DNA from: Aurantibacillus circumpalustris
GTDB taxonomy: Bacteria > Bacteroidota > Bacteroidia > B-17B0 > Aurantibacillaceae
Assembly (NCBI RefSeq): GCF_029625215.1
Contig: NZ_CP121197.1
Coordinates: 372,001-436,000 of the forward strand
Reading direction: 5' to 3'
DNA length: 64,000 nucleotides
Made by a program: the position numbers and the translations under genes. The notes below the pieces were generated by a model. That model was not told where the DNA came from and did not search any database. It saw only the letters and a list, made by a program, of their open reading frames with translations. Position 1 is the stretch's first letter, and the number at the start of each line of letters is the position of its first letter. This document shows, one piece after another, positions 1-64,000 of the stretch.

Positions 1-93
1 AGCATAGTTTTTAAGTCTTTTAATATAAGCATCAATGCCTTCCATAAGGTAACTATCTTGTGTTTTGTCGATTTGAAGTAATGTAATACGCAT
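1..93 (-). CDS. rlmH: RlmH, 23S rRNA pseudouridine-1915 N3-methyltransferase (5' end only)
   Basis: Only the first 31 codons lie in the window; the rest runs off the left edge. The reverse strand reads MRITLLQIDKTQDSYLMEGI and continues DAYIKRLKNYA. This matches the N-terminus of RlmH, a SPOUT-class enzyme that methylates pseudouridine 1915 in helix 69 of 23S rRNA. The ATG at 93 starts the conserved first beta strand. It is divergent from the DUF4783-nadC pair, a common Bacteroidota arrangement. The SAM-binding knot lies outside the window, so the call rests on the start and the gene order. Confidence 0.75.
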   Translation of the reverse strand, partial: MRITLLQIDKTQDSYLMEGIDAYIKRLKNYA

Positions 94-116
94 GCGATAA
101 AATTGCAAAAATTAAT

Positions 117-124
117 TAAATTTG
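117..124 (+). promoter_or_regulatory. Candidate TAnnTTTG (-7) promoter element for DUF4783-nadC
   Basis: TAAATTTG matches the Bacteroidota sigma-ABfr -7 consensus and ends 12 bases before the ATG at 137. I see no well-spaced TTG at -33, so this rests on one element. Confidence 0.3.
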
Positions 125-136
125 TACTAATATATA

Positions 137-511
137 ATGAAACTGTTAATTGTCATATCTTCTTTGTTTTTCGGATTGTTTATTTCGGGGACTGAATTAA
201 CTGAAGAAATTGTTTCTGCTTTAAAACAAGGCAAGTCTGCAGAACTCGTAAAATATTTTGAAGAGAAAGTTTCAATCAAATTAATTAATCAAGAAGATGT
301 TTTAAGCAAGTCACAAGCCGAAGCCAACTTAATTTATTTTTTCGAAAAACACCCCGTAAAAAGTTTTTCTGGAACACACACAAGTACTGTCAATAATAGT
401 CAACAATACATTACCGGTACTCTTGAAACCTCCAATGGAAAATTTCGTGTGTCAATTTTAATAAGACGAAATTTAATCTCACAATTCCGAATCGAAAACG
501 ATAATGACTGA
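137..511 (+). CDS. DUF4783 family secreted protein
   Basis: A 124-residue protein with an N-terminal signal peptide (about residues 1-18, MKLLIVISSLFFGLFISG). The rest forms a small alpha+beta fold of the NTF2-like kind, with a conserved internal stretch around residues 65-105 (FFEKHPVKSFSGTH). It matches the DUF4783 family, which in Bacteroidota is usually found directly upstream of nadC. The molecular role is unknown. Its last 8 bases overlap the nadC start, so the two genes are probably translationally coupled. The family assignment comes from sequence pattern and position. Confidence 0.75.
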   Translation: MKLLIVISSLFFGLFISGTELTEEIVSALKQGKSAELVKYFEEKVSIKLINQEDVLSKSQAEANLIYFFEKHPVKSFSGTHTSTVNNSQQYITGTLETSNGKFRVSILIRRNLISQFRIENDND

Positions 512-1373
512 TTTCGTTAAACGCAACAAAAAACATTTCAATTTCAAACAATTTATTTCAAACGCTTTTAAAGAAGATGTTGGAGATGGTGATCATACCA
601 GTCTTTCCACCATTCCTAAAAATCATAGAGGCAAAATGCAACTTCTTGCCAAAGAAGATGGGATTATTGCCGGAATTGAAGCGGCTCAGATTATTTTTAA
701 GCAAATAGATAAAGGCTCAAAACTTAAAACGTTTTTTAAAGACGGAGCAGCAATAAAAAAGGGCGATGTTGTTTTAATCGTTGAAGGAAATACACAAAAG
801 ATGCTTACTGCTGAACGTTTGGTTTTAAACATTATGCAACGCATGAGCGGTATTGCCACAAAAACGGCTCATTTACAAGATTTGTGTCGAGGTACAAAAA
901 CTCAGGTGATTGATACGCGCAAAACAACTCCAGGATTTCGCTTTTTTGAAAAATGGGCAGTTCTTATCGGTGGCGGCGGAAATCACCGCTATGGTTTGTA
1001 TGACATGATTTTGATTAAAGACAATCACATCGATTTTGCTGGCGGAATTGAAAAGGCAATTGATTCAGCCAATCGTTACTTAAAGTCCAAGCGCAAAAAA
1101 TTAAACATTGAAGTAGAAACGCGTTCACTCGAAGATGTAAACTTTGTTTTGAAACATGGAGGCGTGCAACGCATCATGCTAGATAATTATACGCCGCAAC
1201 AAACGCTTGCTGCCGTTAAATTAATTAATGGAAAATTCGAAGTTGAATCTTCGGGCGGCATTACAGAAAAAAACATTCAATCGTACGCAAAATGTGGCGT
1301 TGATTTTATTTCTATTGGTGCACTTACCCATCATGTAAAAGGACTCGATCTGAGTTTGAAAGCGGTAAAGTAA
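504..1373 (+). CDS. nadC: Nicotinate-nucleotide pyrophosphorylase (carboxylating), NadC
   Basis: Converts quinolinate and PRPP to nicotinate mononucleotide in de novo NAD synthesis, in the cytoplasm. The 289 residues are full length for the family. Signature blocks are EDVGDGDHTS (24-33), NIMQRMSGIATKT (109-121), the PRPP/quinolinate-binding DTRKTTPG (137-144), GGGGNHR (156-162), KDNH (172-175) and the C-terminal ESSGGIT glycine-rich loop (about 248-254). The ATG at 504 overlaps the DUF4783 gene by 8 bases. No nadA or nadB is in the window. Confidence 0.97.
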   Translation: MTDFVKRNKKHFNFKQFISNAFKEDVGDGDHTSLSTIPKNHRGKMQLLAKEDGIIAGIEAAQIIFKQIDKGSKLKTFFKDGAAIKKGDVVLIVEGNTQKMLTAERLVLNIMQRMSGIATKTAHLQDLCRGTKTQVIDTRKTTPGFRFFEKWAVLIGGGGNHRYGLYDMILIKDNHIDFAGGIEKAIDSANRYLKSKRKKLNIEVETRSLEDVNFVLKHGGVQRIMLDNYTPQQTLAAVKLINGKFEVESSGGITEKNIQSYAKCGVDFISIGALTHHVKGLDLSLKAVK

Positions 1374-1387
1374 TTCTATTTTCAAAA

Positions 1388-2239
1388 TTAAATTTCAAAT
1401 TCTCTTTTTAATAATTGTTTATCGGGACTAGTTATTTCGAGACTGTATTTGCCTCTAGCCATTCCTTTAATAGGCAAATCTAATTTATAGATTTGATTCG
1501 CTCCTGCCTTAAGCCATTCACTTTTCACCAAACACACATTTAATCCTTTTTCATCGCGAACGCACAGTGTTATGTAATTTTCCTGATCAGTTGACAAGGA
1601 TACCAAGCCTTGAAGTTTGAGATAAATACAAGAAATTGCTCCGTTTTGATAAACATAATTTTGAGAAAGAATGCGGTACCATGGTAATTCTTCGCCTTTG
1701 ATATACGCTACCATTTCACGTAAACTTTGGGTAAGTGAATCATTCTCTGAAGCAATGTTCGCTGCTGAACGTTTCTCACTAATGGCCCAAACGGCACTTT
1801 GCTCTGCTTGTAAATCAAACTTACTTTTATTTAAGTACCGAGCCAATTTTACAAGGTTGCTATCTGCTAACTTATTTATATCGTAGATAGCTCCTTTTGA
1901 AGGCGAATGCATAGAAGCCTGACAGCAATATCCCTTCACATTAATTCGTTTAAGTTCATTCGATTTTAAAGCTAAAAGTTCTTGTTTTACAATGAGTATA
2001 TCCTGATTTATGTCTTCGATAGAGTTTAACCGTCTTCCTGCTTCTATCAAAATAACCAAAGAATCTTTGGTTAAATTTTTAAGGGTTAGATTTATGCAGA
2101 AGCCTTGATGTCCCCCAAGTGCTTTACCTGTGGCCGTTACTAGTTTTTTATCCAGGGCCTGTTGCAAAAACATACTCCTGTGAAAAGCGCTAAGCTGCAA
2201 GGAAAAAATAAAAAATAGGCTTATGATTAAACGTACCAT
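1388..2239 (-). CDS. Secreted protein with a thioester-domain-like Cys/Gln signature
   Basis: I do not recognise this 283-residue protein as a named family. Residues 1-18 are a signal peptide ending LQLSA. The centre carries GYCCQASMHSP (103-113), then about 30 residues later a helix with AEQSAVWAIS (145-154). That pair resembles the [YFL]C and TQxA[IV]W motifs of Gram-positive surface thioester domains, where Cys and Gln form an internal bond. The C-terminal 80 residues look beta-rich and Ig-like (LKLQGLVSLS...KYSLEITSP). No sorting domain is visible. It is convergent with nadC, 14 bases away, and stands alone. It is probably exported to the periplasm or surface; the thioester idea is inference. 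Confidence 0.6.
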   Translation of the reverse strand: MVRLIISLFFIFSLQLSAFHRSMFLQQALDKKLVTATGKALGGHQGFCINLTLKNLTKDSLVILIEAGRRLNSIEDINQDILIVKQELLALKSNELKRINVKGYCCQASMHSPSKGAIYDINKLADSNLVKLARYLNKSKFDLQAEQSAVWAISEKRSAANIASENDSLTQSLREMVAYIKGEELPWYRILSQNYVYQNGAISCIYLKLQGLVSLSTDQENYITLCVRDEKGLNVCLVKSEWLKAGANQIYKLDLPIKGMARGKYSLEITSPDKQLLKREFEI

Positions 2240-2337
2240 GTTACTCGTTTTTAAACATAACTCTTAAACTAAGTTTTGGTTACAGATTAAATTTTGTAAT
2301 TTGCTTTTGTAAATAGTATTCCATTCAAAGCATAGTG

Positions 2338-2922
2338 ATGAAAAAAATAATAACCATTTCTGTTTTTCTTTTTTTTGGATCGGCTTGCGCTCAAAATCTT
2401 GATTTTAAAATTTTGAGATCGCTTAATCAAAAAGAGATGCCCATTTGGGATAAAACCATGGAAGGTTTTTCTTTTTCTGTAAATCCGTTAATACCGGTTA
2501 CCGTTGTTGGAATTTGGGCCAATGGTTACTTAAAAAAGGATGAGATAATGATGCGCAATGGTTACAAAAGTGCTATTACAATTGCTTTTGCCGCACTAAC
2601 TTCGGCCGGGTTAAAATATACCATAGATAGACCAAGGCCTTACAAAACTTATCCTTCTGAAATAACTGCCCGCACACATTCTGGCTCCTACTCTTTTCCG
2701 AGCGGACATACAACTTCTGCTTTTGCAATGGCAACAGCGCTTTCGCTAAGCTACAAAGAGTGGTACGTTGCTGTGCCCGCTTATCTTTATGCCGGAATTG
2801 TGGGTTATTCAAGAATGCGTTTAGGGGTTCATTTTCCAACAGACGTGCTGGCAGGCATGGTACTGGGTATTGGTTCTGGATTATTGGTTTGGAAACTTGA
2901 TCGCCTAATCAATAACAAATAA
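2338..2922 (+). CDS. PAP2-family phosphatase, exported
   Basis: A type 2 phosphatidic acid phosphatase with the three-part active site: KYTIDRPR (93-100), PSGH (121-124) and SRMRLGVHFPTD (158-169), followed by a membrane segment. Residues 1-18 form a signal peptide (MKKIITISVFLFFGSACA). An in-frame GTG lies directly before the ATG at 2338, but the ATG gives the cleaner signal. Likely substrates are lipid phosphates or undecaprenyl diphosphate; the sequence does not decide between them. The stop codon abuts the stop codon of the convergent BioF-like gene with no spacer. Confidence 0.88.
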   Translation: MKKIITISVFLFFGSACAQNLDFKILRSLNQKEMPIWDKTMEGFSFSVNPLIPVTVVGIWANGYLKKDEIMMRNGYKSAITIAFAALTSAGLKYTIDRPRPYKTYPSEITARTHSGSYSFPSGHTTSAFAMATALSLSYKEWYVAVPAYLYAGIVGYSRMRLGVHFPTDVLAGMVLGIGSGLLVWKLDRLINNK

Positions 2923-4077
2923 TTATTTAGAAAATCTACTCAAACAGTCTATCAAACTATCAATTTCAGCCTTTGTATTAAATGCGTGAATGGAAAAACG
3001 AATTCTTTCTTTTCCTTGTTTAATCATTGGGCTTTTCATAATGCGTGCATGAACATTAATGCTTTTTAATTCTCTATCAAGCTTATCCACTAAATCATTG
3101 CTTCCTAATTGAATTGCATGAATACCACTTTGGCTCTTTACAATGCTCTTGATAGAAGCAGCTTTGGTATAAAAATAGGCGATGTTATTTTGCAGAAGAT
3201 CTTTTTGATTGGTTTCAATTAATAACTGGTAAGAATGTTTAATTGCTTCAATACTATAATAAGGCAAAGCGGTAGTATAAATAAATGTGCGCGAAAAATT
3301 TATCAGATAGTTTCGTAAAATATCACTTCCAACAATAGCAGCACCGTGACAGCCCATGGCTTTTCCATAAGTGTAAATTCTAGCGAAAATTTTCTTTTCA
3401 ATTGACAAGGCATTGCACAATCCCCTACCCTGCTTTCCAAATACACCGATGCCATGTGCTTCATCGACAATTAAAAAAATATTTTTAAAATCCTGACATA
3501 TTTCAACCAACTCCAATAATGGTGCCGAGTCTCCATCTAAAGAATATACGCTTTCTGCCACCACATAAATATTCTCAAAATCTTTACGATGCCGTTGGAT
3601 TAATTCACTCAAATTCTCCATATCGTTATGAGCAAATTTATAGTGCGTGGAATGACTTAAACGAATACCATCGTAAATGGATGCGTGTATCATTTCATCG
3701 TATAAAATAAGATCATTTTTTTGTGGCACCGATGAAAGAAGTCCCACATTTGCATCATAACCGGAATTAAAAATAAGTGCACTTTCTGCGTGATGGAAAA
3801 AGGCAATTTGTTTCTCGGTTTCCTCTATTATACGACTATTACCACTAACCAATCGAGATCCGGTAGCACCAAAACCCATTGGCTTTCCGTCGGCATCCTG
3901 CTCAGTTATTTGCGCATGGATTTTAGAATCTAAAAGTCCAAGTTTTGAAAATCCAAGATAATCGTTGCTGCAAAAATCAATTTCTGGAAAGGTACAAGTC
4001 AGTTTTCTAAGAATACCATTCTGCTCGCGTTCTGCAAGTGCTTTTAATAAATAAGTTGGATGGTGGTATAACGACAT
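2923..4077 (-). CDS. bioF: 8-amino-7-oxononanoate synthase-like PLP enzyme (alpha-oxoamine synthase family)
   Basis: A 384-residue fold-type I PLP enzyme. Blocks typical of BioF are CSNDYLG (36-42), GATGSRLVSGN (70-80), HASIYDGIRLS (131-141), the cofactor-binding DEAHGIG (205-211) and the Schiff-base lysine in YTYGKAMG (K239). BioF condenses pimeloyl-ACP or -CoA with alanine in biotin synthesis. No other biotin genes are near, and the related KBL and CqsA enzymes share these motifs, so the exact substrate is less certain than the family. It is monocistronic in this window. Confidence 0.8.
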   Translation of the reverse strand: MSLYHHPTYLLKALAEREQNGILRKLTCTFPEIDFCSNDYLGFSKLGLLDSKIHAQITEQDADGKPMGFGATGSRLVSGNSRIIEETEKQIAFFHHAESALIFNSGYDANVGLLSSVPQKNDLILYDEMIHASIYDGIRLSHSTHYKFAHNDMENLSELIQRHRKDFENIYVVAESVYSLDGDSAPLLELVEICQDFKNIFLIVDEAHGIGVFGKQGRGLCNALSIEKKIFARIYTYGKAMGCHGAAIVGSDILRNYLINFSRTFIYTTALPYYSIEAIKHSYQLLIETNQKDLLQNNIAYFYTKAASIKSIVKSQSGIHAIQLGSNDLVDKLDRELKSINVHARIMKSPMIKQGKERIRFSIHAFNTKAEIDSLIDCLSRFSK

Positions 4078-4177
4078 ATTTTATACTTCCGATTATATCA
4101 AATATAAGTATTAGAAATGGATTTTAAAAGCGCGACAAAGACTTGCGGTGAAGATTCCATCAGGCCTTGTCCATGGC

Positions 4178-6076
4178 TTAATCGAAGAACATCCACGTCA
4201 ACCCAAATCGAAAAGCCAAATCACTTTGATAGTATCCTGGAACAAAAGAAAAATTTGGTCCTGCCACAGCTGCAAGTGCATTTTCAACTTTTAGGAAAAT
4301 AGAAACAGGACGAATACGAGCGCTAAGATAGGCGTCCAAATATGGGTAGCGATCCGTTTTAAAATCATTCTGCAAATAAAAGGTTTGCGTAGAAGGCATG
4401 TAGGCGTAGGCGTAGAAGGACTCATATATTTGTACTTGAAAGCCTATCTGTAATAATAAATTATTGTGAGACAAACTTCCATTGTAAAACAATTTGCATG
4501 TAGCTGAATGTTCTGGAATCCTCACCACAGAAGCTTTAGAGCTGCTCTGGTAAATATAATTCATATTTAAACCGAGATGTTTAAAAAATATTTTTGTGAA
4601 ATTAAGATTCAAACCAATGTTTGAAATTGGTTTTGAATAATTTTTCGGCAATGCTTCTTGATCAAAATATAAATAATTAGTAATGGATTGATAAAAAATA
4701 GACGTTGTAAAAACTCTATTTAAATCTAATCCTAATTTAAATTGTATTTGTTGTTGTGACTTAAAGCCATTATTAAACCATACAAAATGATTACTTAACC
4801 AATTATTGTACATATAATCCGGACTTCGGTTTTCGTAAAGCACATTTAAAAACAGATTTCTTTTTTTGTTTTGATTAAAAGTATAAATAGACTTACTCTC
4901 CCCTTTGTAGTTCCCAATTAAAGGGCCGGCTAAACAATATTGAAAGTTAACACGCGTTTCGCAATACTTTTCCGTTTTATTTAAGGTGTCTTTGTTTAAA
5001 GTGTCTCTTGAAGTTAGGGGTGTTCTAAAAACAAAATCCGACAAAAGAATGTGATTCATAAACACGCTGTCTCTGCGCTGCCAGACTTGATTGATTTCAT
5101 TTTTATACCCAAAAGATAAACCCGCTTTATTATCCTTTTTAAGTATGGCATACGAAAGTTCATTTGTGAATTTTTTCACATGCGAGCTGTCGTTAGTTTT
5201 CAAGGTATCGTAGTAAGTATTTTTGTAGAATTTATCAATAGCATCATTAGAACTCGAATAATGGTAAGAACTGTTTTCGAATCTGGACTTTAGTTGTACA
5301 AAGTGATCTACCGTATTCGTTGAATCATTCTTGTTTAAGCGTAGCCAAGGGTTAATCATTACTTTTAACTCGCGATTATCGCGTTTGGCAGAAGATAAAT
5401 TCACTCTAAAAAGTTCTTTATCAAACACTAAACTAGAATCCGTTATTACTCCATCTTGAATGCCGCCGTTTTCAGAATTTTTATTGCCATTATTGAGAAT
5501 ATAAAAATAGTACCCCGCATTCTTTTTTCGGGTTGCATAATTACTGCTTAAATAAACATTATTTGCATAAGTCTGTTGCCTTTGATAAAAACCTTTAGAC
5601 GTATATCGGTTAAAGCCAATCGTAAAATTCACTTTGCCCTTATATGTTTGGGTAAACAACATTTTAAAAATCTGGAGCTCCTTACTTCCAGCAATTCCAT
5701 TTAAACTGGCAAAGGGACCCTTGGTTCTATAATATCTTACTTCGCTTTCTTTAAATCTATCAATTGTCAGAGGCGATTGTACAAACCGAAAACCAATATC
5801 ATCGCTTCCATAACGCCAAATATAATCTGGAGAAGCGAGTCCTAAATTTCCCATATAATTTTTTGGAAAATAATTGGCTTGCTCCGTAATAGCTGTATCT
5901 GGAAAATTATTTTTATACTCCGTAAGTAAATTGTTTTGTTCTGTTTTACTTTTCAGGTAATTGGGATTTACAGAATAAAAAACCTGCGCATAATTTAGAG
6001 TGCTGAGACATAAAAAAAAGCCACAAAGCAGCTTGCTCGTTACGCAATAAATTTTCGATCTGAAAAAGTGAACCAT
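4178..6076 (-). CDS. Putative outer-membrane porin (Porin_10-like beta-barrel)
   Basis: A 632-residue protein with an N-terminal hydrophobic signal (about 14-31, ending LNYAQ). The block NYMGNLGLASPDYIWRYG and the following alternating aromatic/polar strands are typical of the Bacteroidota 'putative porin' family. Strands continue to the end, and the final residues GLTWMFFD have the aromatic C-terminus expected for insertion into the outer membrane. It would form a large barrel; no substrate can be inferred. It lies downstream of the patatin gene on the same strand with a 104-base gap, so co-transcription is possible. Confidence 0.75.
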   Translation of the reverse strand: MVHFFRSKIYCVTSKLLCGFFLCLSTLNYAQVFYSVNPNYLKSKTEQNNLLTEYKNNFPDTAITEQANYFPKNYMGNLGLASPDYIWRYGSDDIGFRFVQSPLTIDRFKESEVRYYRTKGPFASLNGIAGSKELQIFKMLFTQTYKGKVNFTIGFNRYTSKGFYQRQQTYANNVYLSSNYATRKKNAGYYFYILNNGNKNSENGGIQDGVITDSSLVFDKELFRVNLSSAKRDNRELKVMINPWLRLNKNDSTNTVDHFVQLKSRFENSSYHYSSSNDAIDKFYKNTYYDTLKTNDSSHVKKFTNELSYAILKKDNKAGLSFGYKNEINQVWQRRDSVFMNHILLSDFVFRTPLTSRDTLNKDTLNKTEKYCETRVNFQYCLAGPLIGNYKGESKSIYTFNQNKKRNLFLNVLYENRSPDYMYNNWLSNHFVWFNNGFKSQQQIQFKLGLDLNRVFTTSIFYQSITNYLYFDQEALPKNYSKPISNIGLNLNFTKIFFKHLGLNMNYIYQSSSKASVVRIPEHSATCKLFYNGSLSHNNLLLQIGFQVQIYESFYAYAYMPSTQTFYLQNDFKTDRYPYLDAYLSARIRPVSIFLKVENALAAVAGPNFSFVPGYYQSDLAFRFGLTWMFFD

Positions 6077-6180
6077 TAACCTAGGTTGTTACAACGCTGA
6101 TAAAAAGTAAAACTAATAAAATTTTACCTATCACGATTTAAAGAAATACAAAGGATATGAAAAGCCAGACTTAATAAATG

Positions 6181-7212
6181 TTATAACTTGTCAAAAAAGT
6201 GCTCCTCGACGTCAAAGGTAGATTTTACACCTACTTCGTGGTAACTCGTTTCCAACCATTTTTCAGCTGTTTGCCTTCCCTTTTCCTTGAGACTAAGCAA
6301 AAATTCCCATGAAATATTCATCTTGCTACTTTGATTCATTTGACTTAATGCCTCGTATCCACTGATAGTATGCACGAAAATTTCGCGATTAGTTTTATTA
6401 TCGGTAGTTAATATGCCATTGCGAATGAGTTCGTTTCTATAGTGAATTAATTTCATTTCATTAATTAAACTGCTATTAAACGAAATTTCATTTACACGAT
6501 CTGCAATATCACGTGCGCTGGTTGGCACGGAATTTATGTTGATGGAATTAATTTTTATTAAAACAATATCCCTTACACTTGTATTTGTAATCAACGGAAA
6601 TATTGGTGGGTTTCCCATGTATCCACCATCCCAATAATACTGACCATCTATTTCCACCGCTTGAAACAAAAAGGGCAAACACGCGGAAGCCAATACTGCA
6701 TCCACAGAAATTTCACTGTTAGTGAAAATTTTTGCTCGGTTTGTCTTTACGTTTGTAGCACAAATAAATAGCTTTTTCTTATTGTATAATTTTAATTGGT
6801 CAAAATCAATAAGGTCGGTTAAAATGTCTCTTAGTGGGTTATAATTTAAAGGATTAAAATTATAAGGAGAAAGAAATTGAGAGATAGAATTAAACATCAT
6901 GAAGCCGGGACTGTTATGAATATCGCCGTTTCCAAACATTTGGTCAAAAATACTTGGCTTAAACAAAAAGCTACCACTCATAGCAACTTTGTGCCAAAGC
7001 TTATCCATGAGTTCCTTTGCTTTAGCTGGCCCGCCAATATGCAGTCCGTAAGCACATGTTACAGCGTTTACCGCTCCTGCGCTTGTGCCACACATCGCTT
7101 CAGTAACAATCGAGTCTTCTTCAAGAAGTCTATCCAACACTCCCCATGTAAAAGCTCCGTGCGCTCCGCCACCTTGTAATGCGATGCACAATGGTTTCTT
7201 TTCTAAGTTCAT
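6181..7212 (-). CDS. Patatin-like phospholipase
   Basis: A 343-residue patatin-family serine hydrolase. The oxyanion-hole loop GGGAHGAF is at 14-21, the nucleophile elbow GTSAG at 42-46 (Ser44), and the catalytic Asp in WDGGYMGNPP at about 194-203 (Asp195). No signal peptide or barrel domain is present, so it is probably cytoplasmic or membrane-associated, of the RssA type. It would release fatty acids from phospholipids. It lies upstream of the porin gene on the same strand. Confidence 0.9.
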   Translation of the reverse strand: MNLEKKPLCIALQGGGAHGAFTWGVLDRLLEEDSIVTEAMCGTSAGAVNAVTCAYGLHIGGPAKAKELMDKLWHKVAMSGSFLFKPSIFDQMFGNGDIHNSPGFMMFNSISQFLSPYNFNPLNYNPLRDILTDLIDFDQLKLYNKKKLFICATNVKTNRAKIFTNSEISVDAVLASACLPFLFQAVEIDGQYYWDGGYMGNPPIFPLITNTSVRDIVLIKINSININSVPTSARDIADRVNEISFNSSLINEMKLIHYRNELIRNGILTTDNKTNREIFVHTISGYEALSQMNQSSKMNISWEFLLSLKEKGRQTAEKWLETSYHEVGVKSTFDVEEHFFDKL

Positions 7213-7300
7213 AATTAATTTTTTAATCTACTAAATTTATCTTTTTAATACTAAAAGCAGACTTTTTTGTTCTGATTATATTAGTATTTTAAAGAAATTT

Positions 7301-8320
7301 TTACAAATTGTTTAATTCATCTACTGCTGCATCGTAATTGGGTTGAATTTTGAGACACATGGCATAATCTGCCTTTGCACTTTCTTTATCTTTTAATTTG
7401 GAATAGGTATAACCCCTAGCAAAATAAGCCTCAACGTAATTGGGATTTATTTCAATGGCTTTCGTAAATTCTTCCAAGGCTTTCTTAGGATCCTTTTTTA
7501 TTTCCAAATAAATAGCTCCAAGGTTATAATAACAGTTTTCACACGTTTTGTTCGTAGTTAAAATTGCCTCGTATAATTTAATAGCCTCGTCAATTTTTCC
7601 AAGATCTTGCAGTAATTTTGCTTTTGCATAATTGGCTGTAGGGTTTGTTGGATCAACGCGGAGAACATTATTATAATATTCAATTGCTAGTGGATTTTTA
7701 CGCGCGCCGTAAAGAATTCCTAAATCATAAAAAGCATCAACATATTTATTGTCTTGTTCAACGGCGGTTTCTAGACTCGAAATCGCTCTCGCAGTATCAC
7801 CACTCTCTCTGTAAATACTTCCTTTAATGTAATACGCTTTAGCGAGATTTTCATTAATTTTTAAGGTCTTGTTTACGTATTCAATACCGTCTTGATAACG
7901 TCTTACAAGAAAATACAATTCTGCCAATTTTAATAAAGCTTCTGTATTATTTGGAAATCTTTTTGCAGTCGCTTCAAGTAGTTCTTTTGAATCACGGGTT
8001 TTATTTTCGCTGAAATAAATGTCAACTAATGTCAAATGAAACAAAGCTTGTGTGCTATCTATCTTTATAGCCCGTTTACAATCATTTTCAGCTTCTGGAA
8101 ATTCTCTTAATTTAAGATAAACTAAAGCGCGTTTATTATACAATGAAGCATTTGATGCATCTTTCAATAACTCGGCATTTATTTCCTTCAGCTCTGGTGA
8201 GTTTAATTTAATGTTTAAACTATCTATTTTTTTTGTGCCGACTTCCTCTCCTTCATTTTTATTCGTGCAGGAAAAAATCAAAAATAAACTTATCAGCGGG
8301 ATTAAAATTCTGTTTTTCAT
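7301..8320 (-). CDS. TPR-repeat lipoprotein
   Basis: A 339-residue protein beginning with a lipoprotein signal (MKNRILIPLISLFLIFSC, Cys18). About eight tetratricopeptide repeats follow from roughly residue 45 to the end; clear ones read NLAKAYYIKGSIYRESGD, KYVDAFYDLGILYGARKN and NYVEAYFARGYTYSKLKD. It is likely a lipid-anchored scaffold facing the periplasm. It starts 8 bases after the CCG-domain Fe-S gene, so it belongs to that operon. No catalytic motif is visible. Confidence 0.88.
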   Translation of the reverse strand: MKNRILIPLISLFLIFSCTNKNEGEEVGTKKIDSLNIKLNSPELKEINAELLKDASNASLYNKRALVYLKLREFPEAENDCKRAIKIDSTQALFHLTLVDIYFSENKTRDSKELLEATAKRFPNNTEALLKLAELYFLVRRYQDGIEYVNKTLKINENLAKAYYIKGSIYRESGDTARAISSLETAVEQDNKYVDAFYDLGILYGARKNPLAIEYYNNVLRVDPTNPTANYAKAKLLQDLGKIDEAIKLYEAILTTNKTCENCYYNLGAIYLEIKKDPKKALEEFTKAIEINPNYVEAYFARGYTYSKLKDKESAKADYAMCLKIQPNYDAAVDELNNL

Positions 8321-8328
8321 CTTAGTTC

Positions 8329-9117
8329 TTATAGATCATTGGCATTCGCAATTAACTCGGCAACGTCCAAAACTTTGGTTTTATCTTCTTTATTAAAGTG
8401 CTTTACACCGTCTGTCATCATTGTATTACAAAATGGACAACCAACGGCTATAACATCAGGATTAAGAGCAAGTGCTTCTTCTGCGCGTTCGTTATTAACT
8501 TCCTTTGTACCCTTTTCTGCTTCCTTAAACATTTGCGCGCCGCCAGCACCGCAGCATAAACCTTTTGCTCTGCTACGTTTCATTTCCATTAACTCTACAT
8601 CCAACTTCTGAATAACCTCGCGCGGTGCTTCATACACATCGTTTGCTCTTCCTAAATAACAGGGGTCGTGAAACACAATTTTCTTTCCTTTAAACTCCCC
8701 GCCTTGCACTTTTAATTTGCCGGTATCAATGAGTTCTTGCACAAGCTGCGTGTGATGCACTACTTCGTAATTCCCGCCTAAAGCAGGGTATTCGTTTTTA
8801 ATCGTATTAAAACAATGCGGACAACCGGTAACTATTTTTTTAATTTCATAGCCATTTAAAACTGAAATATTTTGCATGGCTTGCATTTGGAATAAAAATT
8901 CATTTCCAGCACGCTTAGCTGGATCGCCCGTACAACCCTCTTCTGCACCAAGTATGGCGAATTTAATATTCACATGATTCAGAATTTTCACAATTGCTTT
9001 TGTGATTTTTTTTGCACGATCATCAAAGCTACCACTGCAACCTACCCAAAACAAAATTTCAGGGGTCTCGCCTGCGGCGATCATATCGGACATTGTCTTT
9101 ACCTCTATTTTACTCAT
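8329..9117 (-). CDS. CCG-domain (Fe-S)-binding protein, heterodisulfide-reductase-D/LldE type
   Basis: A 262-residue soluble protein with two cysteine-rich CCG-type halves: GCPHCFNTIKNEYP (98-111) with FHDPCYLG (149-156), and GLCCGAGG (186-193) with VGCPFCNTMM (225-234). Such domains bind a noncubane Fe-S cluster or zinc in HdrB, GlpC and LldE. With the membrane Fe-S gene at 9630-10937 it probably forms a two-subunit oxidoreductase moving electrons between quinones and an unknown donor. The two genes are normally adjacent in Bacteroidota; here the GxxExxY element separates them. Confidence 0.85.
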   Translation of the reverse strand: MSKIEVKTMSDMIAAGETPEILFWVGCSGSFDDRAKKITKAIVKILNHVNIKFAILGAEEGCTGDPAKRAGNEFLFQMQAMQNISVLNGYEIKKIVTGCPHCFNTIKNEYPALGGNYEVVHHTQLVQELIDTGKLKVQGGEFKGKKIVFHDPCYLGRANDVYEAPREVIQKLDVELMEMKRSRAKGLCCGAGGAQMFKEAEKGTKEVNNERAEEALALNPDVIAVGCPFCNTMMTDGVKHFNKEDKTKVLDVAELIANANDL

Positions 9118-9133
9118 ACTTCTTTCAAAATTT

Positions 9134-9630
9134 AACCACTAAGGCACTAAGGGCACTCAGTGACACTAAGTTATTAATTAATCTTTAGGTAATTTAGAAA
9201 ATTCCTCTGTCACTAAAGGAACTAATTGTTTTGTAATATTTTCATAATGAAAATTTATTAGCAATCCTTTTGGCATTTGCGAAAGTTTTAAATAGGATAA
9301 TAGTTGTGCCTTATAAAGTGGTATCCTAGCCTCGACGGCCTTTAATTCAACGACAATTAAACTATTTATTAATAAATCTAATTTTAACATTCCTCCTAAA
9401 TTTTTTCCTTTATAATGCACTGGCACATGAATTTGCGATTGCACTTTTAAACCAATTTCATTTAATTCGTCGACTAGGCAAGAATGATAAACAGACTCTA
9501 ACAATCCCGGCCCTAATTGTTTGTGCACTTCAATAGCTCCACCAACAATTTGATATGAAATCTCATTAATATATTTCTGAGTAATCATATTCTCTTAGTG
9601 TTCTTTAGTGCGCTGAGTGTCTTAGTGGTT
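9134..9630. mobile_element. GxxExxY element bounded by 37-nt imperfect inverted repeats
   Basis: Bases 9134-9170 and the reverse complement of 9594-9630 match at 30 of 37 positions. Both arms consist of AACCACTAAGG/CACTAAG-like units. The interval between the arms is almost completely filled by the GxxExxY gene. The element separates two Fe-S subunit genes, and its right arm overlaps the stop codon (9630-9632) of the upstream gene. Related arms without a gene occur at several intergenic sites in this window. Mobility is inferred from arrangement; I see no transposase and no clear target-site duplication. Confidence 0.55.
9178..9588 (-). CDS. GxxExxY protein (PD-(D/E)XK nuclease-like fold)
   Basis: A 136-residue protein with the family-defining GLLESVY (G28-E31-Y34) and the putative nuclease core KLDLL...VVELK (D71, E81, K83). 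The arrangement E31...D71...ExK81-83 fits a PD-(D/E)XK active site. The function is not established. The gene sits inside a pair of 37-nt inverted repeats, with 7 bases between the left arm and its stop codon and 5 between its start codon and the right arm. It interrupts a four-gene operon, which suggests the gene and repeats arrived as a unit. Confidence 0.88.
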   Translation of the reverse strand: MITQKYINEISYQIVGGAIEVHKQLGPGLLESVYHSCLVDELNEIGLKVQSQIHVPVHYKGKNLGGMLKLDLLINSLIVVELKAVEARIPLYKAQLLSYLKLSQMPKGLLINFHYENITKQLVPLVTEEFSKLPKD

Positions 9631-10937
9631 TAAGACTCAGTAACCCAATTAGCGCGATCGGCCTGAGCAAACTGCCAAGGAGCACCATTGTTTTCTATGT
9701 TTGTAAACATTCCATTTAATTCAGAAGGACTTTGACTTTCTTCCATCACTAAATATCTTCTCATTTCAATAATAATTGCCAAAGGATCAATGTTTATAGG
9801 ACATTCCTGAACACACGCATTACAAGTATTACAGGCCCAAACTTCTTCGGCTGTTGTATAATCTCCTAATAAAGATTTCCCATCATCGACAAACACCCCT
9901 TGGTTTTTATCCATGTTACGCCCCACCTCTTCCATTCGGTCGCGTGTGTCCATCATGATTTTTCGTGGAGACAATTTCTTGCCAGTCATGTTTTGAGGAC
10001 AAGCAGACGTGCATCTACCGCATTCTGTGCAAGAATAAGCGTCCATTAAATTTTTCCAACCAAGATCCTGAACATCCTTTACACCAAAACGTACAGGATT
10101 GTTAGGATCTGTTTTTGCAACATAAGCCGGATCGAAATTAGGAGCTACCACATCTGTAACAGCGTCTAATGTATTGAACTGTCCCTTTGGTTTTAGATTA
10201 GAAAAATACGTATTCGGAAATGCCAAAAGAATATGAAGGTGTTTTGAGTAGGGCAAATAATTCAAGAAGGCGAAAATGCCTATAATGTGTAACCACCAGC
10301 AAACGCGCTCAATAAGAATTAAGGACCCATCAGACATGCCACTTAACATCGGCGCAAAAAAACCACTTATAGGAAAACTTCCCGCCTGGTGATAATGCTC
10401 GTTGCCGCGCAACTGCAAATTTTGATCAGCAGCATTCATTAGCATTAACGCTGTCATTAAAATCATTTCAGTAATTAAAATAGCGTTGGCATCTAGACTC
10501 GGAAATCCTTTTAATTCCGAATTCCAAAAACGCTTTACTTTCATTACGTTTCTACGTAACCAAAAAACAACTACACCAATAAACACACCTAAGGCAAGAA
10601 TTTCAAAAAAAGCGATTAAGAAATTATAAAAACCTCCTAAGAAAGCAAAAGCACGGTGAGAGTTGGTTAAACCGTCAACAAACATCTCTAGTACTTCAAT
10701 GTTGATTAAAACAAAACCAACGTAAACAAGAATGTGCATCACAGCACTGATAGGTCGTGTTAGCATTTTGCTTTGCCCCAGTGCAACAAGAACCATTGTC
10801 TTAAGACGTTCGCCCTTGTTATCTGTAATTGGAAAATTTTTTCCGATAAAAATATTACGACGAATTTTTACAGCGTTCACGTAAAAAAAAGAAGCAGAGC
10901 CGATAAAAATTATAGTGAAAATAATAGAACTGATCAT
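9630..10937 (-). CDS. Membrane 4Fe-4S dicluster oxidoreductase subunit
   Basis: A 435-residue protein with about five to six membrane helices in the N-terminal 230 residues (for example 1-21, 64-82, 104-127, 153-170, 207-228), resembling the membrane subunit of heterodisulfide-reductase-like complexes. Two ferredoxin-type clusters follow: C303-x2-C306-x2-C309-x3-C313-P and C369-x2-C372-x2-C375-x3-C379-P. It should pass electrons from the membrane quinone pool to the CCG-domain partner. It follows the MCE gene by 24 bases, and its stop codon overlaps the right arm of the GxxExxY element. Confidence 0.87.
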   Translation of the reverse strand: MISSIIFTIIFIGSASFFYVNAVKIRRNIFIGKNFPITDNKGERLKTMVLVALGQSKMLTRPISAVMHILVYVGFVLINIEVLEMFVDGLTNSHRAFAFLGGFYNFLIAFFEILALGVFIGVVVFWLRRNVMKVKRFWNSELKGFPSLDANAILITEMILMTALMLMNAADQNLQLRGNEHYHQAGSFPISGFFAPMLSGMSDGSLILIERVCWWLHIIGIFAFLNYLPYSKHLHILLAFPNTYFSNLKPKGQFNTLDAVTDVVAPNFDPAYVAKTDPNNPVRFGVKDVQDLGWKNLMDAYSCTECGRCTSACPQNMTGKKLSPRKIMMDTRDRMEEVGRNMDKNQGVFVDDGKSLLGDYTTAEEVWACNTCNACVQECPINIDPLAIIIEMRRYLVMEESQSPSELNGMFTNIENNGAPWQFAQADRANWVTES

Positions 10938-10961
10938 ATTATTTTAAATTTTAAATTAGTA

Positions 10962-11924
10962 TTATTTTTTTCTACCAAAGAGTGAAAAGTGAACATATCT
11001 TTTCGGATTTTCTTTCAAATCTTTAAGAAGGTTGTCCAAATCTGCCGCAGATTTATTTAAATTATTATAAAGTGAATCATCTTTCGCAAGTTTCCCAATA
11101 GTTCCTTGACCTTGATTAATTTTAGTCAACAAATTATTTAATTCCTTTAGCGTATTATCAGCATTAGCAACAGCACTCTTTAATTGAGATTTTGCAAGCG
11201 TATCGGAAAGGTTGCTGAAATTGGTGAGGATGTTGGTGATTTTTTGTTCGTTCTTATTTAGGTTGGTGGTTATGCCGCTAAGATTCGTAAGCACTGAAGA
11301 GATTTTTGGTTTTTCGGTGGCCATTAAATCATCTAGTTTATAAGCGGTTTGTTCCAAACTAAAAATTGCTTTTCGCACACTTTCAAATGATTGATTAATA
11401 TTTTCTCTGGTTTTAATATTTAATACCTGATTCACAACGCCCATAACAGTATCTACGCTGCTGATAAGATTCTCAAACTTTGCTTGAAGAGGCGCTAATT
11501 GTCTATTAAACGCTTCTTTGAAACTTTGTTCTGTTTCGGAAACTAAGGTGTCGCCGTTTTTTAAAAATTCTTTTTCTTTGCTAAAAACGAGTTCAACTGC
11601 CATGCCTCCTAGCAAATTAGTACTGACTACTTTAGCGACAGATTTTCTAGGGATGTCAATTTCTTCGGTGATGAGAAATTTAACCAATACGAGATTTTGT
11701 CCGTCTTTTTGAATTAAGGAAATCGTTTTTATTTGCCCAATTTGATACCCATTTATTTGTAGAGGACTTGAAGGATTAAGATTTTCGATTTTAGGATATA
11801 CCGCGTATAAAAAGGATTTCTCAAAGAAAAGATTACTGCCTTTTAAAAAACTGAGCCCCCAAACAAATGCGGCTATTGCAAAAACAACCACAATACCTAT
11901 TTTGAATTCCTTAGATACCTTCAC
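10962..11924 (-). CDS. MlaD/MCE-domain lipid-transport protein
   Basis: A 320-residue protein with one N-terminal membrane anchor (KIGIVVVFAIAAFVWGLSFL, residues 8-27) and a single MCE domain at about 38-115 (YPKIENLNPSSPLQINGY, then VAKVVSTNLLGGMAVEL). The C-terminal 200 residues are helical and coiled-coil-like with Asn/Leu-rich heptads. MCE proteins form hexameric channels that carry phospholipids across the periplasm with an Mla-type ABC transporter, whose genes are not in this window. It is the first gene of the minus-strand operon with the Fe-S genes and the TPR lipoprotein. Confidence 0.88.
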   Translation of the reverse strand: MKVSKEFKIGIVVVFAIAAFVWGLSFLKGSNLFFEKSFLYAVYPKIENLNPSSPLQINGYQIGQIKTISLIQKDGQNLVLVKFLITEEIDIPRKSVAKVVSTNLLGGMAVELVFSKEKEFLKNGDTLVSETEQSFKEAFNRQLAPLQAKFENLISSVDTVMGVVNQVLNIKTRENINQSFESVRKAIFSLEQTAYKLDDLMATEKPKISSVLTNLSGITTNLNKNEQKITNILTNFSNLSDTLAKSQLKSAVANADNTLKELNNLLTKINQGQGTIGKLAKDDSLYNNLNKSAADLDNLLKDLKENPKRYVHFSLFGRKK

Positions 11925-11986
11925 AAAAAAGTTTTACGATTTAACGCCTAAATATAAGTATTTTTATTGAGTTAAAAAGCGCAATA

Positions 11987-12514
11987 ATGAGTGAGAAATT
12001 GAAAAATGAAGAGCTGAACCGGCTAAGTGTGGAAGCGTTTAAAAGCGCAAAGAAACAGTCCGTTATAATAGTACTCGACAACGTGCGAAGCCTTAACAAT
12101 GTTGGTTCTGCTTTTAGAACCGCCGATGCCTTTTTAATTGAGGAGATACTTCTGTGTGGCGTAACCGGAACACCTCCTAACAAAGAAATAGAAAAAACGG
12201 CACTCGGGGCAACTTCTACCGTAAAATGGGTGCATTTTAAAACCACACTTGAAGCAATTATTTATTTAAAAGAAAAAGCGTACACTCCTTATGCCGTTGA
12301 ACAAGCAAAAAATAGCATTGCTTTAAATTCTTTTGTTTATAACGATGAAAAAATTGCCTTGGTGTTTGGTAATGAAGTTTACGGTGTAGAGCAAACCGTT
12401 ATAGATGCATGTAAAGGTGTTATTGAAATACCACAAATAGGAAGCAAACACTCCTTTAATATTTCCGTGAGTATTGGCATTGTGTTATGGGAGTTATTGC
12501 GGGGGAAATTGTAA
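11987..12514 (+). CDS. TrmH/SpoU-family RNA 2'-O-methyltransferase
   Basis: A 175-residue single-domain SPOUT methyltransferase. Motif 1 is LDNVRSLNNVGSAFRTAD (27-44), motif 2 is ALVFGNEVYGV (about 125-135), and motif 3 is IPQIGSKHSFNISVSIGI (about 149-166), which builds the SAM-binding trefoil knot. There is no extra RNA-recognition domain, as in the short TrmL/TrmH-like members. The substrate (tRNA or rRNA 2'-OH) cannot be named from sequence. It is divergent from the MCE operon across a 62-base AT-rich gap. Confidence 0.88.
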   Translation: MSEKLKNEELNRLSVEAFKSAKKQSVIIVLDNVRSLNNVGSAFRTADAFLIEEILLCGVTGTPPNKEIEKTALGATSTVKWVHFKTTLEAIIYLKEKAYTPYAVEQAKNSIALNSFVYNDEKIALVFGNEVYGVEQTVIDACKGVIEIPQIGSKHSFNISVSIGIVLWELLRGKL

Positions 12515-12600
12515 GCGCAAATATTTTTCCTCTACCAATCCTTATGGTAGAATCGCACATCCGGTTAACAATTCTTTAATTACTATTAATATCGATTAAT

Positions 12601-12639
12601 TACTTAGTAAACCATCCCTTTCAATGAGTAAAGAAATAG
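12601..12639 (+). repeat. Duplicated leader segment, copy 1
   Basis: This stretch upstream of the first T9SS gene is repeated at 15621-15659 upstream of the second. The last 22 bases (from CTTTCAATGAGTAAAG onward) are identical. It shows that the tandem duplication carried the upstream region with it and may mark the promoter or leader of both genes. Confidence 0.7.
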
Positions 12640-12682
12640 TTATCCTGCTATGCATAGTGTAACTTTAACCTAAAAATAACCC

Positions 12683-15619
12683 ATGAAAAACAGGTTGCAT
12701 ATTTTTTTCTACCTTCTTCTATTCGTAATCAATAACATTAAATCTCAAATCACTAATATTGATTTCGAAGCGAGCCCAGTAGGCTCTTACACGAATTCAA
12801 ACGCAGTGAATGGTTGGACTGTAAGCAGTATTACAGGCAATGGTTCTTGCAACTATGTGAATTGGCAACCCGGTAGCGGTACCTTTTCTGTTCTTGCCAC
12901 ACCGATTTTAAACCTTCCTTATATTGGTAATTTACTTAATTCTCCGCTAGGCGGATCTAAAATTGTAGCTCTTAATAACGCAAGCCCAAATTATGTGGTA
13001 ACCAAAATAGCGCAAAACTTTGCTGTAAATTACACTAGTTCTATTTTTCAGTACGCTTATGCGGGATCTTGGGATTACAGTCCAACTGAAACGTGTTGTA
13101 CTGGTGCAAACTTTCAGGTAATCGTAAAAGATTGCTTTGGAACTGTTTTGCCTTGTTTCTCTTATACACTTAATCCAAATGGCGGAACATGTCCCTCTGC
13201 TTCAGGATCTACTACACTGACAACCATCGGCAACATACCTACAAACTGGGCGAACTGGGTTGTACGAACCGTAGATCTTTCACCTTTTATTGGTAGTTGC
13301 GTTACTGTTGAAGTCATTGCAAACTCGTGCGCTTTAGCATCGCATGTAGGGCGCGCCTACTTTGATGCGCGCTGCGCCAGTCCATCTCAACTTATTGTTG
13401 GCAGTGGTCTTAGCAATGTTACTCCGTTTCCTACACCTGTTGGTTTTTGTCAAGGTTCCAATCAGGCTCAAATAACTGCACCATTAGGCTATTCGAATTA
13501 TCAATGGTATGCGCCAGGCACAGGTAGTATTCCCCCGCCACAAGGGACTTCGAGCGTGTTAACTGTTTCCAACCCTGTCGCTGGTTCTGTTTATACTGTG
13601 AACATGCTTGCTCCTTCCGGCTGCATCTATACTGCAACTTATGCCATTGGATATGCATCTATAAGCGTTGCCGCTATTGGCGCGTCACCAAGTTGTTCTC
13701 TGGGAAGCTCAGGATCTGCCTCCGTTGTAGCAAACGGAAGTGGCACTGGATATAATTATACCTGGTATAATTCAACTAGCACTTTAACCAGTAATTCAAA
13801 TGTCGTTTCTAATTTATCGATTGGCGTGTATTCTGTTTTAGTGAAGGCTGCTGGGTCACAAAGTAGTACCTGCGGACAAGCGGTCGGAACCGTGACCGTG
13901 AATACCTCGCCGCAAGGGGTTACAAATTTATTTAAACCTTTTTGCACAGACGCATACCTTAATCCTCCTGCTGGCACGGGATATCAATGGTACAATAATT
14001 TAACACCCATCACTTCCTCTTTGGGTGGGACACAAGCAAGTTATACTGTTACTAGCCCGAACAATGGTTCTATTTATCGAACTACTTTTACTTCGGTTCA
14101 GGGTTGTAAAGATTCCATAGAATATACCTTAATTTCTTCATCACCAGGGGTCATGAGCGTTTCTCAGAATTCGGATATTTGCGTAGGTGCAACGAATGGT
14201 AGCGCCACAATTACTATCAGTCCAGCTGGTGGTTTTGCAACCTCGATTAACTCTTATTCTATTACCTCACTTGGTATAACTCCCAACTATTCCGCATCAC
14301 TTGCACCAACTTCACTGCTTTCTTTCACTGCAAACGGACTTTCAAGCGGAACTTACAGTGTGAACGCATTTGATGGTAATTGTAAATACTCTGATACCTT
14401 TTCTATTTCTACGTATTCCTTCAATTTTAATCTGAGTCCATCGTCCTCAACCATCTGCAACGGTAGTTCAGGTTTAATTACAACCAATTTAACAACGCCT
14501 CCTTCTTCAGGACAATATAGTTTTTCCTGGACTCCAACCAGCTTTTTATCAAATACACAAACGGCGAGTTCATTGATAACACCAACTGTGGCGCCAGGTA
14601 ATGTCAGTACCATTATTTATTCCGTTGCAGTGGTAGAACCCATTCATAACTGTTCAATAACTAAAACGACTGCGGTAACTGTTGCTAATCTTTTAACTCC
14701 AACTATTAATTTAATTCCAATCCTTTGTAAAAACTCCTCTGATTATACCATTTCTACAAATCCTCAGGGTGGTACTTTTACAAGCTTGAGCAACACGAAT
14801 GTCATTTCAAATGCCGGTGTTATTTCACCTTCTAATTCAAATCTCGGAGTTACTACTTTCACTTATTCTAATGATATAGGAACCTGTCATGCACATACTA
14901 CTGGTACATTTCTGGTAAACAACAATCCTGTAATTGCGATTTCTGGAAATAGTGTTTTATGTCAGGGAGAACCAACCACCCTCTTGGCAAATGGCGCAGA
15001 TACTTATGTTTGGAGCAATTCATCCACAAATCCATTCATTACTGTTAGCCCTCCAGCTAGCGTTCAATACATCGTGACAGGAACAAACATTTTGGATAAT
15101 TGTTCAGGCTCAAAAACCATAACGGTTCTTATTATACCGCAACCAACCATCACAATCTCTGGAACTAGCAGTATTTGTCTTGGAGCAACCGCAACCCTCA
15201 CCGCTAATGGCGCAAATACTTACAATTGGAACAACGGATCAACGAATCAAAGCATCTTTGTTACTCCAACCATCACGACCAATTACAGTGTTACTGGAAC
15301 AACAGCACTAGCAAACTGTACCTCCACTCAAAGCATGCAGATTCAAGTTAAGGCATGCACACTTACAGTACTTAATGAGTTATTTTCAAGCGTTAACATA
15401 AGCATCTATCCAAATCCGTCTAACGGAAAATTTGTAGTTGAGTCTTTAGCTTCGTGTCAAATTGTAGTGACAGACTTAAGTGGAAAAATTATTTTTGAAA
15501 AAAATTACGATGATGGGAAAAACGAAATTGATTTGAGTGAATTTGCAAATGGTATCTACATTTTGAAAAAGATTAGTAATGGAGAAACAACTATTACCAA
15601 ATTGATAAAGAAAGATTAA
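12683..15619 (+). CDS. Large T9SS-exported repeat protein 1 (type A sorting domain)
   Basis: A 978-residue secreted protein. Residues 1-21 are a signal peptide (MKNRLHIFFYLLLFV...). About 24-240 form an N-terminal domain opening IDFEASPVGSYTNSNAVNGW and containing NSPLGG, similar to carbohydrate-binding or jelly-roll modules. Several Ig/PKD-like repeats follow, the last two reading VLCQGEPTTLLANGADTY and SICLGATATLTANGANTY. The final 80 residues are a type A sorting domain (SIYPNPSNGKFVVES ... NGIYILKKI), cleaved as the protein leaves through T9SS. Likely a surface adhesin or matrix protein. First of three tandem paralogues. Confidence 0.87.
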   Translation: MKNRLHIFFYLLLFVINNIKSQITNIDFEASPVGSYTNSNAVNGWTVSSITGNGSCNYVNWQPGSGTFSVLATPILNLPYIGNLLNSPLGGSKIVALNNASPNYVVTKIAQNFAVNYTSSIFQYAYAGSWDYSPTETCCTGANFQVIVKDCFGTVLPCFSYTLNPNGGTCPSASGSTTLTTIGNIPTNWANWVVRTVDLSPFIGSCVTVEVIANSCALASHVGRAYFDARCASPSQLIVGSGLSNVTPFPTPVGFCQGSNQAQITAPLGYSNYQWYAPGTGSIPPPQGTSSVLTVSNPVAGSVYTVNMLAPSGCIYTATYAIGYASISVAAIGASPSCSLGSSGSASVVANGSGTGYNYTWYNSTSTLTSNSNVVSNLSIGVYSVLVKAAGSQSSTCGQAVGTVTVNTSPQGVTNLFKPFCTDAYLNPPAGTGYQWYNNLTPITSSLGGTQASYTVTSPNNGSIYRTTFTSVQGCKDSIEYTLISSSPGVMSVSQNSDICVGATNGSATITISPAGGFATSINSYSITSLGITPNYSASLAPTSLLSFTANGLSSGTYSVNAFDGNCKYSDTFSISTYSFNFNLSPSSSTICNGSSGLITTNLTTPPSSGQYSFSWTPTSFLSNTQTASSLITPTVAPGNVSTIIYSVAVVEPIHNCSITKTTAVTVANLLTPTINLIPILCKNSSDYTISTNPQGGTFTSLSNTNVISNAGVISPSNSNLGVTTFTYSNDIGTCHAHTTGTFLVNNNPVIAISGNSVLCQGEPTTLLANGADTYVWSNSSTNPFITVSPPASVQYIVTGTNILDNCSGSKTITVLIIPQPTITISGTSSICLGATATLTANGANTYNWNNGSTNQSIFVTPTITTNYSVTGTTALANCTSTQSMQIQVKACTLTVLNELFSSVNISIYPNPSNGKFVVESLASCQIVVTDLSGKIIFEKNYDDGKNEIDLSEFANGIYILKKISNGETTITKLIKKD

Positions 15620-15620
15620 T

Positions 15621-15659
15621 TACTTAGCGAACTCAAGCTTTCAATGAGTAAAGAAATAG
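15621..15659 (+). repeat. Duplicated leader segment, copy 2
   Basis: Near-copy of 12601-12639, beginning 2 bases after the stop codon of the first T9SS gene. Retention of this segment between two otherwise diverged genes suggests it is functional, or that the duplication is not very old. Confidence 0.7.
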
Positions 15660-15702
15660 GTTTAACATAAAGCATGCTGTAGTTTTATAGAACAAACTAC
15701 CC

Positions 15703-18639
15703 ATGAAAAACAAGCTCCATATTTTCTTCTTTTTTGCTTTGTTTTTATTTTGTAATCTCAAGTCCCAAACAAACAACATTGATTTTGAATTAACCCCTGC
15801 CGGTGCTTATACCACGGCCAATGCGGTGAGTGGGTGGACGGTGAGTAGTCACACCCGTACAAATACAAGTCAGCTCAATGTCACAGATTGTAGTATTCTT
15901 TCTCCATGGCTACCGAGTAGTCAAGAGTTTTCAATCGTTTCTACGCCAATTGCAGCATTTCCAGTTATTGGCAATATTCCTCATTCCCCTTTGGGTGGTT
16001 TACATGTAGCCCGATTAAATAACTCGACAGCTAATGGGTATGCGACAAAATTAACGAGAACTTATTTTGTTACGAGTTCTAATTCAATGCTGCAAATTGC
16101 CTACGCTGGCGCTTGGCAAGATCCTCTAGGTTTTGAAGGTTGGTGTAACCCTCCTTTTTTTGAAATACTTATAAGAGATTCTACCAACGCCGTTATACCT
16201 TGCAAAACCACTAGTTTTACCCCTTTATCGGGTGGGCAAACAACTGGTACGACTTTCACAATTACTAATACGCAAAATTCAGGCGTCGTTTTTTGGAGCA
16301 ACTGGCAAATAAAAAATATAGATCTTAGTCCTTATTTAAATACAACCATTACTATTGAAATTGTTTGTGCTGACTGTATCAATGGCGATCACTTTGGAAC
16401 AGTATTTATCGATGCAGACTTTCCTTACACGCCACCATTAGTGAGTTGGTGTACCGGTATGCCAACTGCAACTCTCACTGGTCCTTCAGGGTATTACAGT
16501 TACGACTGGCATTTCAGCGGAAGTTCAACTTCCTATTCATTTGCCGGACTTTTACCTTTCCATTCTTCCACAATTGCTCTAACTGGTCTGAACAGTATTT
16601 ATACATACACTATCGCTCTTTTTGCCAACCCATTTGTTAATTACGTTAACATTTGCAGTTATTCTGTGTCGTTTTCAATTATCTCAACTACAACAAACAT
16701 TTATCAAATAAAAAGCAAGCCAAGTTGCCCAGGAGGTGCAAGTGGTTCTGCAACCGTTATTGCAAATACTGCAACAAGTTACAGTTGGATAAACTCCACG
16801 AATTCGGTAGTAAGCACCAGCTCGGTTGCAAATAATCTTGCGCCTGGTATTTATACGGTGAATGTCTTTGGTTGTGGTAACGCCAGCGGCACGGTTAATA
16901 TTCCAACATCTACCTTAACCCTTAATACGGTGCTAAAACCACATTGTGGCAACGAGTGCGTTTTATCCTATCCAGGCGGAACTAACTACCAATGGTACTT
17001 CAACACTGCACCGATCACATCAAGTTTGGGAGGAACAGCTCCAAGCTATACGATTAATGCACCAGTCGGTCAACCAAGCTATGTAGTAAGCTACGATTCA
17101 CCGAATGGATGCAGAGATTCTATTCTTAATATTTTAACCGCTACTCCTTCGGGTTCACTGGCAATTAGCTTGAATAAGATTATTTGTCCGAATAGTTCCA
17201 CTAACAGTGCCGTTATCTCATTAACACCTTCAGCCTTTGCCTACTACTCCGTGTCAAACTCTTTTTCGGTTTTTTCAATCGGAGCCAGCTCTAACTATTC
17301 AGTTTCCGTTGGACCAACTTCTTCAAATTTTATTATTACATCGAGTTTAATAGCTGGATCTACTTATAGTGTAAATGCCTTTGACGGTTTTTGTACATAT
17401 AAATCCAGTTTCACAGTAACTCCGTTTAATTATACTATTACTCCTTCCCCTTCACCAACACTTTGTCAAACAAGCGGAAATTATATTATTGCTAACGTTA
17501 GTCTTCCTTATTCCTTTTCGAACAGTTTATTCACTTATTCATGGGTTCCTTCTCCATTTATATTTAATGGTTATTCTAACTTTCAAAGTGCATTTCTAAC
17601 GCCAAGTGCAACGCCGGGATCCTTGAGCACTATCATCTATACCGTAATTGTAACACCTACCGCATTAAACTGCCCATTAACAAAAACCATAGGGATAACA
17701 ATTGCTGATCCACCTCCACCCGTAATAAATCTTATTCCGCAACTCTGTAAGAATGCCAATCAATATAGTATTAGCACAAATCCTCCCGGCGGAACTTTTA
17801 TAAATGGAGCAGGTTCCTCCATTGGAACTAACAACGGTATTATAACGCCTTCTCTTTCTGCGCTTGGTACAAATAATTTCACCTATGCTACTTCTATTGG
17901 GCCTTGTGTTGCTAAATCATCTGGAAATTATACAATAAACCCTCTTCCATCTATAAGCATAACTGGAAACATTATTATTTGTAAAGGTCAATCTGCAATG
18001 CTTATTGCAAATGGCGCTACCACGTACACTTGGAATATTGGATCTCAAAGCCCTTCGATTAGTGTGACACAATTTGTTTCCGCAAGTTACACGGTTGAAG
18101 GAACGGATTCGCAGACAAATTGTTATAATACTAAAACCATAACGGTTAACACAATACCGTACCCTTCAATTGTTGTTTGGGGAGATACTATTATTTGTCT
18201 GGGAAAAACGACTAAACTTTCTGCACTGGGTGCAATTACTTATACATGGAGTAATGGATCTCCAACCCAAACTATAAACGTTGCACCAAATGCTACCACT
18301 ACTTATACCTTAAAAGGCACAAGTGCTCTCGCCTCTTGCTCAAGCACACAAGCTATCACCGTTCATGTTGTCAATTGTAATACCACCGGCGTACTTGATA
18401 GAAATGCTGGTGAGACCTTTCGTATTTATCCAAACCCATCCAATAGTAAATTTTTTATTGAAGCTCAAAATATATTATCCATCGTGGTTACAGACGAACT
18501 TGGAAAAATAATTTTAGAAGAACATTTTCAAAAAGAAAATTATGATTTGGATTTAAGTAGTTACTCAAATGGTGTTTACATTTTAAAAGTATTTCAAAAC
18601 AACGAAATAAAAACAGTGAAATTAATTAAGAATGATTAA
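15703..18639 (+). CDS. Large T9SS-exported repeat protein 2 (type A sorting domain)
   Basis: A 978-residue paralogue of the gene before it, with the same order: signal peptide (MKNKLHIFFFFALFLFCNLKSQ), N-terminal domain (IDFELTPAGAYTTANAVSGW, with HSPLGG), Ig/PKD-like repeats, two C-terminal repeats (IICKGQSAMLIANGATTY and IICLGKTTKLSALGAITY), and a sorting domain with IYPNPSNSKFFIEA and NGVYILKVFQNNE. The N-terminal half is the most divergent of the three, while the C-terminus is close to that of protein 3. Likely a cell-surface or secreted structural protein; no enzyme motif is visible. Confidence 0.87.
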   Translation: MKNKLHIFFFFALFLFCNLKSQTNNIDFELTPAGAYTTANAVSGWTVSSHTRTNTSQLNVTDCSILSPWLPSSQEFSIVSTPIAAFPVIGNIPHSPLGGLHVARLNNSTANGYATKLTRTYFVTSSNSMLQIAYAGAWQDPLGFEGWCNPPFFEILIRDSTNAVIPCKTTSFTPLSGGQTTGTTFTITNTQNSGVVFWSNWQIKNIDLSPYLNTTITIEIVCADCINGDHFGTVFIDADFPYTPPLVSWCTGMPTATLTGPSGYYSYDWHFSGSSTSYSFAGLLPFHSSTIALTGLNSIYTYTIALFANPFVNYVNICSYSVSFSIISTTTNIYQIKSKPSCPGGASGSATVIANTATSYSWINSTNSVVSTSSVANNLAPGIYTVNVFGCGNASGTVNIPTSTLTLNTVLKPHCGNECVLSYPGGTNYQWYFNTAPITSSLGGTAPSYTINAPVGQPSYVVSYDSPNGCRDSILNILTATPSGSLAISLNKIICPNSSTNSAVISLTPSAFAYYSVSNSFSVFSIGASSNYSVSVGPTSSNFIITSSLIAGSTYSVNAFDGFCTYKSSFTVTPFNYTITPSPSPTLCQTSGNYIIANVSLPYSFSNSLFTYSWVPSPFIFNGYSNFQSAFLTPSATPGSLSTIIYTVIVTPTALNCPLTKTIGITIADPPPPVINLIPQLCKNANQYSISTNPPGGTFINGAGSSIGTNNGIITPSLSALGTNNFTYATSIGPCVAKSSGNYTINPLPSISITGNIIICKGQSAMLIANGATTYTWNIGSQSPSISVTQFVSASYTVEGTDSQTNCYNTKTITVNTIPYPSIVVWGDTIICLGKTTKLSALGAITYTWSNGSPTQTINVAPNATTTYTLKGTSALASCSSTQAITVHVVNCNTTGVLDRNAGETFRIYPNPSNSKFFIEAQNILSIVVTDELGKIILEEHFQKENYDLDLSSYSNGVYILKVFQNNEIKTVKLIKND

Positions 18640-18640
18640 A

Positions 18641-18694
18641 CTTAGTGCACCTCAGTGTTCTTTCCCGATGGCTATCGGGAGCCTTAGTGGTTTA
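18641..18694 (+). repeat. CTTAGTG-type repeat arm with nested hairpin
   Basis: CTTAGTGCACCTCAGTG ... CCTTAGTGGTTTA matches the right arm of the GxxExxY element. In its middle sits the palindrome TCCCGAT-GGCT-ATCGGGA (18663-18680). It fills almost the whole gap between the second and third T9SS genes. Confidence 0.6.
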
Positions 18695-18697
18695 AAA

Positions 18698-21595
18698 ATG
18701 AAAAAACTCTACTACATATTTTTTTCTGTTTTGCTTTTCGTATTTACTTCGCGCGCGCAAATTAACATTGATTTTGAAGCGACACCAGTTGGCACCTACA
18801 CTTCTGCAAGTGCTGTTAATGGGTGGACAATTAGTAGTCGTACTGCAACAAGCTGTAATTCCACGGCAACTTGGTCACTCGGGAGTCCTGAGTTTTCGAT
18901 TATTGCCACACCACAATCTTTCCTTCCAAACATTGGCACTCTTCCAAATTCACCACTCGGCGGTACAGTTGTTGCTCAGTTAAATAGTTATTATTCTGCA
19001 AACAGTTCTGTTACCAGATTAGCACAGACCTTTTCCGTAACTTCCCTCAACGCATATATTCAATTTGCGTATGCCGGTATTTGGCTAAGTGGTACTCATA
19101 GTTGCTGCGAACAAGCGGGATTTAAAGTTCTGTTATATGATCAAGCTGGCAATCCGATTACGTGCCCTTCCTACACACTTGCTGGAGCAGGCTGTGCGTC
19201 TATTCCAACCTATACTCTTTCCGGAAATACTTCTTGGACGAACTGGCAAATACAGAGTATTTATTTACAAAGCTATATCGGATCAAATGTAACGCTAGAA
19301 ATTACAAATTATGACTGCACCGCCAGCGACCATTACGGTACTGTTTTCTTTGATGCAAAAACCAGCAATTGTAATTGTTCTTATGCACCAAGTAATTTGC
19401 CCATTACGAATAACTTTTGTGCGGGTTCATCTTTAGCTAGCATTCAAGCGCCAGTAGGCTATGCGCAGTATTTATGGACCGCGCCAGCTTTATATCCAAT
19501 AAGCGCTTCACAGGCTACCCTTTATAGCACATCATTTACCAACGCGGTTGTGGGAAACATCTATACACTTACCGTCTATCCTGCTTCCCCATTTTGCTCT
19601 TTCACCAGCACTTTTGCACTTGCGAATACTTCAGTTTCTATACTTGGAATTGGGTCGAATCCAAGCTGCACAGTTGGAACCAGTGGCAGTGCAACCGTTG
19701 CAGCGGGCGGGAGTGGAACCGGGTACACCTATACCTGGACTAATAGCACTAATTCTATCGTTGCCAACTCACCAACTCTTTCAAGCCTCGCAGCAGGGGT
19801 ATACACTGTTAACATAACTGCCGCGGGCGCTCAAAGTTTAAGTTGCGGAACGGCCACGGCCACTACTACTGTTGGTACTATTCCCCCTGGAGTTATTCAA
19901 CTTTTAAAGCCTTTTTGTGGAAGTGAAGCCTATCTATCTTATCCTGGTGGAACTAATTACCAATGGTATAATAACCTAAGTCCTATTACTGCTAGCCTTG
20001 GTGGAACGGCATCGAGTTACACGGTTTATTCGCCCATCAACAACTCCGTCTACAGACTCGCTTACATTTCAAATCAAAATTGTCACGATTCACTGAAGTT
20101 AACGTTGGTTCAAGTACCCTCCGGAAATCTCAGTTTAGCGTCGACTCCAACTATCTGTCAAGGCGCAACTAACGGAACAGCTGTGATTTCAATGGCGCCA
20201 GCATCAGGAGCACCACAAGGTTCAAATTCATTTTCTGTTTTTTCGATCGGCACCACTCCTCCTTATTCATCAACTGCAAGTTCCGTATCACTAAATTCGT
20301 TTACAGCCGCAAATTTATCCGCTGGTTCGACATATAGCGTGATCTCCTTCGACGGGCTGTGTAAATACTCGACAAGTTTTACAGTGCCATTTATCTCGTT
20401 TGATTATACGCTTGCTCCTTCCAACTCTCCCACATTATGCACTGGCAACAGCATTCAAGCAAGCGTTACATTTTCCACTCTTCCTAACTCCGGCCAATAT
20501 AGTTACTCTTGGCAACCATCCACATTTTTATTCAGTGGGAATTATCCAAATGCCATTATTTCCCCGAGCACAAATCCAGGAAGCGTAACTACTTTAACCT
20601 ACACCGTAGTTGTGACACCCACAATAGCAAATTGCCCACTAACAAAAACATTATCAATAACTATCGCTAATCCGATTACACCAACTATCAACGCCATTCC
20701 AAATTTATGTAATAGCTCCAATAGCGTTTACACAATTTCAGCAAATCCGATTGGTGGAATATACAGCAACAACGCAGCAATAACGCCAAACGGGATACTC
20801 AATGGAGCTTCAGCTCCTATTGGTCAAAACACTTTTACTTACGCAATTTCTATAGGAACTTGTATAGCTAAAACAGCTGGTACGTTTACAATAAATAGTC
20901 TACCGTTAATTAGTGTATCCGGGAACACGCTTATCTGCGAAGGACAATCAACAACACTTCTTGCAAACGGCGCAAATAGTTATACGTGGAGTAACTCTTC
21001 TTTAAGTCCATTTATTACTATTAATCCTTCCGTTACAAGTTCTTACAGTGTTGAAGGAAAAGATATTCTTACAAATTGTTACAACTCAAAAACTGTTGTA
21101 GTTACTGTTGAACCTTATCCTGTTTTAAGTATTCTCGGAAACACCCTTTTGTGTGCAGGACAAACCACAACACTGATAGCAAATGGAGCCAGTACCTACA
21201 GTTGGAGCAACGGTTTTTCTTCGCAAGCGATAACAGTTTCTCCAAATGTTACGAATACTTACTCAATTATCGGGACCAGTGCGCTTGCCAATTGTTCAAG
21301 CACACAGGCAATAACCGTTAGTGTATCAAATTGTAATATTGTTAGCATTCCTAATAGAAATGTTGATGAGAATTTTAATATTTACCCAAACCCTTCAAGC
21401 GGTAAATTCTTAATAGAGAGCGGAAACATTTTATCCATTGTAGTTTCAGACGAGCTCGGAAGAATAATTTTAGAAGACCATTTTCAAAAAGAAAATTATC
21501 AACTGGATTTAAGTGCTTACTCAAATGGCGTTTACATTTTAAAAATATTTCTAAACAACGAAATCAAGATAGTGAAATTAATTAAGAACGATTAA
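18698..21595 (+). CDS. Large T9SS-exported repeat protein 3 (type A sorting domain)
   Basis: A 965-residue third paralogue. The reading frame is open further upstream, into the end of the previous gene, but the ATG at 18698 starts a proper signal peptide (MKKLYYIFFSVLLFVFTSRAQ), so I use it. The N-terminal domain (IDFEATPVGTYTSASAVNGW) and middle repeats (SCTVGTSGSATVAAGGSGTG) resemble protein 1. The sorting domain (IYPNPSSGKFLIES ... NGVYILKIFLNNE) resembles protein 2. The upstream leader shared by the first two genes is replaced here by a repeat element, so it may depend on read-through. Confidence 0.87.
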   Translation: MKKLYYIFFSVLLFVFTSRAQINIDFEATPVGTYTSASAVNGWTISSRTATSCNSTATWSLGSPEFSIIATPQSFLPNIGTLPNSPLGGTVVAQLNSYYSANSSVTRLAQTFSVTSLNAYIQFAYAGIWLSGTHSCCEQAGFKVLLYDQAGNPITCPSYTLAGAGCASIPTYTLSGNTSWTNWQIQSIYLQSYIGSNVTLEITNYDCTASDHYGTVFFDAKTSNCNCSYAPSNLPITNNFCAGSSLASIQAPVGYAQYLWTAPALYPISASQATLYSTSFTNAVVGNIYTLTVYPASPFCSFTSTFALANTSVSILGIGSNPSCTVGTSGSATVAAGGSGTGYTYTWTNSTNSIVANSPTLSSLAAGVYTVNITAAGAQSLSCGTATATTTVGTIPPGVIQLLKPFCGSEAYLSYPGGTNYQWYNNLSPITASLGGTASSYTVYSPINNSVYRLAYISNQNCHDSLKLTLVQVPSGNLSLASTPTICQGATNGTAVISMAPASGAPQGSNSFSVFSIGTTPPYSSTASSVSLNSFTAANLSAGSTYSVISFDGLCKYSTSFTVPFISFDYTLAPSNSPTLCTGNSIQASVTFSTLPNSGQYSYSWQPSTFLFSGNYPNAIISPSTNPGSVTTLTYTVVVTPTIANCPLTKTLSITIANPITPTINAIPNLCNSSNSVYTISANPIGGIYSNNAAITPNGILNGASAPIGQNTFTYAISIGTCIAKTAGTFTINSLPLISVSGNTLICEGQSTTLLANGANSYTWSNSSLSPFITINPSVTSSYSVEGKDILTNCYNSKTVVVTVEPYPVLSILGNTLLCAGQTTTLIANGASTYSWSNGFSSQAITVSPNVTNTYSIIGTSALANCSSTQAITVSVSNCNIVSIPNRNVDENFNIYPNPSSGKFLIESGNILSIVVSDELGRIILEDHFQKENYQLDLSAYSNGVYILKIFLNNEIKIVKLIKND

Positions 21596-21906
21596 GGCAT
21601 AGTACTCTTGTTGTTCTAGAAGATTTCTGATCTCACGCAGAGACGCTAAGAACGCAAAGTAATTAACGGCTAACAACCTACTTAAAACTGCATACTTCCA
21701 ACTGCCCACTTAAGCCTTAGTGTTTCTTCATGTTCTAAGTGCATTAGTGGTTTCATGATTTCGCGGTACCTGTTCCGGTTTATCGGAAGACGCAAAGAAC
21801 GCAAAGTAGTTAACTGCTAACAACCTACTTAAAACTGCATACTGCCAACTGCCTACTTAATACTTAGTGCCTCTCAGTGCCCTCTGCGTCTCAGTGGTTT
21901 TTGCCT
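21596..21906. other. Gene-free interval filled by repeats
   Basis: Apart from the two 112-113-bp direct repeat units described separately (21643-21902), I see no gene, RNA or terminator in this stretch. The third T9SS gene (plus strand) ends on one side and the DAHP synthase gene (minus strand) ends on the other, so it lies between convergent genes. Confidence 0.6.
21643..21902. repeat. Two direct copies of a ~112-bp hairpin-type repeat
   Basis: Unit A (21643-21754) and unit B (21790-21902) start with GACGC-AAGAACGCAAAGTA, share a central block of about 40 bases (AACAACCTACTTAAAACTGC and onward), and end with CTTAGTG...AGTGGTTT. Each unit is itself an imperfect inverted repeat, the AAG-rich start being complementary to the CTT-rich end. 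They are separated by a short hairpin with arms TTCCG/CGGAA. Confidence 0.7.
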
Positions 21907-22983
21907 TTAAGAATTCATCAAGCCATTTTGTATGCGAATACTTTCTTCATGTAACAACTGACAAATTTTTTCGATGTGTTGTCTCGAAATACCCATTTTA
22001 TCAGCCCATTGACCGCGCGTTCTCAAAATCTCTTGCCAACGTTCTAATTGAAAAATAGTAATATCATGTTCCTTTTTATAAGCGCCAATCTCTTCTATAA
22101 TCTGTATTCTTTTTTTCAGAACATTCATTAACTCATCATCAATCTCATCAATTATTTTGCGCAACTCTAACAACTTATCTGTTGTTTCGGGATCGTCAGA
22201 ACTTTGTTTACGCAAAACAAGATTTGAAATTAATTCATCCAATTTTTTTGGTGTGAGCTGTTGTTCAGCGTCACTCAATGCAATTGAGGGATCATAATGC
22301 GACTCAATCATCAAACCATTCATTCCTAAATCTAAAGCCTTTTGAGCCACAGAAGAAATCAATTCATGATTCCCACTAATATGGCTTGGATCACAAATAA
22401 TTGGCAAGCCCGGAAATAGTGTGCGCAACTCAATAGGCACTTGCCACAGTGGTTTGTTTCTGTATTTCGTTTTCCCATAAAAGTGAAAACCTCGGTGAAT
22501 CGCGGCAATTTTTGTAATGCCACTATTATAAACACGTTCAATGGCTCCCAGCCACAATTGCAGGTCCGCGTGAATGGGGTTTTTCACCATCACTGGCGTA
22601 TTTGTTCCCATTAAAACATCTGCAATTTCCTGAACACTAAATGGGTTTACGGTAGTGCGCGCGCCAATCCACAACACATCTATGCCATATTTGAGCGCTA
22701 ATTCAGTGTGATGCGCATTCGCCACTTCAACCGTTATTTTAAACCCAAATTCTTTTTTTACCTCAACCAACCATTTTAAGGCCTCTTCTCCTCTGCCTTC
22801 AAAGGCATTTGGACGTGTTCGCGGTTTCCAAACTCCTGCTCTGAACAAAGAAATCTTGTTTGTCTCTTTTAACTCCTTTGCAGTGCGCATTAATTGGTCA
22901 AAACTCTCGGCACCACAAGGTCCTGCTATTATTAAAGGGCTAGCCACTTCCGGTAACCAGGTATTTAGGGGTTCAAACTGCAT
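21907..22983 (-). CDS. Bifunctional DAHP synthase / chorismate mutase
   Basis: A 358-residue fusion. Residues 1-260 are a class I-beta (KDO8PS-like) DAHP synthase: IAGPCGAES (19-27), RAGVWKPRTRP (48-58), GARTTVNPF, VKNPIHADL and IICDPSHISGNHEL (about 202-215). Residues 268-356 are a type II (AroQ) chorismate mutase helical domain (LLELRKIIDEIDDELMNVL ... IGAYKKEHDI). It condenses PEP and erythrose-4-phosphate to open the shikimate pathway and also converts chorismate to prephenate. The mutase domain probably mediates feedback control of the synthase, as in related fusions. It stands alone on the minus strand. Confidence 0.95.
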   Translation of the reverse strand: MQFEPLNTWLPEVASPLIIAGPCGAESFDQLMRTAKELKETNKISLFRAGVWKPRTRPNAFEGRGEEALKWLVEVKKEFGFKITVEVANAHHTELALKYGIDVLWIGARTTVNPFSVQEIADVLMGTNTPVMVKNPIHADLQLWLGAIERVYNSGITKIAAIHRGFHFYGKTKYRNKPLWQVPIELRTLFPGLPIICDPSHISGNHELISSVAQKALDLGMNGLMIESHYDPSIALSDAEQQLTPKKLDELISNLVLRKQSSDDPETTDKLLELRKIIDEIDDELMNVLKKRIQIIEEIGAYKKEHDITIFQLERWQEILRTRGQWADKMGISRQHIEKICQLLHEESIRIQNGLMNS

Positions 22984-23061
22984 AATAAGTAATCAAACCA
23001 TTTAAGTTTGAGACTTGAAAATTACCTCTTTTAGGGTATTAAAAAAATAATATGGATTAAT

Positions 23062-23069
23062 TAATTTTG
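23062..23069 (+). promoter_or_regulatory. Candidate TAnnTTTG element before the small Cys-rich ORF
   Basis: TAATTTTG matches the Bacteroidota -7 consensus and lies 4 bases before the ATG at 23074. It would give a leaderless or nearly leaderless transcript. No clear -33 element is visible. Confidence 0.3.
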
Positions 23070-23073
23070 AAGC

Positions 23074-23226
23074 ATGATTTTAGAGACAGAAAAGAAACCG
23101 GTTATTTTATTCTTTCAGAATAATTGTCCTCTAAGCGTTTACACTGAATGTTGCAAAAAGAAAAAAGATTGCTGCAAAAATTTCAAAAAAGGCGATCGTT
23201 GTAAAAAGTGTCCTGGTAGGAAGTAA
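23074..23226 (+). CDS. Small Cys/Lys-rich protein, 50 residues
   Basis: An ATG-to-TAA frame between two minus-strand genes. It begins MILETEKKPVILFFQNNCP and ends KKGDRCKKCPGRK. It has seven cysteines (18, 26, 27, 33, 34, 43, 46), two in CC pairs and two in a CxxC, and 14 lysines. The layout suggests metal binding or disulfides, or a positively charged nucleic-acid-binding peptide. It has no signal peptide. Small Bacteroidota proteins with a similar ...CC..KKG..CK.CP tail exist to my recollection, but I name no family. A TAnnTTTG element directly upstream supports expression. Confidence 0.55.
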   Translation: MILETEKKPVILFFQNNCPLSVYTECCKKKKDCCKNFKKGDRCKKCPGRK

Positions 23227-23233
23227 GCCACGA

Positions 23234-23251
23234 ATCCGATAGCTATCGGAT
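23234..23251. repeat. 18-bp perfect palindrome ATCCGATAGCTATCGGAT
   Basis: A perfect palindrome 7 bases after the small Cys-rich ORF. It shares the core CCGAT-(A/G)GCT-ATCGG with the palindrome at 18663-18680. There is no T-run, so it is not an obvious intrinsic terminator. Confidence 0.6.
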
Positions 23252-23417
23252 ACACAAATTAACACTAAAATTTAATTCATTAACCGTTGTCTTTGTTGTG
23301 ATGACTTCGAGCAATTAGTGGCTAAAGGTGGTGGCAGACAATAAGTCACGAATTGGTGCTAAAATTTAATTCCTAACATTTCCATTTTCCCTCTTACCTT
23401 AAACATTTTACATTTAT

Positions 23418-24116
23418 TTAAAGGTGTTTCATCAACTCTCTCCTTAAATCATCAGAGCCATTAACAGCCGTTTTTTTTATGTGTTTTAATTCTCTGATAT
23501 AATCGAGATTAAAGTCTCCCGGATCTAAAAGCCACGTTGGTACATAAGGAGAAACAAAATTAATAACCCCGGCAGCTGGATAAACATTTAAAGAGGTTCC
23601 AATCACCACAAACAGATCTGATTGTTGGGCTATAAGATTCGCCGTATCCATAGAAGGTACAAGTTCACCGAACCATACAATGTGCGGCCGCAATTGCGAA
23701 CCTTTTTCACATAAATCACCTGCTTTAATATCCGTTGTTTTAAGATCGTATATTAAATTTTCATCTACGGTGCTACGCGCTTTCATTAACTCACCGTGCA
23801 AATGTAAAACGTTCTCACTTCCTGCGCGTTCATGAAGATTATCTACATTTTGAGTAATAACCTGAACGTCGAATTTTTTTTGTAAGTCTGCGATTAAAAG
23901 ATGTGCTCCATTTGGTTGCGCATTTAGTAGTTGTTTGCGGCGCTCATTGTAAAAATTAAGAACCAACTCTTGATTTTTCTCCCAAGCATCAAACGTGGCA
24001 ACGTCTTCTATACGGTACTCTTCCCACAATCCTCCCGAATCCCTGAACGTCTTAATTCCACTTTCTGCACTGATCCCCGCCCCAGTAAATACAACTAACT
24101 TCTTTCTTTTTGGCAT
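23418..24116 (-). CDS. cobB: NAD-dependent protein deacylase, sirtuin (SIRT5-like class III)
   Basis: A 232-residue Sir2 protein. NAD-binding and catalytic blocks are TGAGISAESGIKTFRD (11-26), TQNVDNLHERAG (88-99) and HLHGE with the catalytic His107. Y56 and R59 in NFYNERR match the Tyr-x-x-Arg pair that binds succinyl or malonyl groups in SIRT5, so desuccinylase activity is likely. The usual four zinc cysteines are missing: the region 110-145 (KARSTVDENLIYDLK...) has only one Cys. It starts 6 bases after the dipeptidyl peptidase stop codon, so the two are probably co-transcribed. Confidence 0.92.
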   Translation of the reverse strand: MPKRKKLVVFTGAGISAESGIKTFRDSGGLWEEYRIEDVATFDAWEKNQELVLNFYNERRKQLLNAQPNGAHLLIADLQKKFDVQVITQNVDNLHERAGSENVLHLHGELMKARSTVDENLIYDLKTTDIKAGDLCEKGSQLRPHIVWFGELVPSMDTANLIAQQSDLFVVIGTSLNVYPAAGVINFVSPYVPTWLLDPGDFNLDYIRELKHIKKTAVNGSDDLRRELMKHL

Positions 24117-24122
24117 TATCCG

Positions 24123-26297
24123 CTAAAGGTTTTCTTTTACGAACTTCAGCATTTTTGAGTAAATATGCAAACGGGTGTATCCTCCACTAATACCGTGGCT
24201 TTTATTTGGATAAATCATGAAATCGAACGGAATATTGCTTTTTACCATCGCCGCAGCTAGTTCCATACTATTTTGCATATGCACATTATCATCCCCACTT
24301 CCATGGATTAATAAAAATTTACCCTTAATGTTTTTTACAAAATTTGTCGGTGAATTATCTTCATAGCCACTTTTATTATCCTTTGGTTGACGCAAGAAAC
24401 GTTCAGTGTAGATATTGTCGTAGTACTTCCAATTGGTTACAGGTGCTACTGCAATAGCCGCTTTAATTACATCTGCGCCTTTTGAAATCATTAACGAAGC
24501 CATGTACCCACCATAACTCCAACCTTGAAAACCAATACGAGATTTGTCAACATAAGAAAGTTCACCCAAATATTTTGCAACCTCTATTTGATCAATGGTT
24601 TCTAATTTTCCCAATTGCAAATAAGTACTGTGTTTAAATTGCCTCCCACGTCCTTGCGTACCGCGATTGTCAACACACACTACAATATACCCTTCTTGCG
24701 TAAGTAAATTATGCCAGAAATAATCATTCCAATCCCAACCGTTGTTACATTCGGTGCCACCAGGGCCGCCGTATGCATACATGTAAACTGGATATTTTTT
24801 TGTCGAATCAAAATTGGTTGGTTTCATCATCCAGCCATTTAACTCCAGTCCTTCAGGATGCTTAAATCTAAAAAATGTTTTCTTAGTTAAATTATAGCCT
24901 CCCATTTTAGAAAGCAGATCAGCATTGCTTTCTAGAACCTTCACCAGTTTTCCATCAATGCTGTACAATTCGTAAACAGGGGGTGTGTTTGCATTGCTAT
25001 AAGTTGAAACATAATATTTATAACCCTTAGCGAACTCAAAATTTGTTTGTCCAGTTTTAGGCGATAAACGTTTCTTAGTTTTCCCGTCTAAACTTACACT
25101 ATACATGTCGCGATTGATAGCGCCGTTTTCTGTAGAAAGAAAATACAGTGTTTTTGTCGCTTCATTAAAACCCTTAAATTCCATAACATCCCAGTTTCCG
25201 TTTGTTACCTGATTTATCAGCTTTCCATTTAAATCATAATAATATAAATGATTGTATTCATCTCTTTCACTTGAAACGATAAAACCCGTATTTCCAACAA
25301 ACCTTAAATCATCAGTAACATCCACATAGGTTTTGCTTTCGTCGGTATAAATAACATTGCTTTTTCCGCTTTTTACATCCGTAAATAAAAATTCTAACTT
25401 ATTTTGCAAACGATTCATACGTTGAATGCAAAGTGCTTTTGGATCATTCGTAAATTCAATACGCGGAATATAAATATCTGTTTCACTTCCAATATCAGCC
25501 GTTACTTTTGTTTTACCAAGCAGATCAAAAATATGCACAGAAACTAGCGAATTGTCTTCTCCTGCTTTTGGATATTTAAATGTGTTACGCTCAGGGTAAA
25601 GTTCACCTTTGTAATAATCCATGGTGAATTCTTTTACACGGCTTTCATCAAAGCGCACATAAGCTAAATACTGACTGTTCGGACTCCAATCAAAATAATC
25701 TGCTTTTGAAAACTCCTCTTCATACACCCAATCACCCCAACCGTTTTTTATTTTATTTTTTTCTCCATCTGTTGTAACTGCTGTTTCTGTACCTGTCTCA
25801 AGATTTTTTATGTATAAATTATTTTCAATAACATAGGCGATCTTCTTTCCATCGGGTGAAAACGTTGGAAATAGTTGTTTTCCTTTTTCACTTAATTGTG
25901 TAATTTTTTTGGACGCAATATCGAATACAAAATAATTTGCTTTTGGTGAGCGACGATACACATGCTCCATGTTTTCATTTAAAAGTAATTTATCTTCGTT
26001 TGGACTGAACTCGTAAGATTTAATATCTAAAAAGCGATTCTCGAATTTCAGATCAATACCATAAACCAACTGAGCAACTTTTTTTTGTGATTTTAAATCG
26101 AACTTAAAAATACTTTCTGTATGGTCAACTTGATTAACCTCAATGTCCGCATAATGCAAGCCATCATTCAATACATTAAAACCTTGAGCAGATTTTGATG
26201 AAAATGTACCCTTGGACCAAATATCTTCAAGTGTTATTTTTTGTTGCGAAAATGCTAACGAAGAAATAAGAAGAAATAAAAATGCGATTCTTTTCAT
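24123..26297 (-). CDS. Dipeptidyl peptidase IV-type S9 serine peptidase
   Basis: A 724-residue exported peptidase. Residues 1-17 are a signal peptide (MKRIAFLFLLISSLAFS). About 35-480 form the DPP4 N-terminal beta-propeller (SPDGKKIAYV and similar blades). The C-terminal 240 residues are an alpha/beta hydrolase with GWSYGG (Ser594), HGSGDDNVH (Asp669/670) and KSHGISG (His701). It contains the DPPIV-type glutamate pair in VYEEEFSKAD (about residues 191-200), which holds the substrate N-terminus. It would release Xaa-Pro dipeptides in the periplasm or at the surface. Upstream lie repeat elements; downstream is the sirtuin gene. Confidence 0.93.
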   Translation of the reverse strand: MKRIAFLFLLISSLAFSQQKITLEDIWSKGTFSSKSAQGFNVLNDGLHYADIEVNQVDHTESIFKFDLKSQKKVAQLVYGIDLKFENRFLDIKSYEFSPNEDKLLLNENMEHVYRRSPKANYFVFDIASKKITQLSEKGKQLFPTFSPDGKKIAYVIENNLYIKNLETGTETAVTTDGEKNKIKNGWGDWVYEEEFSKADYFDWSPNSQYLAYVRFDESRVKEFTMDYYKGELYPERNTFKYPKAGEDNSLVSVHIFDLLGKTKVTADIGSETDIYIPRIEFTNDPKALCIQRMNRLQNKLEFLFTDVKSGKSNVIYTDESKTYVDVTDDLRFVGNTGFIVSSERDEYNHLYYYDLNGKLINQVTNGNWDVMEFKGFNEATKTLYFLSTENGAINRDMYSVSLDGKTKKRLSPKTGQTNFEFAKGYKYYVSTYSNANTPPVYELYSIDGKLVKVLESNADLLSKMGGYNLTKKTFFRFKHPEGLELNGWMMKPTNFDSTKKYPVYMYAYGGPGGTECNNGWDWNDYFWHNLLTQEGYIVVCVDNRGTQGRGRQFKHSTYLQLGKLETIDQIEVAKYLGELSYVDKSRIGFQGWSYGGYMASLMISKGADVIKAAIAVAPVTNWKYYDNIYTERFLRQPKDNKSGYEDNSPTNFVKNIKGKFLLIHGSGDDNVHMQNSMELAAAMVKSNIPFDFMIYPNKSHGISGGYTRLHIYSKMLKFVKENL

Positions 26298-26385
26298 AAT
26301 AATTTTATTTTAATGCACGTACTAGATTATTTTTGCTTGTGAAATTAATGATTTATAGCTGATAATAGAAGACAGGCTCTGTAAA

Positions 26386-26401
26386 TCCCCCGTTTGGGGG
26401 A
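26386..26401. repeat. Short GC hairpin TCCCCC-GTTT-GGGGGA
   Basis: A perfect 6-bp stem with a 4-base loop, 89 bases upstream of the peptidase start. No T-run follows on either strand. It looks like one more small palindromic intergenic element. Confidence 0.5.
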
Positions 26402-26419
26402 AGTTTATCCAACACTTCT

Positions 26420-26563
26420 TAAACATAGAGATTCTCTGAGACACAGAACCACTGAGAGAACTTAGCGCGCAGGTCTGGAATATTATATATACAGAAAAAT
26501 AAAGTCAGATCTAACAACATTAAAGTGCTTTGCGTCCCAGTGTCTCAGACCCTCTGTGTTGAA
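26420..26563. repeat. Inverted-repeat element of the CAC/AGAG type
   Basis: The left side (26420-26465: AACATAGAGATTCTCTGAGA, then CACAGAACCACTGAGAG) and the right side (26522-26563: AAAGTGCTTTGCGTCCCAGT, then GTCTCAGACCCTCTGTGTT) are partly complementary and carry the same short AGAG/CTCT units as other repeats here. The middle has no gene. This is most of the 275-base gap between the peptidase and the NTF2-like gene. Confidence 0.5.
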
Positions 26564-26572
26564 ACTCGATGA

Positions 26573-26935
26573 TTAAGCATGATAAACGCGTGAAAAAACG
26601 ATGACTCCTTTTTTAATTTCTAACACTTCGCCAACTTTTAAATCTTCTTCGCCTTGTACATGACGAATATACTCCATAAACACTTGTTCATCATCTGCGG
26701 TAAGCTTTTTTACAGTGTATCTTAATGTTGGAAGCCTATCAAAAGAATCTTTCCACCAATTTCTTAAGGCCGCTTTTCCTTTTATCAAGCCATTTGTTTC
26801 AGGTTGTCTTATTTTTAATTTTGGAGAAAAGTGTTCCGCGTCTTCATCATACAGCGCTAGTAATTTTTCAAGGTTATGTGCGTTAAATGCCTCAAACCAT
26901 TTTAGAGCAATTTGTTTATTTTGTTCTGAAGCCAT
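26573..26935 (-). CDS. NTF2-like / SnoaL-like domain protein
   Basis: A 120-residue single-domain protein. ALKWFEAFNAHNLEKLLALYDEDAEHFSP (about 10-38) is the characteristic helix-turn opening of SnoaL/NTF2-like folds, and GLIKGKAALRNWWKDSF follows. There is no signal peptide. These cone-shaped alpha+beta folds bind or isomerise small hydrophobic ligands; the ligand cannot be inferred. It is flanked on both sides by hairpin repeats and appears monocistronic. Confidence 0.82.
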   Translation of the reverse strand: MASEQNKQIALKWFEAFNAHNLEKLLALYDEDAEHFSPKLKIRQPETNGLIKGKAALRNWWKDSFDRLPTLRYTVKKLTADDEQVFMEYIRHVQGEEDLKVGEVLEIKKGVIVFSRVYHA

Positions 26936-26956
26936 TTTCTACTAATAATTATATTA

Positions 26957-26964
26957 CAAATATA
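26957..26964 (-). promoter_or_regulatory. Candidate TAnnTTTG element of the NTF2-like gene
   Basis: On the minus strand this reads TATATTTG, with 21 bases between it and the ATG at 26935. No -33 element at proper spacing is visible. Confidence 0.3.
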
Positions 26965-27007
26965 CTTGGAAATTTACTGGTGTGTTTCATCCAAAACCAT
27001 TCTTCGA

Positions 27008-27302
27008 TTAACCACAAAGGCCACAAAGTGAATCACGAAGACCACAAAGGACAATGTGTTAATATTTCTTTGTGTTACTCTCTGTGCTCTCTGTGGTTAA
27101 ATTTGTCCTCTACGCAACCACAAAGTGCACAAAGAAGGCATGAAGGTCACAAAGAATACTTTTTACCCTTTGTGTGCTTTGTGTAAAACTCTGTGACCTT
27201 TGTGTTTAAAAAAACATCTCGATTAATCACGAAGGTCAAAACGCTTATGGATTAATCTTTCTTTGTGATACTCTGCGTGAGTTCTTATCTCTCTGTGCTT
27301 AA
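27008..27302. repeat. Three consecutive CACAAAGG/CTTTGTG hairpin elements
   Basis: Block A runs from TTAACCACAAAGG (27008) to CTCTGTGGTTAA (27100), block B from AACCACAAAGTGC (27116) to GTGACCTTTGTGTTT (27207), and block C from GATTAATCACGAAGG (27221) to CTCTCTGTGCTTA (27301). Each is an imperfect inverted repeat of about 80-95 bases. They fill the 396-base gap between the NTF2-like gene and the amidohydrolase. The reading frames that cross them look like artefacts of the repeat. Confidence 0.7.
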
Positions 27303-27312
27303 AATTGATTCC

Positions 27313-27320
27313 TATATTTG
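27313..27320 (+). promoter_or_regulatory. Candidate TAnnTTTG element of the amidohydrolase gene
   Basis: TATATTTG lies 11 bases before the ATG at 27332 and downstream of the alternative start at 27305. It therefore favours 27332 as the true start. Confidence 0.35.
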
Positions 27321-27331
27321 TAAAAAAAGTC

Positions 27332-28966
27332 ATGCTTAAGAATATTATCCTACTCGCCCTCCTCTTTCTATTTTCTTGTTCAGAAAAAAAAACAGAAGCT
27401 GATCTTATTGTGCATAACGCAATAATTTATTCCGTTGATTCTTCTTTTACAATTTATAAAGCAATGGCTATTAAAGACGGAAAAATTCTAGAACTTAATT
27501 CAGAAATAGAAATTCTTAAAAAATATTCGTCCCACCAAGTGATCGACGCAAAAGGGAAATCCGTTTTTCCTGGCTTTACTGATGCGCATTGTCATTTTAC
27601 AGGCTTTGCAACAGACATGTGGAAGTGTAATGTGACAGGAACAAAATCTTTTGAAGAAGTGATTTCCAAAATAATTGACTATAGCAAAAACGCACCAATG
27701 ACCTGGATCTATGGCCGCGGTTGGGATCAGAACGATTGGGAGAACAAAGAATTTCCAAATAAAAATGAACTTGACAGGCTTTTTCCTGACCGTCCCGTTT
27801 TTTTAAAACGTGTGGATGGTCATGCTGCGCTTGTAAACCAAAAGGCTTTAGACTTAACCGGAGTTAATGCAAACACAAAAATTGAAGGAGGCTTGATTGA
27901 AATTAAAAACGGAAAACTCACTGGCATTCTTCTCGACAATGCAATGGATTTGGTTGATCTTAAAATTCCGATCATTAACGACAGTCTGGCTAAACACTAC
28001 TACCAAAAGGCTCAGGAAATTTGTTTTGCTTTGGGTTTAACACAGGTGCACGACTGTGGGGTTACTGAACATACCATTAATTTAATTGATGAAGCTCAAA
28101 AGTCAGGAAACCTAAAAATGAAAATTTTTGCTTTGTTAAGCGATGATTCTACTTATTATGAACCTTGGCTTAAAAAAGGGATTTATAAAACAGATCGTTT
28201 AACGGTTGGCGGTTTTAAAATATACTCTGATGGGGCTCTTGGTAGTCGTGGTGCTTGTTTGTTGGAATCTTATAACGATAAAGAAAATTGGAAAGGTTTT
28301 TTATTGACGGATAAAAAACGTCTTCATAAAATCGCAGATCAACTTATTAATAGTCCCTTTCAATTTTGCACGCATGCCATTGGTGATAGCGCTAATCGTT
28401 ACATGTTGAAATTGTACGCTTCTGTTTTAAAAGGTAAAAACAACCACCGTTGGCGCATTGAACACGCACAAGTTTTAAATCCTGAAGACTTTTATATGTT
28501 TGAGAAATATGATATTTTCCCATCTGTTCAACCCACACATGCAACTAGCGACATGTATTGGGCAGAGGCCCGTTTAGGAAAAGAGCGCGTAAAAACAGCT
28601 TATGCTTATAAACAACTATTAAAAGTTAGCGGACGGATAGCCCTCGGCACTGATTTTCCTGTGGAAGACATTTCACCCCTTAAAACTTTTTTTGCCGCTG
28701 TAGCAAGGCAAGACAGCAATGGATTTCCGGCTAATGGATTTCAAAAGGAAAATGCTTTATCGCGTGAGGAAACTTTAAAAGGCATGACTATTTGGGCCGC
28801 TCATGCGAGTTTTGAAGAAAATGAAAAAGGAAGTCTTGAAAAAAATAAATTAGCCGATTTTATTATTTTAGATACCGATCTTATGAAATGCAATCTTAAA
28901 GAAATATTAAAGACAAAAGTTTTAGCGACCTATATTAATGGTGAAAAGGTTTTCTCGATTAACTAA
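27332..28966 (+). CDS. Amidohydrolase (YtcJ-like, metal-dependent), lipoprotein
   Basis: A 544-residue amidohydrolase of the YtcJ/family 3 type. The start at 27332 gives a lipoprotein signal MLKNIILLALLFLFSC; the frame opens 9 codons earlier without a sensible signal. Metal-binding motifs are DAHCHF (near residue 82), CTHAIGDSANRYM and IEHAQVLNPEDF, with the final Asp in ALGTDFPVE. The composite beta-sandwich (LIVHNAIIYSVD at the start, ADFIILDTDL at the end) is intact. Substrates of this family are varied cyclic amides or formamides; the one here is unknown. Its stop codon overlaps a repeat arm. Confidence 0.88.
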   Translation: MLKNIILLALLFLFSCSEKKTEADLIVHNAIIYSVDSSFTIYKAMAIKDGKILELNSEIEILKKYSSHQVIDAKGKSVFPGFTDAHCHFTGFATDMWKCNVTGTKSFEEVISKIIDYSKNAPMTWIYGRGWDQNDWENKEFPNKNELDRLFPDRPVFLKRVDGHAALVNQKALDLTGVNANTKIEGGLIEIKNGKLTGILLDNAMDLVDLKIPIINDSLAKHYYQKAQEICFALGLTQVHDCGVTEHTINLIDEAQKSGNLKMKIFALLSDDSTYYEPWLKKGIYKTDRLTVGGFKIYSDGALGSRGACLLESYNDKENWKGFLLTDKKRLHKIADQLINSPFQFCTHAIGDSANRYMLKLYASVLKGKNNHRWRIEHAQVLNPEDFYMFEKYDIFPSVQPTHATSDMYWAEARLGKERVKTAYAYKQLLKVSGRIALGTDFPVEDISPLKTFFAAVARQDSNGFPANGFQKENALSREETLKGMTIWAAHASFEENEKGSLEKNKLADFIILDTDLMKCNLKEILKTKVLATYINGEKVFSIN

Positions 28967-29103
28967 CCACATAGGCACATAGATTAAATAGAGCGCAACA
29001 ATTAAAAAGTCCTAGTAAGCAAACATAGGATTTGAAGTTTTGCTTTAAATCCTATGTGACCCTATGTTTATGCGTCCAGCTGGTCCTGTGACTCTATGTG
29101 GTT
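28965..29103. repeat. Nested inverted repeat of CACATAG units
   Basis: The outer arms AACCACATAG (28965-28974) and CTATGTGGTT (29094-29103) are perfect complements. The inner arms CATAGGATTT (29024-29033) and AAATCCTATG (29047-29056) are also perfect. The left arm overlaps the amidohydrolase stop codon. It belongs to the same general family as the CACTAAGG and CACAAAGG elements. Confidence 0.65.
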
Positions 29104-29146
29104 ATAAAACATTGCACCTCCTATCGAAGTTTAAGTGGTTTAACTC

Positions 29147-29845
29147 TTAAAAATAATTCTTGAGTTGTACCAACTTAGAAATCGTTTTTTCATTCTTTAA
29201 AAATAATTCTTCCTCATTAAAATGTATAGCCTCCCAACCGGCATTCAAAGCGCCTTGAACATCACTTTCAAGACTATCACCAATCATAACACATTCGTCG
29301 CTTTTTGCTTTAGCGAAAGACTCTGCCAATCTAAAAATTTTCACGTCTGGTTTTATTGCTTTATGCTCTTCGCTAATAATTATCTGATCAAAATAATCCC
29401 TAATCCCACAAGCATTCATCTTAATAGCAAACACTTCTCTAAAGCCATTTGTAATGATATGTAGATGATAGTTTTTTTTAAGATATTCTAAAGTGTCAAC
29501 GCAGCCTTCCTTCAATTCACTCCCTTGCGGGGCGAGCCTCAGATACTGCTCAGTAATAATAAGATTATCTTCTTCATTCGTGTAATCAAATAGTTTGAAT
29601 GTCTCTTTGAACCGATTATTTCTTAAATACGTTTTATCTATTTCCTTCTTAGTATACTTTGACCAAAACAAAAGATTGATTTTTTTATACACATCTAAAA
29701 AACTGTTTAAATCTGTTTTTAGTTTTTCGTTTAAACTGTATTCATAAAAGAGTTTATTTAATACAGCGGTAGAGTTTTTTTTAAAATCCCAGAGTGTATC
29801 ATCAAAGTCGAAGAATAAATGTTTTTTGTGTTTTAGATTAACCAT
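29147..29845 (-). CDS. yjjG: HAD-family nucleotidase, YjjG-like
   Basis: A 232-residue HAD hydrolase. Motif I is FFDFDDTLWDF (11-21, nucleophile Asp13), motif II is HIITNG (about 123-128), the motif III lysine is in KAIKPDVKIF, and motif IV is VMIGDSLESDVQGALNAG. The alpha-helical cap of about 80 residues between motifs I and II and the WDF signature fit YjjG, a 5'-nucleotidase that removes phosphate from non-canonical pyrimidine nucleotides. Its first 13 bases overlap the end of the upstream membrane-protein gene, so the two are coupled. Confidence 0.85.
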   Translation of the reverse strand: MVNLKHKKHLFFDFDDTLWDFKKNSTAVLNKLFYEYSLNEKLKTDLNSFLDVYKKINLLFWSKYTKKEIDKTYLRNNRFKETFKLFDYTNEEDNLIITEQYLRLAPQGSELKEGCVDTLEYLKKNYHLHIITNGFREVFAIKMNACGIRDYFDQIIISEEHKAIKPDVKIFRLAESFAKAKSDECVMIGDSLESDVQGALNAGWEAIHFNEEELFLKNEKTISKLVQLKNYF

Positions 29846-30300
29846 CCTTTTAAACTACCATGGAAGAAAATTAAAATAAAATAAAGTGCAAAGCCCCAAA
29901 ACAAGGTAGCGGCACTTAAATAGATCATAATCTTTCTTTTATCCTTATAAAACCGTTCGGCTAAAAAAGCACCAACTGGAGTGGATAAAAGTATTGGAGT
30001 AATAAACGCCAGTCCGGCTAAACCAAACTTCTGCTTTACGGTAATAATTCTTCTGTTAAAACGGGTAAAAACTTTCTTTCTGTGCACTAACCCGCGTTTT
30101 AATCTAAAGTTATGAATGGCGTTAAGTATAGCTGCGCTTAAATTGGTAAAAAAGATATTACCTGCTATGCCACCTCCGCAGGAGACAAGCATTACGCTTA
30201 AAAAGTCGCGTTCTAAAACGAAAAAAGTGGTTGGGAACCCAATCTTAAATGCAAAAGAACAGGTAAGAAAAACCGAAATTATCTTTAAAACATGATTCAT
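29833..30300 (-). CDS. Small integral membrane protein, function unknown
   Basis: I do not recognise this family. With the ATG at 30300 it has 155 residues and about four membrane segments: VLKIISVFLTCSFAFKIGF, LSVMLVSCGGGIAGNIFF, FGLAGLAFITPILLSTPVG and IYLSAATLFWGFALYFILIF. A basic stretch lies in the middle (RLKRGLVHRKKVFTRFNRR). The block GLAGLAFITPILLSTPVGAF recalls small SNARE-associated or export-type membrane proteins, but this is weak. The frame stays open to 30369, yet the later ATG is better placed. It overlaps the YjjG-like gene by 13 bases. Confidence 0.65.
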   Translation of the reverse strand: MNHVLKIISVFLTCSFAFKIGFPTTFFVLERDFLSVMLVSCGGGIAGNIFFTNLSAAILNAIHNFRLKRGLVHRKKVFTRFNRRIITVKQKFGLAGLAFITPILLSTPVGAFLAERFYKDKRKIMIYLSAATLFWGFALYFILIFFHGSLKGWLI

Positions 30301-30408
30301 AGTGATGAAATTATACGGCTTTCTGAGAGTGTTTAAATACTGCCACCAAGATATGGTATATCCCGTCAAATTAACACGTGTCTGAGATATTAATTAATAA
30401 ATATTGTG

Positions 30409-30416
30409 TAATTTTG
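30409..30416 (+). promoter_or_regulatory. Candidate TAnnTTTG element of gdhA
   Basis: TAATTTTG lies 29 bases before the gdhA ATG. It is the only good -7 match in the 145-base gap; I find no convincing -33 partner. Confidence 0.35.
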
Positions 30417-30445
30417 ACCCCCAGTAAACAAACTAAAATTTACTT

Positions 30446-31723
30446 ATGTCAACACAAACAGTAAAAGCACCACAAGCACACCATGAAAGTATGTTTGAAG
30501 CAGTGCTAGCCCGTCTCGATGCAGCGGCTAAAATAATGAACCTTAGCGATGAAGTTGCCCTGGTTTTAAAAAACCCAAGTAAACAAGTAAAAGTAAGCCT
30601 ACCTGTAATGATGGATTCTGGAAAGATCCAGGTTTTTGAAGGGTACCGTACTGTGCATAGCACCCATCTTGGTCCTAGCAAAGGCGGTATTCGTTACGCC
30701 ATGGATGTAAATTCAGATGAAGTTATGGCTTTAGCGGCTTGGATGAGCTTTAAATGTGCTGTTGCTAATTTACCTTACGGTGGAGCAAAGGGGGGAATAA
30801 AATTAGATCCTCGTTCGCATAGTGTTGGAGAATTAGAGCGTATTAGTCGTGCGTACGCCGTAGCTATGAAAGATGTTTTTGGTGTAAATAAAGATATTCC
30901 GGCTCCTGATATGGGAACAAGCGGACGTGAGATGGCATGGATCTTAGACGAGTTTAATAAAAATACAGGTGAAGATAGTCCGGGTGTTATCACAGGAAAG
31001 CCGGTTGCGGTTGGTGGCTCTTTAGGTAGAGACGCAGCAACAGGACGTGGTGTAATGGTTAATGCTTTAGCTGCACTTAAAAAAATGGGCTTAGTTCCTA
31101 CTGCTGTTACTGCTGTTGTTCAAGGTTTTGGTAATGTGGGTTCACATGCTGCGCGTTTATTGTCTGAAAAAGGCGTGAAAATTGTCGGAATTGGTGATCA
31201 TAGCGCTTCATTCTACAATGAAAAAGGAATTGATGTTGCTGCCGCAATCGAATACGCTAGCAAAAATGATAGAAATCTAAGAGGATTTACAGGCGCCACT
31301 GAAATTAAAAATAGCGAATTATTAATCAGTAAATGTGATATTCTTGTTCCAGCTGCTTTGCAAAATGTAATCAACGAAGAAAATGCTCCTCACATTCAAG
31401 CAAAATTAATAGTGGAAGGTGCAAACGGACCAACTACACCTGAAGCAGATCCTATTTTAAACTCTAAAAAAATCATTTGTATTCCAGATATTCTTGCCAA
31501 CGCAGGCGGTGTAACAGTTAGTTACTTTGAATGGGTTCAAAATAAGGCTGGATATTACTGGACAGAACAAGAAGTGAATGAAAGACATGATCTTAAAATG
31601 GACATTGCTTTTGAAGCTGTTTGGCACAATGCTTCCTTTTATAAAACAAGCATGAGAATAGCCGCCTACATAACTGCTCTTCAAAAATTAGAGCAAGGTG
31701 TAAAGTTAAAAGGAGCCTATTAA
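30446..31723 (+). CDS. gdhA: Glutamate dehydrogenase (Glu/Leu/Phe/Val dehydrogenase family)
   Basis: A 425-residue hexameric-type glutamate dehydrogenase that interconverts glutamate and 2-oxoglutarate plus ammonia with NAD(P). The substrate domain has PSKGGIRY (72-79), the catalytic lysine block PYGGAKGGI (about 110-118) and PAPDMGTSGREMAW. The Rossmann domain has VQGFGNVGSHAARLL (about 226-240). The C-terminal helices SMRIAAYITALQKLEQG are intact. It is monocistronic, with an upstream TAnnTTTG element and a strong intrinsic terminator 22 bases after the stop codon. Confidence 0.94.
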   Translation: MSTQTVKAPQAHHESMFEAVLARLDAAAKIMNLSDEVALVLKNPSKQVKVSLPVMMDSGKIQVFEGYRTVHSTHLGPSKGGIRYAMDVNSDEVMALAAWMSFKCAVANLPYGGAKGGIKLDPRSHSVGELERISRAYAVAMKDVFGVNKDIPAPDMGTSGREMAWILDEFNKNTGEDSPGVITGKPVAVGGSLGRDAATGRGVMVNALAALKKMGLVPTAVTAVVQGFGNVGSHAARLLSEKGVKIVGIGDHSASFYNEKGIDVAAAIEYASKNDRNLRGFTGATEIKNSELLISKCDILVPAALQNVINEENAPHIQAKLIVEGANGPTTPEADPILNSKKIICIPDILANAGGVTVSYFEWVQNKAGYYWTEQEVNERHDLKMDIAFEAVWHNASFYKTSMRIAAYITALQKLEQGVKLKGAY

Positions 31724-31745
31724 TATATAATTAATTGATTATCAA

Positions 31746-31786
31746 GCATCTAAACTTTTTTAATGAAAAGTTTAGATGCTTTTTTT
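31746..31786 (+). terminator. Intrinsic terminator of gdhA
   Basis: A perfect 14-bp stem GCATCTAAACTTTT / AAAAGTTTAGATGC (31746-31759 with 31766-31779), a 6-base loop TTAATG, then seven T residues. It is the clearest terminator in the window. Confidence 0.93.
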
Positions 31787-31837
31787 ATATAAAATAATTT
31801 TTAGCTTTGTTAATATAAATTTAACGTTTAAGAAACA

Positions 31838-32461
31838 TTGATTATTTTTTTCGTTTTACTAGCGTATTTATTAGGGTCTATTCCAAACTCTGTGTGGATA
31901 GGCAAATCTTTTTACAACATTGATGTTAGAGAGTTCGGAAGTGGAAATGCGGGCGCCACAAATACCTTTAGAGTATTAGGCAAAAAGGCTGGTATTCCGG
32001 TTCTTATTTTCGACATTCTTAAAGGCACACTTGCCGTTGCCCTTGCCTACTTAAGTGAGTTTGATGTTAACAGTAATGAATTTATAGATTTTCAGCTTGG
32101 CTTAGGCGTGGCAGCGCTTATCGGACATATCTTTCCAGTATTTGCAGGATTTAGAGGTGGCAAAGGAGTCGCCACAATTCTAGGCATAGTTGTTTGTATT
32201 CTTCCTTTAGCCTGCTCATTGTCTTTACTTGTCTTTTTATTGGTTTTAACATTAAGTCGAATCGTTTCCTTGTCTTCTATGCTAGCCGGCATCTCGTTTC
32301 CAATTTTTCTTAATCTATTGCTAGGAAACACAAACCCAATTCTAACGGTTTTTTCAATCATCGTAGCAGTATTGCTAATTATTACACATCGCAAAAACAT
32401 CCAACGATTAATTAAAAAGGAAGAAACTAAAGTCAGGCTGTTTCCTTTAAGGCACAAGTAA
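31838..32461 (+). CDS. plsY: Glycerol-3-phosphate acyltransferase PlsY
   Basis: A 207-residue membrane acyltransferase that uses acyl-phosphate to make lysophosphatidic acid. The three family motifs are present: AYLLGSIPNSVW (9-20), FGSGNAGATNTFRVLGKKAG (34-53) and HIFPVFAGFRGGKGVAT (about 92-108). About five to seven membrane segments are predicted. There is no ATG; the TTG at 31838 puts the start exactly where PlsY homologues begin, just before LLAYLLGSIP. It lies 51 bases after the gdhA terminator and so has its own transcript. Confidence 0.95.
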   Translation: MIIFFVLLAYLLGSIPNSVWIGKSFYNIDVREFGSGNAGATNTFRVLGKKAGIPVLIFDILKGTLAVALAYLSEFDVNSNEFIDFQLGLGVAALIGHIFPVFAGFRGGKGVATILGIVVCILPLACSLSLLVFLLVLTLSRIVSLSSMLAGISFPIFLNLLLGNTNPILTVFSIIVAVLLIITHRKNIQRLIKKEETKVRLFPLRHK

Positions 32462-32583
32462 TCCGCATTAGCAATTTCTCATTACCAATTGAGTTTTAGC
32501 AATATTTATATCTTGCTCAACGTTATAAATCTGGGCATTAATACTACCTTGTTTTAAATTAATTCTGAAACCTATTTATAAAT

Positions 32584-33900
32584 ATGGCTCTTAAATATAT
32601 TTTAACCCTCGGATTTATACTCTCTACATTATTATTCCTAGCCCAAGAAGAGGATTACGTAAATGATAGAGTTTTAAAGTATGATGATTATGTTTACAAA
32701 CCCAATATTAAAACCGTTCAATTTCACGAAGTAAGTTGGGAATTTACCGCTCCAATTATTAAACTTAACAGTAATGAACAATTGCAATTGGATTTCGACG
32801 ATCTAAATGGTGACAAAAAATTATACACAATGACCTTCGTTCATTGTAACGCTGATTGGACGCCAAGCGATTTAATGGTGAGCGAATACCTAACTGGGTT
32901 CTATGATCTTAATCTACTCAACTATAATTATGCTGTAAATACGGCACAAAAATACACCCACTACACAATCATATTTCCAATGGCCGGTACCCAACAAAAT
33001 ACCCAGTTTACCAAAAGCGGTAACTATGTAATGTATGTGTATGAAGAGGGAAACACAAACGACATTGTACTTAGTCGTCGTTTTATGGTTTACGATAATA
33101 GAGTAAGCGTTACCAGCACTCTCAAACAACCTATTGGAGGTGGACAGCAGTACAATAAACAACAAATTGATTTTACAATTTCCGCTGCAGGATATAATAT
33201 GACCAATTCTTACAAGGACATGAAAGTTGTATTAATACAGAATAATCGTTGGGATAATGCTGTAACTGGCATACAACCTACTTTTATGAACGGTAGTCAG
33301 TTTATTTATTCACTAGATGAGGCAAGTACTTTTAACGGCGGTAACGAGTTTAGGTATTTTGATATTCGCAGTGTTCGGTTTCTAACCGAAAAAGTTCAAA
33401 ATATTTATAGAGATGAAAATGATCAATATAAAGTACACGCCGTGCTATACGCGGACGAGTCTCGTGCTTTAAAACCTTATTTATTTTATAATGACTTTAA
33501 TGGTAATTTTTTAATAAAAAATCGCGAAACGGTTATAGATAACGATGTAGAAGGTGATTATGTATTTGTAGATTTTTTCCTAACCTTTCCAAAACCCATC
33601 TCTACGGGTAATGTATATATTATGGGGAAGCTAACCGACTGGCGCATGAATCGAAACAGTAAAATGACATACAACTACGAGCGTTTTGGTTACCAAGCGC
33701 GCTTGCGTTTAAAACAAGGTTATTACAATTATATTTATGTAATAAGTGATGATACTAAAAAAGGCGGCGACGAAGCTGCTATTGAAGGCAATCATTGGGA
33801 CACCGAAAATGATTATTTCATACTTGTTTACCACCGCAAATTTGGCACTTACTATGATCAATTAATAGGTTACCAAAAAATGAACTCAATGAAGAAGTGA
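32584..33900 (+). CDS. Type IX secretion system plug protein (DUF5103)
   Basis: A 438-residue exported protein with a signal peptide (MALKYILTLGFILSTLLFLAQ). The body matches DUF5103: IKTVQFHEVSWEFTAPII near residue 42, YTMTFVHCNADWTPSDLM near 80, a middle all-beta region, and the C-terminal GYYNYIYVISDD. In Flavobacterium a protein of this family closes the periplasmic side of the SprA T9SS translocon when it is idle. That fits the five proteins with T9SS sorting domains in this window. It is not in an operon with other T9SS genes here. Confidence 0.82.
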   Translation: MALKYILTLGFILSTLLFLAQEEDYVNDRVLKYDDYVYKPNIKTVQFHEVSWEFTAPIIKLNSNEQLQLDFDDLNGDKKLYTMTFVHCNADWTPSDLMVSEYLTGFYDLNLLNYNYAVNTAQKYTHYTIIFPMAGTQQNTQFTKSGNYVMYVYEEGNTNDIVLSRRFMVYDNRVSVTSTLKQPIGGGQQYNKQQIDFTISAAGYNMTNSYKDMKVVLIQNNRWDNAVTGIQPTFMNGSQFIYSLDEASTFNGGNEFRYFDIRSVRFLTEKVQNIYRDENDQYKVHAVLYADESRALKPYLFYNDFNGNFLIKNRETVIDNDVEGDYVFVDFFLTFPKPISTGNVYIMGKLTDWRMNRNSKMTYNYERFGYQARLRLKQGYYNYIYVISDDTKKGGDEAAIEGNHWDTENDYFILVYHRKFGTYYDQLIGYQKMNSMKK

Positions 33901-33930
33901 TGCTTTATCAGTGGGCAGTAAGCAGTAGAC

Positions 33931-33998
33931 AGTTTGCAGGGGGCAGTTTGCAGGGGGCAGTGGACAGTAAACACTAGGCAGGTTAAATACAAACTGCC
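33931..33998. repeat. GCAGTTTG tandem and inverted repeat
   Basis: AGTTTGCAGGGGGC occurs twice in tandem (33931-33944 and 33945-33958). GGCAGTTTG (33942-33950) is complementary to CAAACTGCC (33990-33998). A CTCAG/CTCTGTG arm of the other repeat family follows at 34033-34070. Together they fill the gap between the plug-protein and ruvC genes. Confidence 0.6.
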
Positions 33999-34072
33999 AA
34001 CTGTGTACTGCCAACTAACGCACTAGAGTTTTCCTCCGTGTCTCAGCGTCTCAGTCACTCTGTGTTGAACAA

Positions 34073-34630
34073 CTAAAGCTTTCGTTTTGGATTATCTGTT
34101 AGAAAAGCCTTCCAGCCAGTATACGACTTGCCACCTGCAGCAACATTTTTATTTTGATAATAGTGGCAAAGTGCTGCGCCTAAAGCATCTGTAGCATCAA
34201 AATACTCATGTTCGTTTTTTAAGCCTAAAATTTGAGACAGCATTGCCGCTACTTGCTCTTTGCTTGCATTTCCGTTGCCGGTAATACTCATTTTTATTTT
34301 TTTAGGAGAATACTCTGTTATAGGTAAATTCTTACTCAGCGCTGCCGCAATTGCAACACCTTGAGCTCTTCCTAACTTAAGCATCGATTGCACATTCTTT
34401 CCAAAAAAAGGCGCCTCAATGGCAAGCTCATCTGGTTTAAATTCTTCGATAATGCCTACCGTACGTTCGAATATTTTTTTAAGCCGTATAGCATGATCAT
34501 CGTATTTATCAAGTTTGATGACACCTATACCAATAGGACTTAATACGTTGTTTTTTATATGCAACAAGCCATAACCCATAACTATTGTTCCGGGGTCAAT
34601 ACCTAAAATTATTCTATCAGTAACAGGCAT
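34073..34630 (-). CDS. ruvC: Holliday junction resolvase RuvC
   Basis: A 185-residue RuvC. Acidic catalytic residues are D12 in ILGIDPGT, E72 in LAIEAPFFG, and the Asp pair in YFDATDALGAALCHYY (about 145-160). The KNVQSMLKLGRAQGVAI helix (about 78-94) is typical. It cuts four-way junctions after RuvAB branch migration. The frame is open 15 codons further upstream, but MPVTDRIILGIDPG fits the family start, so I use the ATG at 34630. It is divergent from the flippase-like gene, leaving 39 bases between starts. Confidence 0.95.
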   Translation of the reverse strand: MPVTDRIILGIDPGTIVMGYGLLHIKNNVLSPIGIGVIKLDKYDDHAIRLKKIFERTVGIIEEFKPDELAIEAPFFGKNVQSMLKLGRAQGVAIAAALSKNLPITEYSPKKIKMSITGNGNASKEQVAAMLSQILGLKNEHEYFDATDALGAALCHYYQNKNVAAGGKSYTGWKAFLTDNPKRKL

Positions 34631-34669
34631 GTACTTTGCGTTGGTATAAAACGTAAATTTAGCCCTTAA

Positions 34670-35641
34670 TTGCAAACGCGAAAAAAAATACTTTCCTTAC
34701 TTATAAAACTTTTAATCGGCGTAGGTAGTTTTTTTATCATTTATGTGCGTTTAAAAAGTGATTTCACTTCCGAAAAACTTGATTTACTTTACGCTTCAAC
34801 ATTCTCGTTAATAGGAGTAATTTGTTTCGCTGCGAGTATACTACTCATTCCAATTAACTGGGGAATTGAAGCGTACAAATGGAAACTCATCACTGCCCCT
34901 ATTCAATGGGTAAGTTATAAAACAGCTACCAAATCCGTTTATTCAGGTGTTTGTTTAGGAAACCTCGCTCCTGGAAGAGCCACTGAATTCTTAGCAAAAA
35001 TTATTTTTTTTAAAATAGAAAACCGTCCAAAAATAACAGTACTTCATTTTGTAGGTGGCATGTTTCAACTTTCTATTACAATTATTTCAGGATTTATTGC
35101 CTTATTATTTATGCTCAATAATTTTGGAAGCGATTCCCTTTGGATGACTTATGTTACGAGTTCGATTGGTATCGTTCTTTTAACATTGCTAATTCTTAGT
35201 ATATACAAAATCAATCCATTGCTGAATTTTATCTCAAAAAAAATAAGTAAACAAAGTCAAGTCGAAGACTTCAACTACAAATTTTTAGCTTCTTCTCTTA
35301 TTAAACTATTTGGATTCTCTGCTTTACGTTACTCCGTTTTCTTTTGTCAATTTGTTTTGCTTCTTCTTATCTTTCACCGCGATATAAGCTTTGTTATCTT
35401 TCCCGAAATAGCCCTTTATTTTTTAATTACCACCACCATTCCAATGATAAGCGTTTTAGAAGCTGCCATTCGCGCGGCCGTAGCACTGGTTGTTTTTAAA
35501 GATTCAGGTATCAGTAATTCAGCATTAGCTCTTTCTTCTTTACTAATTTGGTTAGTAAACATTATTGTGCCTAGCATTTTTGGCTACATTATTTTATTGC
35601 GTCAAAACTTTAATTTTAAATTATTTAAAACAAAAAAATGA
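34670..35641 (+). CDS. YbhN/AglD-type flippase-like membrane protein
   Basis: A 323-residue protein with about eight membrane helices, of the lysylphosphatidylglycerol-synthetase transmembrane / UPF0104 type. The block VYSGVCLGNLAPGRATEFLAK (about 85-105) and the following helices are characteristic. It may move lipid-linked sugars or lipids across the inner membrane. The start is a TTG at 34670; no ATG gives a complete first helix. Its stop codon overlaps the glycosyltransferase ATG by ATGA, so the genes are translationally coupled, which suggests a joint role in glycan or glycolipid synthesis. Confidence 0.72.
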   Translation: MQTRKKILSLLIKLLIGVGSFFIIYVRLKSDFTSEKLDLLYASTFSLIGVICFAASILLIPINWGIEAYKWKLITAPIQWVSYKTATKSVYSGVCLGNLAPGRATEFLAKIIFFKIENRPKITVLHFVGGMFQLSITIISGFIALLFMLNNFGSDSLWMTYVTSSIGIVLLTLLILSIYKINPLLNFISKKISKQSQVEDFNYKFLASSLIKLFGFSALRYSVFFCQFVLLLLIFHRDISFVIFPEIALYFLITTTIPMISVLEAAIRAAVALVVFKDSGISNSALALSSLLIWLVNIIVPSIFGYIILLRQNFNFKLFKTKK

Positions 35642-36747
35642 ATGCGCTAATCATCGTTCTTTTTTCACTATTGTTTTGTTATTCAGGCATTCTACTCTGG
35701 CTTGCCTATGGATTTATTAAAACCCCATACTTTTCTTCAAAAGAAAAAAAATTACAACTACCGCTCACACTTATTATTTGTGCACGCAACGAAGAAAAGA
35801 ATATCATGATTTGCTTAAGTTCTTTATTAAAACAAAAATATGTTCTAAATAAAATTCAACTTATTCTTATTAATGATGCCAGTACTGACAGCACTGTTCA
35901 TAGAGCAGAAACAATTCTTAAAAACTCAGGGATCAATTATAAAATTATTTCTAACCAACAACAAAAGGGAAAAAAACACAGCATAAGTTACGCGATGCAA
36001 TTCGCAATTAATGACCTCATTGTTTTGCGCGACGCTGATACCTTCACGCTTTCAGATCTATGGCTTCAAAACATTTCAGATTTTTATCAAAGCACAAAAG
36101 CTGATCTCATCATTGCACCAATTGCTATTGCTAATTATTCAGGACTCTTTTGGTCGCTACAAGCCATAGAGAACAATGTACTTACTGTCGCTGCTTGTGG
36201 AAGCGCTTATTACAACAAACCTTTCTTGTGCAATGGCGCTAATTTAATTTTTACCAAAAAAATATTCGAGAAGACAAATGGTTATTCTTCGCATATAGAC
36301 TCTATTTCTGGTGATGATATTTTTTTCATGGAAGATGTGAAACAAATACAAGGGAGTAAAATAGCTTATCTTAAATCTGCGCCTGCCCTCGTTTACACTT
36401 ATCCTACCTTTTCATTTAAAAAACTACTTCTTCAAAAAACACGCTGGGCTTCTAAATTTAAATTAAATAAAAACAAACTCAATCTAATATTGTCCTTTTT
36501 AACTCTTACCGTGAATATTGCCTGGCTTTTATGTCTTGTCAGCATTAATATCCCGGAATACAAAAATATATCGCTCCTGTTTATTTCTTTAAAATTGTTT
36601 ATTGACATATTGTTGTTATTTTTAGCTTCAGGTTTTATAAAAAACAAAAATATTTTATGGTTTAGTTTACCGGTTGGTTTTATTTATCCAGTTTATGCGG
36701 GTATTATTGGTATAGCCTCACTGTTTGTAAAACCTAAGTGGAAATAA
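35638..36747 (+). CDS. Family 2 glycosyltransferase, membrane-bound
   Basis: A 369-residue GT2 enzyme. A first membrane helix (3-27) is followed by the GT-A domain: LIICARNEEKNI (46-57), LINDASTDST, the DxD motif in LRDADTF (about 127-133), SGDDIFFMEDV and the QKTRW motif, which matches QxxRW of processive GT2 enzymes. Three helices follow from about 283. It would add sugars from nucleotide donors to a membrane acceptor. It overlaps the flippase-like gene by 4 bases and is followed after 6 bases by an ABC permease. Confidence 0.88.
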   Translation: MNALIIVLFSLLFCYSGILLWLAYGFIKTPYFSSKEKKLQLPLTLIICARNEEKNIMICLSSLLKQKYVLNKIQLILINDASTDSTVHRAETILKNSGINYKIISNQQQKGKKHSISYAMQFAINDLIVLRDADTFTLSDLWLQNISDFYQSTKADLIIAPIAIANYSGLFWSLQAIENNVLTVAACGSAYYNKPFLCNGANLIFTKKIFEKTNGYSSHIDSISGDDIFFMEDVKQIQGSKIAYLKSAPALVYTYPTFSFKKLLLQKTRWASKFKLNKNKLNLILSFLTLTVNIAWLLCLVSINIPEYKNISLLFISLKLFIDILLLFLASGFIKNKNILWFSLPVGFIYPVYAGIIGIASLFVKPKWK

Positions 36748-36753
36748 TAAAGG

Positions 36754-38013
36754 GTGCTTTTTAAAAAGAAAACAATAAATTTTGAATCTGAATCGCTAAG
36801 TGCGCTTACATGGCGACGATTTAAACGTAACAAACTTGCCATGAGCGGGCTTTTTGTTATTGCATTTTGTTGTGTCATTTCAATCTTAGGTTACCTCATC
36901 ACTCCCGACAAAACTCCTTACGCAAATGATCAAAAACCAGAGCTTCACATAAAGGCTCCAGGCTTTGAAGTTAAATTTTTAGCCGTGAGTCGTAACGAAG
37001 AAAAAAATGAACCTAGTTGGTTGAGCGTTATGCTCTTTGGCAGAAACGATCCCTTTGCAACTTATACACTTAATGACTATTATTTTCAAGGACAAAATAT
37101 TGTTGTTGAAGAATACACTGGCAATCACCCAAACAAAGGATCATTCAGTAGCTTTAATCTTGCCAACGTTTTATATAATCTCAATACAAAATATCCTGTT
37201 GAATACGACTCTCTAAAAAAAGAACTTTCTTTTTATCTGTTTGATGAAGAAACCAAAACCACAAAAAAAATATCCGAACTACAAACGCTTGTTAAAGAAA
37301 AAAACATCATTACTAAAACTTATCCTTTAGGTACTGATCTTTTAGGACGTGATCTTCTTAGTAGGCTATTAATTGGAACGCGCATTAGTTTGGCGGTAGG
37401 TTTAATCTCCGTTTTAATTTCCATTTTTATTGGAGTGCTACTTGGTTCACTTGCTGGTTATTTCAGGGGGTTTACAGATACTGTTATTAGTTGGTTCATC
37501 AATGTTGTTTGGAGTATTCCAACCATACTACTAGTAATAGCCATAACACTGGTTTTAGGTAAAGGCATTACACAAGTATTTATTGCGGTTGGACTAACCA
37601 TGTGGGTAGAAGTAGCAAGAATTGTGCGCGGACAGGTCTTAAGTATTCGTGAAAAAGAATTTGTAGAAGCAGGTCGCGCCTTAGGTTTTAAAAATGATAG
37701 AATAATTTTTCGTCATATTTTACCAAATGTCATGGGGCCAGTTGTAGTGATGGCTGCCAGTAATTTTGCAAGCGCCATTTTAACGGAAGCAGGTTTAAGT
37801 TTTTTAGGTATTGGCGCACAGCCTCCTATTCCATCTTGGGGCGAAATGATTAATGCACATCACGGCTATATATTAATGGATAAAGCTTACCTCGCATTCG
37901 CGCCAGGAATAGCTATCATGATTTTAGTACTCGCTTTTATGATGGTAGGAAATGGATTAAGAGACGCCTTAGACACACGCATGAGCGATGATAAACCGAT
38001 TGGTGAGGTTTAA
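36754..38013 (+). CDS. ABC transporter permease, DppC/OppC type
   Basis: A 419-residue inner-membrane permease. TWRRFKRNKLAMSGLFVIAF at the N-terminus is the OppC-type opening, followed by TM1. A periplasmic insert of about 130 residues lies between TM1 and TM2 and is longer than in enterobacterial DppC. The core has GTDLLGRDLLSRLLIGTR, and the EAA loop reads EFVEAGRALGFKNDRIIFRH (residue region 305-325). It would take up peptides or nickel-like substrates with partners that are not nearby. The start is a GTG at 36754, 6 bases after the glycosyltransferase stop codon. Confidence 0.87.
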   Translation: MLFKKKTINFESESLSALTWRRFKRNKLAMSGLFVIAFCCVISILGYLITPDKTPYANDQKPELHIKAPGFEVKFLAVSRNEEKNEPSWLSVMLFGRNDPFATYTLNDYYFQGQNIVVEEYTGNHPNKGSFSSFNLANVLYNLNTKYPVEYDSLKKELSFYLFDEETKTTKKISELQTLVKEKNIITKTYPLGTDLLGRDLLSRLLIGTRISLAVGLISVLISIFIGVLLGSLAGYFRGFTDTVISWFINVVWSIPTILLVIAITLVLGKGITQVFIAVGLTMWVEVARIVRGQVLSIREKEFVEAGRALGFKNDRIIFRHILPNVMGPVVVMAASNFASAILTEAGLSFLGIGAQPPIPSWGEMINAHHGYILMDKAYLAFAPGIAIMILVLAFMMVGNGLRDALDTRMSDDKPIGEV

Positions 38014-38188
38014 GCTTCTTTTGCGTAAAAATTTTTACCGTTATAAAGCGCAACAGTTCTGCAAAAAATTTGGCTTAATAGATTCCTTTCAATATTATTG
38101 TTGAAGATTTGACACCCCTGAAAGATAGATCTGTTAACAAAATCATTTGCTTTAAAATAAGTTTAGATAGTTACGCTACAAAAACAAA

Positions 38189-39454
38189 ATGACCTTTTAT
38201 AAAAATATTCCCTCTATCTACAAAAAAGTCTCACTGGAATTATTTCTCTTTTTTGTATTGATTGTTTTACTTCTGCCAAGTCATTCGTTCCGATTCGATA
38301 CAGAGTACTGGAAGCAATGGGCGTTAAGTATACAAAATGAAGGTGTTGGTAACATCTACAATACTGATGTAAACTATCCCCCAGTTATGATTTATCTGTT
38401 GTACCTCTACGACCTCGTTCAGGGACCTGAGAAAATAGCAGAAAACATTAATTACTTTAAGGCAGTTCCTTTACTTTTTGACCTTTTACCGATTCTTCTG
38501 CTAATTATATTTAGAAAGGCGTATGATCTACAAAGGGGTTATTATATTTTTCTTCTATTTAACATAGCTTATTTATTCAACAGTGTTGTGTGGGGACAGG
38601 TAGACAGTATTCATTCCAACCTTGCCTTGACTGCTATTTTTATTTCATTCCGGTATCCTGTTGCTTCGCTAACAGTGTTTATTCTTGCCTTAAATATGAA
38701 ATTTGCGGCGATAATTTTTTTGCCTATTCTCATTATATGCCTGTTTTCCAAAATAAATTCCGTCAAAACTCTTGCAAAAACAATACTAGTAGCCCTTGTG
38801 GTTCAAATACTACTTTTAATTCCATTTTTCTTAGCGGATACCTTGGATGATTTATGGATAATCATTACAAAAGCTACAAGTAGTTTTCCGATAGCATCAG
38901 CTAGCGCCTATAATTTTTGGCACCTCGTTCTTAAAACAGATGCTGGAATTACCTCCGATGAAGAAATGTTTTACCTATGGTCATATAAAACCATCGGCCT
39001 ATCGTTGTTCTTTATCATGTCGACATTAGCACTCTTTCCACTCATAGTTAAAACCATTAATATTACGATTACAAAAGTTCGTCCAAAAAGTTTTCAAGAA
39101 CTTGTTTTTTTAAGTAGTGGAATGATCGCGATCATCTTTATTTTCTTTAATACCCAAATGCACGAACGATATGCTCATCCCGTATTAATATTTTTATTTT
39201 TTTACAGCATTTACCGCAAAAATTTCATCCTTTATATTCTAGCGTCTTTTGCCTATTTGTTAAACCTTGAAAAACTTTTACACTTCTACAACATACCTTA
39301 CCACACATTAATTTTTGACACGAAATTTATTGCGTCAATTTATTTGATAGTCCTTGTAGGCGGCATTGTCTCAATATACAGAAACTATGGTATTAAAAAA
39401 GACCTTTCCTTTTTAATTCTGTCAATTGGTAAGAAATTAAAGCGTGTCAACTAA
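38189..39454 (+). CDS. GT-C-like polytopic membrane glycosyltransferase
   Basis: A 421-residue protein with about ten membrane helices. The first loop contains FDTEYWKQWALSIQ and NYPPVMIYLLY. These, with VVWGQVDSIHSNLAL in the middle and QMHERYAHPVLIF near residue 325, recall the acidic-loop, WGQxD and HER/HEK motifs of lipid-linked GT-C mannosyl- and glucosyltransferases. The sugar and acceptor are unknown. The 175-base gap before it and its different spacing suggest a separate transcript from the glycosyltransferase operon upstream. Confidence 0.65.
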   Translation: MTFYKNIPSIYKKVSLELFLFFVLIVLLLPSHSFRFDTEYWKQWALSIQNEGVGNIYNTDVNYPPVMIYLLYLYDLVQGPEKIAENINYFKAVPLLFDLLPILLLIIFRKAYDLQRGYYIFLLFNIAYLFNSVVWGQVDSIHSNLALTAIFISFRYPVASLTVFILALNMKFAAIIFLPILIICLFSKINSVKTLAKTILVALVVQILLLIPFFLADTLDDLWIIITKATSSFPIASASAYNFWHLVLKTDAGITSDEEMFYLWSYKTIGLSLFFIMSTLALFPLIVKTINITITKVRPKSFQELVFLSSGMIAIIFIFFNTQMHERYAHPVLIFLFFYSIYRKNFILYILASFAYLLNLEKLLHFYNIPYHTLIFDTKFIASIYLIVLVGGIVSIYRNYGIKKDLSFLILSIGKKLKRVN

Positions 39455-39528
39455 TTAAGGTTTAGCAAACTACTTTGTTGATATTAAAACCTATTTAAAT
39501 TATTGCAACGCAGAAACCGTTTGCAATG

Positions 39529-40539
39529 TTAATCCAGCAAAATACTTTTTACAGCATCCACCCACTCGTCATTTGCATTTAAACTATTAACAAGCATAAT
39601 TTTTTCGCCGCCATGGTGTTTAAATATTTCCTCGTACTCGGTGCCAATTTCATATATTGTCTCCAAACAATCAGCTACAAAAGCTGGTGAAAAAACAAGA
39701 ATTTTTTTCGCTCCATTTTTTGCCAATTCTTCAATAACCTTATCGCTAAAAGGCTGCAGCCATTTGTTGTCAAGTCTACTTTGAAAAGCGGTTGTGTATT
39801 TGTCTTCCGGTATGTTTAATGCTTTTACTAATTGACGTGTTGTCTCAAAGCAATTGGCACGATAGCAGTATTGATTGTTTTTTGTTATCGTATTACAACA
39901 GGCTCCCATTTGGCAGGTATTCCCACCATAGTGAGCCGATCCTTTAAGGATTTGCCTTTCAGGCAATCCATGATAACTAAACAACACATGATCATAGTCT
40001 ACAATCTTATGTTTTTTTGCTTCACTTACTAAAGAAGAAATAAATTTAGGATGATCGTAAAATTTACTAACGCTTTTAATGTTCGGGATCACTTCCCATT
40101 TTCTTATTTGTCTTAACACCTCTTCCAAAGTACTACCAGTACTAGAACTTGCATATTGCGGATAAAGTGGGAGTATGTGAATTTGTTCAGGTCGTTGCTC
40201 GCGTATTTTTTCAAGTGCTGTTTTTATATTCGGTGATTGATAGCGCATTGCAAGTTCCACAACATAATCATTGCCTAATTTTTGTTGAAGCTTATCTTTT
40301 AATAAGAAACTATTTAAAAGCAGTGGCGACCCTTCCTTTGTCCAAATAGCTTTATAGAGCTTTGATGATTTAAAACTTCTGAAAGGAACGATGATTAAAT
40401 TCACTAATATAAAACGACCAACGGGATTTATATCGATGACACGTTTATCATTTAAAAACTGAGTTAGGTATTTTCCAACTTTAGAAGGTGTTGGCGAATC
40501 TGGTGTTCCAAGATTAATAAGCAAAACGGCTTTCTTCAT
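39529..40539 (-). CDS. hemH: Ferrochelatase HemH
   Basis: A 336-residue ferrochelatase that inserts Fe2+ into protoporphyrin IX. It has the opening LLINLGTPDSP (6-16), ILPLYPQYASSSTGS (about 121-135), the metal-binding histidine in FSYHGLPER (about 188-196) and the conserved glutamate in VADCLETIYEIGTEYEEIF (about 285-303). Several cysteines in QMGACCNTITKNNQYCYRAN may reflect extra metal binding. It follows lspA by 13 bases on the minus strand, so it is probably the last gene of a lspA-hemH unit. Confidence 0.95.
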   Translation of the reverse strand: MKKAVLLINLGTPDSPTPSKVGKYLTQFLNDKRVIDINPVGRFILVNLIIVPFRSFKSSKLYKAIWTKEGSPLLLNSFLLKDKLQQKLGNDYVVELAMRYQSPNIKTALEKIREQRPEQIHILPLYPQYASSSTGSTLEEVLRQIRKWEVIPNIKSVSKFYDHPKFISSLVSEAKKHKIVDYDHVLFSYHGLPERQILKGSAHYGGNTCQMGACCNTITKNNQYCYRANCFETTRQLVKALNIPEDKYTTAFQSRLDNKWLQPFSDKVIEELAKNGAKKILVFSPAFVADCLETIYEIGTEYEEIFKHHGGEKIMLVNSLNANDEWVDAVKSILLD

Positions 40540-40552
40540 CTTATTACAACAA

Positions 40553-41266
40553 CTAAGAATGATTAGTGTTTAAATCGCTTGTTTGATTACTTTCAGATTC
40601 TGACAATTCTTTTGCAGTATCAACAATTTGCTCTGTCTTTTTGGAAAATTGTTTTTGCCAAAGAATAATAATAATTACGCCACCAGAAATAGAAGCATCC
40701 GCAAAATTGAAAATAGGTCTGAAAAATTGAAAATCCTCACCGCCCCAAATCGGAAACCAATCGGGGAAGCGTCCATTAATAATTGGAAAATAAAACATAT
40801 CTACCACACAACCGTACATACTTTTTGCATAACCATGTGTCGTAAGCGATGCAATACCATCGTAAGGAATGTATTCTTGAAAATCAGCATTTAATGATGT
40901 TCCCCTATCAAATATTAATCCGTAAAATGCGCTGTCTATTATATTTCCCATCGCGCCTGCTAGTATTAAGGAAACAGAAAAAATAAAACCGGGGTGTTCT
41001 TTTTGTTTAATAATGTATCGGATATAAAACATGCCGCCAATGCATGCAAACACGCGAAACAAACTCAATGCTAACTTTCCCCATTCTCCTCCAAATTCAA
41101 ATCCAAAAGCCATTCCAGGATTTTCAGTGAAGTGAATCACGCACCAGTTTGCTAATCTACCAACTTCACCTAAGGGGTAGTGAAGCTTAATATACAGCTT
41201 CACAAACTGATCAATGAACAATACCGAAAAAACAGTAATGAGGGGGATTTTATAACGTTTAAGCAT
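40553..41266 (-). CDS. lspA: Lipoprotein signal peptidase LspA (signal peptidase II)
   Basis: A 237-residue inner-membrane aspartic peptidase that cleaves prolipoprotein signals. Motifs are HFTENPGMAFG (about 45-55), GAMGNIIDSAFYG, and the catalytic aspartates in GCVVDMFYF and FNFADASIS. About four membrane segments are present. It is longer than E. coli LspA, with a loop of about 40 residues before the first catalytic Asp and a polar C-terminal tail (ESNQTSDLNTNHS), both common in Bacteroidota. Its likely clients here include the TPR and amidohydrolase lipoproteins. Confidence 0.95.
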   Translation of the reverse strand: MLKRYKIPLITVFSVLFIDQFVKLYIKLHYPLGEVGRLANWCVIHFTENPGMAFGFEFGGEWGKLALSLFRVFACIGGMFYIRYIIKQKEHPGFIFSVSLILAGAMGNIIDSAFYGLIFDRGTSLNADFQEYIPYDGIASLTTHGYAKSMYGCVVDMFYFPIINGRFPDWFPIWGGEDFQFFRPIFNFADASISGGVIIIILWQKQFSKKTEQIVDTAKELSESESNQTSDLNTNHS

Positions 41267-41366
41267 TTAATTAAAGTTTACAAAGATAGTTATTTGATTG
41301 GAGTTAGAAGCTAATGCGTAGTTTTCGGGCTACTACCAATCTATTTACTCCTCATCCAGATTTTTC

Positions 41367-41402
41367 TTAAAAAAATTGCCTTCCCAAATCAGGAAGGCAA
41401 TT
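41367..41402 (-). terminator. Intrinsic terminator of the DksA-like gene
   Basis: Stem AATTGCCTTCC / GGAAGGCAATT (41374-41384 with 41392-41402) with a 7-base loop. Read on the minus strand, it is followed by a run of T residues back to about 41371. It ends the ileS-dksA-like transcript 24 bases after the stop codon and separates it from lspA. Confidence 0.88.
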
Positions 41403-41425
41403 ATTAAATTAGATAAATAAATTTA

Positions 41426-42604
41426 CTAGGATTGGCTTAGTTTTGCGTCGATTCCCAAAGTAGCATGTGGCACAGAGCGTAAACGTTCTTTAGGGATTAA
41501 TTTTCCTGTTACGCGGCAAATACCATAAGCTTTGTTTTCAATACGCACTAAAGCATTTTTTAAATTTACAATGTATTTTTCCTGACGTGAAGCTAACTGC
41601 GCGGTCTCTTCTTTACTCATAACATCACTTCCGTCTTCTAATAATTTGAAGGAAGGAGATGTATCATCCGTACCGTGATTGTCTTCGTTGCTTAACGTTT
41701 GCTTCAACAAATCGTAATCCGTTTGTGCTTCTTTTAATTTCTCAAGTATTAATTCTTTAAACTCAGCAAGTTCTTTATCTGAATAACGTGTACGCTTATC
41801 TTCTGTATTCAAAAACGGTTTTGGTGCAGGAGTAAGTCCTTTTTTAATTAAAGGTTTATTGATATCAATTTGTAATGGGCGATTACGGATATAGGCTTCC
41901 ATACTTCCCCCACTTGATTTTCCTTCGTTTTTCTTTCTACGGCCACGACCGCGTTTTTCGGGAATTTCATCATCATCATCATCAACCTCAGCTGAACTAA
42001 CACCTTCCAGATCAATCATTCCTGCTTCATCCAGTCCGTCTTCTGCAATTGCTACATCATCGTCATCATTTTTTTCATAATCGTCCTTAACATCAACATC
42101 CGAATCATCTTCTTCCTCTTCCGGAATATCTTCTTCATCATCATCGCCTTTTTTTCCTTTCTTTTTAGAAAGTGTTTTTGCCGACTTTTTGTCTTTGCCC
42201 TTTTTCGCAATTGCCTCAATTGGTTTTGGTACTGGTTTTTTACCTTTCGTGATTTCTTTAACGCTACTCTTAGCAACAGGTTTCACTGCCTTTGTAGGCA
42301 CTTCTTTTTTCTTTACGTTTGTCTTAGCAACCGGCTTCGTCATTTTTTTCTCTACTTTTTTTGCTGCCGTTTTTATCGGCTTAGCTGGTTTGGCTGCTTT
42401 TACTGCTTTTGATGGAGCAGATTTAGAGGCAGGTTTATTTATCTTTTTTGCTGCTTTGGGTTTTGCAGCTTTTGGTTTTGAGGTTTTTTTGGCAGCAGGT
42501 TTTGCGGCAGGCTTGCTAGCTTTTTTAGCTGCGCTTTTAGCCGGTTTGCTGGCTTTTTTTCCACTGGCGGTGGACACTTTTTTAGTATCTTTTTTCTTAG
42601 CCAT
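41426..42604 (-). CDS. DksA/TraR-like protein with a histone H1-like N-terminal tail
   Basis: A 392-residue three-part protein. Residues 1-150 are a Lys/Ala/Pro repeat tail like histone H1 (AKKASKPAAKPAAKK). About 150-225 is very acidic (DDDEEDIPEEEEDDSDVD). Residues 270-392 are a DksA-like domain: a long coiled coil (SDKELAEFKELILEKLKEAQ ... LASRQEKYIVNLKNAL), then YGICRVTGKLIPKERLRSVP. The four zinc cysteines of DksA are reduced to one. DksA acts in the RNA polymerase secondary channel; the tail would add DNA binding. It lies 2 bases after ileS and ends at a strong terminator. Confidence 0.85.
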   Translation of the reverse strand: MAKKKDTKKVSTASGKKASKPAKSAAKKASKPAAKPAAKKTSKPKAAKPKAAKKINKPASKSAPSKAVKAAKPAKPIKTAAKKVEKKMTKPVAKTNVKKKEVPTKAVKPVAKSSVKEITKGKKPVPKPIEAIAKKGKDKKSAKTLSKKKGKKGDDDEEDIPEEEEDDSDVDVKDDYEKNDDDDVAIAEDGLDEAGMIDLEGVSSAEVDDDDDEIPEKRGRGRRKKNEGKSSGGSMEAYIRNRPLQIDINKPLIKKGLTPAPKPFLNTEDKRTRYSDKELAEFKELILEKLKEAQTDYDLLKQTLSNEDNHGTDDTSPSFKLLEDGSDVMSKEETAQLASRQEKYIVNLKNALVRIENKAYGICRVTGKLIPKERLRSVPHATLGIDAKLSQS

Positions 42605-42606
42605 AA

Positions 42607-45600
42607 CTAATTTAATTTTTCAATTGATATTAAAGTGCTAATTAACTCATCCACTTCAATTGTGGTTGCATTGTTAGAGGCTATGGTTTGTACCAATTGC
42701 AAATCACTCGTTAAAGTTTCAGAACAAATATAACTTAAATTGTTTTTAATAGCGTTATCAAGACTTGAATTTTGCTGAATTTTAACCAAAATCTTATCCG
42801 TAACCTCAAATCCTTTGTCCTTTCTAAGATTCTGAATACGATTAACTACTTCCCTTGCTAAACCCTCATTTCTAAGTGCTTCCGACAGATTAATATCTAA
42901 GGCAACAGTTAAAGAACCACTGTTAGCAACTTTCCAACCCGGCATGTCAACAGGAATAATTTCCACATCTTCAACTTCTAAAATTATTTCAACATTATTA
43001 ACTACAACTGCTGCTTTTCCTTCTTGTTCAATTCCACTTATTATTTTAACGGCATTCTCATTATTCTTTGCAAATTCTTGAACAGCTTTCATGTGAGCAC
43101 CACATTTTTTTCCCAATGTTTTAAAATTAAGTTTCAGGTTTTTTACAATCTGTGCTTTACTTTCATCAACAAATTCAATTTGTTTTACATTTACTTCGCC
43201 TAAAATAAGATCTTGAACTGCTTCAATTTTCTGCTGGTATGCTTTATCTAAAATTGGAATTTGAATGCGTTGTAATGGTTGGCGTACTTTTAAATTTTCT
43301 TTTTTGCGGATAGATAAAACCATCGACGAAATTTTCTGTGCCAATTCCATCCGTTCTTCTAAAGCTTTATCCTGATAACGTTTCTCGACTTCTGGTAAGA
43401 GCGTTAAGTGAACCGACTCGTGAGAAAGGCTTAAGTTTTGATATAACCAATCCGCAAAAAACGGCGCAATAGGACTCATAAGCTGACTTACCGTTTTTAA
43501 ACAAGTAAACAAGGTTTCGTAAGCAGCAATTTTATCTGTACTCATTTCACCTTTCCAAAAGCGACGACGGCTTAAACGCACATACCAATTGCTCAAATGT
43601 TCATCCACAAACATTTCAATCGCTCTTGCAGCTCTATGTGGCTCAAATTCATTAAAACGTAAAGTTACCTCTTCAATCAAACTTTCTAATTCAGAGATAA
43701 TCCATTTATCTAATTCTGATCTATTTTCAACGGGAACCTGCGTTTTATCACTAACTGTAAACCCATCTACATTTGCGTAAAGTGCATAAAATCCGTAGGT
43801 GTTGTAAAGTGTGCCAAATAATTTACGCTGCACTTCAGAAATACCTTCTTCATCAAATTTTAAATTATCCCAAGGCGCAGCATTTGCAATGAGATACCAG
43901 CGTGTTGCATCAGCCCCATACTTATCAATAGTAATAAATGGGTCAACAGCATTGCCTAAACGCTTACTCATCTTGTTACCATTCTTATCCAAAACAAGAC
44001 CGTTAGAGACAACATTTTTATACGCTACCGAATCAAAATTCATTGTAGCTATCGCATGCAATGTAAAGAACCAACCACGTGTTTGATCTACTCCTTCTGC
44101 TATAAAATCTGCTGGGAAATATTTTTTATCGTCAATTAATTCTTTATTCTCAAACGGATAATGAACCTGTGCATAAGGCATAGAGCCACTATCAAACCAA
44201 ACATCAATCAAATCAGGTTCACGGAACAATTGCTTTCCGTTTTTCTCAAGAATAATTGAATCAGCATAAGGCTTGTGCAAATCGAAAGTCTCGTAGTTTT
44301 CAGTACTAAAATTTCCAGGAACAAATTTCTCCAAAGGATTTGTTTTCATAAATCCTTTAGCAAGAGAATTTTCAATTTCTTTTTTAAGTTCTTCTGCACT
44401 GCCAATCACAATCTGTTCAGACTTGTCTTCACTTGTCCATATTGGAATTGGGATTCCCCAAAAACGCGATCGTGATAAATTCCAATCATTTAAATTTTCG
44501 AGCCAATTTCCAAAACGTCCCGTTCCGGTAGCTTCCGGTTTCCAATTAATTGTTTTGTTTAATTCGATCATACGGTTTTTCATGGCCGTAGATTTAATAA
44601 ACCAAGAATCTAAAGGATAATACAACACAGGTTTATCAGTGCGCCAACAGTGAGGATAACTATGTACATAATGCTCTTTTTTAAAAAGCTTTCCTTCTTC
44701 CTGCAATTTTAATACAATACGTTCATCAACACTTAGGTAAACCTTAAGTTCTTTGATTTTATGCTTCGCCTCTAAAATTTCTTTTTGTTTTACAAACTCT
44801 TCCTTTTTTTCGTCATCATTCAAATAGGCTTCCTTCACAAACTCTTCACCAAAAAGAAATATTCCATCTTTTACTTCCGGTAAAAATTTACCGCGTTTAT
44901 CAACTAAAGTTAAAGAACCAATACCGTTTTGTTTTGCAACGCGAAAGTCATCGGCACCAAAACTTGGTGCAATGTGAACTATACCGGTACCATCAGTAGT
45001 AGTAACAAAATCACCAACAATTACTTTAAAAGCATCTCCATCCGTTGGCTGCGCAAAAGGTAAAAGCTGTTCGTATGAAACACCCTCAAGATCTGAACCT
45101 TTGCAATGACCCACAATTTTAAATGGAATTTCTTTATCACCTACTTTATAATTTTCAAAAGAAAGATCGGTGTGTTTTTCGGAAAAATATTTGTTTACTA
45201 ATTCCTTTGCGAGAATAACGGTTTGCAATTCACCACTAAATGGGTTAAAACTTTTTACAAAAACGTAATCAATATCTTTACCAACAGCCAAGGCAGTGTT
45301 AGATGGTAAGGTCCAAGGCGTGGTTGTCCACGCTAAGAAGAAAACCTCGTCCGCACCGATATTATCTGATAACAACACCGGATTCACTCTTACATCCACT
45401 TTAAACTGAACAACAGCGGTTCTATCTTTTACATCTCGGTAACAACCTGGTTGATTTAATTCGTGTGAAGATAATCCAGTACCAGCCGCTGGTGAATACG
45501 GTTGAATAGTAAAGCCTTTGTACAACAAATCTTTTCTAGAAAGATTTTGTAATAACCACCAAACGCTTTCAATGTATTTATTATCGTAAGTAATGTAAGG

Positions 45601-46056
45601 GTCACTCATGTCCACCCAGTAGCCCATTTTAGCAGTTACCTCTTCCCACTTGTCGGTATATTTCATTACCTCTTTACGACAAGCCTTGTTATAGTCTTCA
45701 ACAGAAATATATTTCGGACTATTTTTATTTCCGATATCTTCTTTGGTGATCCCTAAAGTTTTTTCAACTCCAAGTTCAATAGGCAAACCATGTGTATCCC
45801 AACCAGCTTTACGTTTAACCTGGTAACCTTGTAAAGTTTTAAAGCGGCAAAAAATATCTTTAATAGCTCGCGCCATAACGTGATGAATACCTGGCATTCC
45901 ATTTGCACTAGGCGGACCTTCATAAAACACCCATGGTTTGTTTTCATCCCGGGTTGAAATTGATTTTTCAAATGTTTTATCTTCTTTCCAGAATTTTAGA
46001 ACATCAGAAGAAATTTGTGACAGGTCAAGCTTTTTATATTCAGGATATTTCTTCAT
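42607..46056 (-). CDS. ileS: Isoleucyl-tRNA synthetase IleS
   Basis: An 1149-residue class I synthetase, longer than the roughly 940 residues of E. coli and of the eukaryote-like length seen in Bacteroidota. The HIGH region is PPSANGMPGIHHVMARA (48-64) and KMSKR is in NGNKMSKRLGNAVDP. The CP1 editing insert (WTTTPWTLPSNTALAVG at about 244-260) is present. The anticodon-binding helical domain (SNWYVRLSRRRFWKGEM) and a C-terminal beta-rich extension complete it. It charges tRNA-Ile and edits valine. It is the first gene of the ileS-dksA-like unit, a conserved Bacteroidota order. Confidence 0.97.
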   Translation of the reverse strand: MKKYPEYKKLDLSQISSDVLKFWKEDKTFEKSISTRDENKPWVFYEGPPSANGMPGIHHVMARAIKDIFCRFKTLQGYQVKRKAGWDTHGLPIELGVEKTLGITKEDIGNKNSPKYISVEDYNKACRKEVMKYTDKWEEVTAKMGYWVDMSDPYITYDNKYIESVWWLLQNLSRKDLLYKGFTIQPYSPAAGTGLSSHELNQPGCYRDVKDRTAVVQFKVDVRVNPVLLSDNIGADEVFFLAWTTTPWTLPSNTALAVGKDIDYVFVKSFNPFSGELQTVILAKELVNKYFSEKHTDLSFENYKVGDKEIPFKIVGHCKGSDLEGVSYEQLLPFAQPTDGDAFKVIVGDFVTTTDGTGIVHIAPSFGADDFRVAKQNGIGSLTLVDKRGKFLPEVKDGIFLFGEEFVKEAYLNDDEKKEEFVKQKEILEAKHKIKELKVYLSVDERIVLKLQEEGKLFKKEHYVHSYPHCWRTDKPVLYYPLDSWFIKSTAMKNRMIELNKTINWKPEATGTGRFGNWLENLNDWNLSRSRFWGIPIPIWTSEDKSEQIVIGSAEELKKEIENSLAKGFMKTNPLEKFVPGNFSTENYETFDLHKPYADSIILEKNGKQLFREPDLIDVWFDSGSMPYAQVHYPFENKELIDDKKYFPADFIAEGVDQTRGWFFTLHAIATMNFDSVAYKNVVSNGLVLDKNGNKMSKRLGNAVDPFITIDKYGADATRWYLIANAAPWDNLKFDEEGISEVQRKLFGTLYNTYGFYALYANVDGFTVSDKTQVPVENRSELDKWIISELESLIEEVTLRFNEFEPHRAARAIEMFVDEHLSNWYVRLSRRRFWKGEMSTDKIAAYETLFTCLKTVSQLMSPIAPFFADWLYQNLSLSHESVHLTLLPEVEKRYQDKALEERMELAQKISSMVLSIRKKENLKVRQPLQRIQIPILDKAYQQKIEAVQDLILGEVNVKQIEFVDESKAQIVKNLKLNFKTLGKKCGAHMKAVQEFAKNNENAVKIISGIEQEGKAAVVVNNVEIILEVEDVEIIPVDMPGWKVANSGSLTVALDINLSEALRNEGLAREVVNRIQNLRKDKGFEVTDKILVKIQQNSSLDNAIKNNLSYICSETLTSDLQLVQTIASNNATTIEVDELISTLISIEKLN

Positions 46057-46066
46057 TTATTTTTTT

Positions 46067-46084
46067 TAATGCCATAAGGCATTA
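46067..46084 (-). promoter_or_regulatory. Leader hairpin just upstream of ileS
   Basis: TAATGCC-TTAT-GGCATTA (minus strand): a perfect 7-bp stem with a 4-base loop, ending 10 bases before the ileS ATG and followed by an A-rich stretch. It could affect translation initiation. It is not a T-box. Confidence 0.35.
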
Positions 46085-46256
46085 CTTACAAGCTTTATTT
46101 TTAAACCTTAAAAAAGAGGAGCGAATTTACTAAAAAACTGGGATTTCCTTAGAAAGAAATTAGTTAAAAAAACCTTGGAATTGGAAGAAATATCCAGTAT
46201 ATAAACTAGGTTGGAATATTTATGATACAAAGTAGAAAAACTGTGCAAGTATTCAC

Positions 46257-47096
46257 TTACATACCACTACTAAAGTGGCTCATACTCTCCCGTTTCATTG
46301 GAGGAACATTTAGTACTGGAATAGGGCTTAATTCCACTATTTTATGGCCAATAGCACCACCGCCAAGGCGTTCACCAATACTTAAGTCTTTTTGATTTAT
46401 TTGAATAATCAGATCACAATCATTTTTAACGGCATATTCAATAATGGCTTCGGCAGGAGTAGTACTTGGTAAAGAACGGTTTGTACAATTCACTCCTTCT
46501 TGTTTAATAAACTTTTTAACCTGTTGTAAATAAGGCAAGAGTTTATTCTCATAGTCATCGTCATTCGGCTTAAATACCGAAACAATTCTAATATCTGCTT
46601 TGTAATAATGCGCTAACTGCACAGCAAAAGAAACCTTTTCGCGACTCTCTGGAGTTAAGTCAAACGGCATTACTATATTTTTAAAACCTTCTCTTTTTTC
46701 ACTTGAACGTACAGTAATAACTGGACACGGCGCTGCAGTTAGGAATTTAGTAACCGTCATTCCGCCACCAAACAAGCCTGTTTTAAATTTAGTATTTTCA
46801 TCTAAAGCCATTACAATCATAGAACAGCCCAAGTCTGTAGCTGTTTTATTGGTAACTTCATACACTTCACCCTTTACACCAAGCATTTCAACTGTTAAAC
46901 CACTTTCATCACGCGTTGCCTGCGCCAGACTCTCAAGTTCATCCTTACGATCATCTTCGCTCACAACAGAAACGTGCAAAAGAATAAGCTTTGATTTGGT
47001 GAACTTTGCTAGAGTGTAAATTTGTTTTACAGCAATATAAGATTGCTTAGAAAAATCAACTGGAACTAATATCGATTGGTTTTCCTTTATTATCAT
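46257..47096 (-). CDS. Universal stress protein with two Usp domains
   Basis: A 279-residue tandem Usp protein. Domain 1 spans about 1-140 (ILVPVDFSKQSYIAVKQIYT ... LFGGGMTVTKFLTAAPCPV), domain 2 about 148-275 (IVMPFDLTPESREKVSFAVQ ... GERLGGGAIGHKIVELSPIP). The glycine loops near each domain end resemble the ATP-binding G-x2-G-x9-G motif but are imperfect. Such proteins help survival in stress; the partner is unknown. It is monocistronic, with a gene-free AT-rich stretch of 207 bases upstream that shows no clear promoter or RNA. Confidence 0.9.
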   Translation of the reverse strand: MIIKENQSILVPVDFSKQSYIAVKQIYTLAKFTKSKLILLHVSVVSEDDRKDELESLAQATRDESGLTVEMLGVKGEVYEVTNKTATDLGCSMIVMALDENTKFKTGLFGGGMTVTKFLTAAPCPVITVRSSEKREGFKNIVMPFDLTPESREKVSFAVQLAHYYKADIRIVSVFKPNDDDYENKLLPYLQQVKKFIKQEGVNCTNRSLPSTTPAEAIIEYAVKNDCDLIIQINQKDLSIGERLGGGAIGHKIVELSPIPVLNVPPMKRESMSHFSSGM

Positions 47097-47303
47097 ACTC
47101 TTTAGATTTGGACTAAGTTAGAAAAAAAAACCGAAAACTGTTAAATTTTTTCTAGATTTTCATGTTTTTCCCGAGGTTTATACTATTTTATTCGTTAAAG
47201 GTTGCAAAAACTTTTGAAAAAAATATCAAGCATATTGAATTAACAATTAAACATTTAACTAATTAATAATCAAATGTTTACTCAATATATTAACTCTAAT
47301 TTA

Positions 47304-47726
47304 CTAATCAATAATAGCCATTACCTTTAACTCAATAGCAATAGGCGTTGGTAGTTTATTAATTTCAATAGTTGTGCGGCACGGAGGGTTTTCTTTAAAG
47401 TATTCGGCCCAAATTTTGTTGTATTTTGGAAAATCGTCCTTCATATTTGTTAAAAAAACAGTAACGTCAACAATTTTATCCCAACTACTGCCCGAATCTT
47501 CTAAAATGTATCGAATATTTTTAAAAACGCTATGGCACTGAGCTTCTATGTCGTAACTCACAATTTGCCCTTTTTCATCCAATTCTACACCTGGAATTTT
47601 TTTTGCTCCCCGCTCACGCGGTCCTACCCCACTTAAAAATAATAAATTACCAACCTTACGCGCGTGAGGATACAATCCAACAGGTTCGGGAGCTTTTGAT
47701 GATTCTATTTTCGATGAATTTGCCAT
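47304..47726 (-). CDS. RidA-family deaminase
   Basis: A 140-residue trimeric RidA/YjgF-type protein. VGNLLFLSGVGPRE (about 27-40), AQCHSVFKNIRYILEDSGSS and the substrate-binding arginine in CRTTIEINKLP (about residues 110-121) are present. RidA removes reactive enamine/imine intermediates; this member, with its GVGPRERGAKKIPGVELDE insert, is closer to the 2-aminomuconate deaminase-like branch. I use the ATG at 47726 (MANSSKIESSKAPEP), not the frame opening five codons earlier. A TAnnTTTG element lies just upstream. It is divergent from the CstB-like gene. Confidence 0.9.
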   Translation of the reverse strand: MANSSKIESSKAPEPVGLYPHARKVGNLLFLSGVGPRERGAKKIPGVELDEKGQIVSYDIEAQCHSVFKNIRYILEDSGSSWDKIVDVTVFLTNMKDDFPKYNKIWAEYFKENPPCRTTIEINKLPTPIAIELKVMAIID

Positions 47727-47738
47727 AATATTAAAAAG

Positions 47739-47746
47739 CAAATTTA
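47739..47746 (-). promoter_or_regulatory. Candidate TAnnTTTG element of the ridA-like gene
   Basis: On the minus strand this reads TAAATTTG and lies 12 bases before the ATG at 47726. No -33 partner is evident. Confidence 0.35.
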
Positions 47747-47771
47747 ACTATATTCTCATTATGAATGGGTT

Positions 47772-47799
47772 TTTGAAACACATTATAATTGTAATTTTG
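47772..47799 (+). promoter_or_regulatory. Bacteroidota-type promoter of the CstB-like gene
   Basis: TTTG (47772-47775), a 16-base spacer, then TAATTTTG (47792-47799). This is the best match in the window to the TTTG-N17-TAnnTTTG consensus. The ATG follows only 5 bases later, so the mRNA would be almost leaderless. Confidence 0.55.
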
Positions 47800-47804
47800 A
47801 TTTT

Positions 47805-49214
47805 ATGAATATTAAACAACTCTATACTAATTGTCTCGCACAAGGAGCTTATTATATTTCAAATAATGGTGAAGCGGCAATAGTAGACCCGCTTCGCGAA
47901 ACAAAGCCTTATCTCGACCTCTTAAAACAAAATGGTGATACTTTAAAATATATTTTCGAAACGCATTTTCATGCCGATTTTGTAAGTGGACATGTTGATT
48001 TGGCAAAAGAAACCGGCGCAACAATTGTTTTTGGTCCGAATGCACAAACGGAGTATAAAAGCCATATTGCCGCAGACGGAGAAGAATTTAAAATTGGTAA
48101 TCTTACCTTAAAAGTAATGCATACACCGGGACACACACTTGAGTCCTCAACCTATCTCTTGCAAAACGAAACTAAAAAACCTTTGTGCATTTTTACTGGA
48201 GACACTTTATTTATCGGTGATGTTGGCCGACCTGACTTAGCCATTAAATCTGAGCTCACTCAAGAAGATTTAGCAGGGATGTTGTACGATAGTTTAAGAA
48301 ATAAAATAATGCCGCTTCCAGATGATGTTATTGTTTATCCTGCTCATGGCGCTGGATCTGCCTGTGGAAAAAACATGAGTAAAGAAACTTTTGATACCTT
48401 AGGCAGTCAGAAGCAATTAAATTATGCTCTTCGTGATATTTCGAAAGCAGAATTTATCACAGAACTTACCACTGGTATTTTACCAGCTCCACAATACTTT
48501 ACAAAAAACGCAGCTTTAAACAAAAATGGGTATCAAAATTACAGCGAAATTCTAAAAAAAGGTTCGAATGCTTTATCTGTAGAAGATTTTGAAACAGCGA
48601 TGAAAACTCCAAACGTAATTGTACTGGATGTTAGAAAACCTCAGGAATTTGCAAATGGACATATTCCAAACTCTTTATTTATTGGATTAGATGGACAATT
48701 TGCACCTTGGGTTGGTACCGTTATTCTTGATATAAATGCTCCTATTCTTTTAATAACACCCGAAGGAAGAGAAGAAGAAACGGTTATGCGTTTATCGAGA
48801 GTAGGTTATGATAATTGCATTGGTTATTTAAAAGGAGGCATGAGCAATTGGAAAAATGCTTCAAAAAAAATAGAGCAAATTAAAAGTATTCCTGCGGAAG
48901 AATTTATTACGCATTACAAAACTGGCCACAAAACACTTGATGTACGCAAGCCTGGTGAATTTGAATCGGCACATTTAAAAAATGCTGTGACCAAACCCCT
49001 TGATTTTATATATGATTGGGTGGATGTCGTTGACAAATCACATCCTTACATGATTCATTGTGCAGGTGGTTACAGAAGCATGATTGCCGCATCTATTCTA
49101 AAAGCAAAAGGCTTTACAAATCTTACAGATGTGCAAGGAGGTTATGGTGCAATTAGCAAATTAGAAGCCTCCCAAAAAGAAATTGAAACACTTGCTTGTA
49201 CTAAATCCTTATAA
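47805..49214 (+). CDS. CstB-like persulfide dioxygenase with two rhodanese domains
   Basis: A 469-residue fusion. Residues 1-240 are a metallo-beta-lactamase-fold persulfide dioxygenase (THFHADFVSGH near 53-63, MHTPGHTLESS, FTGDTLFIGDVGRPD). About 265-350 is a rhodanese fold (VIVLDVRKPQEFANGHIP) in which the active Cys loop reads ITPEGREEE, so it is inactive. About 365-465 is a second rhodanese with active HCAGGYRS (Cys419). The order dioxygenase, pseudo-rhodanese, rhodanese is that of CstB, which oxidises persulfides to sulfite and thiosulfate. It probably detoxifies sulfide. A PAP2 gene follows after 30 bases. Confidence 0.9.
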   Translation: MNIKQLYTNCLAQGAYYISNNGEAAIVDPLRETKPYLDLLKQNGDTLKYIFETHFHADFVSGHVDLAKETGATIVFGPNAQTEYKSHIAADGEEFKIGNLTLKVMHTPGHTLESSTYLLQNETKKPLCIFTGDTLFIGDVGRPDLAIKSELTQEDLAGMLYDSLRNKIMPLPDDVIVYPAHGAGSACGKNMSKETFDTLGSQKQLNYALRDISKAEFITELTTGILPAPQYFTKNAALNKNGYQNYSEILKKGSNALSVEDFETAMKTPNVIVLDVRKPQEFANGHIPNSLFIGLDGQFAPWVGTVILDINAPILLITPEGREEETVMRLSRVGYDNCIGYLKGGMSNWKNASKKIEQIKSIPAEEFITHYKTGHKTLDVRKPGEFESAHLKNAVTKPLDFIYDWVDVVDKSHPYMIHCAGGYRSMIAASILKAKGFTNLTDVQGGYGAISKLEASQKEIETLACTKSL

Positions 49215-49244
49215 TTGATCGTTCTTTTTTTAGTATTTTTAGCC

Positions 49245-49823
49245 ATGATTGATTGGCTAGAAAAGCTTGATAGAATACTCTTCTTAAAGATAAACGCGCT
49301 CCACACTCCTTTATTAGACACATTTATGTGGCACATGAGTGAATCATGGCACACCTATCTTGCTGTTATTGTAGTGGCTTACGCGTTTTATAAAAAATTC
49401 TCTCCAAAACGGGCGCTTGAATTTGTGGTGGGTTGCGCCATTGTTGTAGCCTGTGCGAACATGTCGTCAGATGCAGTAAAATATGGCGTTCAAAGATATC
49501 GTCCCACTCATAATCTCGAAATTAAAACTCAGGTACATATTGTAAATGACTATTCAGGTGGTAAATATGGATTCTTTTCTAGTCATGCCGCCAACACATT
49601 TGGCTTGATTACATTTATTTTTTTCTGTGTAAACTGGATTCGTATTCGTTTTAAATTACTGTTATTCGCTTACCCCATAATTATTTCGTACAGCCGTATT
49701 TATTTGGGTGTGCATTACCCCAGCGATATTTTTATTGGAATGCTCGACGGATTGCTATTTGGAATGCTTGTTTATTACATCATGAACACTTATTTTTTCA
49801 AGACCAATGAACAAACTGTCTAA
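49245..49823 (+). CDS. PAP2-family membrane phosphatase
   Basis: A 192-residue integral membrane phosphatase with about five helices. Active-site motifs are KYGVQRYRPTH (about 81-91), FFSSHAAN (about 112-119, replacing the usual PSGH) and SYSRIYLGVHYPSD (about 149-162). It resembles undecaprenyl-diphosphate or lipid A phosphatases of Bacteroidota. The frame is open ten codons earlier from a TTG, but the ATG at 49245 (MIDWLEKLDRILFLKINALH) is the usual start. It overlaps the PD40 gene by 17 bases, so the two are coupled. Confidence 0.88.
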   Translation: MIDWLEKLDRILFLKINALHTPLLDTFMWHMSESWHTYLAVIVVAYAFYKKFSPKRALEFVVGCAIVVACANMSSDAVKYGVQRYRPTHNLEIKTQVHIVNDYSGGKYGFFSSHAANTFGLITFIFFCVNWIRIRFKLLLFAYPIIISYSRIYLGVHYPSDIFIGMLDGLLFGMLVYYIMNTYFFKTNEQTV

Positions 49824-50667
49824 TATTATTTGCTCTTTCTTTTTAGTGCTTGTTGCTAAAGCTCAACTGCCCAACACAGACATTTGGTTGTTTAAAATTG
49901 AAACTGATAAATTAAAACAATTTATTTTAAAGGATCCTCTAAACATTACGAATCACGAGGGCTACGACAATCAACCTTGCTTTTCTCCCGACGGAAAAAA
50001 AATTTATTATGTAAGTGGTAAAGACGACGGGCAGACCGAAGTGTTTTACTATGATATAAAAAAGAAAAAAAATGTTCCTGTAACTATTACCAAAACAAGC
50101 GAGTACTCTCCTACACTTATTGATGATAAAACTTTAGCTTCCGTTGTAGTTGAATCAGATAGTGCGCAACGCATACATTTTATAGATGCACTTAGCGGGC
50201 GCGATACCCTAAAATTAGAAATGGACTCCATTGGTTATTTCACATTTTTAAATTCAGATACCTTGGTTTATTATAAACTCACGCAAACCCATTCACTTCG
50301 TTATTACTCCATGAGAACTAAAGAAGATAAATGGTTGGCTAATTCGCCAGTTCGAGGATTCAAGGCTATAAACAGACATAAACTTATATATGGATTAAAA
50401 GATTCTGTTCATGTAACATTTTATGTGTACGATTTTTTATTGCACAAAGCTTATCAATATGCAGAATATCCATCTGTGAACGAAGACATTATTTGGCATC
50501 CTACCTGGGGCTTAATAAAATCGGAAGAAAATAAATTGATGCGTTTTGATGAGGTTAATCAAACATGGTCAGTGCTATTTGATCTCTCTAGTTTTCAGAT
50601 TAAAAAAATCACACGTTTTATTTTTGATCCTGAAAATAAATGTTTGGTTGTAGTAAATAATTTATAA
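49807..50667 (+). CDS. Secreted PD40 / TolB-like beta-propeller protein
   Basis: A 286-residue exported protein with a signal peptide (MNKLSNIICSFFLVLVAKAQ). The clearest propeller blade is NQPCFSPDGKKIYYVSG (about 56-72), a PD40/WD40-like motif, with further weaker beta blades to the end. The short length allows perhaps four to five blades. No enzyme domain follows, so it is probably a periplasmic binding or scaffold protein. It overlaps the PAP2 gene and is followed by the GNAT gene after one base, which makes a three-gene operon. Confidence 0.8.
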   Translation: MNKLSNIICSFFLVLVAKAQLPNTDIWLFKIETDKLKQFILKDPLNITNHEGYDNQPCFSPDGKKIYYVSGKDDGQTEVFYYDIKKKKNVPVTITKTSEYSPTLIDDKTLASVVVESDSAQRIHFIDALSGRDTLKLEMDSIGYFTFLNSDTLVYYKLTQTHSLRYYSMRTKEDKWLANSPVRGFKAINRHKLIYGLKDSVHVTFYVYDFLLHKAYQYAEYPSVNEDIIWHPTWGLIKSEENKLMRFDEVNQTWSVLFDLSSFQIKKITRFIFDPENKCLVVVNNL

Positions 50668-50668
50668 A

Positions 50669-51112
50669 ATGGCTTACGAAAAAATTCTCGGCGACTACTT
50701 ATTCAGCAATGATAAATTAAAGCTTCAGGTGGATGTGGTTCACGATTATTTGAGCAAAGAAAGTTATTGGGCTCGGAATATTCCTTTAGAACTTGTAGAA
50801 AAATCAATTGAAGGAAGTGTCTGCTTTGGCGTTTATTACAACGTAAAACAAATTGGTTTTGCACGCGTTATCACAGATACTGCAAGCTTTGGGTATTTAG
50901 CGGACGTATTTATTGTAAAAGAATTTCGCGGAAAAGGTTTGTCTAAAGAATTGATGGCTTTTATTATGAATTATGACCCCTTAAAAAAACTCCGTCGCTT
51001 TATGCTTGCTACGAAAGACGCGCATGAATTGTACACGCAGTTTGGTTTTAAAGCTTTGGCGGAGCCTGCCCGTTTTATGGAAATTAAATCTTTTGAGTCG
51101 TATACACAATGA
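50669..51112 (+). CDS. GNAT-family N-acetyltransferase
   Basis: A 147-residue single-domain GNAT. The acetyl-CoA motif is VKEFRGKGLSKELM (about 89-102), matching R/Q-x-x-G-x-G/A, preceded by the beta-4 strand SFGYLADVFIV. It opens with YLLSxD-like residues (GDYLFSNDKLKLQVDVVHDY) common in a Bacteroidota subgroup. The substrate is unknown. It starts one base after the PD40 stop codon and ends the operon; the convergent T9SS gene lies 43 bases away. Confidence 0.9.
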   Translation: MAYEKILGDYLFSNDKLKLQVDVVHDYLSKESYWARNIPLELVEKSIEGSVCFGVYYNVKQIGFARVITDTASFGYLADVFIVKEFRGKGLSKELMAFIMNYDPLKKLRRFMLATKDAHELYTQFGFKALAEPARFMEIKSFESYTQ

Positions 51113-51155
51113 TAAACTAATTTCAATATCTGACTCAACTATTTTTGATCAGCAA

Positions 51156-52148
51156 CTATCTGCTAACAACTAATTTTCTGTTAAGCGTGTAGTTTTTGTC
51201 GACAAAAGAAATAGTGTACAAGCCTTCGGCTAAACCAGCCAGATTTAAATTAATATCTCCATTTTCGTAATTTTGTTCAATCAGCTGTTGACCCAAAGAA
51301 TTTCTTAGTAAAATTACTCCCTTTGTGATCTCTGAAAATTTAATACTCACGCGATCTGATGCTGGATTTGGAAATACCGTCATTTCTCTATTGTCATTCA
51401 CGGTAACGTCCTTAATGCCGAGAACGATATGATCCATGAATTCTGTATACGGACCATAATCTCCGGGTCCCGATTCACTAAGTTGCCTAGTATAAAGTAA
51501 AGGGTAACTGATATTCTGCGAATAGTAATAATAAGATTTATTCTGAACGATGTACCCATCAAGTGTTCCGTTTTTTTTGGTGGACCAGGTGCTCAAATAT
51601 TTAATTGCCAAAACATTTGTAAATGTACCGGAAGGTAGGATCAAAGTGCCAGTACCATGGCCTAGAAAAGAATTTTGCCAAGTGGTTACAAGAGTATCGG
51701 TGGCGACTACAGATGTATATATAATGGTTTGAGTATAGGTGTCGCCGTAAGTAAACGGCAAAGGCAACTCAATAGGATCTGCGGTTACGCTATACGTTGA
51801 AGGATAGGCCTTGCTCAAACCTGCACTGCTAGACGTAAGAAAAGTATTGTTCCCAGCCTGAGTTCGAACAAGATTGGCTTGAGGATATAAACTAGCAGCA
51901 GGAACCGACGAAGCTGCAATGTAAGAAACCTGGTATGTAACAGGACTTGTGGATGGAATGACCGCGAAATTCCATACTTGGTTGGCACCAGCCGTATTTA
52001 ATACTGGCGAGGAGGTTCGGATACTGAATACCTCACCCGCCTTCGGGCAGCTAGTTGCACACGTGAGTGTTTGTCCTAAAATACTTTGAGTGGTTAATAA
52101 ACAAATCGAGAACGCAACTAGAATCTTAAGAAGAGGTAGTTTTTTCAT
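51156..52148 (-). CDS. T9SS type A sorting domain protein
   Basis: A 330-residue secreted protein. Residues 1-25 are a signal peptide (MKKLPLLKILVAFSICLLTT...GQ). Residues 40-245 form an all-beta domain without a recognisable family (NTAGANQVWNFAVIP, YGDTYTQTIIYTSV). The C-terminal 75 residues are a type A sorting domain (VFPNPASDRVSIKFSE ... GLYTISFVDKN, ending LVVSR). It would be exported by T9SS and anchored or released at the surface. It is not related to the large triplet outside the sorting domain, and it is monocistronic. Confidence 0.85.
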   Translation of the reverse strand: MKKLPLLKILVAFSICLLTTQSILGQTLTCATSCPKAGEVFSIRTSSPVLNTAGANQVWNFAVIPSTSPVTYQVSYIAASSVPAASLYPQANLVRTQAGNNTFLTSSSAGLSKAYPSTYSVTADPIELPLPFTYGDTYTQTIIYTSVVATDTLVTTWQNSFLGHGTGTLILPSGTFTNVLAIKYLSTWSTKKNGTLDGYIVQNKSYYYYSQNISYPLLYTRQLSESGPGDYGPYTEFMDHIVLGIKDVTVNDNREMTVFPNPASDRVSIKFSEITKGVILLRNSLGQQLIEQNYENGDINLNLAGLAEGLYTISFVDKNYTLNRKLVVSR

Positions 52149-52342
52149 TTGGGTTATTTTACTTAAAGATAATGAGTTTTTTTATTTTGCTCTATTTATA
52201 AGAAATCCCTTGAAAAATCCAATCCATACAATAGCCGGAAATAAACTTAAATTGAAATAAGCAGTGTATAGGCATATTCAGCCTCACCCATAATTTATTC
52301 GAATTAAAATATACTTTGTATATTTAGTAACATTCAATAAAA

Positions 52343-54070
52343 ATGAGTCTATTCAGAAAAAAAACGATTGAATCTATTTTACAGAAAAGCGAAGACGATG
52401 CCAACACACACGGTTCATTAGCTAAGCACCTAGGCGTAAAAGATCTTACAGCATTTGGAATAGCCGCTATTATTGGCGCCGGCATTTTTTCAACCATTGG
52501 AAAAGCCAGTTTTGATGGTGGCCCGGGTGTCATTTTTCTTTTTATTTTCACAGCGCTTGCCTGCAGTTTTGCTGCCTTTGCCTATGCAGAGTTTGCATCT
52601 CTCATTCCGGTTAGCGGCAGCGCTTACACTTACAGTTATGTTGCTTTTGGTGAATTGTTTGCCTGGATCATAGGCTGGGCACTTATTATGGAGTATTCTA
52701 TAGGGAATGTTACCGTGGCCATTTCGTGGAGTGATTATTTTACCTCTTTATTGAATAATGCTTTTCATTTTAGGATGCATGAATGGTTGTGCTTAGATTA
52801 TTTTACTGCAAAACAAAATTATTTTGAAGTACTCGGTATTCTAAATAACGGCACTCCTCTTGCAGCAATTGCAGCGAATGGAGAAACTGCTGGTTTAGTT
52901 GAAGGTTATAAAGCATTTGCTAGCGCACCGAAAATTTTTGGAACACCGATTATTTTTGATTTTCCTGCTCTCCTTATCAATGTATTAATTACCTTATTAG
53001 TATACAGAGGCATTAAAGAAAGTCGCAACGCCAGTAACATCATGGTATTGGTTAAAATTGCGGTTGTACTTGTTGTTATTTTTGTTGGTGCTTTTTATGT
53101 AGATACAGAAAATTGGGACCCTTTTATGCCGAATGGTGTTGGTGGTTTACTTAAAGGTATTAGCGCCGTTTTCTTTGCCTACATAGGTTTTGATGCTATT
53201 TCAACCACGGCAGAAGAGTGCCGTAATCCACAACGCGATTTACCAAGAGGGATTTTATATTCTATTATAATTTGTACGATTTTATATGTAGCTATTGCTC
53301 TTGTTATTACGGGGATGGTAAATTATACAGAACTAAATGTTGGTGATCCGCTGGCATATGTATTTGAAAAAGTAAAAGACTTGCACTGGTTAAGCGGCGT
53401 TATTGCAATAAGCGCAGTAGTTGCCATGGCCAGTGTAATGCTAGTTTTTCAATTAGGTCAGCCTCGTATTTGGATGAGCATGAGTCGTGACGGCCTGCTA
53501 CCGAAAGCCTTTGCAAAAATTCATCCTAAATACAAAACACCTTCTTTCTCAACTATTATAACAGGATTATTGGTTGCTGTCCCTATATTTTTTGTGGATA
53601 TAAATATGGTAACCGACATTTGTTCGGCAGGAACTTTATTTGCATTCTGTTTAGTGTGTGGAGGAGTTCTCAAGCTTCGTATGGATCCAAACGCTCCGCC
53701 TTCGAAATTTAAAACACCTTATATCAATTCAAAATACATTGTTCCAGTTCTCTTTACTATCTCTTTAGTGTATTTGTTTTTTGATGAAAGCAGTACACTT
53801 CAATATTATCTTCATTCAGAAACCTTAGAAGAATTTTATTCTAAAATTCCAATCTATTTTTTCTTTATTGGTTTTGCGATATTTTCAGTCATGGCTTTTC
53901 TTTATAATTTTTCTTTAATCCCATCACTGGGTTTATTAAGTTGTTTCTATATGCTTTCTCAATTAGGACATAAAAATTGGCTCTACTTTGGCACATGGTT
54001 AATAATAGGTTTAATTATATATTTTGTTTACGGCCGCAGACATAGTAAATTAGCACCTTCAAATCAATAA
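52343..54070 (+). CDS. APC-family amino acid permease
   Basis: A 575-residue permease with about 12-13 membrane helices. The N-terminal blocks LTAFGIAAIIGAGIFSTIG (about 35-53) and LIPVSGSAYTYSYVAFGEL are diagnostic for the APC cationic amino-acid (CAT-like) group, as is FFAYIGFDAISTTAEE (about 278-293). The two loops after helices 3 and 4 are longer than in short family members. The substrate is probably a cationic or small neutral amino acid. An SDR gene follows after one base, so it is co-transcribed with the next two genes. Confidence 0.92.
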   Translation: MSLFRKKTIESILQKSEDDANTHGSLAKHLGVKDLTAFGIAAIIGAGIFSTIGKASFDGGPGVIFLFIFTALACSFAAFAYAEFASLIPVSGSAYTYSYVAFGELFAWIIGWALIMEYSIGNVTVAISWSDYFTSLLNNAFHFRMHEWLCLDYFTAKQNYFEVLGILNNGTPLAAIAANGETAGLVEGYKAFASAPKIFGTPIIFDFPALLINVLITLLVYRGIKESRNASNIMVLVKIAVVLVVIFVGAFYVDTENWDPFMPNGVGGLLKGISAVFFAYIGFDAISTTAEECRNPQRDLPRGILYSIIICTILYVAIALVITGMVNYTELNVGDPLAYVFEKVKDLHWLSGVIAISAVVAMASVMLVFQLGQPRIWMSMSRDGLLPKAFAKIHPKYKTPSFSTIITGLLVAVPIFFVDINMVTDICSAGTLFAFCLVCGGVLKLRMDPNAPPSKFKTPYINSKYIVPVLFTISLVYLFFDESSTLQYYLHSETLEEFYSKIPIYFFFIGFAIFSVMAFLYNFSLIPSLGLLSCFYMLSQLGHKNWLYFGTWLIIGLIIYFVYGRRHSKLAPSNQ

Positions 54071-54071
54071 T

Positions 54072-54824
54072 ATGTTAGTTTTTATTACGGGAGCCACGTC
54101 GGGTATTGGAAAAAGCACTGCGGAAATTTTTGCAAAAAACGGATATAATCTTATTATTACCGGTAGAAGAGAAGAACGTTTAAGTTCATTCAAAAAGGAA
54201 CTTGAAACAACTTACAAGATTAAAGTAACCACATTGTGTTTTGATATCCGCGAGTCTGCTGCTGTTGAATCTGCCATCGCCTCTCTATCTGCTGAAAATA
54301 AAAACATTGATATTTTGGTAAATAATGCCGGCTTAGCTGCTGGTTTATCCTCTATACAAGACGGCTCGCTTTCTCACTGGGAACGTATGATTGACACTAA
54401 CATTAAAGGGTTTTTATATACTACAAAAGCTGTTTCTAATCTTATGATTAAAAATGGTAAAGGTCATATCATTAACATTGGGTCGATTGCTGGAAAAGAA
54501 GTGTATGCTAACGGTAACGTTTATTGCGCTACAAAACATGCAGTTGATGCTCTTAACAAGGGAATGCGTATTGATTTATTAGCACACAATATAAAAGTTA
54601 CTGCAGTAAACCCAGGAATGGTAGAAACAGAATTCAGTGTGGTACGTTTTGATGGTGATGAAGATCGTGCCAAAAAAGTTTATATGGGCATGGAACCCTT
54701 GAAACCAGAAGATATTGCTGAAACTGTTTTTTGGGTTGCAACCCGCCCTGCGCATGTTAACATTAACGACATTTTAATTATGCCCACTGTGCAAGCCACA
54801 GCCACCAATGTAATTCGCAAATAA
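54072..54824 (+). CDS. Short-chain dehydrogenase/reductase (YdfG-like)
   Basis: A 250-residue classical SDR. The NADP-binding TGATSGIG is at 6-13, NNAG at about 87-90, and the catalytic Ser/Tyr/Lys lies in INIGSIAG and YCATKHA (about 135-160). The C-terminal block AVNPGMVETEFSVVRFDGD resembles YdfG-type 3-hydroxy acid dehydrogenases, which act on serine-like substrates. That would suit its position after an amino acid permease, though this is inference. Its TAA lies one base before the proposed CTG start of the next gene. Confidence 0.93.
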   Translation: MLVFITGATSGIGKSTAEIFAKNGYNLIITGRREERLSSFKKELETTYKIKVTTLCFDIRESAAVESAIASLSAENKNIDILVNNAGLAAGLSSIQDGSLSHWERMIDTNIKGFLYTTKAVSNLMIKNGKGHIINIGSIAGKEVYANGNVYCATKHAVDALNKGMRIDLLAHNIKVTAVNPGMVETEFSVVRFDGDEDRAKKVYMGMEPLKPEDIAETVFWVATRPAHVNINDILIMPTVQATATNVIRK

Positions 54825-54825
54825 C

Positions 54826-55563
54826 CTGATACATAAGATAAAATATTCGGCTCTCTTTTTTATTTTATTTTTTTTTATCCCTGCTTTTTTATTTTCCCAA
54901 ACTGCCAGAAAAGGATCTGGTAATGGCAATCGTATTTATTTTGGACCTGTAGTTGGATTTTATTCCATCAATCAAAAACACGCCATTAGTCCAACCCAAA
55001 AAATTAGCATGCAGATTGGTTTCAAGAGAGAGCAGCGACTAGGAAATCAATACAAAACTTTTTTTTTAATTGGCGTGGAGTATTTTTTTCACGGACTTAA
55101 CTTCAGATCTTACTACTTTGACCAAGATACTCTGCAGCTTTATGATAAATCCTTTTCTTACAATTATTCATTATTTATTCATGAATTAAATCTGCCCATT
55201 CAATTTAAATATTTATTTAAACGTGCAGATAATAGTCTTTTTAGTCCTTATATAATAGCAGGTTATCACTTGCGTTATTTATTACCTGGGGCATTAAAAG
55301 TAAAACAAAACGGTCAACTTATTAAAGAAGATAGTCCAGAATTAAAATTTAAAAATGCGTTGTTTGTCAATAAAATGAATGCCTATGTAAGCCTTGGAAT
55401 AGGCTGGCAAAAAAACAGTTTGAGATCTAATAAGGGAAGTTTTTTTGTGGAATTAAATGGTAGATACGGTTTTTCGCCTTATTATTTCGAAACAAATTAT
55501 TCAGCGAGTTCACTCTTTATTAATGGGGCTCATCTTGCTTTGCAATTGGGATTAAAATTTTAA
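54826..55563 (+). CDS. Outer-membrane beta-barrel protein with probable CTG start
   Basis: From the first ATG (55009) this frame has 184 residues and no signal peptide. Upstream the frame is open back to 54814 and encodes a clear signal: HKIKYSALFFILFFFIPAF followed by LFSQ, then GNRIYFGPVVGFYSI, a typical first strand. The only NTG codon before it is CTG at 54826, giving 245 residues; ATA at 54829 is the other option. The body has alternating strands and ends HLALQLGLKF, as in small 8-10-strand barrels. Translation probably re-initiates after the SDR stop codon one base upstream. The function is unknown. Confidence 0.65.
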   Translation: MIHKIKYSALFFILFFFIPAFLFSQTARKGSGNGNRIYFGPVVGFYSINQKHAISPTQKISMQIGFKREQRLGNQYKTFFLIGVEYFFHGLNFRSYYFDQDTLQLYDKSFSYNYSLFIHELNLPIQFKYLFKRADNSLFSPYIIAGYHLRYLLPGALKVKQNGQLIKEDSPELKFKNALFVNKMNAYVSLGIGWQKNSLRSNKGSFFVELNGRYGFSPYYFETNYSASSLFINGAHLALQLGLKF

Positions 55564-55677
55564 TTCTAGTTCTTTCAAGTAAATTTTTTATTTTTCTTGG
55601 CTTTTACTAAATCATTTTATACTTTTAATCTAGTTCCCAAAGATTACCGTTCCCTTTACGTTTTTAAAATCTCCAAA

Positions 55678-56982
55678 ATGAACAGACGCAATTTTTTATT
55701 GACATCGGCAGGCAGCCTAAGCGCGCTTGAAATGTTTTCGACCATTGATAGAAATTTTACGACAAACCTTGAAAAACAACTGTCGAAATTAGAAAACCTG
55801 AGTTTAAGTGCTTCTGTCGAAAATGAAGACTTTTGGGGGTGGGTCCGTCAGAGTTATACAATTTCAGCTAACCTTATTAATTTAAATAATGGCGGTGTTA
55901 GTCCGCAACCAAAAGTGGTACAAGACGCACACATTCGCAACTATCAATTATCAAACGAAGCGCCGTCTTATTATATGTGGCGAATATTAGATCAAGAAAG
56001 AGAAGGCCTTCGTAATAAATTAGCTGACCTCTGCGGCGTCCTTCCAGAAGAAATTGCAATTAACAGAAATTCCACCGAAGGTTTAAACAGTATTATCTTC
56101 GGTTTAAATTTAAAAGAAGGCGATGAAGTAGTGCTTAGTACTTTTGATTATCCAAATATGAAAAACGCTTGGATGCAACGGGAAAAAAGAGATAAGATAA
56201 AATTAGTTTGGATTAATATTCCTCAACCGTTGGAAGATGATGCTAGTATTGTAAAATTGTATGAAAGTGCTATTACTTCAAAAACAAAAATTGTTCACAT
56301 TACTCATTTAATAAATTGGACTGGGAACATTATTCCTTGTAAAGCCATTGCAGATATGGCTCATAAAAAAGGTTGTGAAGTAATAGTGGATGGTGCACAT
56401 TCTTTTGCGCACATTAATTTTAAAATTGAAGATACCGGCGCAGATTATTTTGCAACTTCTCTTCACAAGTGGCTGTGCGCTCCTTTCGGCAGTGGGCTTC
56501 TTTACATTAAAAAAAATAAAATAAAAAATGTTTGGGCTTTGCTTTCGAGTGTCGATCCTGATGGAGATGATATTAAAAAGTTTGAGAACCTCGGCACACG
56601 TTCATTTGCATCTGAAATGGCAATAGGCACTGCCATTGATTTTCATAATGTAATTGGAGCTGATCGTAAAGAAGCGCGTCTACGTTATTTAAAAGAGTAC
56701 TGGACTGAAAAAGCAGTGAAACTTCCAAAAACAAAATTTGCTAGTTCACTAAAACCAGAGTACTCCTGCGCTATAGCCAACATAGGTTTTGAAGGCTGGG
56801 AAGCACAACAAATTGAAGCAAGATTATTTAAAGATTACAAAATACACACCGTTTCAATCATTCATGAAAAAGTAAATGGAATAAGGGTAACACCAAATGT
56901 GTACACCAATATACAAGACCTAGATTTTTTAGTGAAAGGTTTAACGCAGATATCTAGAGAAGTTGCGCCACCAGTTAAATAA
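55678..56982 (+). CDS. Tat-exported class V aminotransferase-fold PLP protein
   Basis: A 434-residue PLP enzyme. The ATG at 55678 gives a twin-arginine signal (MNRRNFLLTSAGSLSA); the frame opens 27 codons earlier without it. Class V blocks are LNNGGVSPQP (near 63), NRNSTEGLNSIIFGL, HITHLINWTGNIIP, VDGAHSFAHINF and the PLP lysine in FATSLHKWLCAPFGSG. It resembles isopenicillin-N epimerase and cysteine desulfurase-like proteins. Export in folded form with its cofactor would explain the Tat signal. A decayed copy of its 3' end lies at 58824-58948. Confidence 0.88.
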   Translation: MNRRNFLLTSAGSLSALEMFSTIDRNFTTNLEKQLSKLENLSLSASVENEDFWGWVRQSYTISANLINLNNGGVSPQPKVVQDAHIRNYQLSNEAPSYYMWRILDQEREGLRNKLADLCGVLPEEIAINRNSTEGLNSIIFGLNLKEGDEVVLSTFDYPNMKNAWMQREKRDKIKLVWINIPQPLEDDASIVKLYESAITSKTKIVHITHLINWTGNIIPCKAIADMAHKKGCEVIVDGAHSFAHINFKIEDTGADYFATSLHKWLCAPFGSGLLYIKKNKIKNVWALLSSVDPDGDDIKKFENLGTRSFASEMAIGTAIDFHNVIGADRKEARLRYLKEYWTEKAVKLPKTKFASSLKPEYSCAIANIGFEGWEAQQIEARLFKDYKIHTVSIIHEKVNGIRVTPNVYTNIQDLDFLVKGLTQISREVAPPVK

Positions 56983-57048
56983 ATTTTGATACAGCTCTCT
57001 GAATCTCGAATTCATTAGTCTAGTTAAGACTATGTCTAAAATCAAATA

Positions 57049-58722
57049 TTATTTTGATTTTATAAGTTTTTTAATAATCTTTTGATCATCATAACTTACC
57101 TCAAGTAAATAAATACCCAACGGAAATTTATCCAACTCGTTCATAATTAAATATTGATCTGGTGAAAATTCTCCTTGAAATATTCTTTTACCAATACCAT
57201 CATATAAGTTAATTTTAACTGAGCTATTTGGAGTTTTTGTAAATTTTAATTCAATTTCGTTTGAGAATGGATTCGGAAATATTTTAAGAAAATTAGGGAA
57301 TACACTAGATAAAGAGTCTAAGTTAGCTGGTGCTTCTTCGCTAATTTTTAGTTTCCATAATTTACTGATAAAATTATTACCAGTATATGTAGTAAAATAA
57401 AGATTTGAACCAACAACAATCATTCCACTTGGGCTCTGATAAAACTGCTCTCCTGATAAATCAATCATTTTCATAGTACCATTTGCGTAACCATTGGTCT
57501 TACACAACCATCTTTTCGAACTGTCATTTGCAAAAAAGTAAATTTCATATTTTGATTTTACAAAAGTTCCTGGAAAACAAATATCATTGCAAACTTCTCT
57601 AAACAGATGTGTTCCTTTTGAGGAGCCATCACTCGTGTATAAGTCAACAGGAAAGAAAGAAGGAAATGGTGATACCACGTCGCTGTTTGACGCCAAAAAG
57701 AGTAGTTGATTATTACAGGTCATTAAATTATCCACTCGCGATCCGAACAATTTACTTTTATTAATATCCTTTACCATATAGGTTCCATTTTCTGTTCCAT
57801 CTGTTCTATATAATTCCGTGTTGTTTACGGAATACGGAGAATTATAATAGTTTGCTAAATAGGAAGTGTCAGCTGCCGAAAAATAAACAACTCCTTTATT
57901 AACAATAAAATCTTTGGGTGTCGAACTTTGCGATCCTGGATTTATATCTTTTAGCATTACTGTTCCCTCATCGCTACCATCTGTTCGCCATGGCTCGCTT
58001 CCATGAATGCCATCATTAGCGGAAAAATATAAATATCCATTGTTGACCGTCGACGAATTGCCGTAATCGCTAGAAGAGGCAGATCCAATATTGATATCTT
58101 TAACTAAAACGGTTCCATCGGCAGTACCATCCGTTTTCCATAATTCAGTACCATGCGCAGAATCAGTAGCGAAAAAAAATAAACTATTATCCATAATCAT
58201 GAAATTTGGCCCTTTGAATGACACCCCGAACAAATCGAAATGTTTCAATAACTTGGTTCCCTCTTCCGTACCATCAGAATGCCACAATCCACAAAGATAG
58301 TCAACGAAAAATAATTGATTTTTAAAGGCGATGCCATTTGCTAGGCCAAAAGTTAAAGTGCTATTTTTGACTATTTTTGTGCCGCTTTCAGTCCCATCCG
58401 TAACCCAAAGTTTTTTATAATCGCCATTACCATCGTACTGATTAAAAAACAACAGATTATTTACTGCGATCAAATCTGTAGGATCCCCTACTTCTCGCCG
58501 AGATTCATTAGCCTTAATCTCTTTTACGATAAATGTTTCATCATTACTTTCATTGGTTCTGTATAACTGACTGGATTGGTCTATGTTTTTGCCACTAAAA
58601 TAAAGCGTGCCATCGCAACGCGTCAATGATTTTATAATCATTCCATCTTTTATCAAAATAGGTTCTTGCGCTTGCAAACCTTTTAAAAAAAAGATAAATA
58701 TTAAAAACACAAAATGTCTCAT
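57049..58722 (-). CDS. T9SS protein with ELWxxDGTxxGT repeats
   Basis: A 557-residue secreted protein with a signal peptide (MRHFVFLIFIFFLKGLQAQ). Residues 30-440 are built from repeats of the form ELWKTDGTADGTVLVKDIN, including LWVTDGTESGTKIVK, LWHSDGTEEGTKLLK, EPWRTDGSDEGTVMLKDIN and ELYRTDGTENGTYMVKDIN, spaced 45-60 residues apart like propeller blades. The C-terminal 75 residues are a type A sorting domain (IFPNPFSNEIELKFTK ... GIYLLEV). Likely a surface-exposed propeller, perhaps adhesive. It lies between the aminotransferase gene and a remnant of that gene. Confidence 0.88.
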   Translation of the reverse strand: MRHFVFLIFIFFLKGLQAQEPILIKDGMIIKSLTRCDGTLYFSGKNIDQSSQLYRTNESNDETFIVKEIKANESRREVGDPTDLIAVNNLLFFNQYDGNGDYKKLWVTDGTESGTKIVKNSTLTFGLANGIAFKNQLFFVDYLCGLWHSDGTEEGTKLLKHFDLFGVSFKGPNFMIMDNSLFFFATDSAHGTELWKTDGTADGTVLVKDINIGSASSSDYGNSSTVNNGYLYFSANDGIHGSEPWRTDGSDEGTVMLKDINPGSQSSTPKDFIVNKGVVYFSAADTSYLANYYNSPYSVNNTELYRTDGTENGTYMVKDINKSKLFGSRVDNLMTCNNQLLFLASNSDVVSPFPSFFPVDLYTSDGSSKGTHLFREVCNDICFPGTFVKSKYEIYFFANDSSKRWLCKTNGYANGTMKMIDLSGEQFYQSPSGMIVVGSNLYFTTYTGNNFISKLWKLKISEEAPANLDSLSSVFPNFLKIFPNPFSNEIELKFTKTPNSSVKINLYDGIGKRIFQGEFSPDQYLIMNELDKFPLGIYLLEVSYDDQKIIKKLIKSK

Positions 58723-58823
58723 CTTACTTTGGGTTCTTCTAATTTATTTCACAATACAGATGGTTCCATATTGAAGTATATAATTTAATACAAGTTACGA
58801 AAAAATATAATACACTTCACTTT

Positions 58824-58948
58824 AAGTCTTATTCACGTTTATTCAAATAAGAGTGCCTCCCAATGTATGCGCTAATTTGGAAAATTTAGACTTTTGAATG
58901 AAAGGTTTAACGCAGATATCTAATGAAATTGCGCCACCGGTGAAATAA
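58824..58948 (+). pseudogene. Remnant of a second aminotransferase 3' end
   Basis: From 58847 the plus strand reads IRVPPNVCANLENLDF, a TGA, then MKGLTQISNEIAPPVK and TAA. This aligns codon by codon with the last 33 residues of the aminotransferase at 55678-56982 (IRVTPNVYTNIQDLDF, LVKGLTQISREVAPPVK). Weaker similarity begins near 58824 (SLIH against SIIH). It carries an in-frame stop and lacks the rest of the gene, so it is not functional. About 1.9 kb separates it from the matching end of the intact gene. Confidence 0.75.
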
Positions 58949-58956
58949 TTACTTTT

Positions 58957-59286
58957 TTAGTCGATTACCAATACAAGAGCACCATTTATTGATTTGGCCA
59001 TATGTGGAATGCCATCATCGCCAACAATGTATGTGGTATTAGCAGTAATTATATGACTTGTTCCATCTTTATAATCTAGAATTAATTCTCCTTCTAAAAT
59101 ATGTATAATGTGTCCTTTAACACACCAATGATCTGCCAAATAATCAGCAGAATACTGAACTTGTCTGATTTTAATATCTCCAAACAATTTTATTTTACTT
59201 GAGGCAAAACCTTTTGCTCCATTACTTTTCTCAGTTGGAGTATTATGCCAATCAATTAAATTAGGTGGTATGTTGTTTAAGATCAT
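58957..59286 (-). CDS. DHCW-motif cupin-fold protein
   Basis: A 109-residue single-domain cupin. YLADHWCVKGHIIHILEGEL (about 49-68) is the characteristic block, with the beta-barrel continuing through YIVGDDGIPHMAKS. It lacks the full HxH...E...H metal set of classical cupins but keeps candidate ligands (His53, His60, His near 95). No signal peptide. The function is unknown. It lies 32 bases downstream of the DUF523 gene on the same strand, so they may share a transcript. Confidence 0.75.
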   Translation of the reverse strand: MILNNIPPNLIDWHNTPTEKSNGAKGFASSKIKLFGDIKIRQVQYSADYLADHWCVKGHIIHILEGELILDYKDGTSHIITANTTYIVGDDGIPHMAKSINGALVLVID

Positions 59287-59318
59287 AAACGTAATTTGTA
59301 TTGCATTATTTTTTCTAA

Positions 59319-59939
59319 CTATACCTTAAAATAATTTTTATACCAATCAATTTCATGATGGTCCACTTTACTCAAATCGATTTTATGACTGCTGTCAATT
59401 TTTGAATAGAGGATTTCTAAGGAAGCATAATCTCTTTGGCTAATTACTTTAATGCCATTTCGAATGAGTTGTGCGGCACAAACTCCAGCGCCAATTTGGT
59501 ATACTTTGTTTTCGCTAAATCTATTACCGTCGTATATCACCTGACTGCCACAGGCTGCGCTGATATCCATTAAAACAGCTACTTCTACTTTTTCTCTAAA
59601 AGCAATTTCTAACATTTTTTCAGAAGCTTTAACCATGCCTTCTGTCCAATCTTTACCAGTTTCAGTTAGTACTTTTGCTTTGCCATTTAATACATCCATA
59701 CCCGTTCCACCATGGATATCACACATTTCTCTAGGCGTTCCAAAGGAAAATTCTTCAGGACAAAATTTTACAATCTTCACCGTGTCGTATTTTAAGAATT
59801 TTAATGCACTGGGATATTCGCCATTTGCGGTTCCATCGTATCCGCAGGTTAAACCTGTTAAACAGGCACTCATGAGAATTCTTAGTGGGTTTTCCTTAGT
59901 GGGAACCCTTAAATTATTTAAATGGGTTTTGTCAGTCAT
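59319..59939 (-). CDS. DUF523 (YbbK-like) protein
   Basis: A 206-residue protein of the DUF523 family. MSACLTGLTCGYDG (about 23-36), KFCPEEFSFGTPRE, MDVLNGKAKVLTETG and MDISAACGSQVIYDG are the conserved blocks, with cysteines at the usual positions that could bind a metal or cluster. A C-terminal extension, including RDYASLEILYSKIDSSHK, follows the core. The function is not known; some homologues are fused to DUF1722. It is upstream of the cupin gene and downstream of the broken Fic gene on the same strand. Confidence 0.85.
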   Translation of the reverse strand: MTDKTHLNNLRVPTKENPLRILMSACLTGLTCGYDGTANGEYPSALKFLKYDTVKIVKFCPEEFSFGTPREMCDIHGGTGMDVLNGKAKVLTETGKDWTEGMVKASEKMLEIAFREKVEVAVLMDISAACGSQVIYDGNRFSENKVYQIGAGVCAAQLIRNGIKVISQRDYASLEILYSKIDSSHKIDLSKVDHHEIDWYKNYFKV

Positions 59940-60078
59940 GTTTGTTTTTTTGTCGAATACGAAAAATTCTGATCAGCAATTCAAAATTGCTTTCTATTTA
60001 AACAACTAATTTAAGAAATATTTTAAAGAGAATAGGATTGATGGTATACCATTCTACCATAGACTCTGTTGTGGTTTC

Positions 60079-61044
60079 CTATTTCAAAACATATTCTGTT
60101 TTATTTTTACTCCCAACGCTCCGAAATATTTTTAAATCAACACCCTTCTTTAAATCTCTACTTGCTGTAGCAGAAGACAAGTCTTTAAAGATATTCATGT
60201 AATCTTTTCTTGTAAATTTTTTCATTCCTAAAGTGATGAAATATTCTAATCTATCGAAGTCCTTTAAAATTCTATTGTTGCATGACAGTATACCTTTTAA
60301 AGATTCATTAATAACCTCAAGCATGTACTCAATAAAAAAAGTCGAATTACCCGCCTTGTCGCTCATTGCAAGTGATTTATAATACTCTCTTCGTGTTTGA
60401 TTGATTAAAGTTTCAAAGGGCAAGAACTCAAAGATTGGGTATTCTGACATCAGAATTAGTGTTTGCCATAACCTTCCCAATCGTCCATTTCCATCAAGAA
60501 AAGGGTGAATAAATTCCATCTCATAATGAAAAACGCAACTCTTAATGATTATTAGTTCATCAGAATTTTTTAAATAGGCAAATAAGTCCCTCATTAAATA
60601 CGGGACATTTTTGTACGGCGGAGTAACATACTCTAATTTAGTTCCCTTAACTATCCCTACTCCCTGTTTCCTGTACTTTCCAGGACCAGCTATCAATCCA
60701 TTCATTAATTTGAGATGCGCCTTTAAGAAATGCTCTTCAGACAAACACCTATAGTCACTTAGTTTCTCGTAAACCTGAATAGCATTTAAAACTTCTAAAA
60801 CATCTTTCTTAGGTCCAATGACTCTTTTACTTTCAATTAAGGCGGTAATTTGTTCTTCTGTTAATGTATTTCCTTCAATACTTAATGAGGAATGAATTGT
60901 TTTTATTCTATTTTATTTTCGATGTTGAGGAGACTGTTTACTCAGGTAATTAGCATTTACCTCTCCAAGCTTTTCGGAAATTGAACTAATTAATTTTAAA
61001 ATTTTCGGACTTATGTTGTATGGTGGTTTCAATGATACTATCAT
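60079..61044 (-). pseudogene. Class II Fic protein gene interrupted by one in-frame TAA
   Basis: Read from the ATG at 61044 (MIVSLKPPYNISPKILKLIS), the frame is 322 codons long with a single stop, TAA at 60915-60913 (codon 44), in the context QHRK-stop-NRIKTIHSSLS. After it come the inhibitory motif SLSIEGN (53-59), the catalytic loop HPFLDGNGRLGR (180-191) and a C-terminal winged-helix region (KKFTRKDYMNIFKDLSSATA). Fic proteins AMPylate target proteins. All parts are intact except for the stop, which makes it a recent pseudogene or a sequencing error. A protein starting at the TTG at 60744 would keep the catalytic core but lose the inhibitory helix. Confidence 0.85.
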
Positions 61045-61056
61045 TTGATACTATCA
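61033..61056. promoter_or_regulatory. Tandem TGATACTATCA operator-like repeats at the Fic start
   Basis: Two perfect 11-bp copies (61033-61043 and 61046-61056), each palindromic around its central base and 13 bp apart centre to centre. They overlap the Fic start codon. The spacing and symmetry suit a DNA-binding regulator, perhaps the Fic protein's own winged-helix domain. Confidence 0.45.
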
Positions 61057-61305
61057 AAAGTAAGGTATTCGTTTTGGAATTTAAAATTGTTGATTTTAGT
61101 AAAAGCAGGCGTTAGTAACTGTATGTTAACATTTTGCTGCGGTTACTAACCCTTCATTGAGCTGTTCCAATTATCCACCGTCGTTTGTCCCTTGTAAATT
61201 GTTCAAAAATTTTAAACCCACCAGACACGATTTAATGTCACTGGTCTCCCAACTAACAATAATAAATGTATTATTGCGTTAAAGTCTATATAATATAACT
61301 TTTCA

Positions 61306-62826
61306 ATGCGTATAGAATATGTTTCCCATTCATGTTTTGTTATTGAAACGGATGGTACCAAAATAGCATTCGACCCTTGGATAACAGGGTCAGCTTATAA
61401 GAATCAATGGCACTTATTTCCAAAACCTATTGATACTACTTGTGTTGAACAAGCTGACGTTATTGTAATATCTCACGGGCATGAAGACCACTTGCACCAC
61501 GAATCATTAATTCGAATACAAAAAAACGCACATGTCTTTTTCCCTTTTCAATGGCGAGAAGGTGTTGTGAATTATTTCAAACACTTACATTTTAAAGAGA
61601 TTACTGAAGCGGTAAGTTTTAAAACATATACTTTTAAGAATTTAAAAATAACGTATCTAGGTTATTCGCTTGAAAGTGTAATTGTAGTTGAATGTGAAGG
61701 GTACGTAATTGTAAATATTAATGACGCTCTAAATTCTAATCATGAAACCGCTGTTGACTTTCTCTTGGCTAAAATAAAAACAAAGTGGCCTAAAATAGAT
61801 TTTCTGTTTTCTGGTTGGAGTGGCGCAGGATATTTCCCTAATAAAGTGCATTACAAAGGTAAAGATGATAAAGAAGTTGCTCGGATTAGAGAACAATATT
61901 TTGCAGATAACTTTTGTAAGTTTACTAAATATTTACAGCCAAATATAGCTGTTCCTTTTGCCCCTGGTTTTGTATTATTAAGCGATGAAAACCGATGGAT
62001 AAATGATATAAAATTTCCTCGGCAAATTGTAGGTCGGTATTATCATGAACATTTTGAAAAGAAAACACACATTCAATTTCCAATTATCTATCCGGGTGAT
62101 TATTTTATTGATACTACATTTCATAAAAAGTCTAAATACCATGCCAATAAAGATGATCACGAAATTTATAGCGATTTAGATAAGGTATTCAGCAAAGAAA
62201 TTATCATTGCAAATCAAATAAATTTTACAAATGAAGATGAGATGAGCGAATTACAGACTAAACTCACCTTTTGGCTAAACAAAAATAAAAAGTTATACAA
62301 CCCTAAAGTTATTGAAGACTCAATTTTTAGCATAAAGTTTACGGATGTGAAGAAAAATAATTATTTTAATATATCATTAAAGAATAAAATGCCTGAGGTT
62401 AATAGAAGTAATTATTCAAAAAAAGAAGACCGTCTTATAATTACAACAAAAGCTAAACTACTATCTCTAAACCTTGATAAAATATGGGGGGGAGATGTTC
62501 TATCAATAGGCTACGCGATAGATATAGAAGTGTTTGAGGAGTTGTCTCTTGAAAAGAACTTAGATATTGTTTGCGTTAGACTTATTACACGTTATCCCAT
62601 TTTTAAAGACGATGTAACACATAATACTAGTAGAGTTTTAAAATATTATTTCAATAATCCATCTCTTACTAACTTATGGATTACTCAAAAAATAAAACTA
62701 CGTCCCTACGTAAATAAATATCCATTTAATGAGCGCGATCATTGGATTACATATAGCAAATGCGATTTGTGTCAGGTTTGCAAAATGCCGGAATTAGATT
62801 TTGAGAAATTACAATCTTCCGATTAA
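61306..62826 (+). CDS. Large metallo-beta-lactamase-fold protein with C-terminal CxxCxxC
   Basis: A 506-residue protein. Residues 1-300 are a metallo-beta-lactamase fold: SHSCFVIETDGTKIAFDPW (7-25), the metal motif SHGHEDH (56-62), and GWSGAGYFPNKVHY near 180. The remaining 200 residues show no domain I recognise and end with CDLCQVCKMPE (Cys 486, 489, 492), a possible metal or cluster site. The N-terminal part resembles UlaG-like lactonases and the metal domain of CMP-sialic acid hydroxylases, but I cannot choose. It is single on the plus strand. The 261 bases between it and the Fic start hold only the operator-like repeats. Confidence 0.78.
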   Translation: MRIEYVSHSCFVIETDGTKIAFDPWITGSAYKNQWHLFPKPIDTTCVEQADVIVISHGHEDHLHHESLIRIQKNAHVFFPFQWREGVVNYFKHLHFKEITEAVSFKTYTFKNLKITYLGYSLESVIVVECEGYVIVNINDALNSNHETAVDFLLAKIKTKWPKIDFLFSGWSGAGYFPNKVHYKGKDDKEVARIREQYFADNFCKFTKYLQPNIAVPFAPGFVLLSDENRWINDIKFPRQIVGRYYHEHFEKKTHIQFPIIYPGDYFIDTTFHKKSKYHANKDDHEIYSDLDKVFSKEIIIANQINFTNEDEMSELQTKLTFWLNKNKKLYNPKVIEDSIFSIKFTDVKKNNYFNISLKNKMPEVNRSNYSKKEDRLIITTKAKLLSLNLDKIWGGDVLSIGYAIDIEVFEELSLEKNLDIVCVRLITRYPIFKDDVTHNTSRVLKYYFNNPSLTNLWITQKIKLRPYVNKYPFNERDHWITYSKCDLCQVCKMPELDFEKLQSSD

Positions 62827-62993
62827 TTTTATTAGGAATGTATTACTTGTCTGCTGGACGAGTCCACCTCAATAAATACTAAACACATATTAAACACCAT
62901 AAACCCGACAACAATCGGTTATAAGTATTTAAAAGCGTATCTAATTGTTTAACAATGATAAAAGAAATTCCAAATCAGTAAAGATCAAAAGTC

Positions 62994-64000
62994 CTACTCC
63001 TGCACATAAACCCTCTTCACTCTTGCAGATACACTAGTAAGCACCTCATATGAAATAGAGTTGATTGCTTGCGCCATGACATTAATTTGTTCGGCATTTT
63101 CAAAAATAATAACCTCCTCACCTTCGTTACATCTAATAGCGGTAACATCCACCATGCACATGTCCATACAAATATTACCAACCGTTTTACAAAAAGTGTT
63201 TTGAATATACACGCCGTGTTTACCATTACCTAAGGCGCGACTAAAACCATCTGCATATCCAATTGGAATGGTAGCTATTTTAGTATCGCTGTTAATTTTT
63301 CCACTACGGTTATAACTCACGGTTTGCCCTTTTACAACATTTTTAATCTGACTGATACGTGTTTTTAGAGTGCCAACATTTTTTAGTTTGTTTTGTTCTT
63401 TTTCATTCACTCCTACTCCGTACATGCCAATTCCCAAACGCACCATGTTATAATGCGCTTCTTTAAAACGTGTAATGGCTCCTGAATTGCAAATGTGTTT
63501 TATAACAGTGTAGCCTAATCCTTTTTCTAATAAATTATAAGCACTTTCAAAAATTCGGATTTGCTCTTTTGTGAATGCATCCAAATCAGGATTGTCTGAA
63601 CCAGATAAGTGCGAAAAAACAGATTGCACTTTTAATTGTGGCGTTCTTTGAAGTTCCTTTAATAATTCATTGAAGTCTTGTTCTTCAAATCCTAAACGAT
63701 GCATGCCCGTGTCTATTTTAAGATGGACTGGATATGGCTCTGTAATGCCCATAGAATCCAACTTAGCAACGAAGGATCTGAGCACTTTAAAATGATAGAT
63801 CTCTGGTTCAAGCTGATAATTTATAATATCTTCAAAGGCGTCTTCTTCCGGACTCATGACCATAATTGGTAAAGAAATATGGGAAGCTCTTAACTCTACT
63901 CCTTCATCCGCATAAGCAACGGCCAAATAATCCACACCCATGTGCTGCAATGTTCGTGCGATTTCTGTACTGCCACTGCCGTAACCCATGGCTTTTACCA
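62994..64000 (-). CDS. alr: Alanine racemase (N-terminus cut by the window edge)
   Basis: At least 334 residues of a PLP-dependent alanine racemase, which makes D-alanine for peptidoglycan. The catalytic lysine lies at the very edge of the window in VKAMGYGSG (codon 63995-63993). The PLP-binding HLKIDTGMHRLGF, SHLSGSDN and RLGIGMYG blocks follow, then the second catalytic residue, Tyr, in TVSYNRSG and the GYADGFSRALGNG block. The C-terminus is complete. In many Bacteroidota this domain is fused behind a MurF-like ligase; the edge prevents a check. Confidence 0.95.
   Translation of the reverse strand, partial: VKAMGYGSGSTEIARTLQHMGVDYLAVAYADEGVELRASHISLPIMVMSPEEDAFEDIINYQLEPEIYHFKVLRSFVAKLDSMGITEPYPVHLKIDTGMHRLGFEEQDFNELLKELQRTPQLKVQSVFSHLSGSDNPDLDAFTKEQIRIFESAYNLLEKGLGYTVIKHICNSGAITRFKEAHYNMVRLGIGMYGVGVNEKEQNKLKNVGTLKTRISQIKNVVKGQTVSYNRSGKINSDTKIATIPIGYADGFSRALGNGKHGVYIQNTFCKTVGNICMDMCMVDVTAIRCNEGEEVIIFENAEQINVMAQAINSISYEVLTSVSARVKRVYVQE

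Follow-up and report, generated by a model that had tools for sequence, protein, structure and literature searches.

GxxExxY nuclease-like genes between inverted heptamer arrays: a candidate minimal mobile element lodged between operon genes

The known rRNA IVSs are excised by RNase III. According to passages of PMC4990558, the rRNA IVS of Coxiella has an ORF in its loop, is excised by RNase III and carries tandem heptamers 5' of the ORF. PMC3116915 and PMC8266576 describe RAYT (TnpA-REP) and the REPINs, in which a trans-acting gene is tied to its own repeats, many intergenic inverted doublets exist, and enzyme and repeat co-evolve. GxxExxY, on which this study centres, is a common family named only after its motif and barely mentioned in the literature that we searched; in that literature, which took in few subscription journals or preprints, no description of arms or mobility of the family was found. 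The GxxExxY unit is apparently an undescribed kind of mobile DNA, which lodges between operon genes in many bacteria and apparently in some archaea.

The window, that is, the whole stretch of 64,000 nucleotides analysed here (Aurantibacillus circumpalustris, contig NZ_CP121197.1, positions 372,001 to 436,000), holds one such unit, with the following features in window coordinates:

8329 to 9117, minus strand: host gene for an HdrB-like Fe-S protein, downstream neighbour (NCBIfam match below the curated cut-off)
9130 to 9632, minus strand: putative mobile unit of about 0.5 kb bounded by the two arms (extent of the DNA similarity shared with elements at unrelated sites)
9131 to 9170, plus strand: 3' arm in inward reading, TTTAACC-type outer end, then CACTAAG, CACTAAG, CACTCAG and CACTAAG (inverted-repeat search)
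9178 to 9588, minus strand: GxxExxY gene, 136 aa, PD-(D/E)XK (PF13366/TIGR04256; ORF and profile matches)
9594 to 9633, minus strand: 5' arm in gene orientation, TTAAACC-type outer end, then CACTAAG, CACTCAG, CACTAAAG and CACTAAG (inverted-repeat search)
9630 to 10937, minus strand: host gene for an HdrC-like membrane Fe-S protein, upstream neighbour (NCBIfam match below the curated cut-off)

The preliminary description of this DNA gave the arms as 9134 to 9170 and 9594 to 9630, identical as inverted repeats at 30 of 37 positions, and a base-by-base comparison bore this out; the repeat search lengthens them to 9131 to 9170 and 9594 to 9633 (40 nt, 80%). That the arms enclose the GxxExxY ORF alone, with 7 and 5 bases to spare, agrees with the ORF list and the arm positions. 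The stop codon that one arm was said to overlap is that of the upstream HdrC-like gene (9630 to 10937), which lies under the 5' arm. The two Fe-S genes split by the unit are HdrC-like and HdrB-like here, and in 12 of the 30 genomes read for the genus a gap of about 10–70 nt separates them, as the description had supposed.

The window protein matched PF13366 (E 1.1e-36) and TIGR04256 (E 2.9e-38) in profile searches, and its scores lie above the curated cut-offs of these two GxxExxY/PDDEXK_3 models (126.2 against 22 bits and 130.8 against 35 bits). The residue alignment and the structure model were made from 38 sequences, namely the window protein and 37 of the 80 far loci described below. The residues A18, G26, P27, G28, L29, E31, Y34, C37, D71, E81, K83, Q95, G108, N112 and F113 are invariant in this set, and the conserved positions of the window protein are E31, Y34, D71, E81-x-K83 and Q95-xxx-Y99, with Y99 nearly invariant. 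We read the D..ExK..QxxxY pattern as the nuclease motif of Cas4, RecB and lambda exonuclease. PF13366 and the invariant active-site residues D71, E81, K83 and Q95 assign the protein to PD-(D/E)XK. The AlphaFold2 model on the 38 sequences (pLDDT 94.3, pTM 0.88) had as its closest solved fold SSO0001 (4ic1), known as a Cas4, with a Foldseek E of 1.6e-3 and a VIA Z of 9.3, in agreement with a PD-(D/E)XK fold. The other folds stood at a VIA Z of 7.3 or less, a level graded middling by the tool; the fold lists also include lambda exonuclease, LHK-Exo, AddAB and Hjc. Foldseek with the model gave no PDB match below E 0.001, and the PDB sequence search with the window protein returned 4ic1 alone, at E 0.56. 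The PD-(D/E)XK-like core proposed earlier was upheld by the profile, the invariant residues and the fold model. Cas4 carries a cysteine set for an Fe-S cluster; no such set was found in the 38 sequences, where C37 is the sole invariant cysteine. Judged by its model, the GxxExxY protein is a small predicted nuclease of the Cas4/lambda-exonuclease-like PD-(D/E)XK type. Its coding sequence is under purifying selection, with NG86 dN/dS values of 0.03–0.20 in seven of eight pairs, the eighth being saturated. PADLOC (E up to 1) and PHROGs returned no family for the window protein, and its membership of a defence system was rejected on these two results.

Six GxxExxY genes are present in the A. circumpalustris genome, a single contig of 4.6 Mb. 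On reading their flanks, five of the genes showed TTAACC and CxCnnAG units at either end, whereas the sixth (L002) showed them on its 3' side alone, and the arm words differ: CACTAAG (window), CACAGAG, CGCTGAG, CACAAAG, CACGGAG and CACATAG. The automatic inverted-repeat search missed the arm pair of L004, which is visible by eye. A copy at C1:362233-362553 (L006) has an in-frame stop with its CACATAG arms still there, like a decaying element.

A scan of GTDB contigs yielded at least 573 GxxExxY relatives. The 80 loci retained from these have titles pointing to Bacteroidota, Chloroflexota, Acidobacteria, Proteobacteria, Planctomycetota, Cyanobacteria, Verrucomicrobia, Methanosarcinales and others. 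In an enlarged set most full-length matches were taken and fragments and contig-edge pieces left out, giving 187 loci (185 unique); the smaller locus counts given below (180, 179, 178, 151, 140, 81, 77 and 76) reflect limits of flank length, score or motif. For 76 loci the flanks were long enough to compare the 5' flank with the reverse-complemented 3' flank: the median score was 50, compared with 24 for pairs from different loci, and 54 loci lay above the cross-locus 95th percentile and 39 above the 99th. The direct orientation of the same loci had a median of 35, with 23 loci above the 99th percentile, so that additional or tandem copies of the arm on a single side must be frequent too. With shorter flanks in 179 loci, the median scores were 41 for the own inverted flank, 22 for the direct orientation and 20 across loci; 120 own inverted scores exceeded the cross-locus 95th percentile and 84 the 99th, whereas for direct scores the numbers were 36 and 26. 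The own flank also scored higher than that of the nearest protein relative (45–75% identity, median 29) in 119 of 178 loci (Wilcoxon p 7e-13).

The skeleton C[AG][CT]..AG, taken twice, was found on the expected strand in 84 of 180 5' flanks, compared with 15 on the other strand and 14 for the reversed pattern. The 3' flanks gave 81, 17 and 11, respectively, and 67 loci had it on both sides, while farther out from the gene it occurred in 3 and 4 of 151. Many skeleton-negative loci carry other words by eye, such as CACAGAT, CGCTGAT, ACGAAT, CTATGAT and CATATAAG. There are 59 of 179 loci which do not exceed the cross-locus 95th percentile, and the genes L291, L299 and L304 look armless. Because of the flank matching, the skeleton and the alternative words, and with these exceptions, we regard the arms as a property of the GxxExxY family as a whole. 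A lack of consistent flanking repeats, which would have spoken against the preliminary description, was looked for and not found; repeats are present in most loci, across phyla. That the arms are a local oddity of the window is rejected by the flank matching and the strand-specific skeleton across loci.

Each arm is a short array (about 2–4 copies) of a heptamer, mostly with 1–3 nt spacers, behind a TTNACC-type outer end. Elements differ in their heptamer, which within an element is common to the two arms and their units. Where both sides carry the two-unit skeleton (77 loci), the free word positions agree at 0.724 between facing units, 0.753 between non-facing units and 0.41 after re-pairing (z 10–11). 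Units within one arm agree at 0.72–0.73, and the spacers between arms at 0.515 against 0.364 (z 2.3). Since facing units have no advantage, one recogniser per element fits better than selection for base pairing alone, and pairing as the sole constraint on the arms was rejected.

When the words are mapped on a tree of the 77 proteins, those with at least two members need 32 changes, compared with 51.1 when shuffled (0 of 200 as low), a count which leaves out 8 rows with unique words and which is taken from a weakly resolved tree with 12 of 74 inner branches starred; near-copies add to the clustering. CACATAG forms a single clade (support 97), CACTAAG needs 2 changes, and a clade of 12 (support 98) has ..AT words only, with five further ..AT words elsewhere on the tree. 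CGCAAAG (105 of 500 shuffles as low) and CACGGAG (500 of 500) showed no clustering on this tree. The GC content of the word correlates moderately with that of the flank (rho 0.39); base composition thus has a partial influence on the words. The paralogs L193 and L210 of one genome (G031) have proteins 92% identical, with CACAAAG-type and CGCAAAG-type words, in which, with few exceptions, the units of the two arms differ at position 2 (A to G).

The extent of the unit was read from DNA similarity. The window element (L005) resembles L042, L043 and L044 from −42 to −44 of the start codon to +47 to +48 past the stop codon, and the G031 paralogs resemble each other from about −95 to +28 to +37 within unrelated surroundings. 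Between elements at unrelated sites, the similarity ends at the arms, or within the gene in more distant pairs; between same-site copies in congeners it continues for hundreds of bases past the arms.

The HdrB-like gene was found in 37 of 40 genomes of the genus (own included), and the HdrC/HdrB junction was read in 30. Twelve junctions are empty (L165 with a possible scar) and six hold GxxExxY with CACTAAG arms. Five hold a four-helix-bundle gene (TIGR02436 in L153, L155, L164 and L174; L172 by translated-end resemblance) between inverted arms of quite different words, GGCAGT.../...ACTGCC in four and GATTGAT-like in L164. The other seven comprise three with a HAD-like frame, two with a toxin-antitoxin-like pair, one with a T9SS-type gene and one with arm remnants only. 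The names HdrC/HdrB-like, trpE/trpG, etfB/etfA, nuoJ/nuoK, HAD-like, toxin-antitoxin-like and T9SS-type were given by eye from translated ends, except for the NCBIfam-matched HdrC and HdrB of the window. The same gene and repeats at this exact site in all relatives, which the earlier reading could not have accommodated, were looked for and not found, 12 of the 30 junctions being empty. The loci with the toxin-antitoxin-like pair (L171 and L179) had no arms seen at this junction (9118 to 9629 in the window), which looks like an insertion hotspot for small accessory modules.

A second polymorphic site was read in another phylum. Ramlibacter sp. Leaf400 (L097; L280 in the trpE/trpG set) has an element inserted between trpE and trpG. 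Its arm cores, 30 nt long, are identical, and the gene junction is directly duplicated over 25 bp (21/25); the junction sequence is present once in the sister genomes L289 and L306, which are without the insert. All 40 genomes of the genus Ramlibacter matched the trpE query. The 30 trpE/trpG junctions read included 9 empty ones (L295 by eye), 13 with GxxExxY beside trpE and/or trpG (in L297, L300 and L301 the motifs used recognised one neighbour or neither), 5 with other sequence and 3 undecided. The Leaf400 protein is 38–51% identical to the other 12 proteins, which are 50–88% identical among themselves, and thus two GxxExxY lineages entered this junction. An 80-nt repeat (CGCTCCAAGGCGCGAAGGCCCCCTCGGGGGGCAGCG...) was also seen at the trpE/trpG junction of the genus in L298, L302 and L307.

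No general target-site duplication was found among 81 elements, of which 9 exceeded the cross-locus 95th percentile with about 4 expected; the 25 bp of L097/L280 is the sole clear case. A crude ORF caller placed both neighbours within 300 nt in 140 elements, of which 106 are sense with both, 15 lie between convergent and 11 between divergent genes, and 8 are antisense to both. The sense bias is probably due to expression from the host transcript, although an RNA route would give the same bias. A tblastn search with the window protein (E 1e-5), which would miss more divergent members, found no match among the phages (50,697 records) and 8 matching records among the plasmids (72,556 records), and a phage or plasmid vehicle was rejected on these counts. 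The preliminary reading of a small selfish or domesticated element stands as far as a mobile unit is concerned: with flanking repeats, empty sites and homology that ends at the arms, the mobility of the arm-to-arm unit is well supported.

Arms without the gene were seen in the window, and the clearest of them are given here:

27008 to 27100, no strand assigned: gene-less inverted arm doublet (27008 to 27041 and 27067 to 27100) with CACAAAG/CACAGAG words, MITE/REPIN-like derivative (arm-pattern scan)
28965 to 28982, plus strand: solitary CACATAG-type arm (arm-pattern scan)

More arm pieces follow the doublet to about 27300. The window has 8 same-word two-unit matches, against a mean of 1.0 and a maximum of 3 in 30 shuffles and 4 for the reversed pattern. 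It was claimed earlier that such arms are scattered through the window; the excess over shuffled sequence and the one clear doublet agree with this, but the excess is modest, 4 of the 8 matches lie in one cluster (27.0–27.2 kb), and the match at 22137 is a poor example of the word. The own genome has 28 arm-pattern matches against 0 for the reversed control. The pattern AACCRCNNAG-N1-3-CRCNNAG gave 668 matches in 41 genomes, 103 of them in the own genome, against 32 for the reversed control. The six genomes that lack GxxExxY have 0–3 arms, and likewise 13 of 35 with the gene, some of these with other words. Eight doublets, picked for looking paired, are convergent arm pairs about 90–160 nt apart, between or beside long ORFs and without a gene. 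One CACATAG doublet site is present in 4 of 20 congeners read (flanking gene 73–100% similar) and was not seen in 16; a second site is present in 4 of 10, degenerate in one and absent in 5. In the own genome, arm-pair clusters at C1:570867-571523 (spacing about 157–162 nt) and 1145884-1146406 (105 nt) look like doublets amplified as satellites. L319 and L320, at the doublet site of L311, have other short repeats, CCCCCCT...CCCTTCTC...AAGGGGG, a different repeat family at the same intergenic site. An identity with known Bacteroidota MITEs was rejected, as their ends differ; according to passages of the sources, the ends of BrickBuilt resemble those of IS5-family elements (PMC4596501) and those of the Cardinium element derive from IS982-family elements (PMC9769881).

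Of the 13 genomes with a CACATAG-clade gene, 10 have CACATAG arms away from genes, as do 2 of the 12 without such a gene (Fisher p 0.005), in a comparison whose 62% identity threshold was set after the data were seen, with near-gene arms removed by hand and common descent of the doublets uncontrolled. The two genomes with such arms but no gene of this clade are G020, with 14 arms, and G011, with 2. Arm number and gene number correlate in 25 genomes of the genus, own included (Spearman 0.83). With two arms subtracted per gene, rho is 0.65, and the partial rho with genome size held is 0.27 (permutation p 0.10); for four-helix gene number as a control, the values are 0.39, and 0.03 with genome size held. 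That arm number follows GxxExxY gene number is suggestive only, and some MAG records may be mis-binned.

Similar arms surround an unrelated protein. In 36 four-helix-bundle loci taken from the own genome and its relatives, the gene lies between inverted arms of short period that are specific to the locus (median scores 33.5 own, 22.5 direct, 20 cross-locus), and 23 of 36 exceed the cross-locus 95th percentile in inverted orientation against 5 of 36 in direct orientation. These analogous arms mean that two unrelated proteins share one architecture. Non-rRNA TIGR02436 genes between inverted word arms are L007–L013, L250–L278 and, in the own genome, C1:546388, 547267, 669688, 886071, 1520084, 2197473 and 3206112. 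By translated flanks, the four-helix gene L011 lies between etfB and etfA, and L012 between nuoJ and nuoK.

The explanation that we favour, with slightly better than even confidence, takes the unit for a minimal mobile element, roughly 0.5 kb long, in which a small Cas4-like nuclease gene lies between inverted, element-specific heptamer arrays and the nuclease recognises its own array. Copies of the nuclease would bind the words of both arms and bring the ends together; the nuclease would then cut or resect DNA, and the arm-to-arm unit would be copied or moved to another site. Operon junctions and gene ends would be tolerated as targets, the gene there being read from the host transcript, and a gene whose word matches would mobilise gene-less doublets in trans. 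We infer from the sequences that the nuclease acts on the arms by binding to the words and by cleavage; the transposition chemistry and the trans-mobilisation are likewise presumed. The earlier proposal that the nuclease-like protein acts on the repeats is sustained in part and indirectly, by the conserved residues, purifying selection, one word per element, the clustering of words on the tree and the CACATAG counts (10/13 vs 2/12). Several observations weigh against a nuclease-driven element. We know of no lone transposase among nucleases of the PD-(D/E)XK Cas4-like fold, and Foldseek found no PDB match below E 0.001. No general target-site duplication was found (9/81). The flanks of 59 of 179 loci fall below the cross-locus 95th percentile, 36 of 179 exceed it in the wrong, direct orientation, and L291, L299 and L304 look armless. 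Words also track flank GC, 13 of 35 gene-bearing genomes have 0–3 arms, G020 and G011 carry CACATAG arms without a gene of that clade, and arms beyond two per gene correlate weakly with gene number (partial rho 0.27, p 0.10).

The main rival is an RNA-hairpin (IVS-like) route, which we consider unlikely: the transcript of the unit would form a panhandle whose loop contains the gene, the arms would serve RNA pairing and excision, spread would occur via RNA/cDNA, and the nuclease would have another role. The four-helix parallel is the strongest reason to keep this rival in play, since genes of the rRNA-IVS family have the same kind of arms (23/36) and stand at the HdrC/HdrB junction in 5 of 30 genomes. 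It also accords with the element RNA, which folds with its arms paired (MFE −118, z −3.77, 1 of 100 shuffles as low), and with the mostly sense insertions (106 against 8 antisense of 140), although this bias may be selection for expression and insertions also lie between convergent (15) and divergent (11) genes. The Coxiella IVS, with its loop ORF, RNase III excision and tandem heptamers upstream of the ORF, is a precedent in passages of PMC4990558. On the other hand, pairing alone does not predict that facing units are no better matched than others (0.724 vs 0.753), nor that spacers agree much less than words. Still less probable, in our judgement, is that the arms are a non-autonomous element moved by another host enzyme, with GxxExxY, like the four-helix gene, as cargo (e.g. 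a defence or maintenance gene). The excess of arms over genes in some genomes (G018, 92 arm matches and 4 genes), the analogous arms on unrelated genes and the weak partial correlation speak for such a passenger gene; the clustering of words on the GxxExxY tree, the tracking of the resident gene clade by CACATAG arms away from genes, the strong purifying selection and the lack of a PADLOC match for the window protein speak against it. An old, immobile accessory operon gene with arms as regulatory hairpins, absent from relatives through loss, would suit the conserved protein and the 6 of 30 genomes of the genus with the element at the same site and similar arms. It is very improbable given the arm-to-arm similarity between unrelated sites, the two lineages at trpE/trpG, the in-genome paralogs, the gene-less doublets present in some congeners and absent in others, and the arms kept with the gene across phyla.

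A wider proposal, which we offer as doubtful but possible, is that GxxExxY and non-rRNA four-helix (IVS-type) units are two branches of unrecognised word-armed elements. The protein would recognise the heptamer, both arms would be rewritten in concert when specificity shifts, as in L193/L210, and enzyme and word would form a coevolving code, with a lone Cas4-like nuclease driving gene-less doublets in trans. If GxxExxY drives a mobile element, this would explain a widespread class of short repeats (CACAGAG/CGCAGAG/CACTAAG arrays). A Cas4-like nuclease would join the enzymes that mobilise DNA, a natural series of protein–word pairs would be at hand for specificity work, and a link to the unexplained rRNA IVS proteins would be given.

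Compared with the known systems, the unit shares with the 23S rRNA IVS bearing an S23/four-helix ORF a size of 0.4–0.5 kb and a short ORF within the loop that an inverted repeat closes, and tandem heptamers are noted in the Coxiella IVS (passages of PMC4990558) as in the GxxExxY arms. It differs in its protein family, profile searches giving no S23/four-helix match for the window protein, and in its location in protein-coding operons rather than rRNA, the window unit lying between HdrC-like and HdrB-like genes. With insertion sequences and MITEs it has in common the single gene between inverted ends, with terminal inverted repeats bounding the mobile unit as in classical insertion sequences, the gene-less derivatives and the empty sites. 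However, it is without a DDE transposase domain, its ends vary in concert between copies, and no regular target duplication was found among the 81 elements; neither a DDE nor a HUH transposase was found in the window unit, where PF13366 is the sole profile match. The protein is like the Cas4, RecB and lambda-exonuclease nucleases in its modelled fold and its D..ExK..QxxxY residue pattern, but it is shorter, has one invariant cysteine and so no Fe-S set, and is bounded by arms. In REPIN/RAYT, the repeat-linked gene is a HUH tyrosine transposase and the repeats are single palindromes, whereas here the linked gene is of the PD-(D/E)XK family (PF13366), no HUH tyrosine transposase was found as repeat-linked gene, and the arms are tandem heptamers. 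The GxxExxY gene itself lies inside a doublet, several copies with different words are possible per genome, and the units insert in operons. With REPIN/RAYT as described in PMC3116915 and PMC8266576 the unit shares a gene, here putatively trans-acting, that is tied to its own repeats, many intergenic inverted doublets of one repeat, and the co-evolution of enzyme and repeat.
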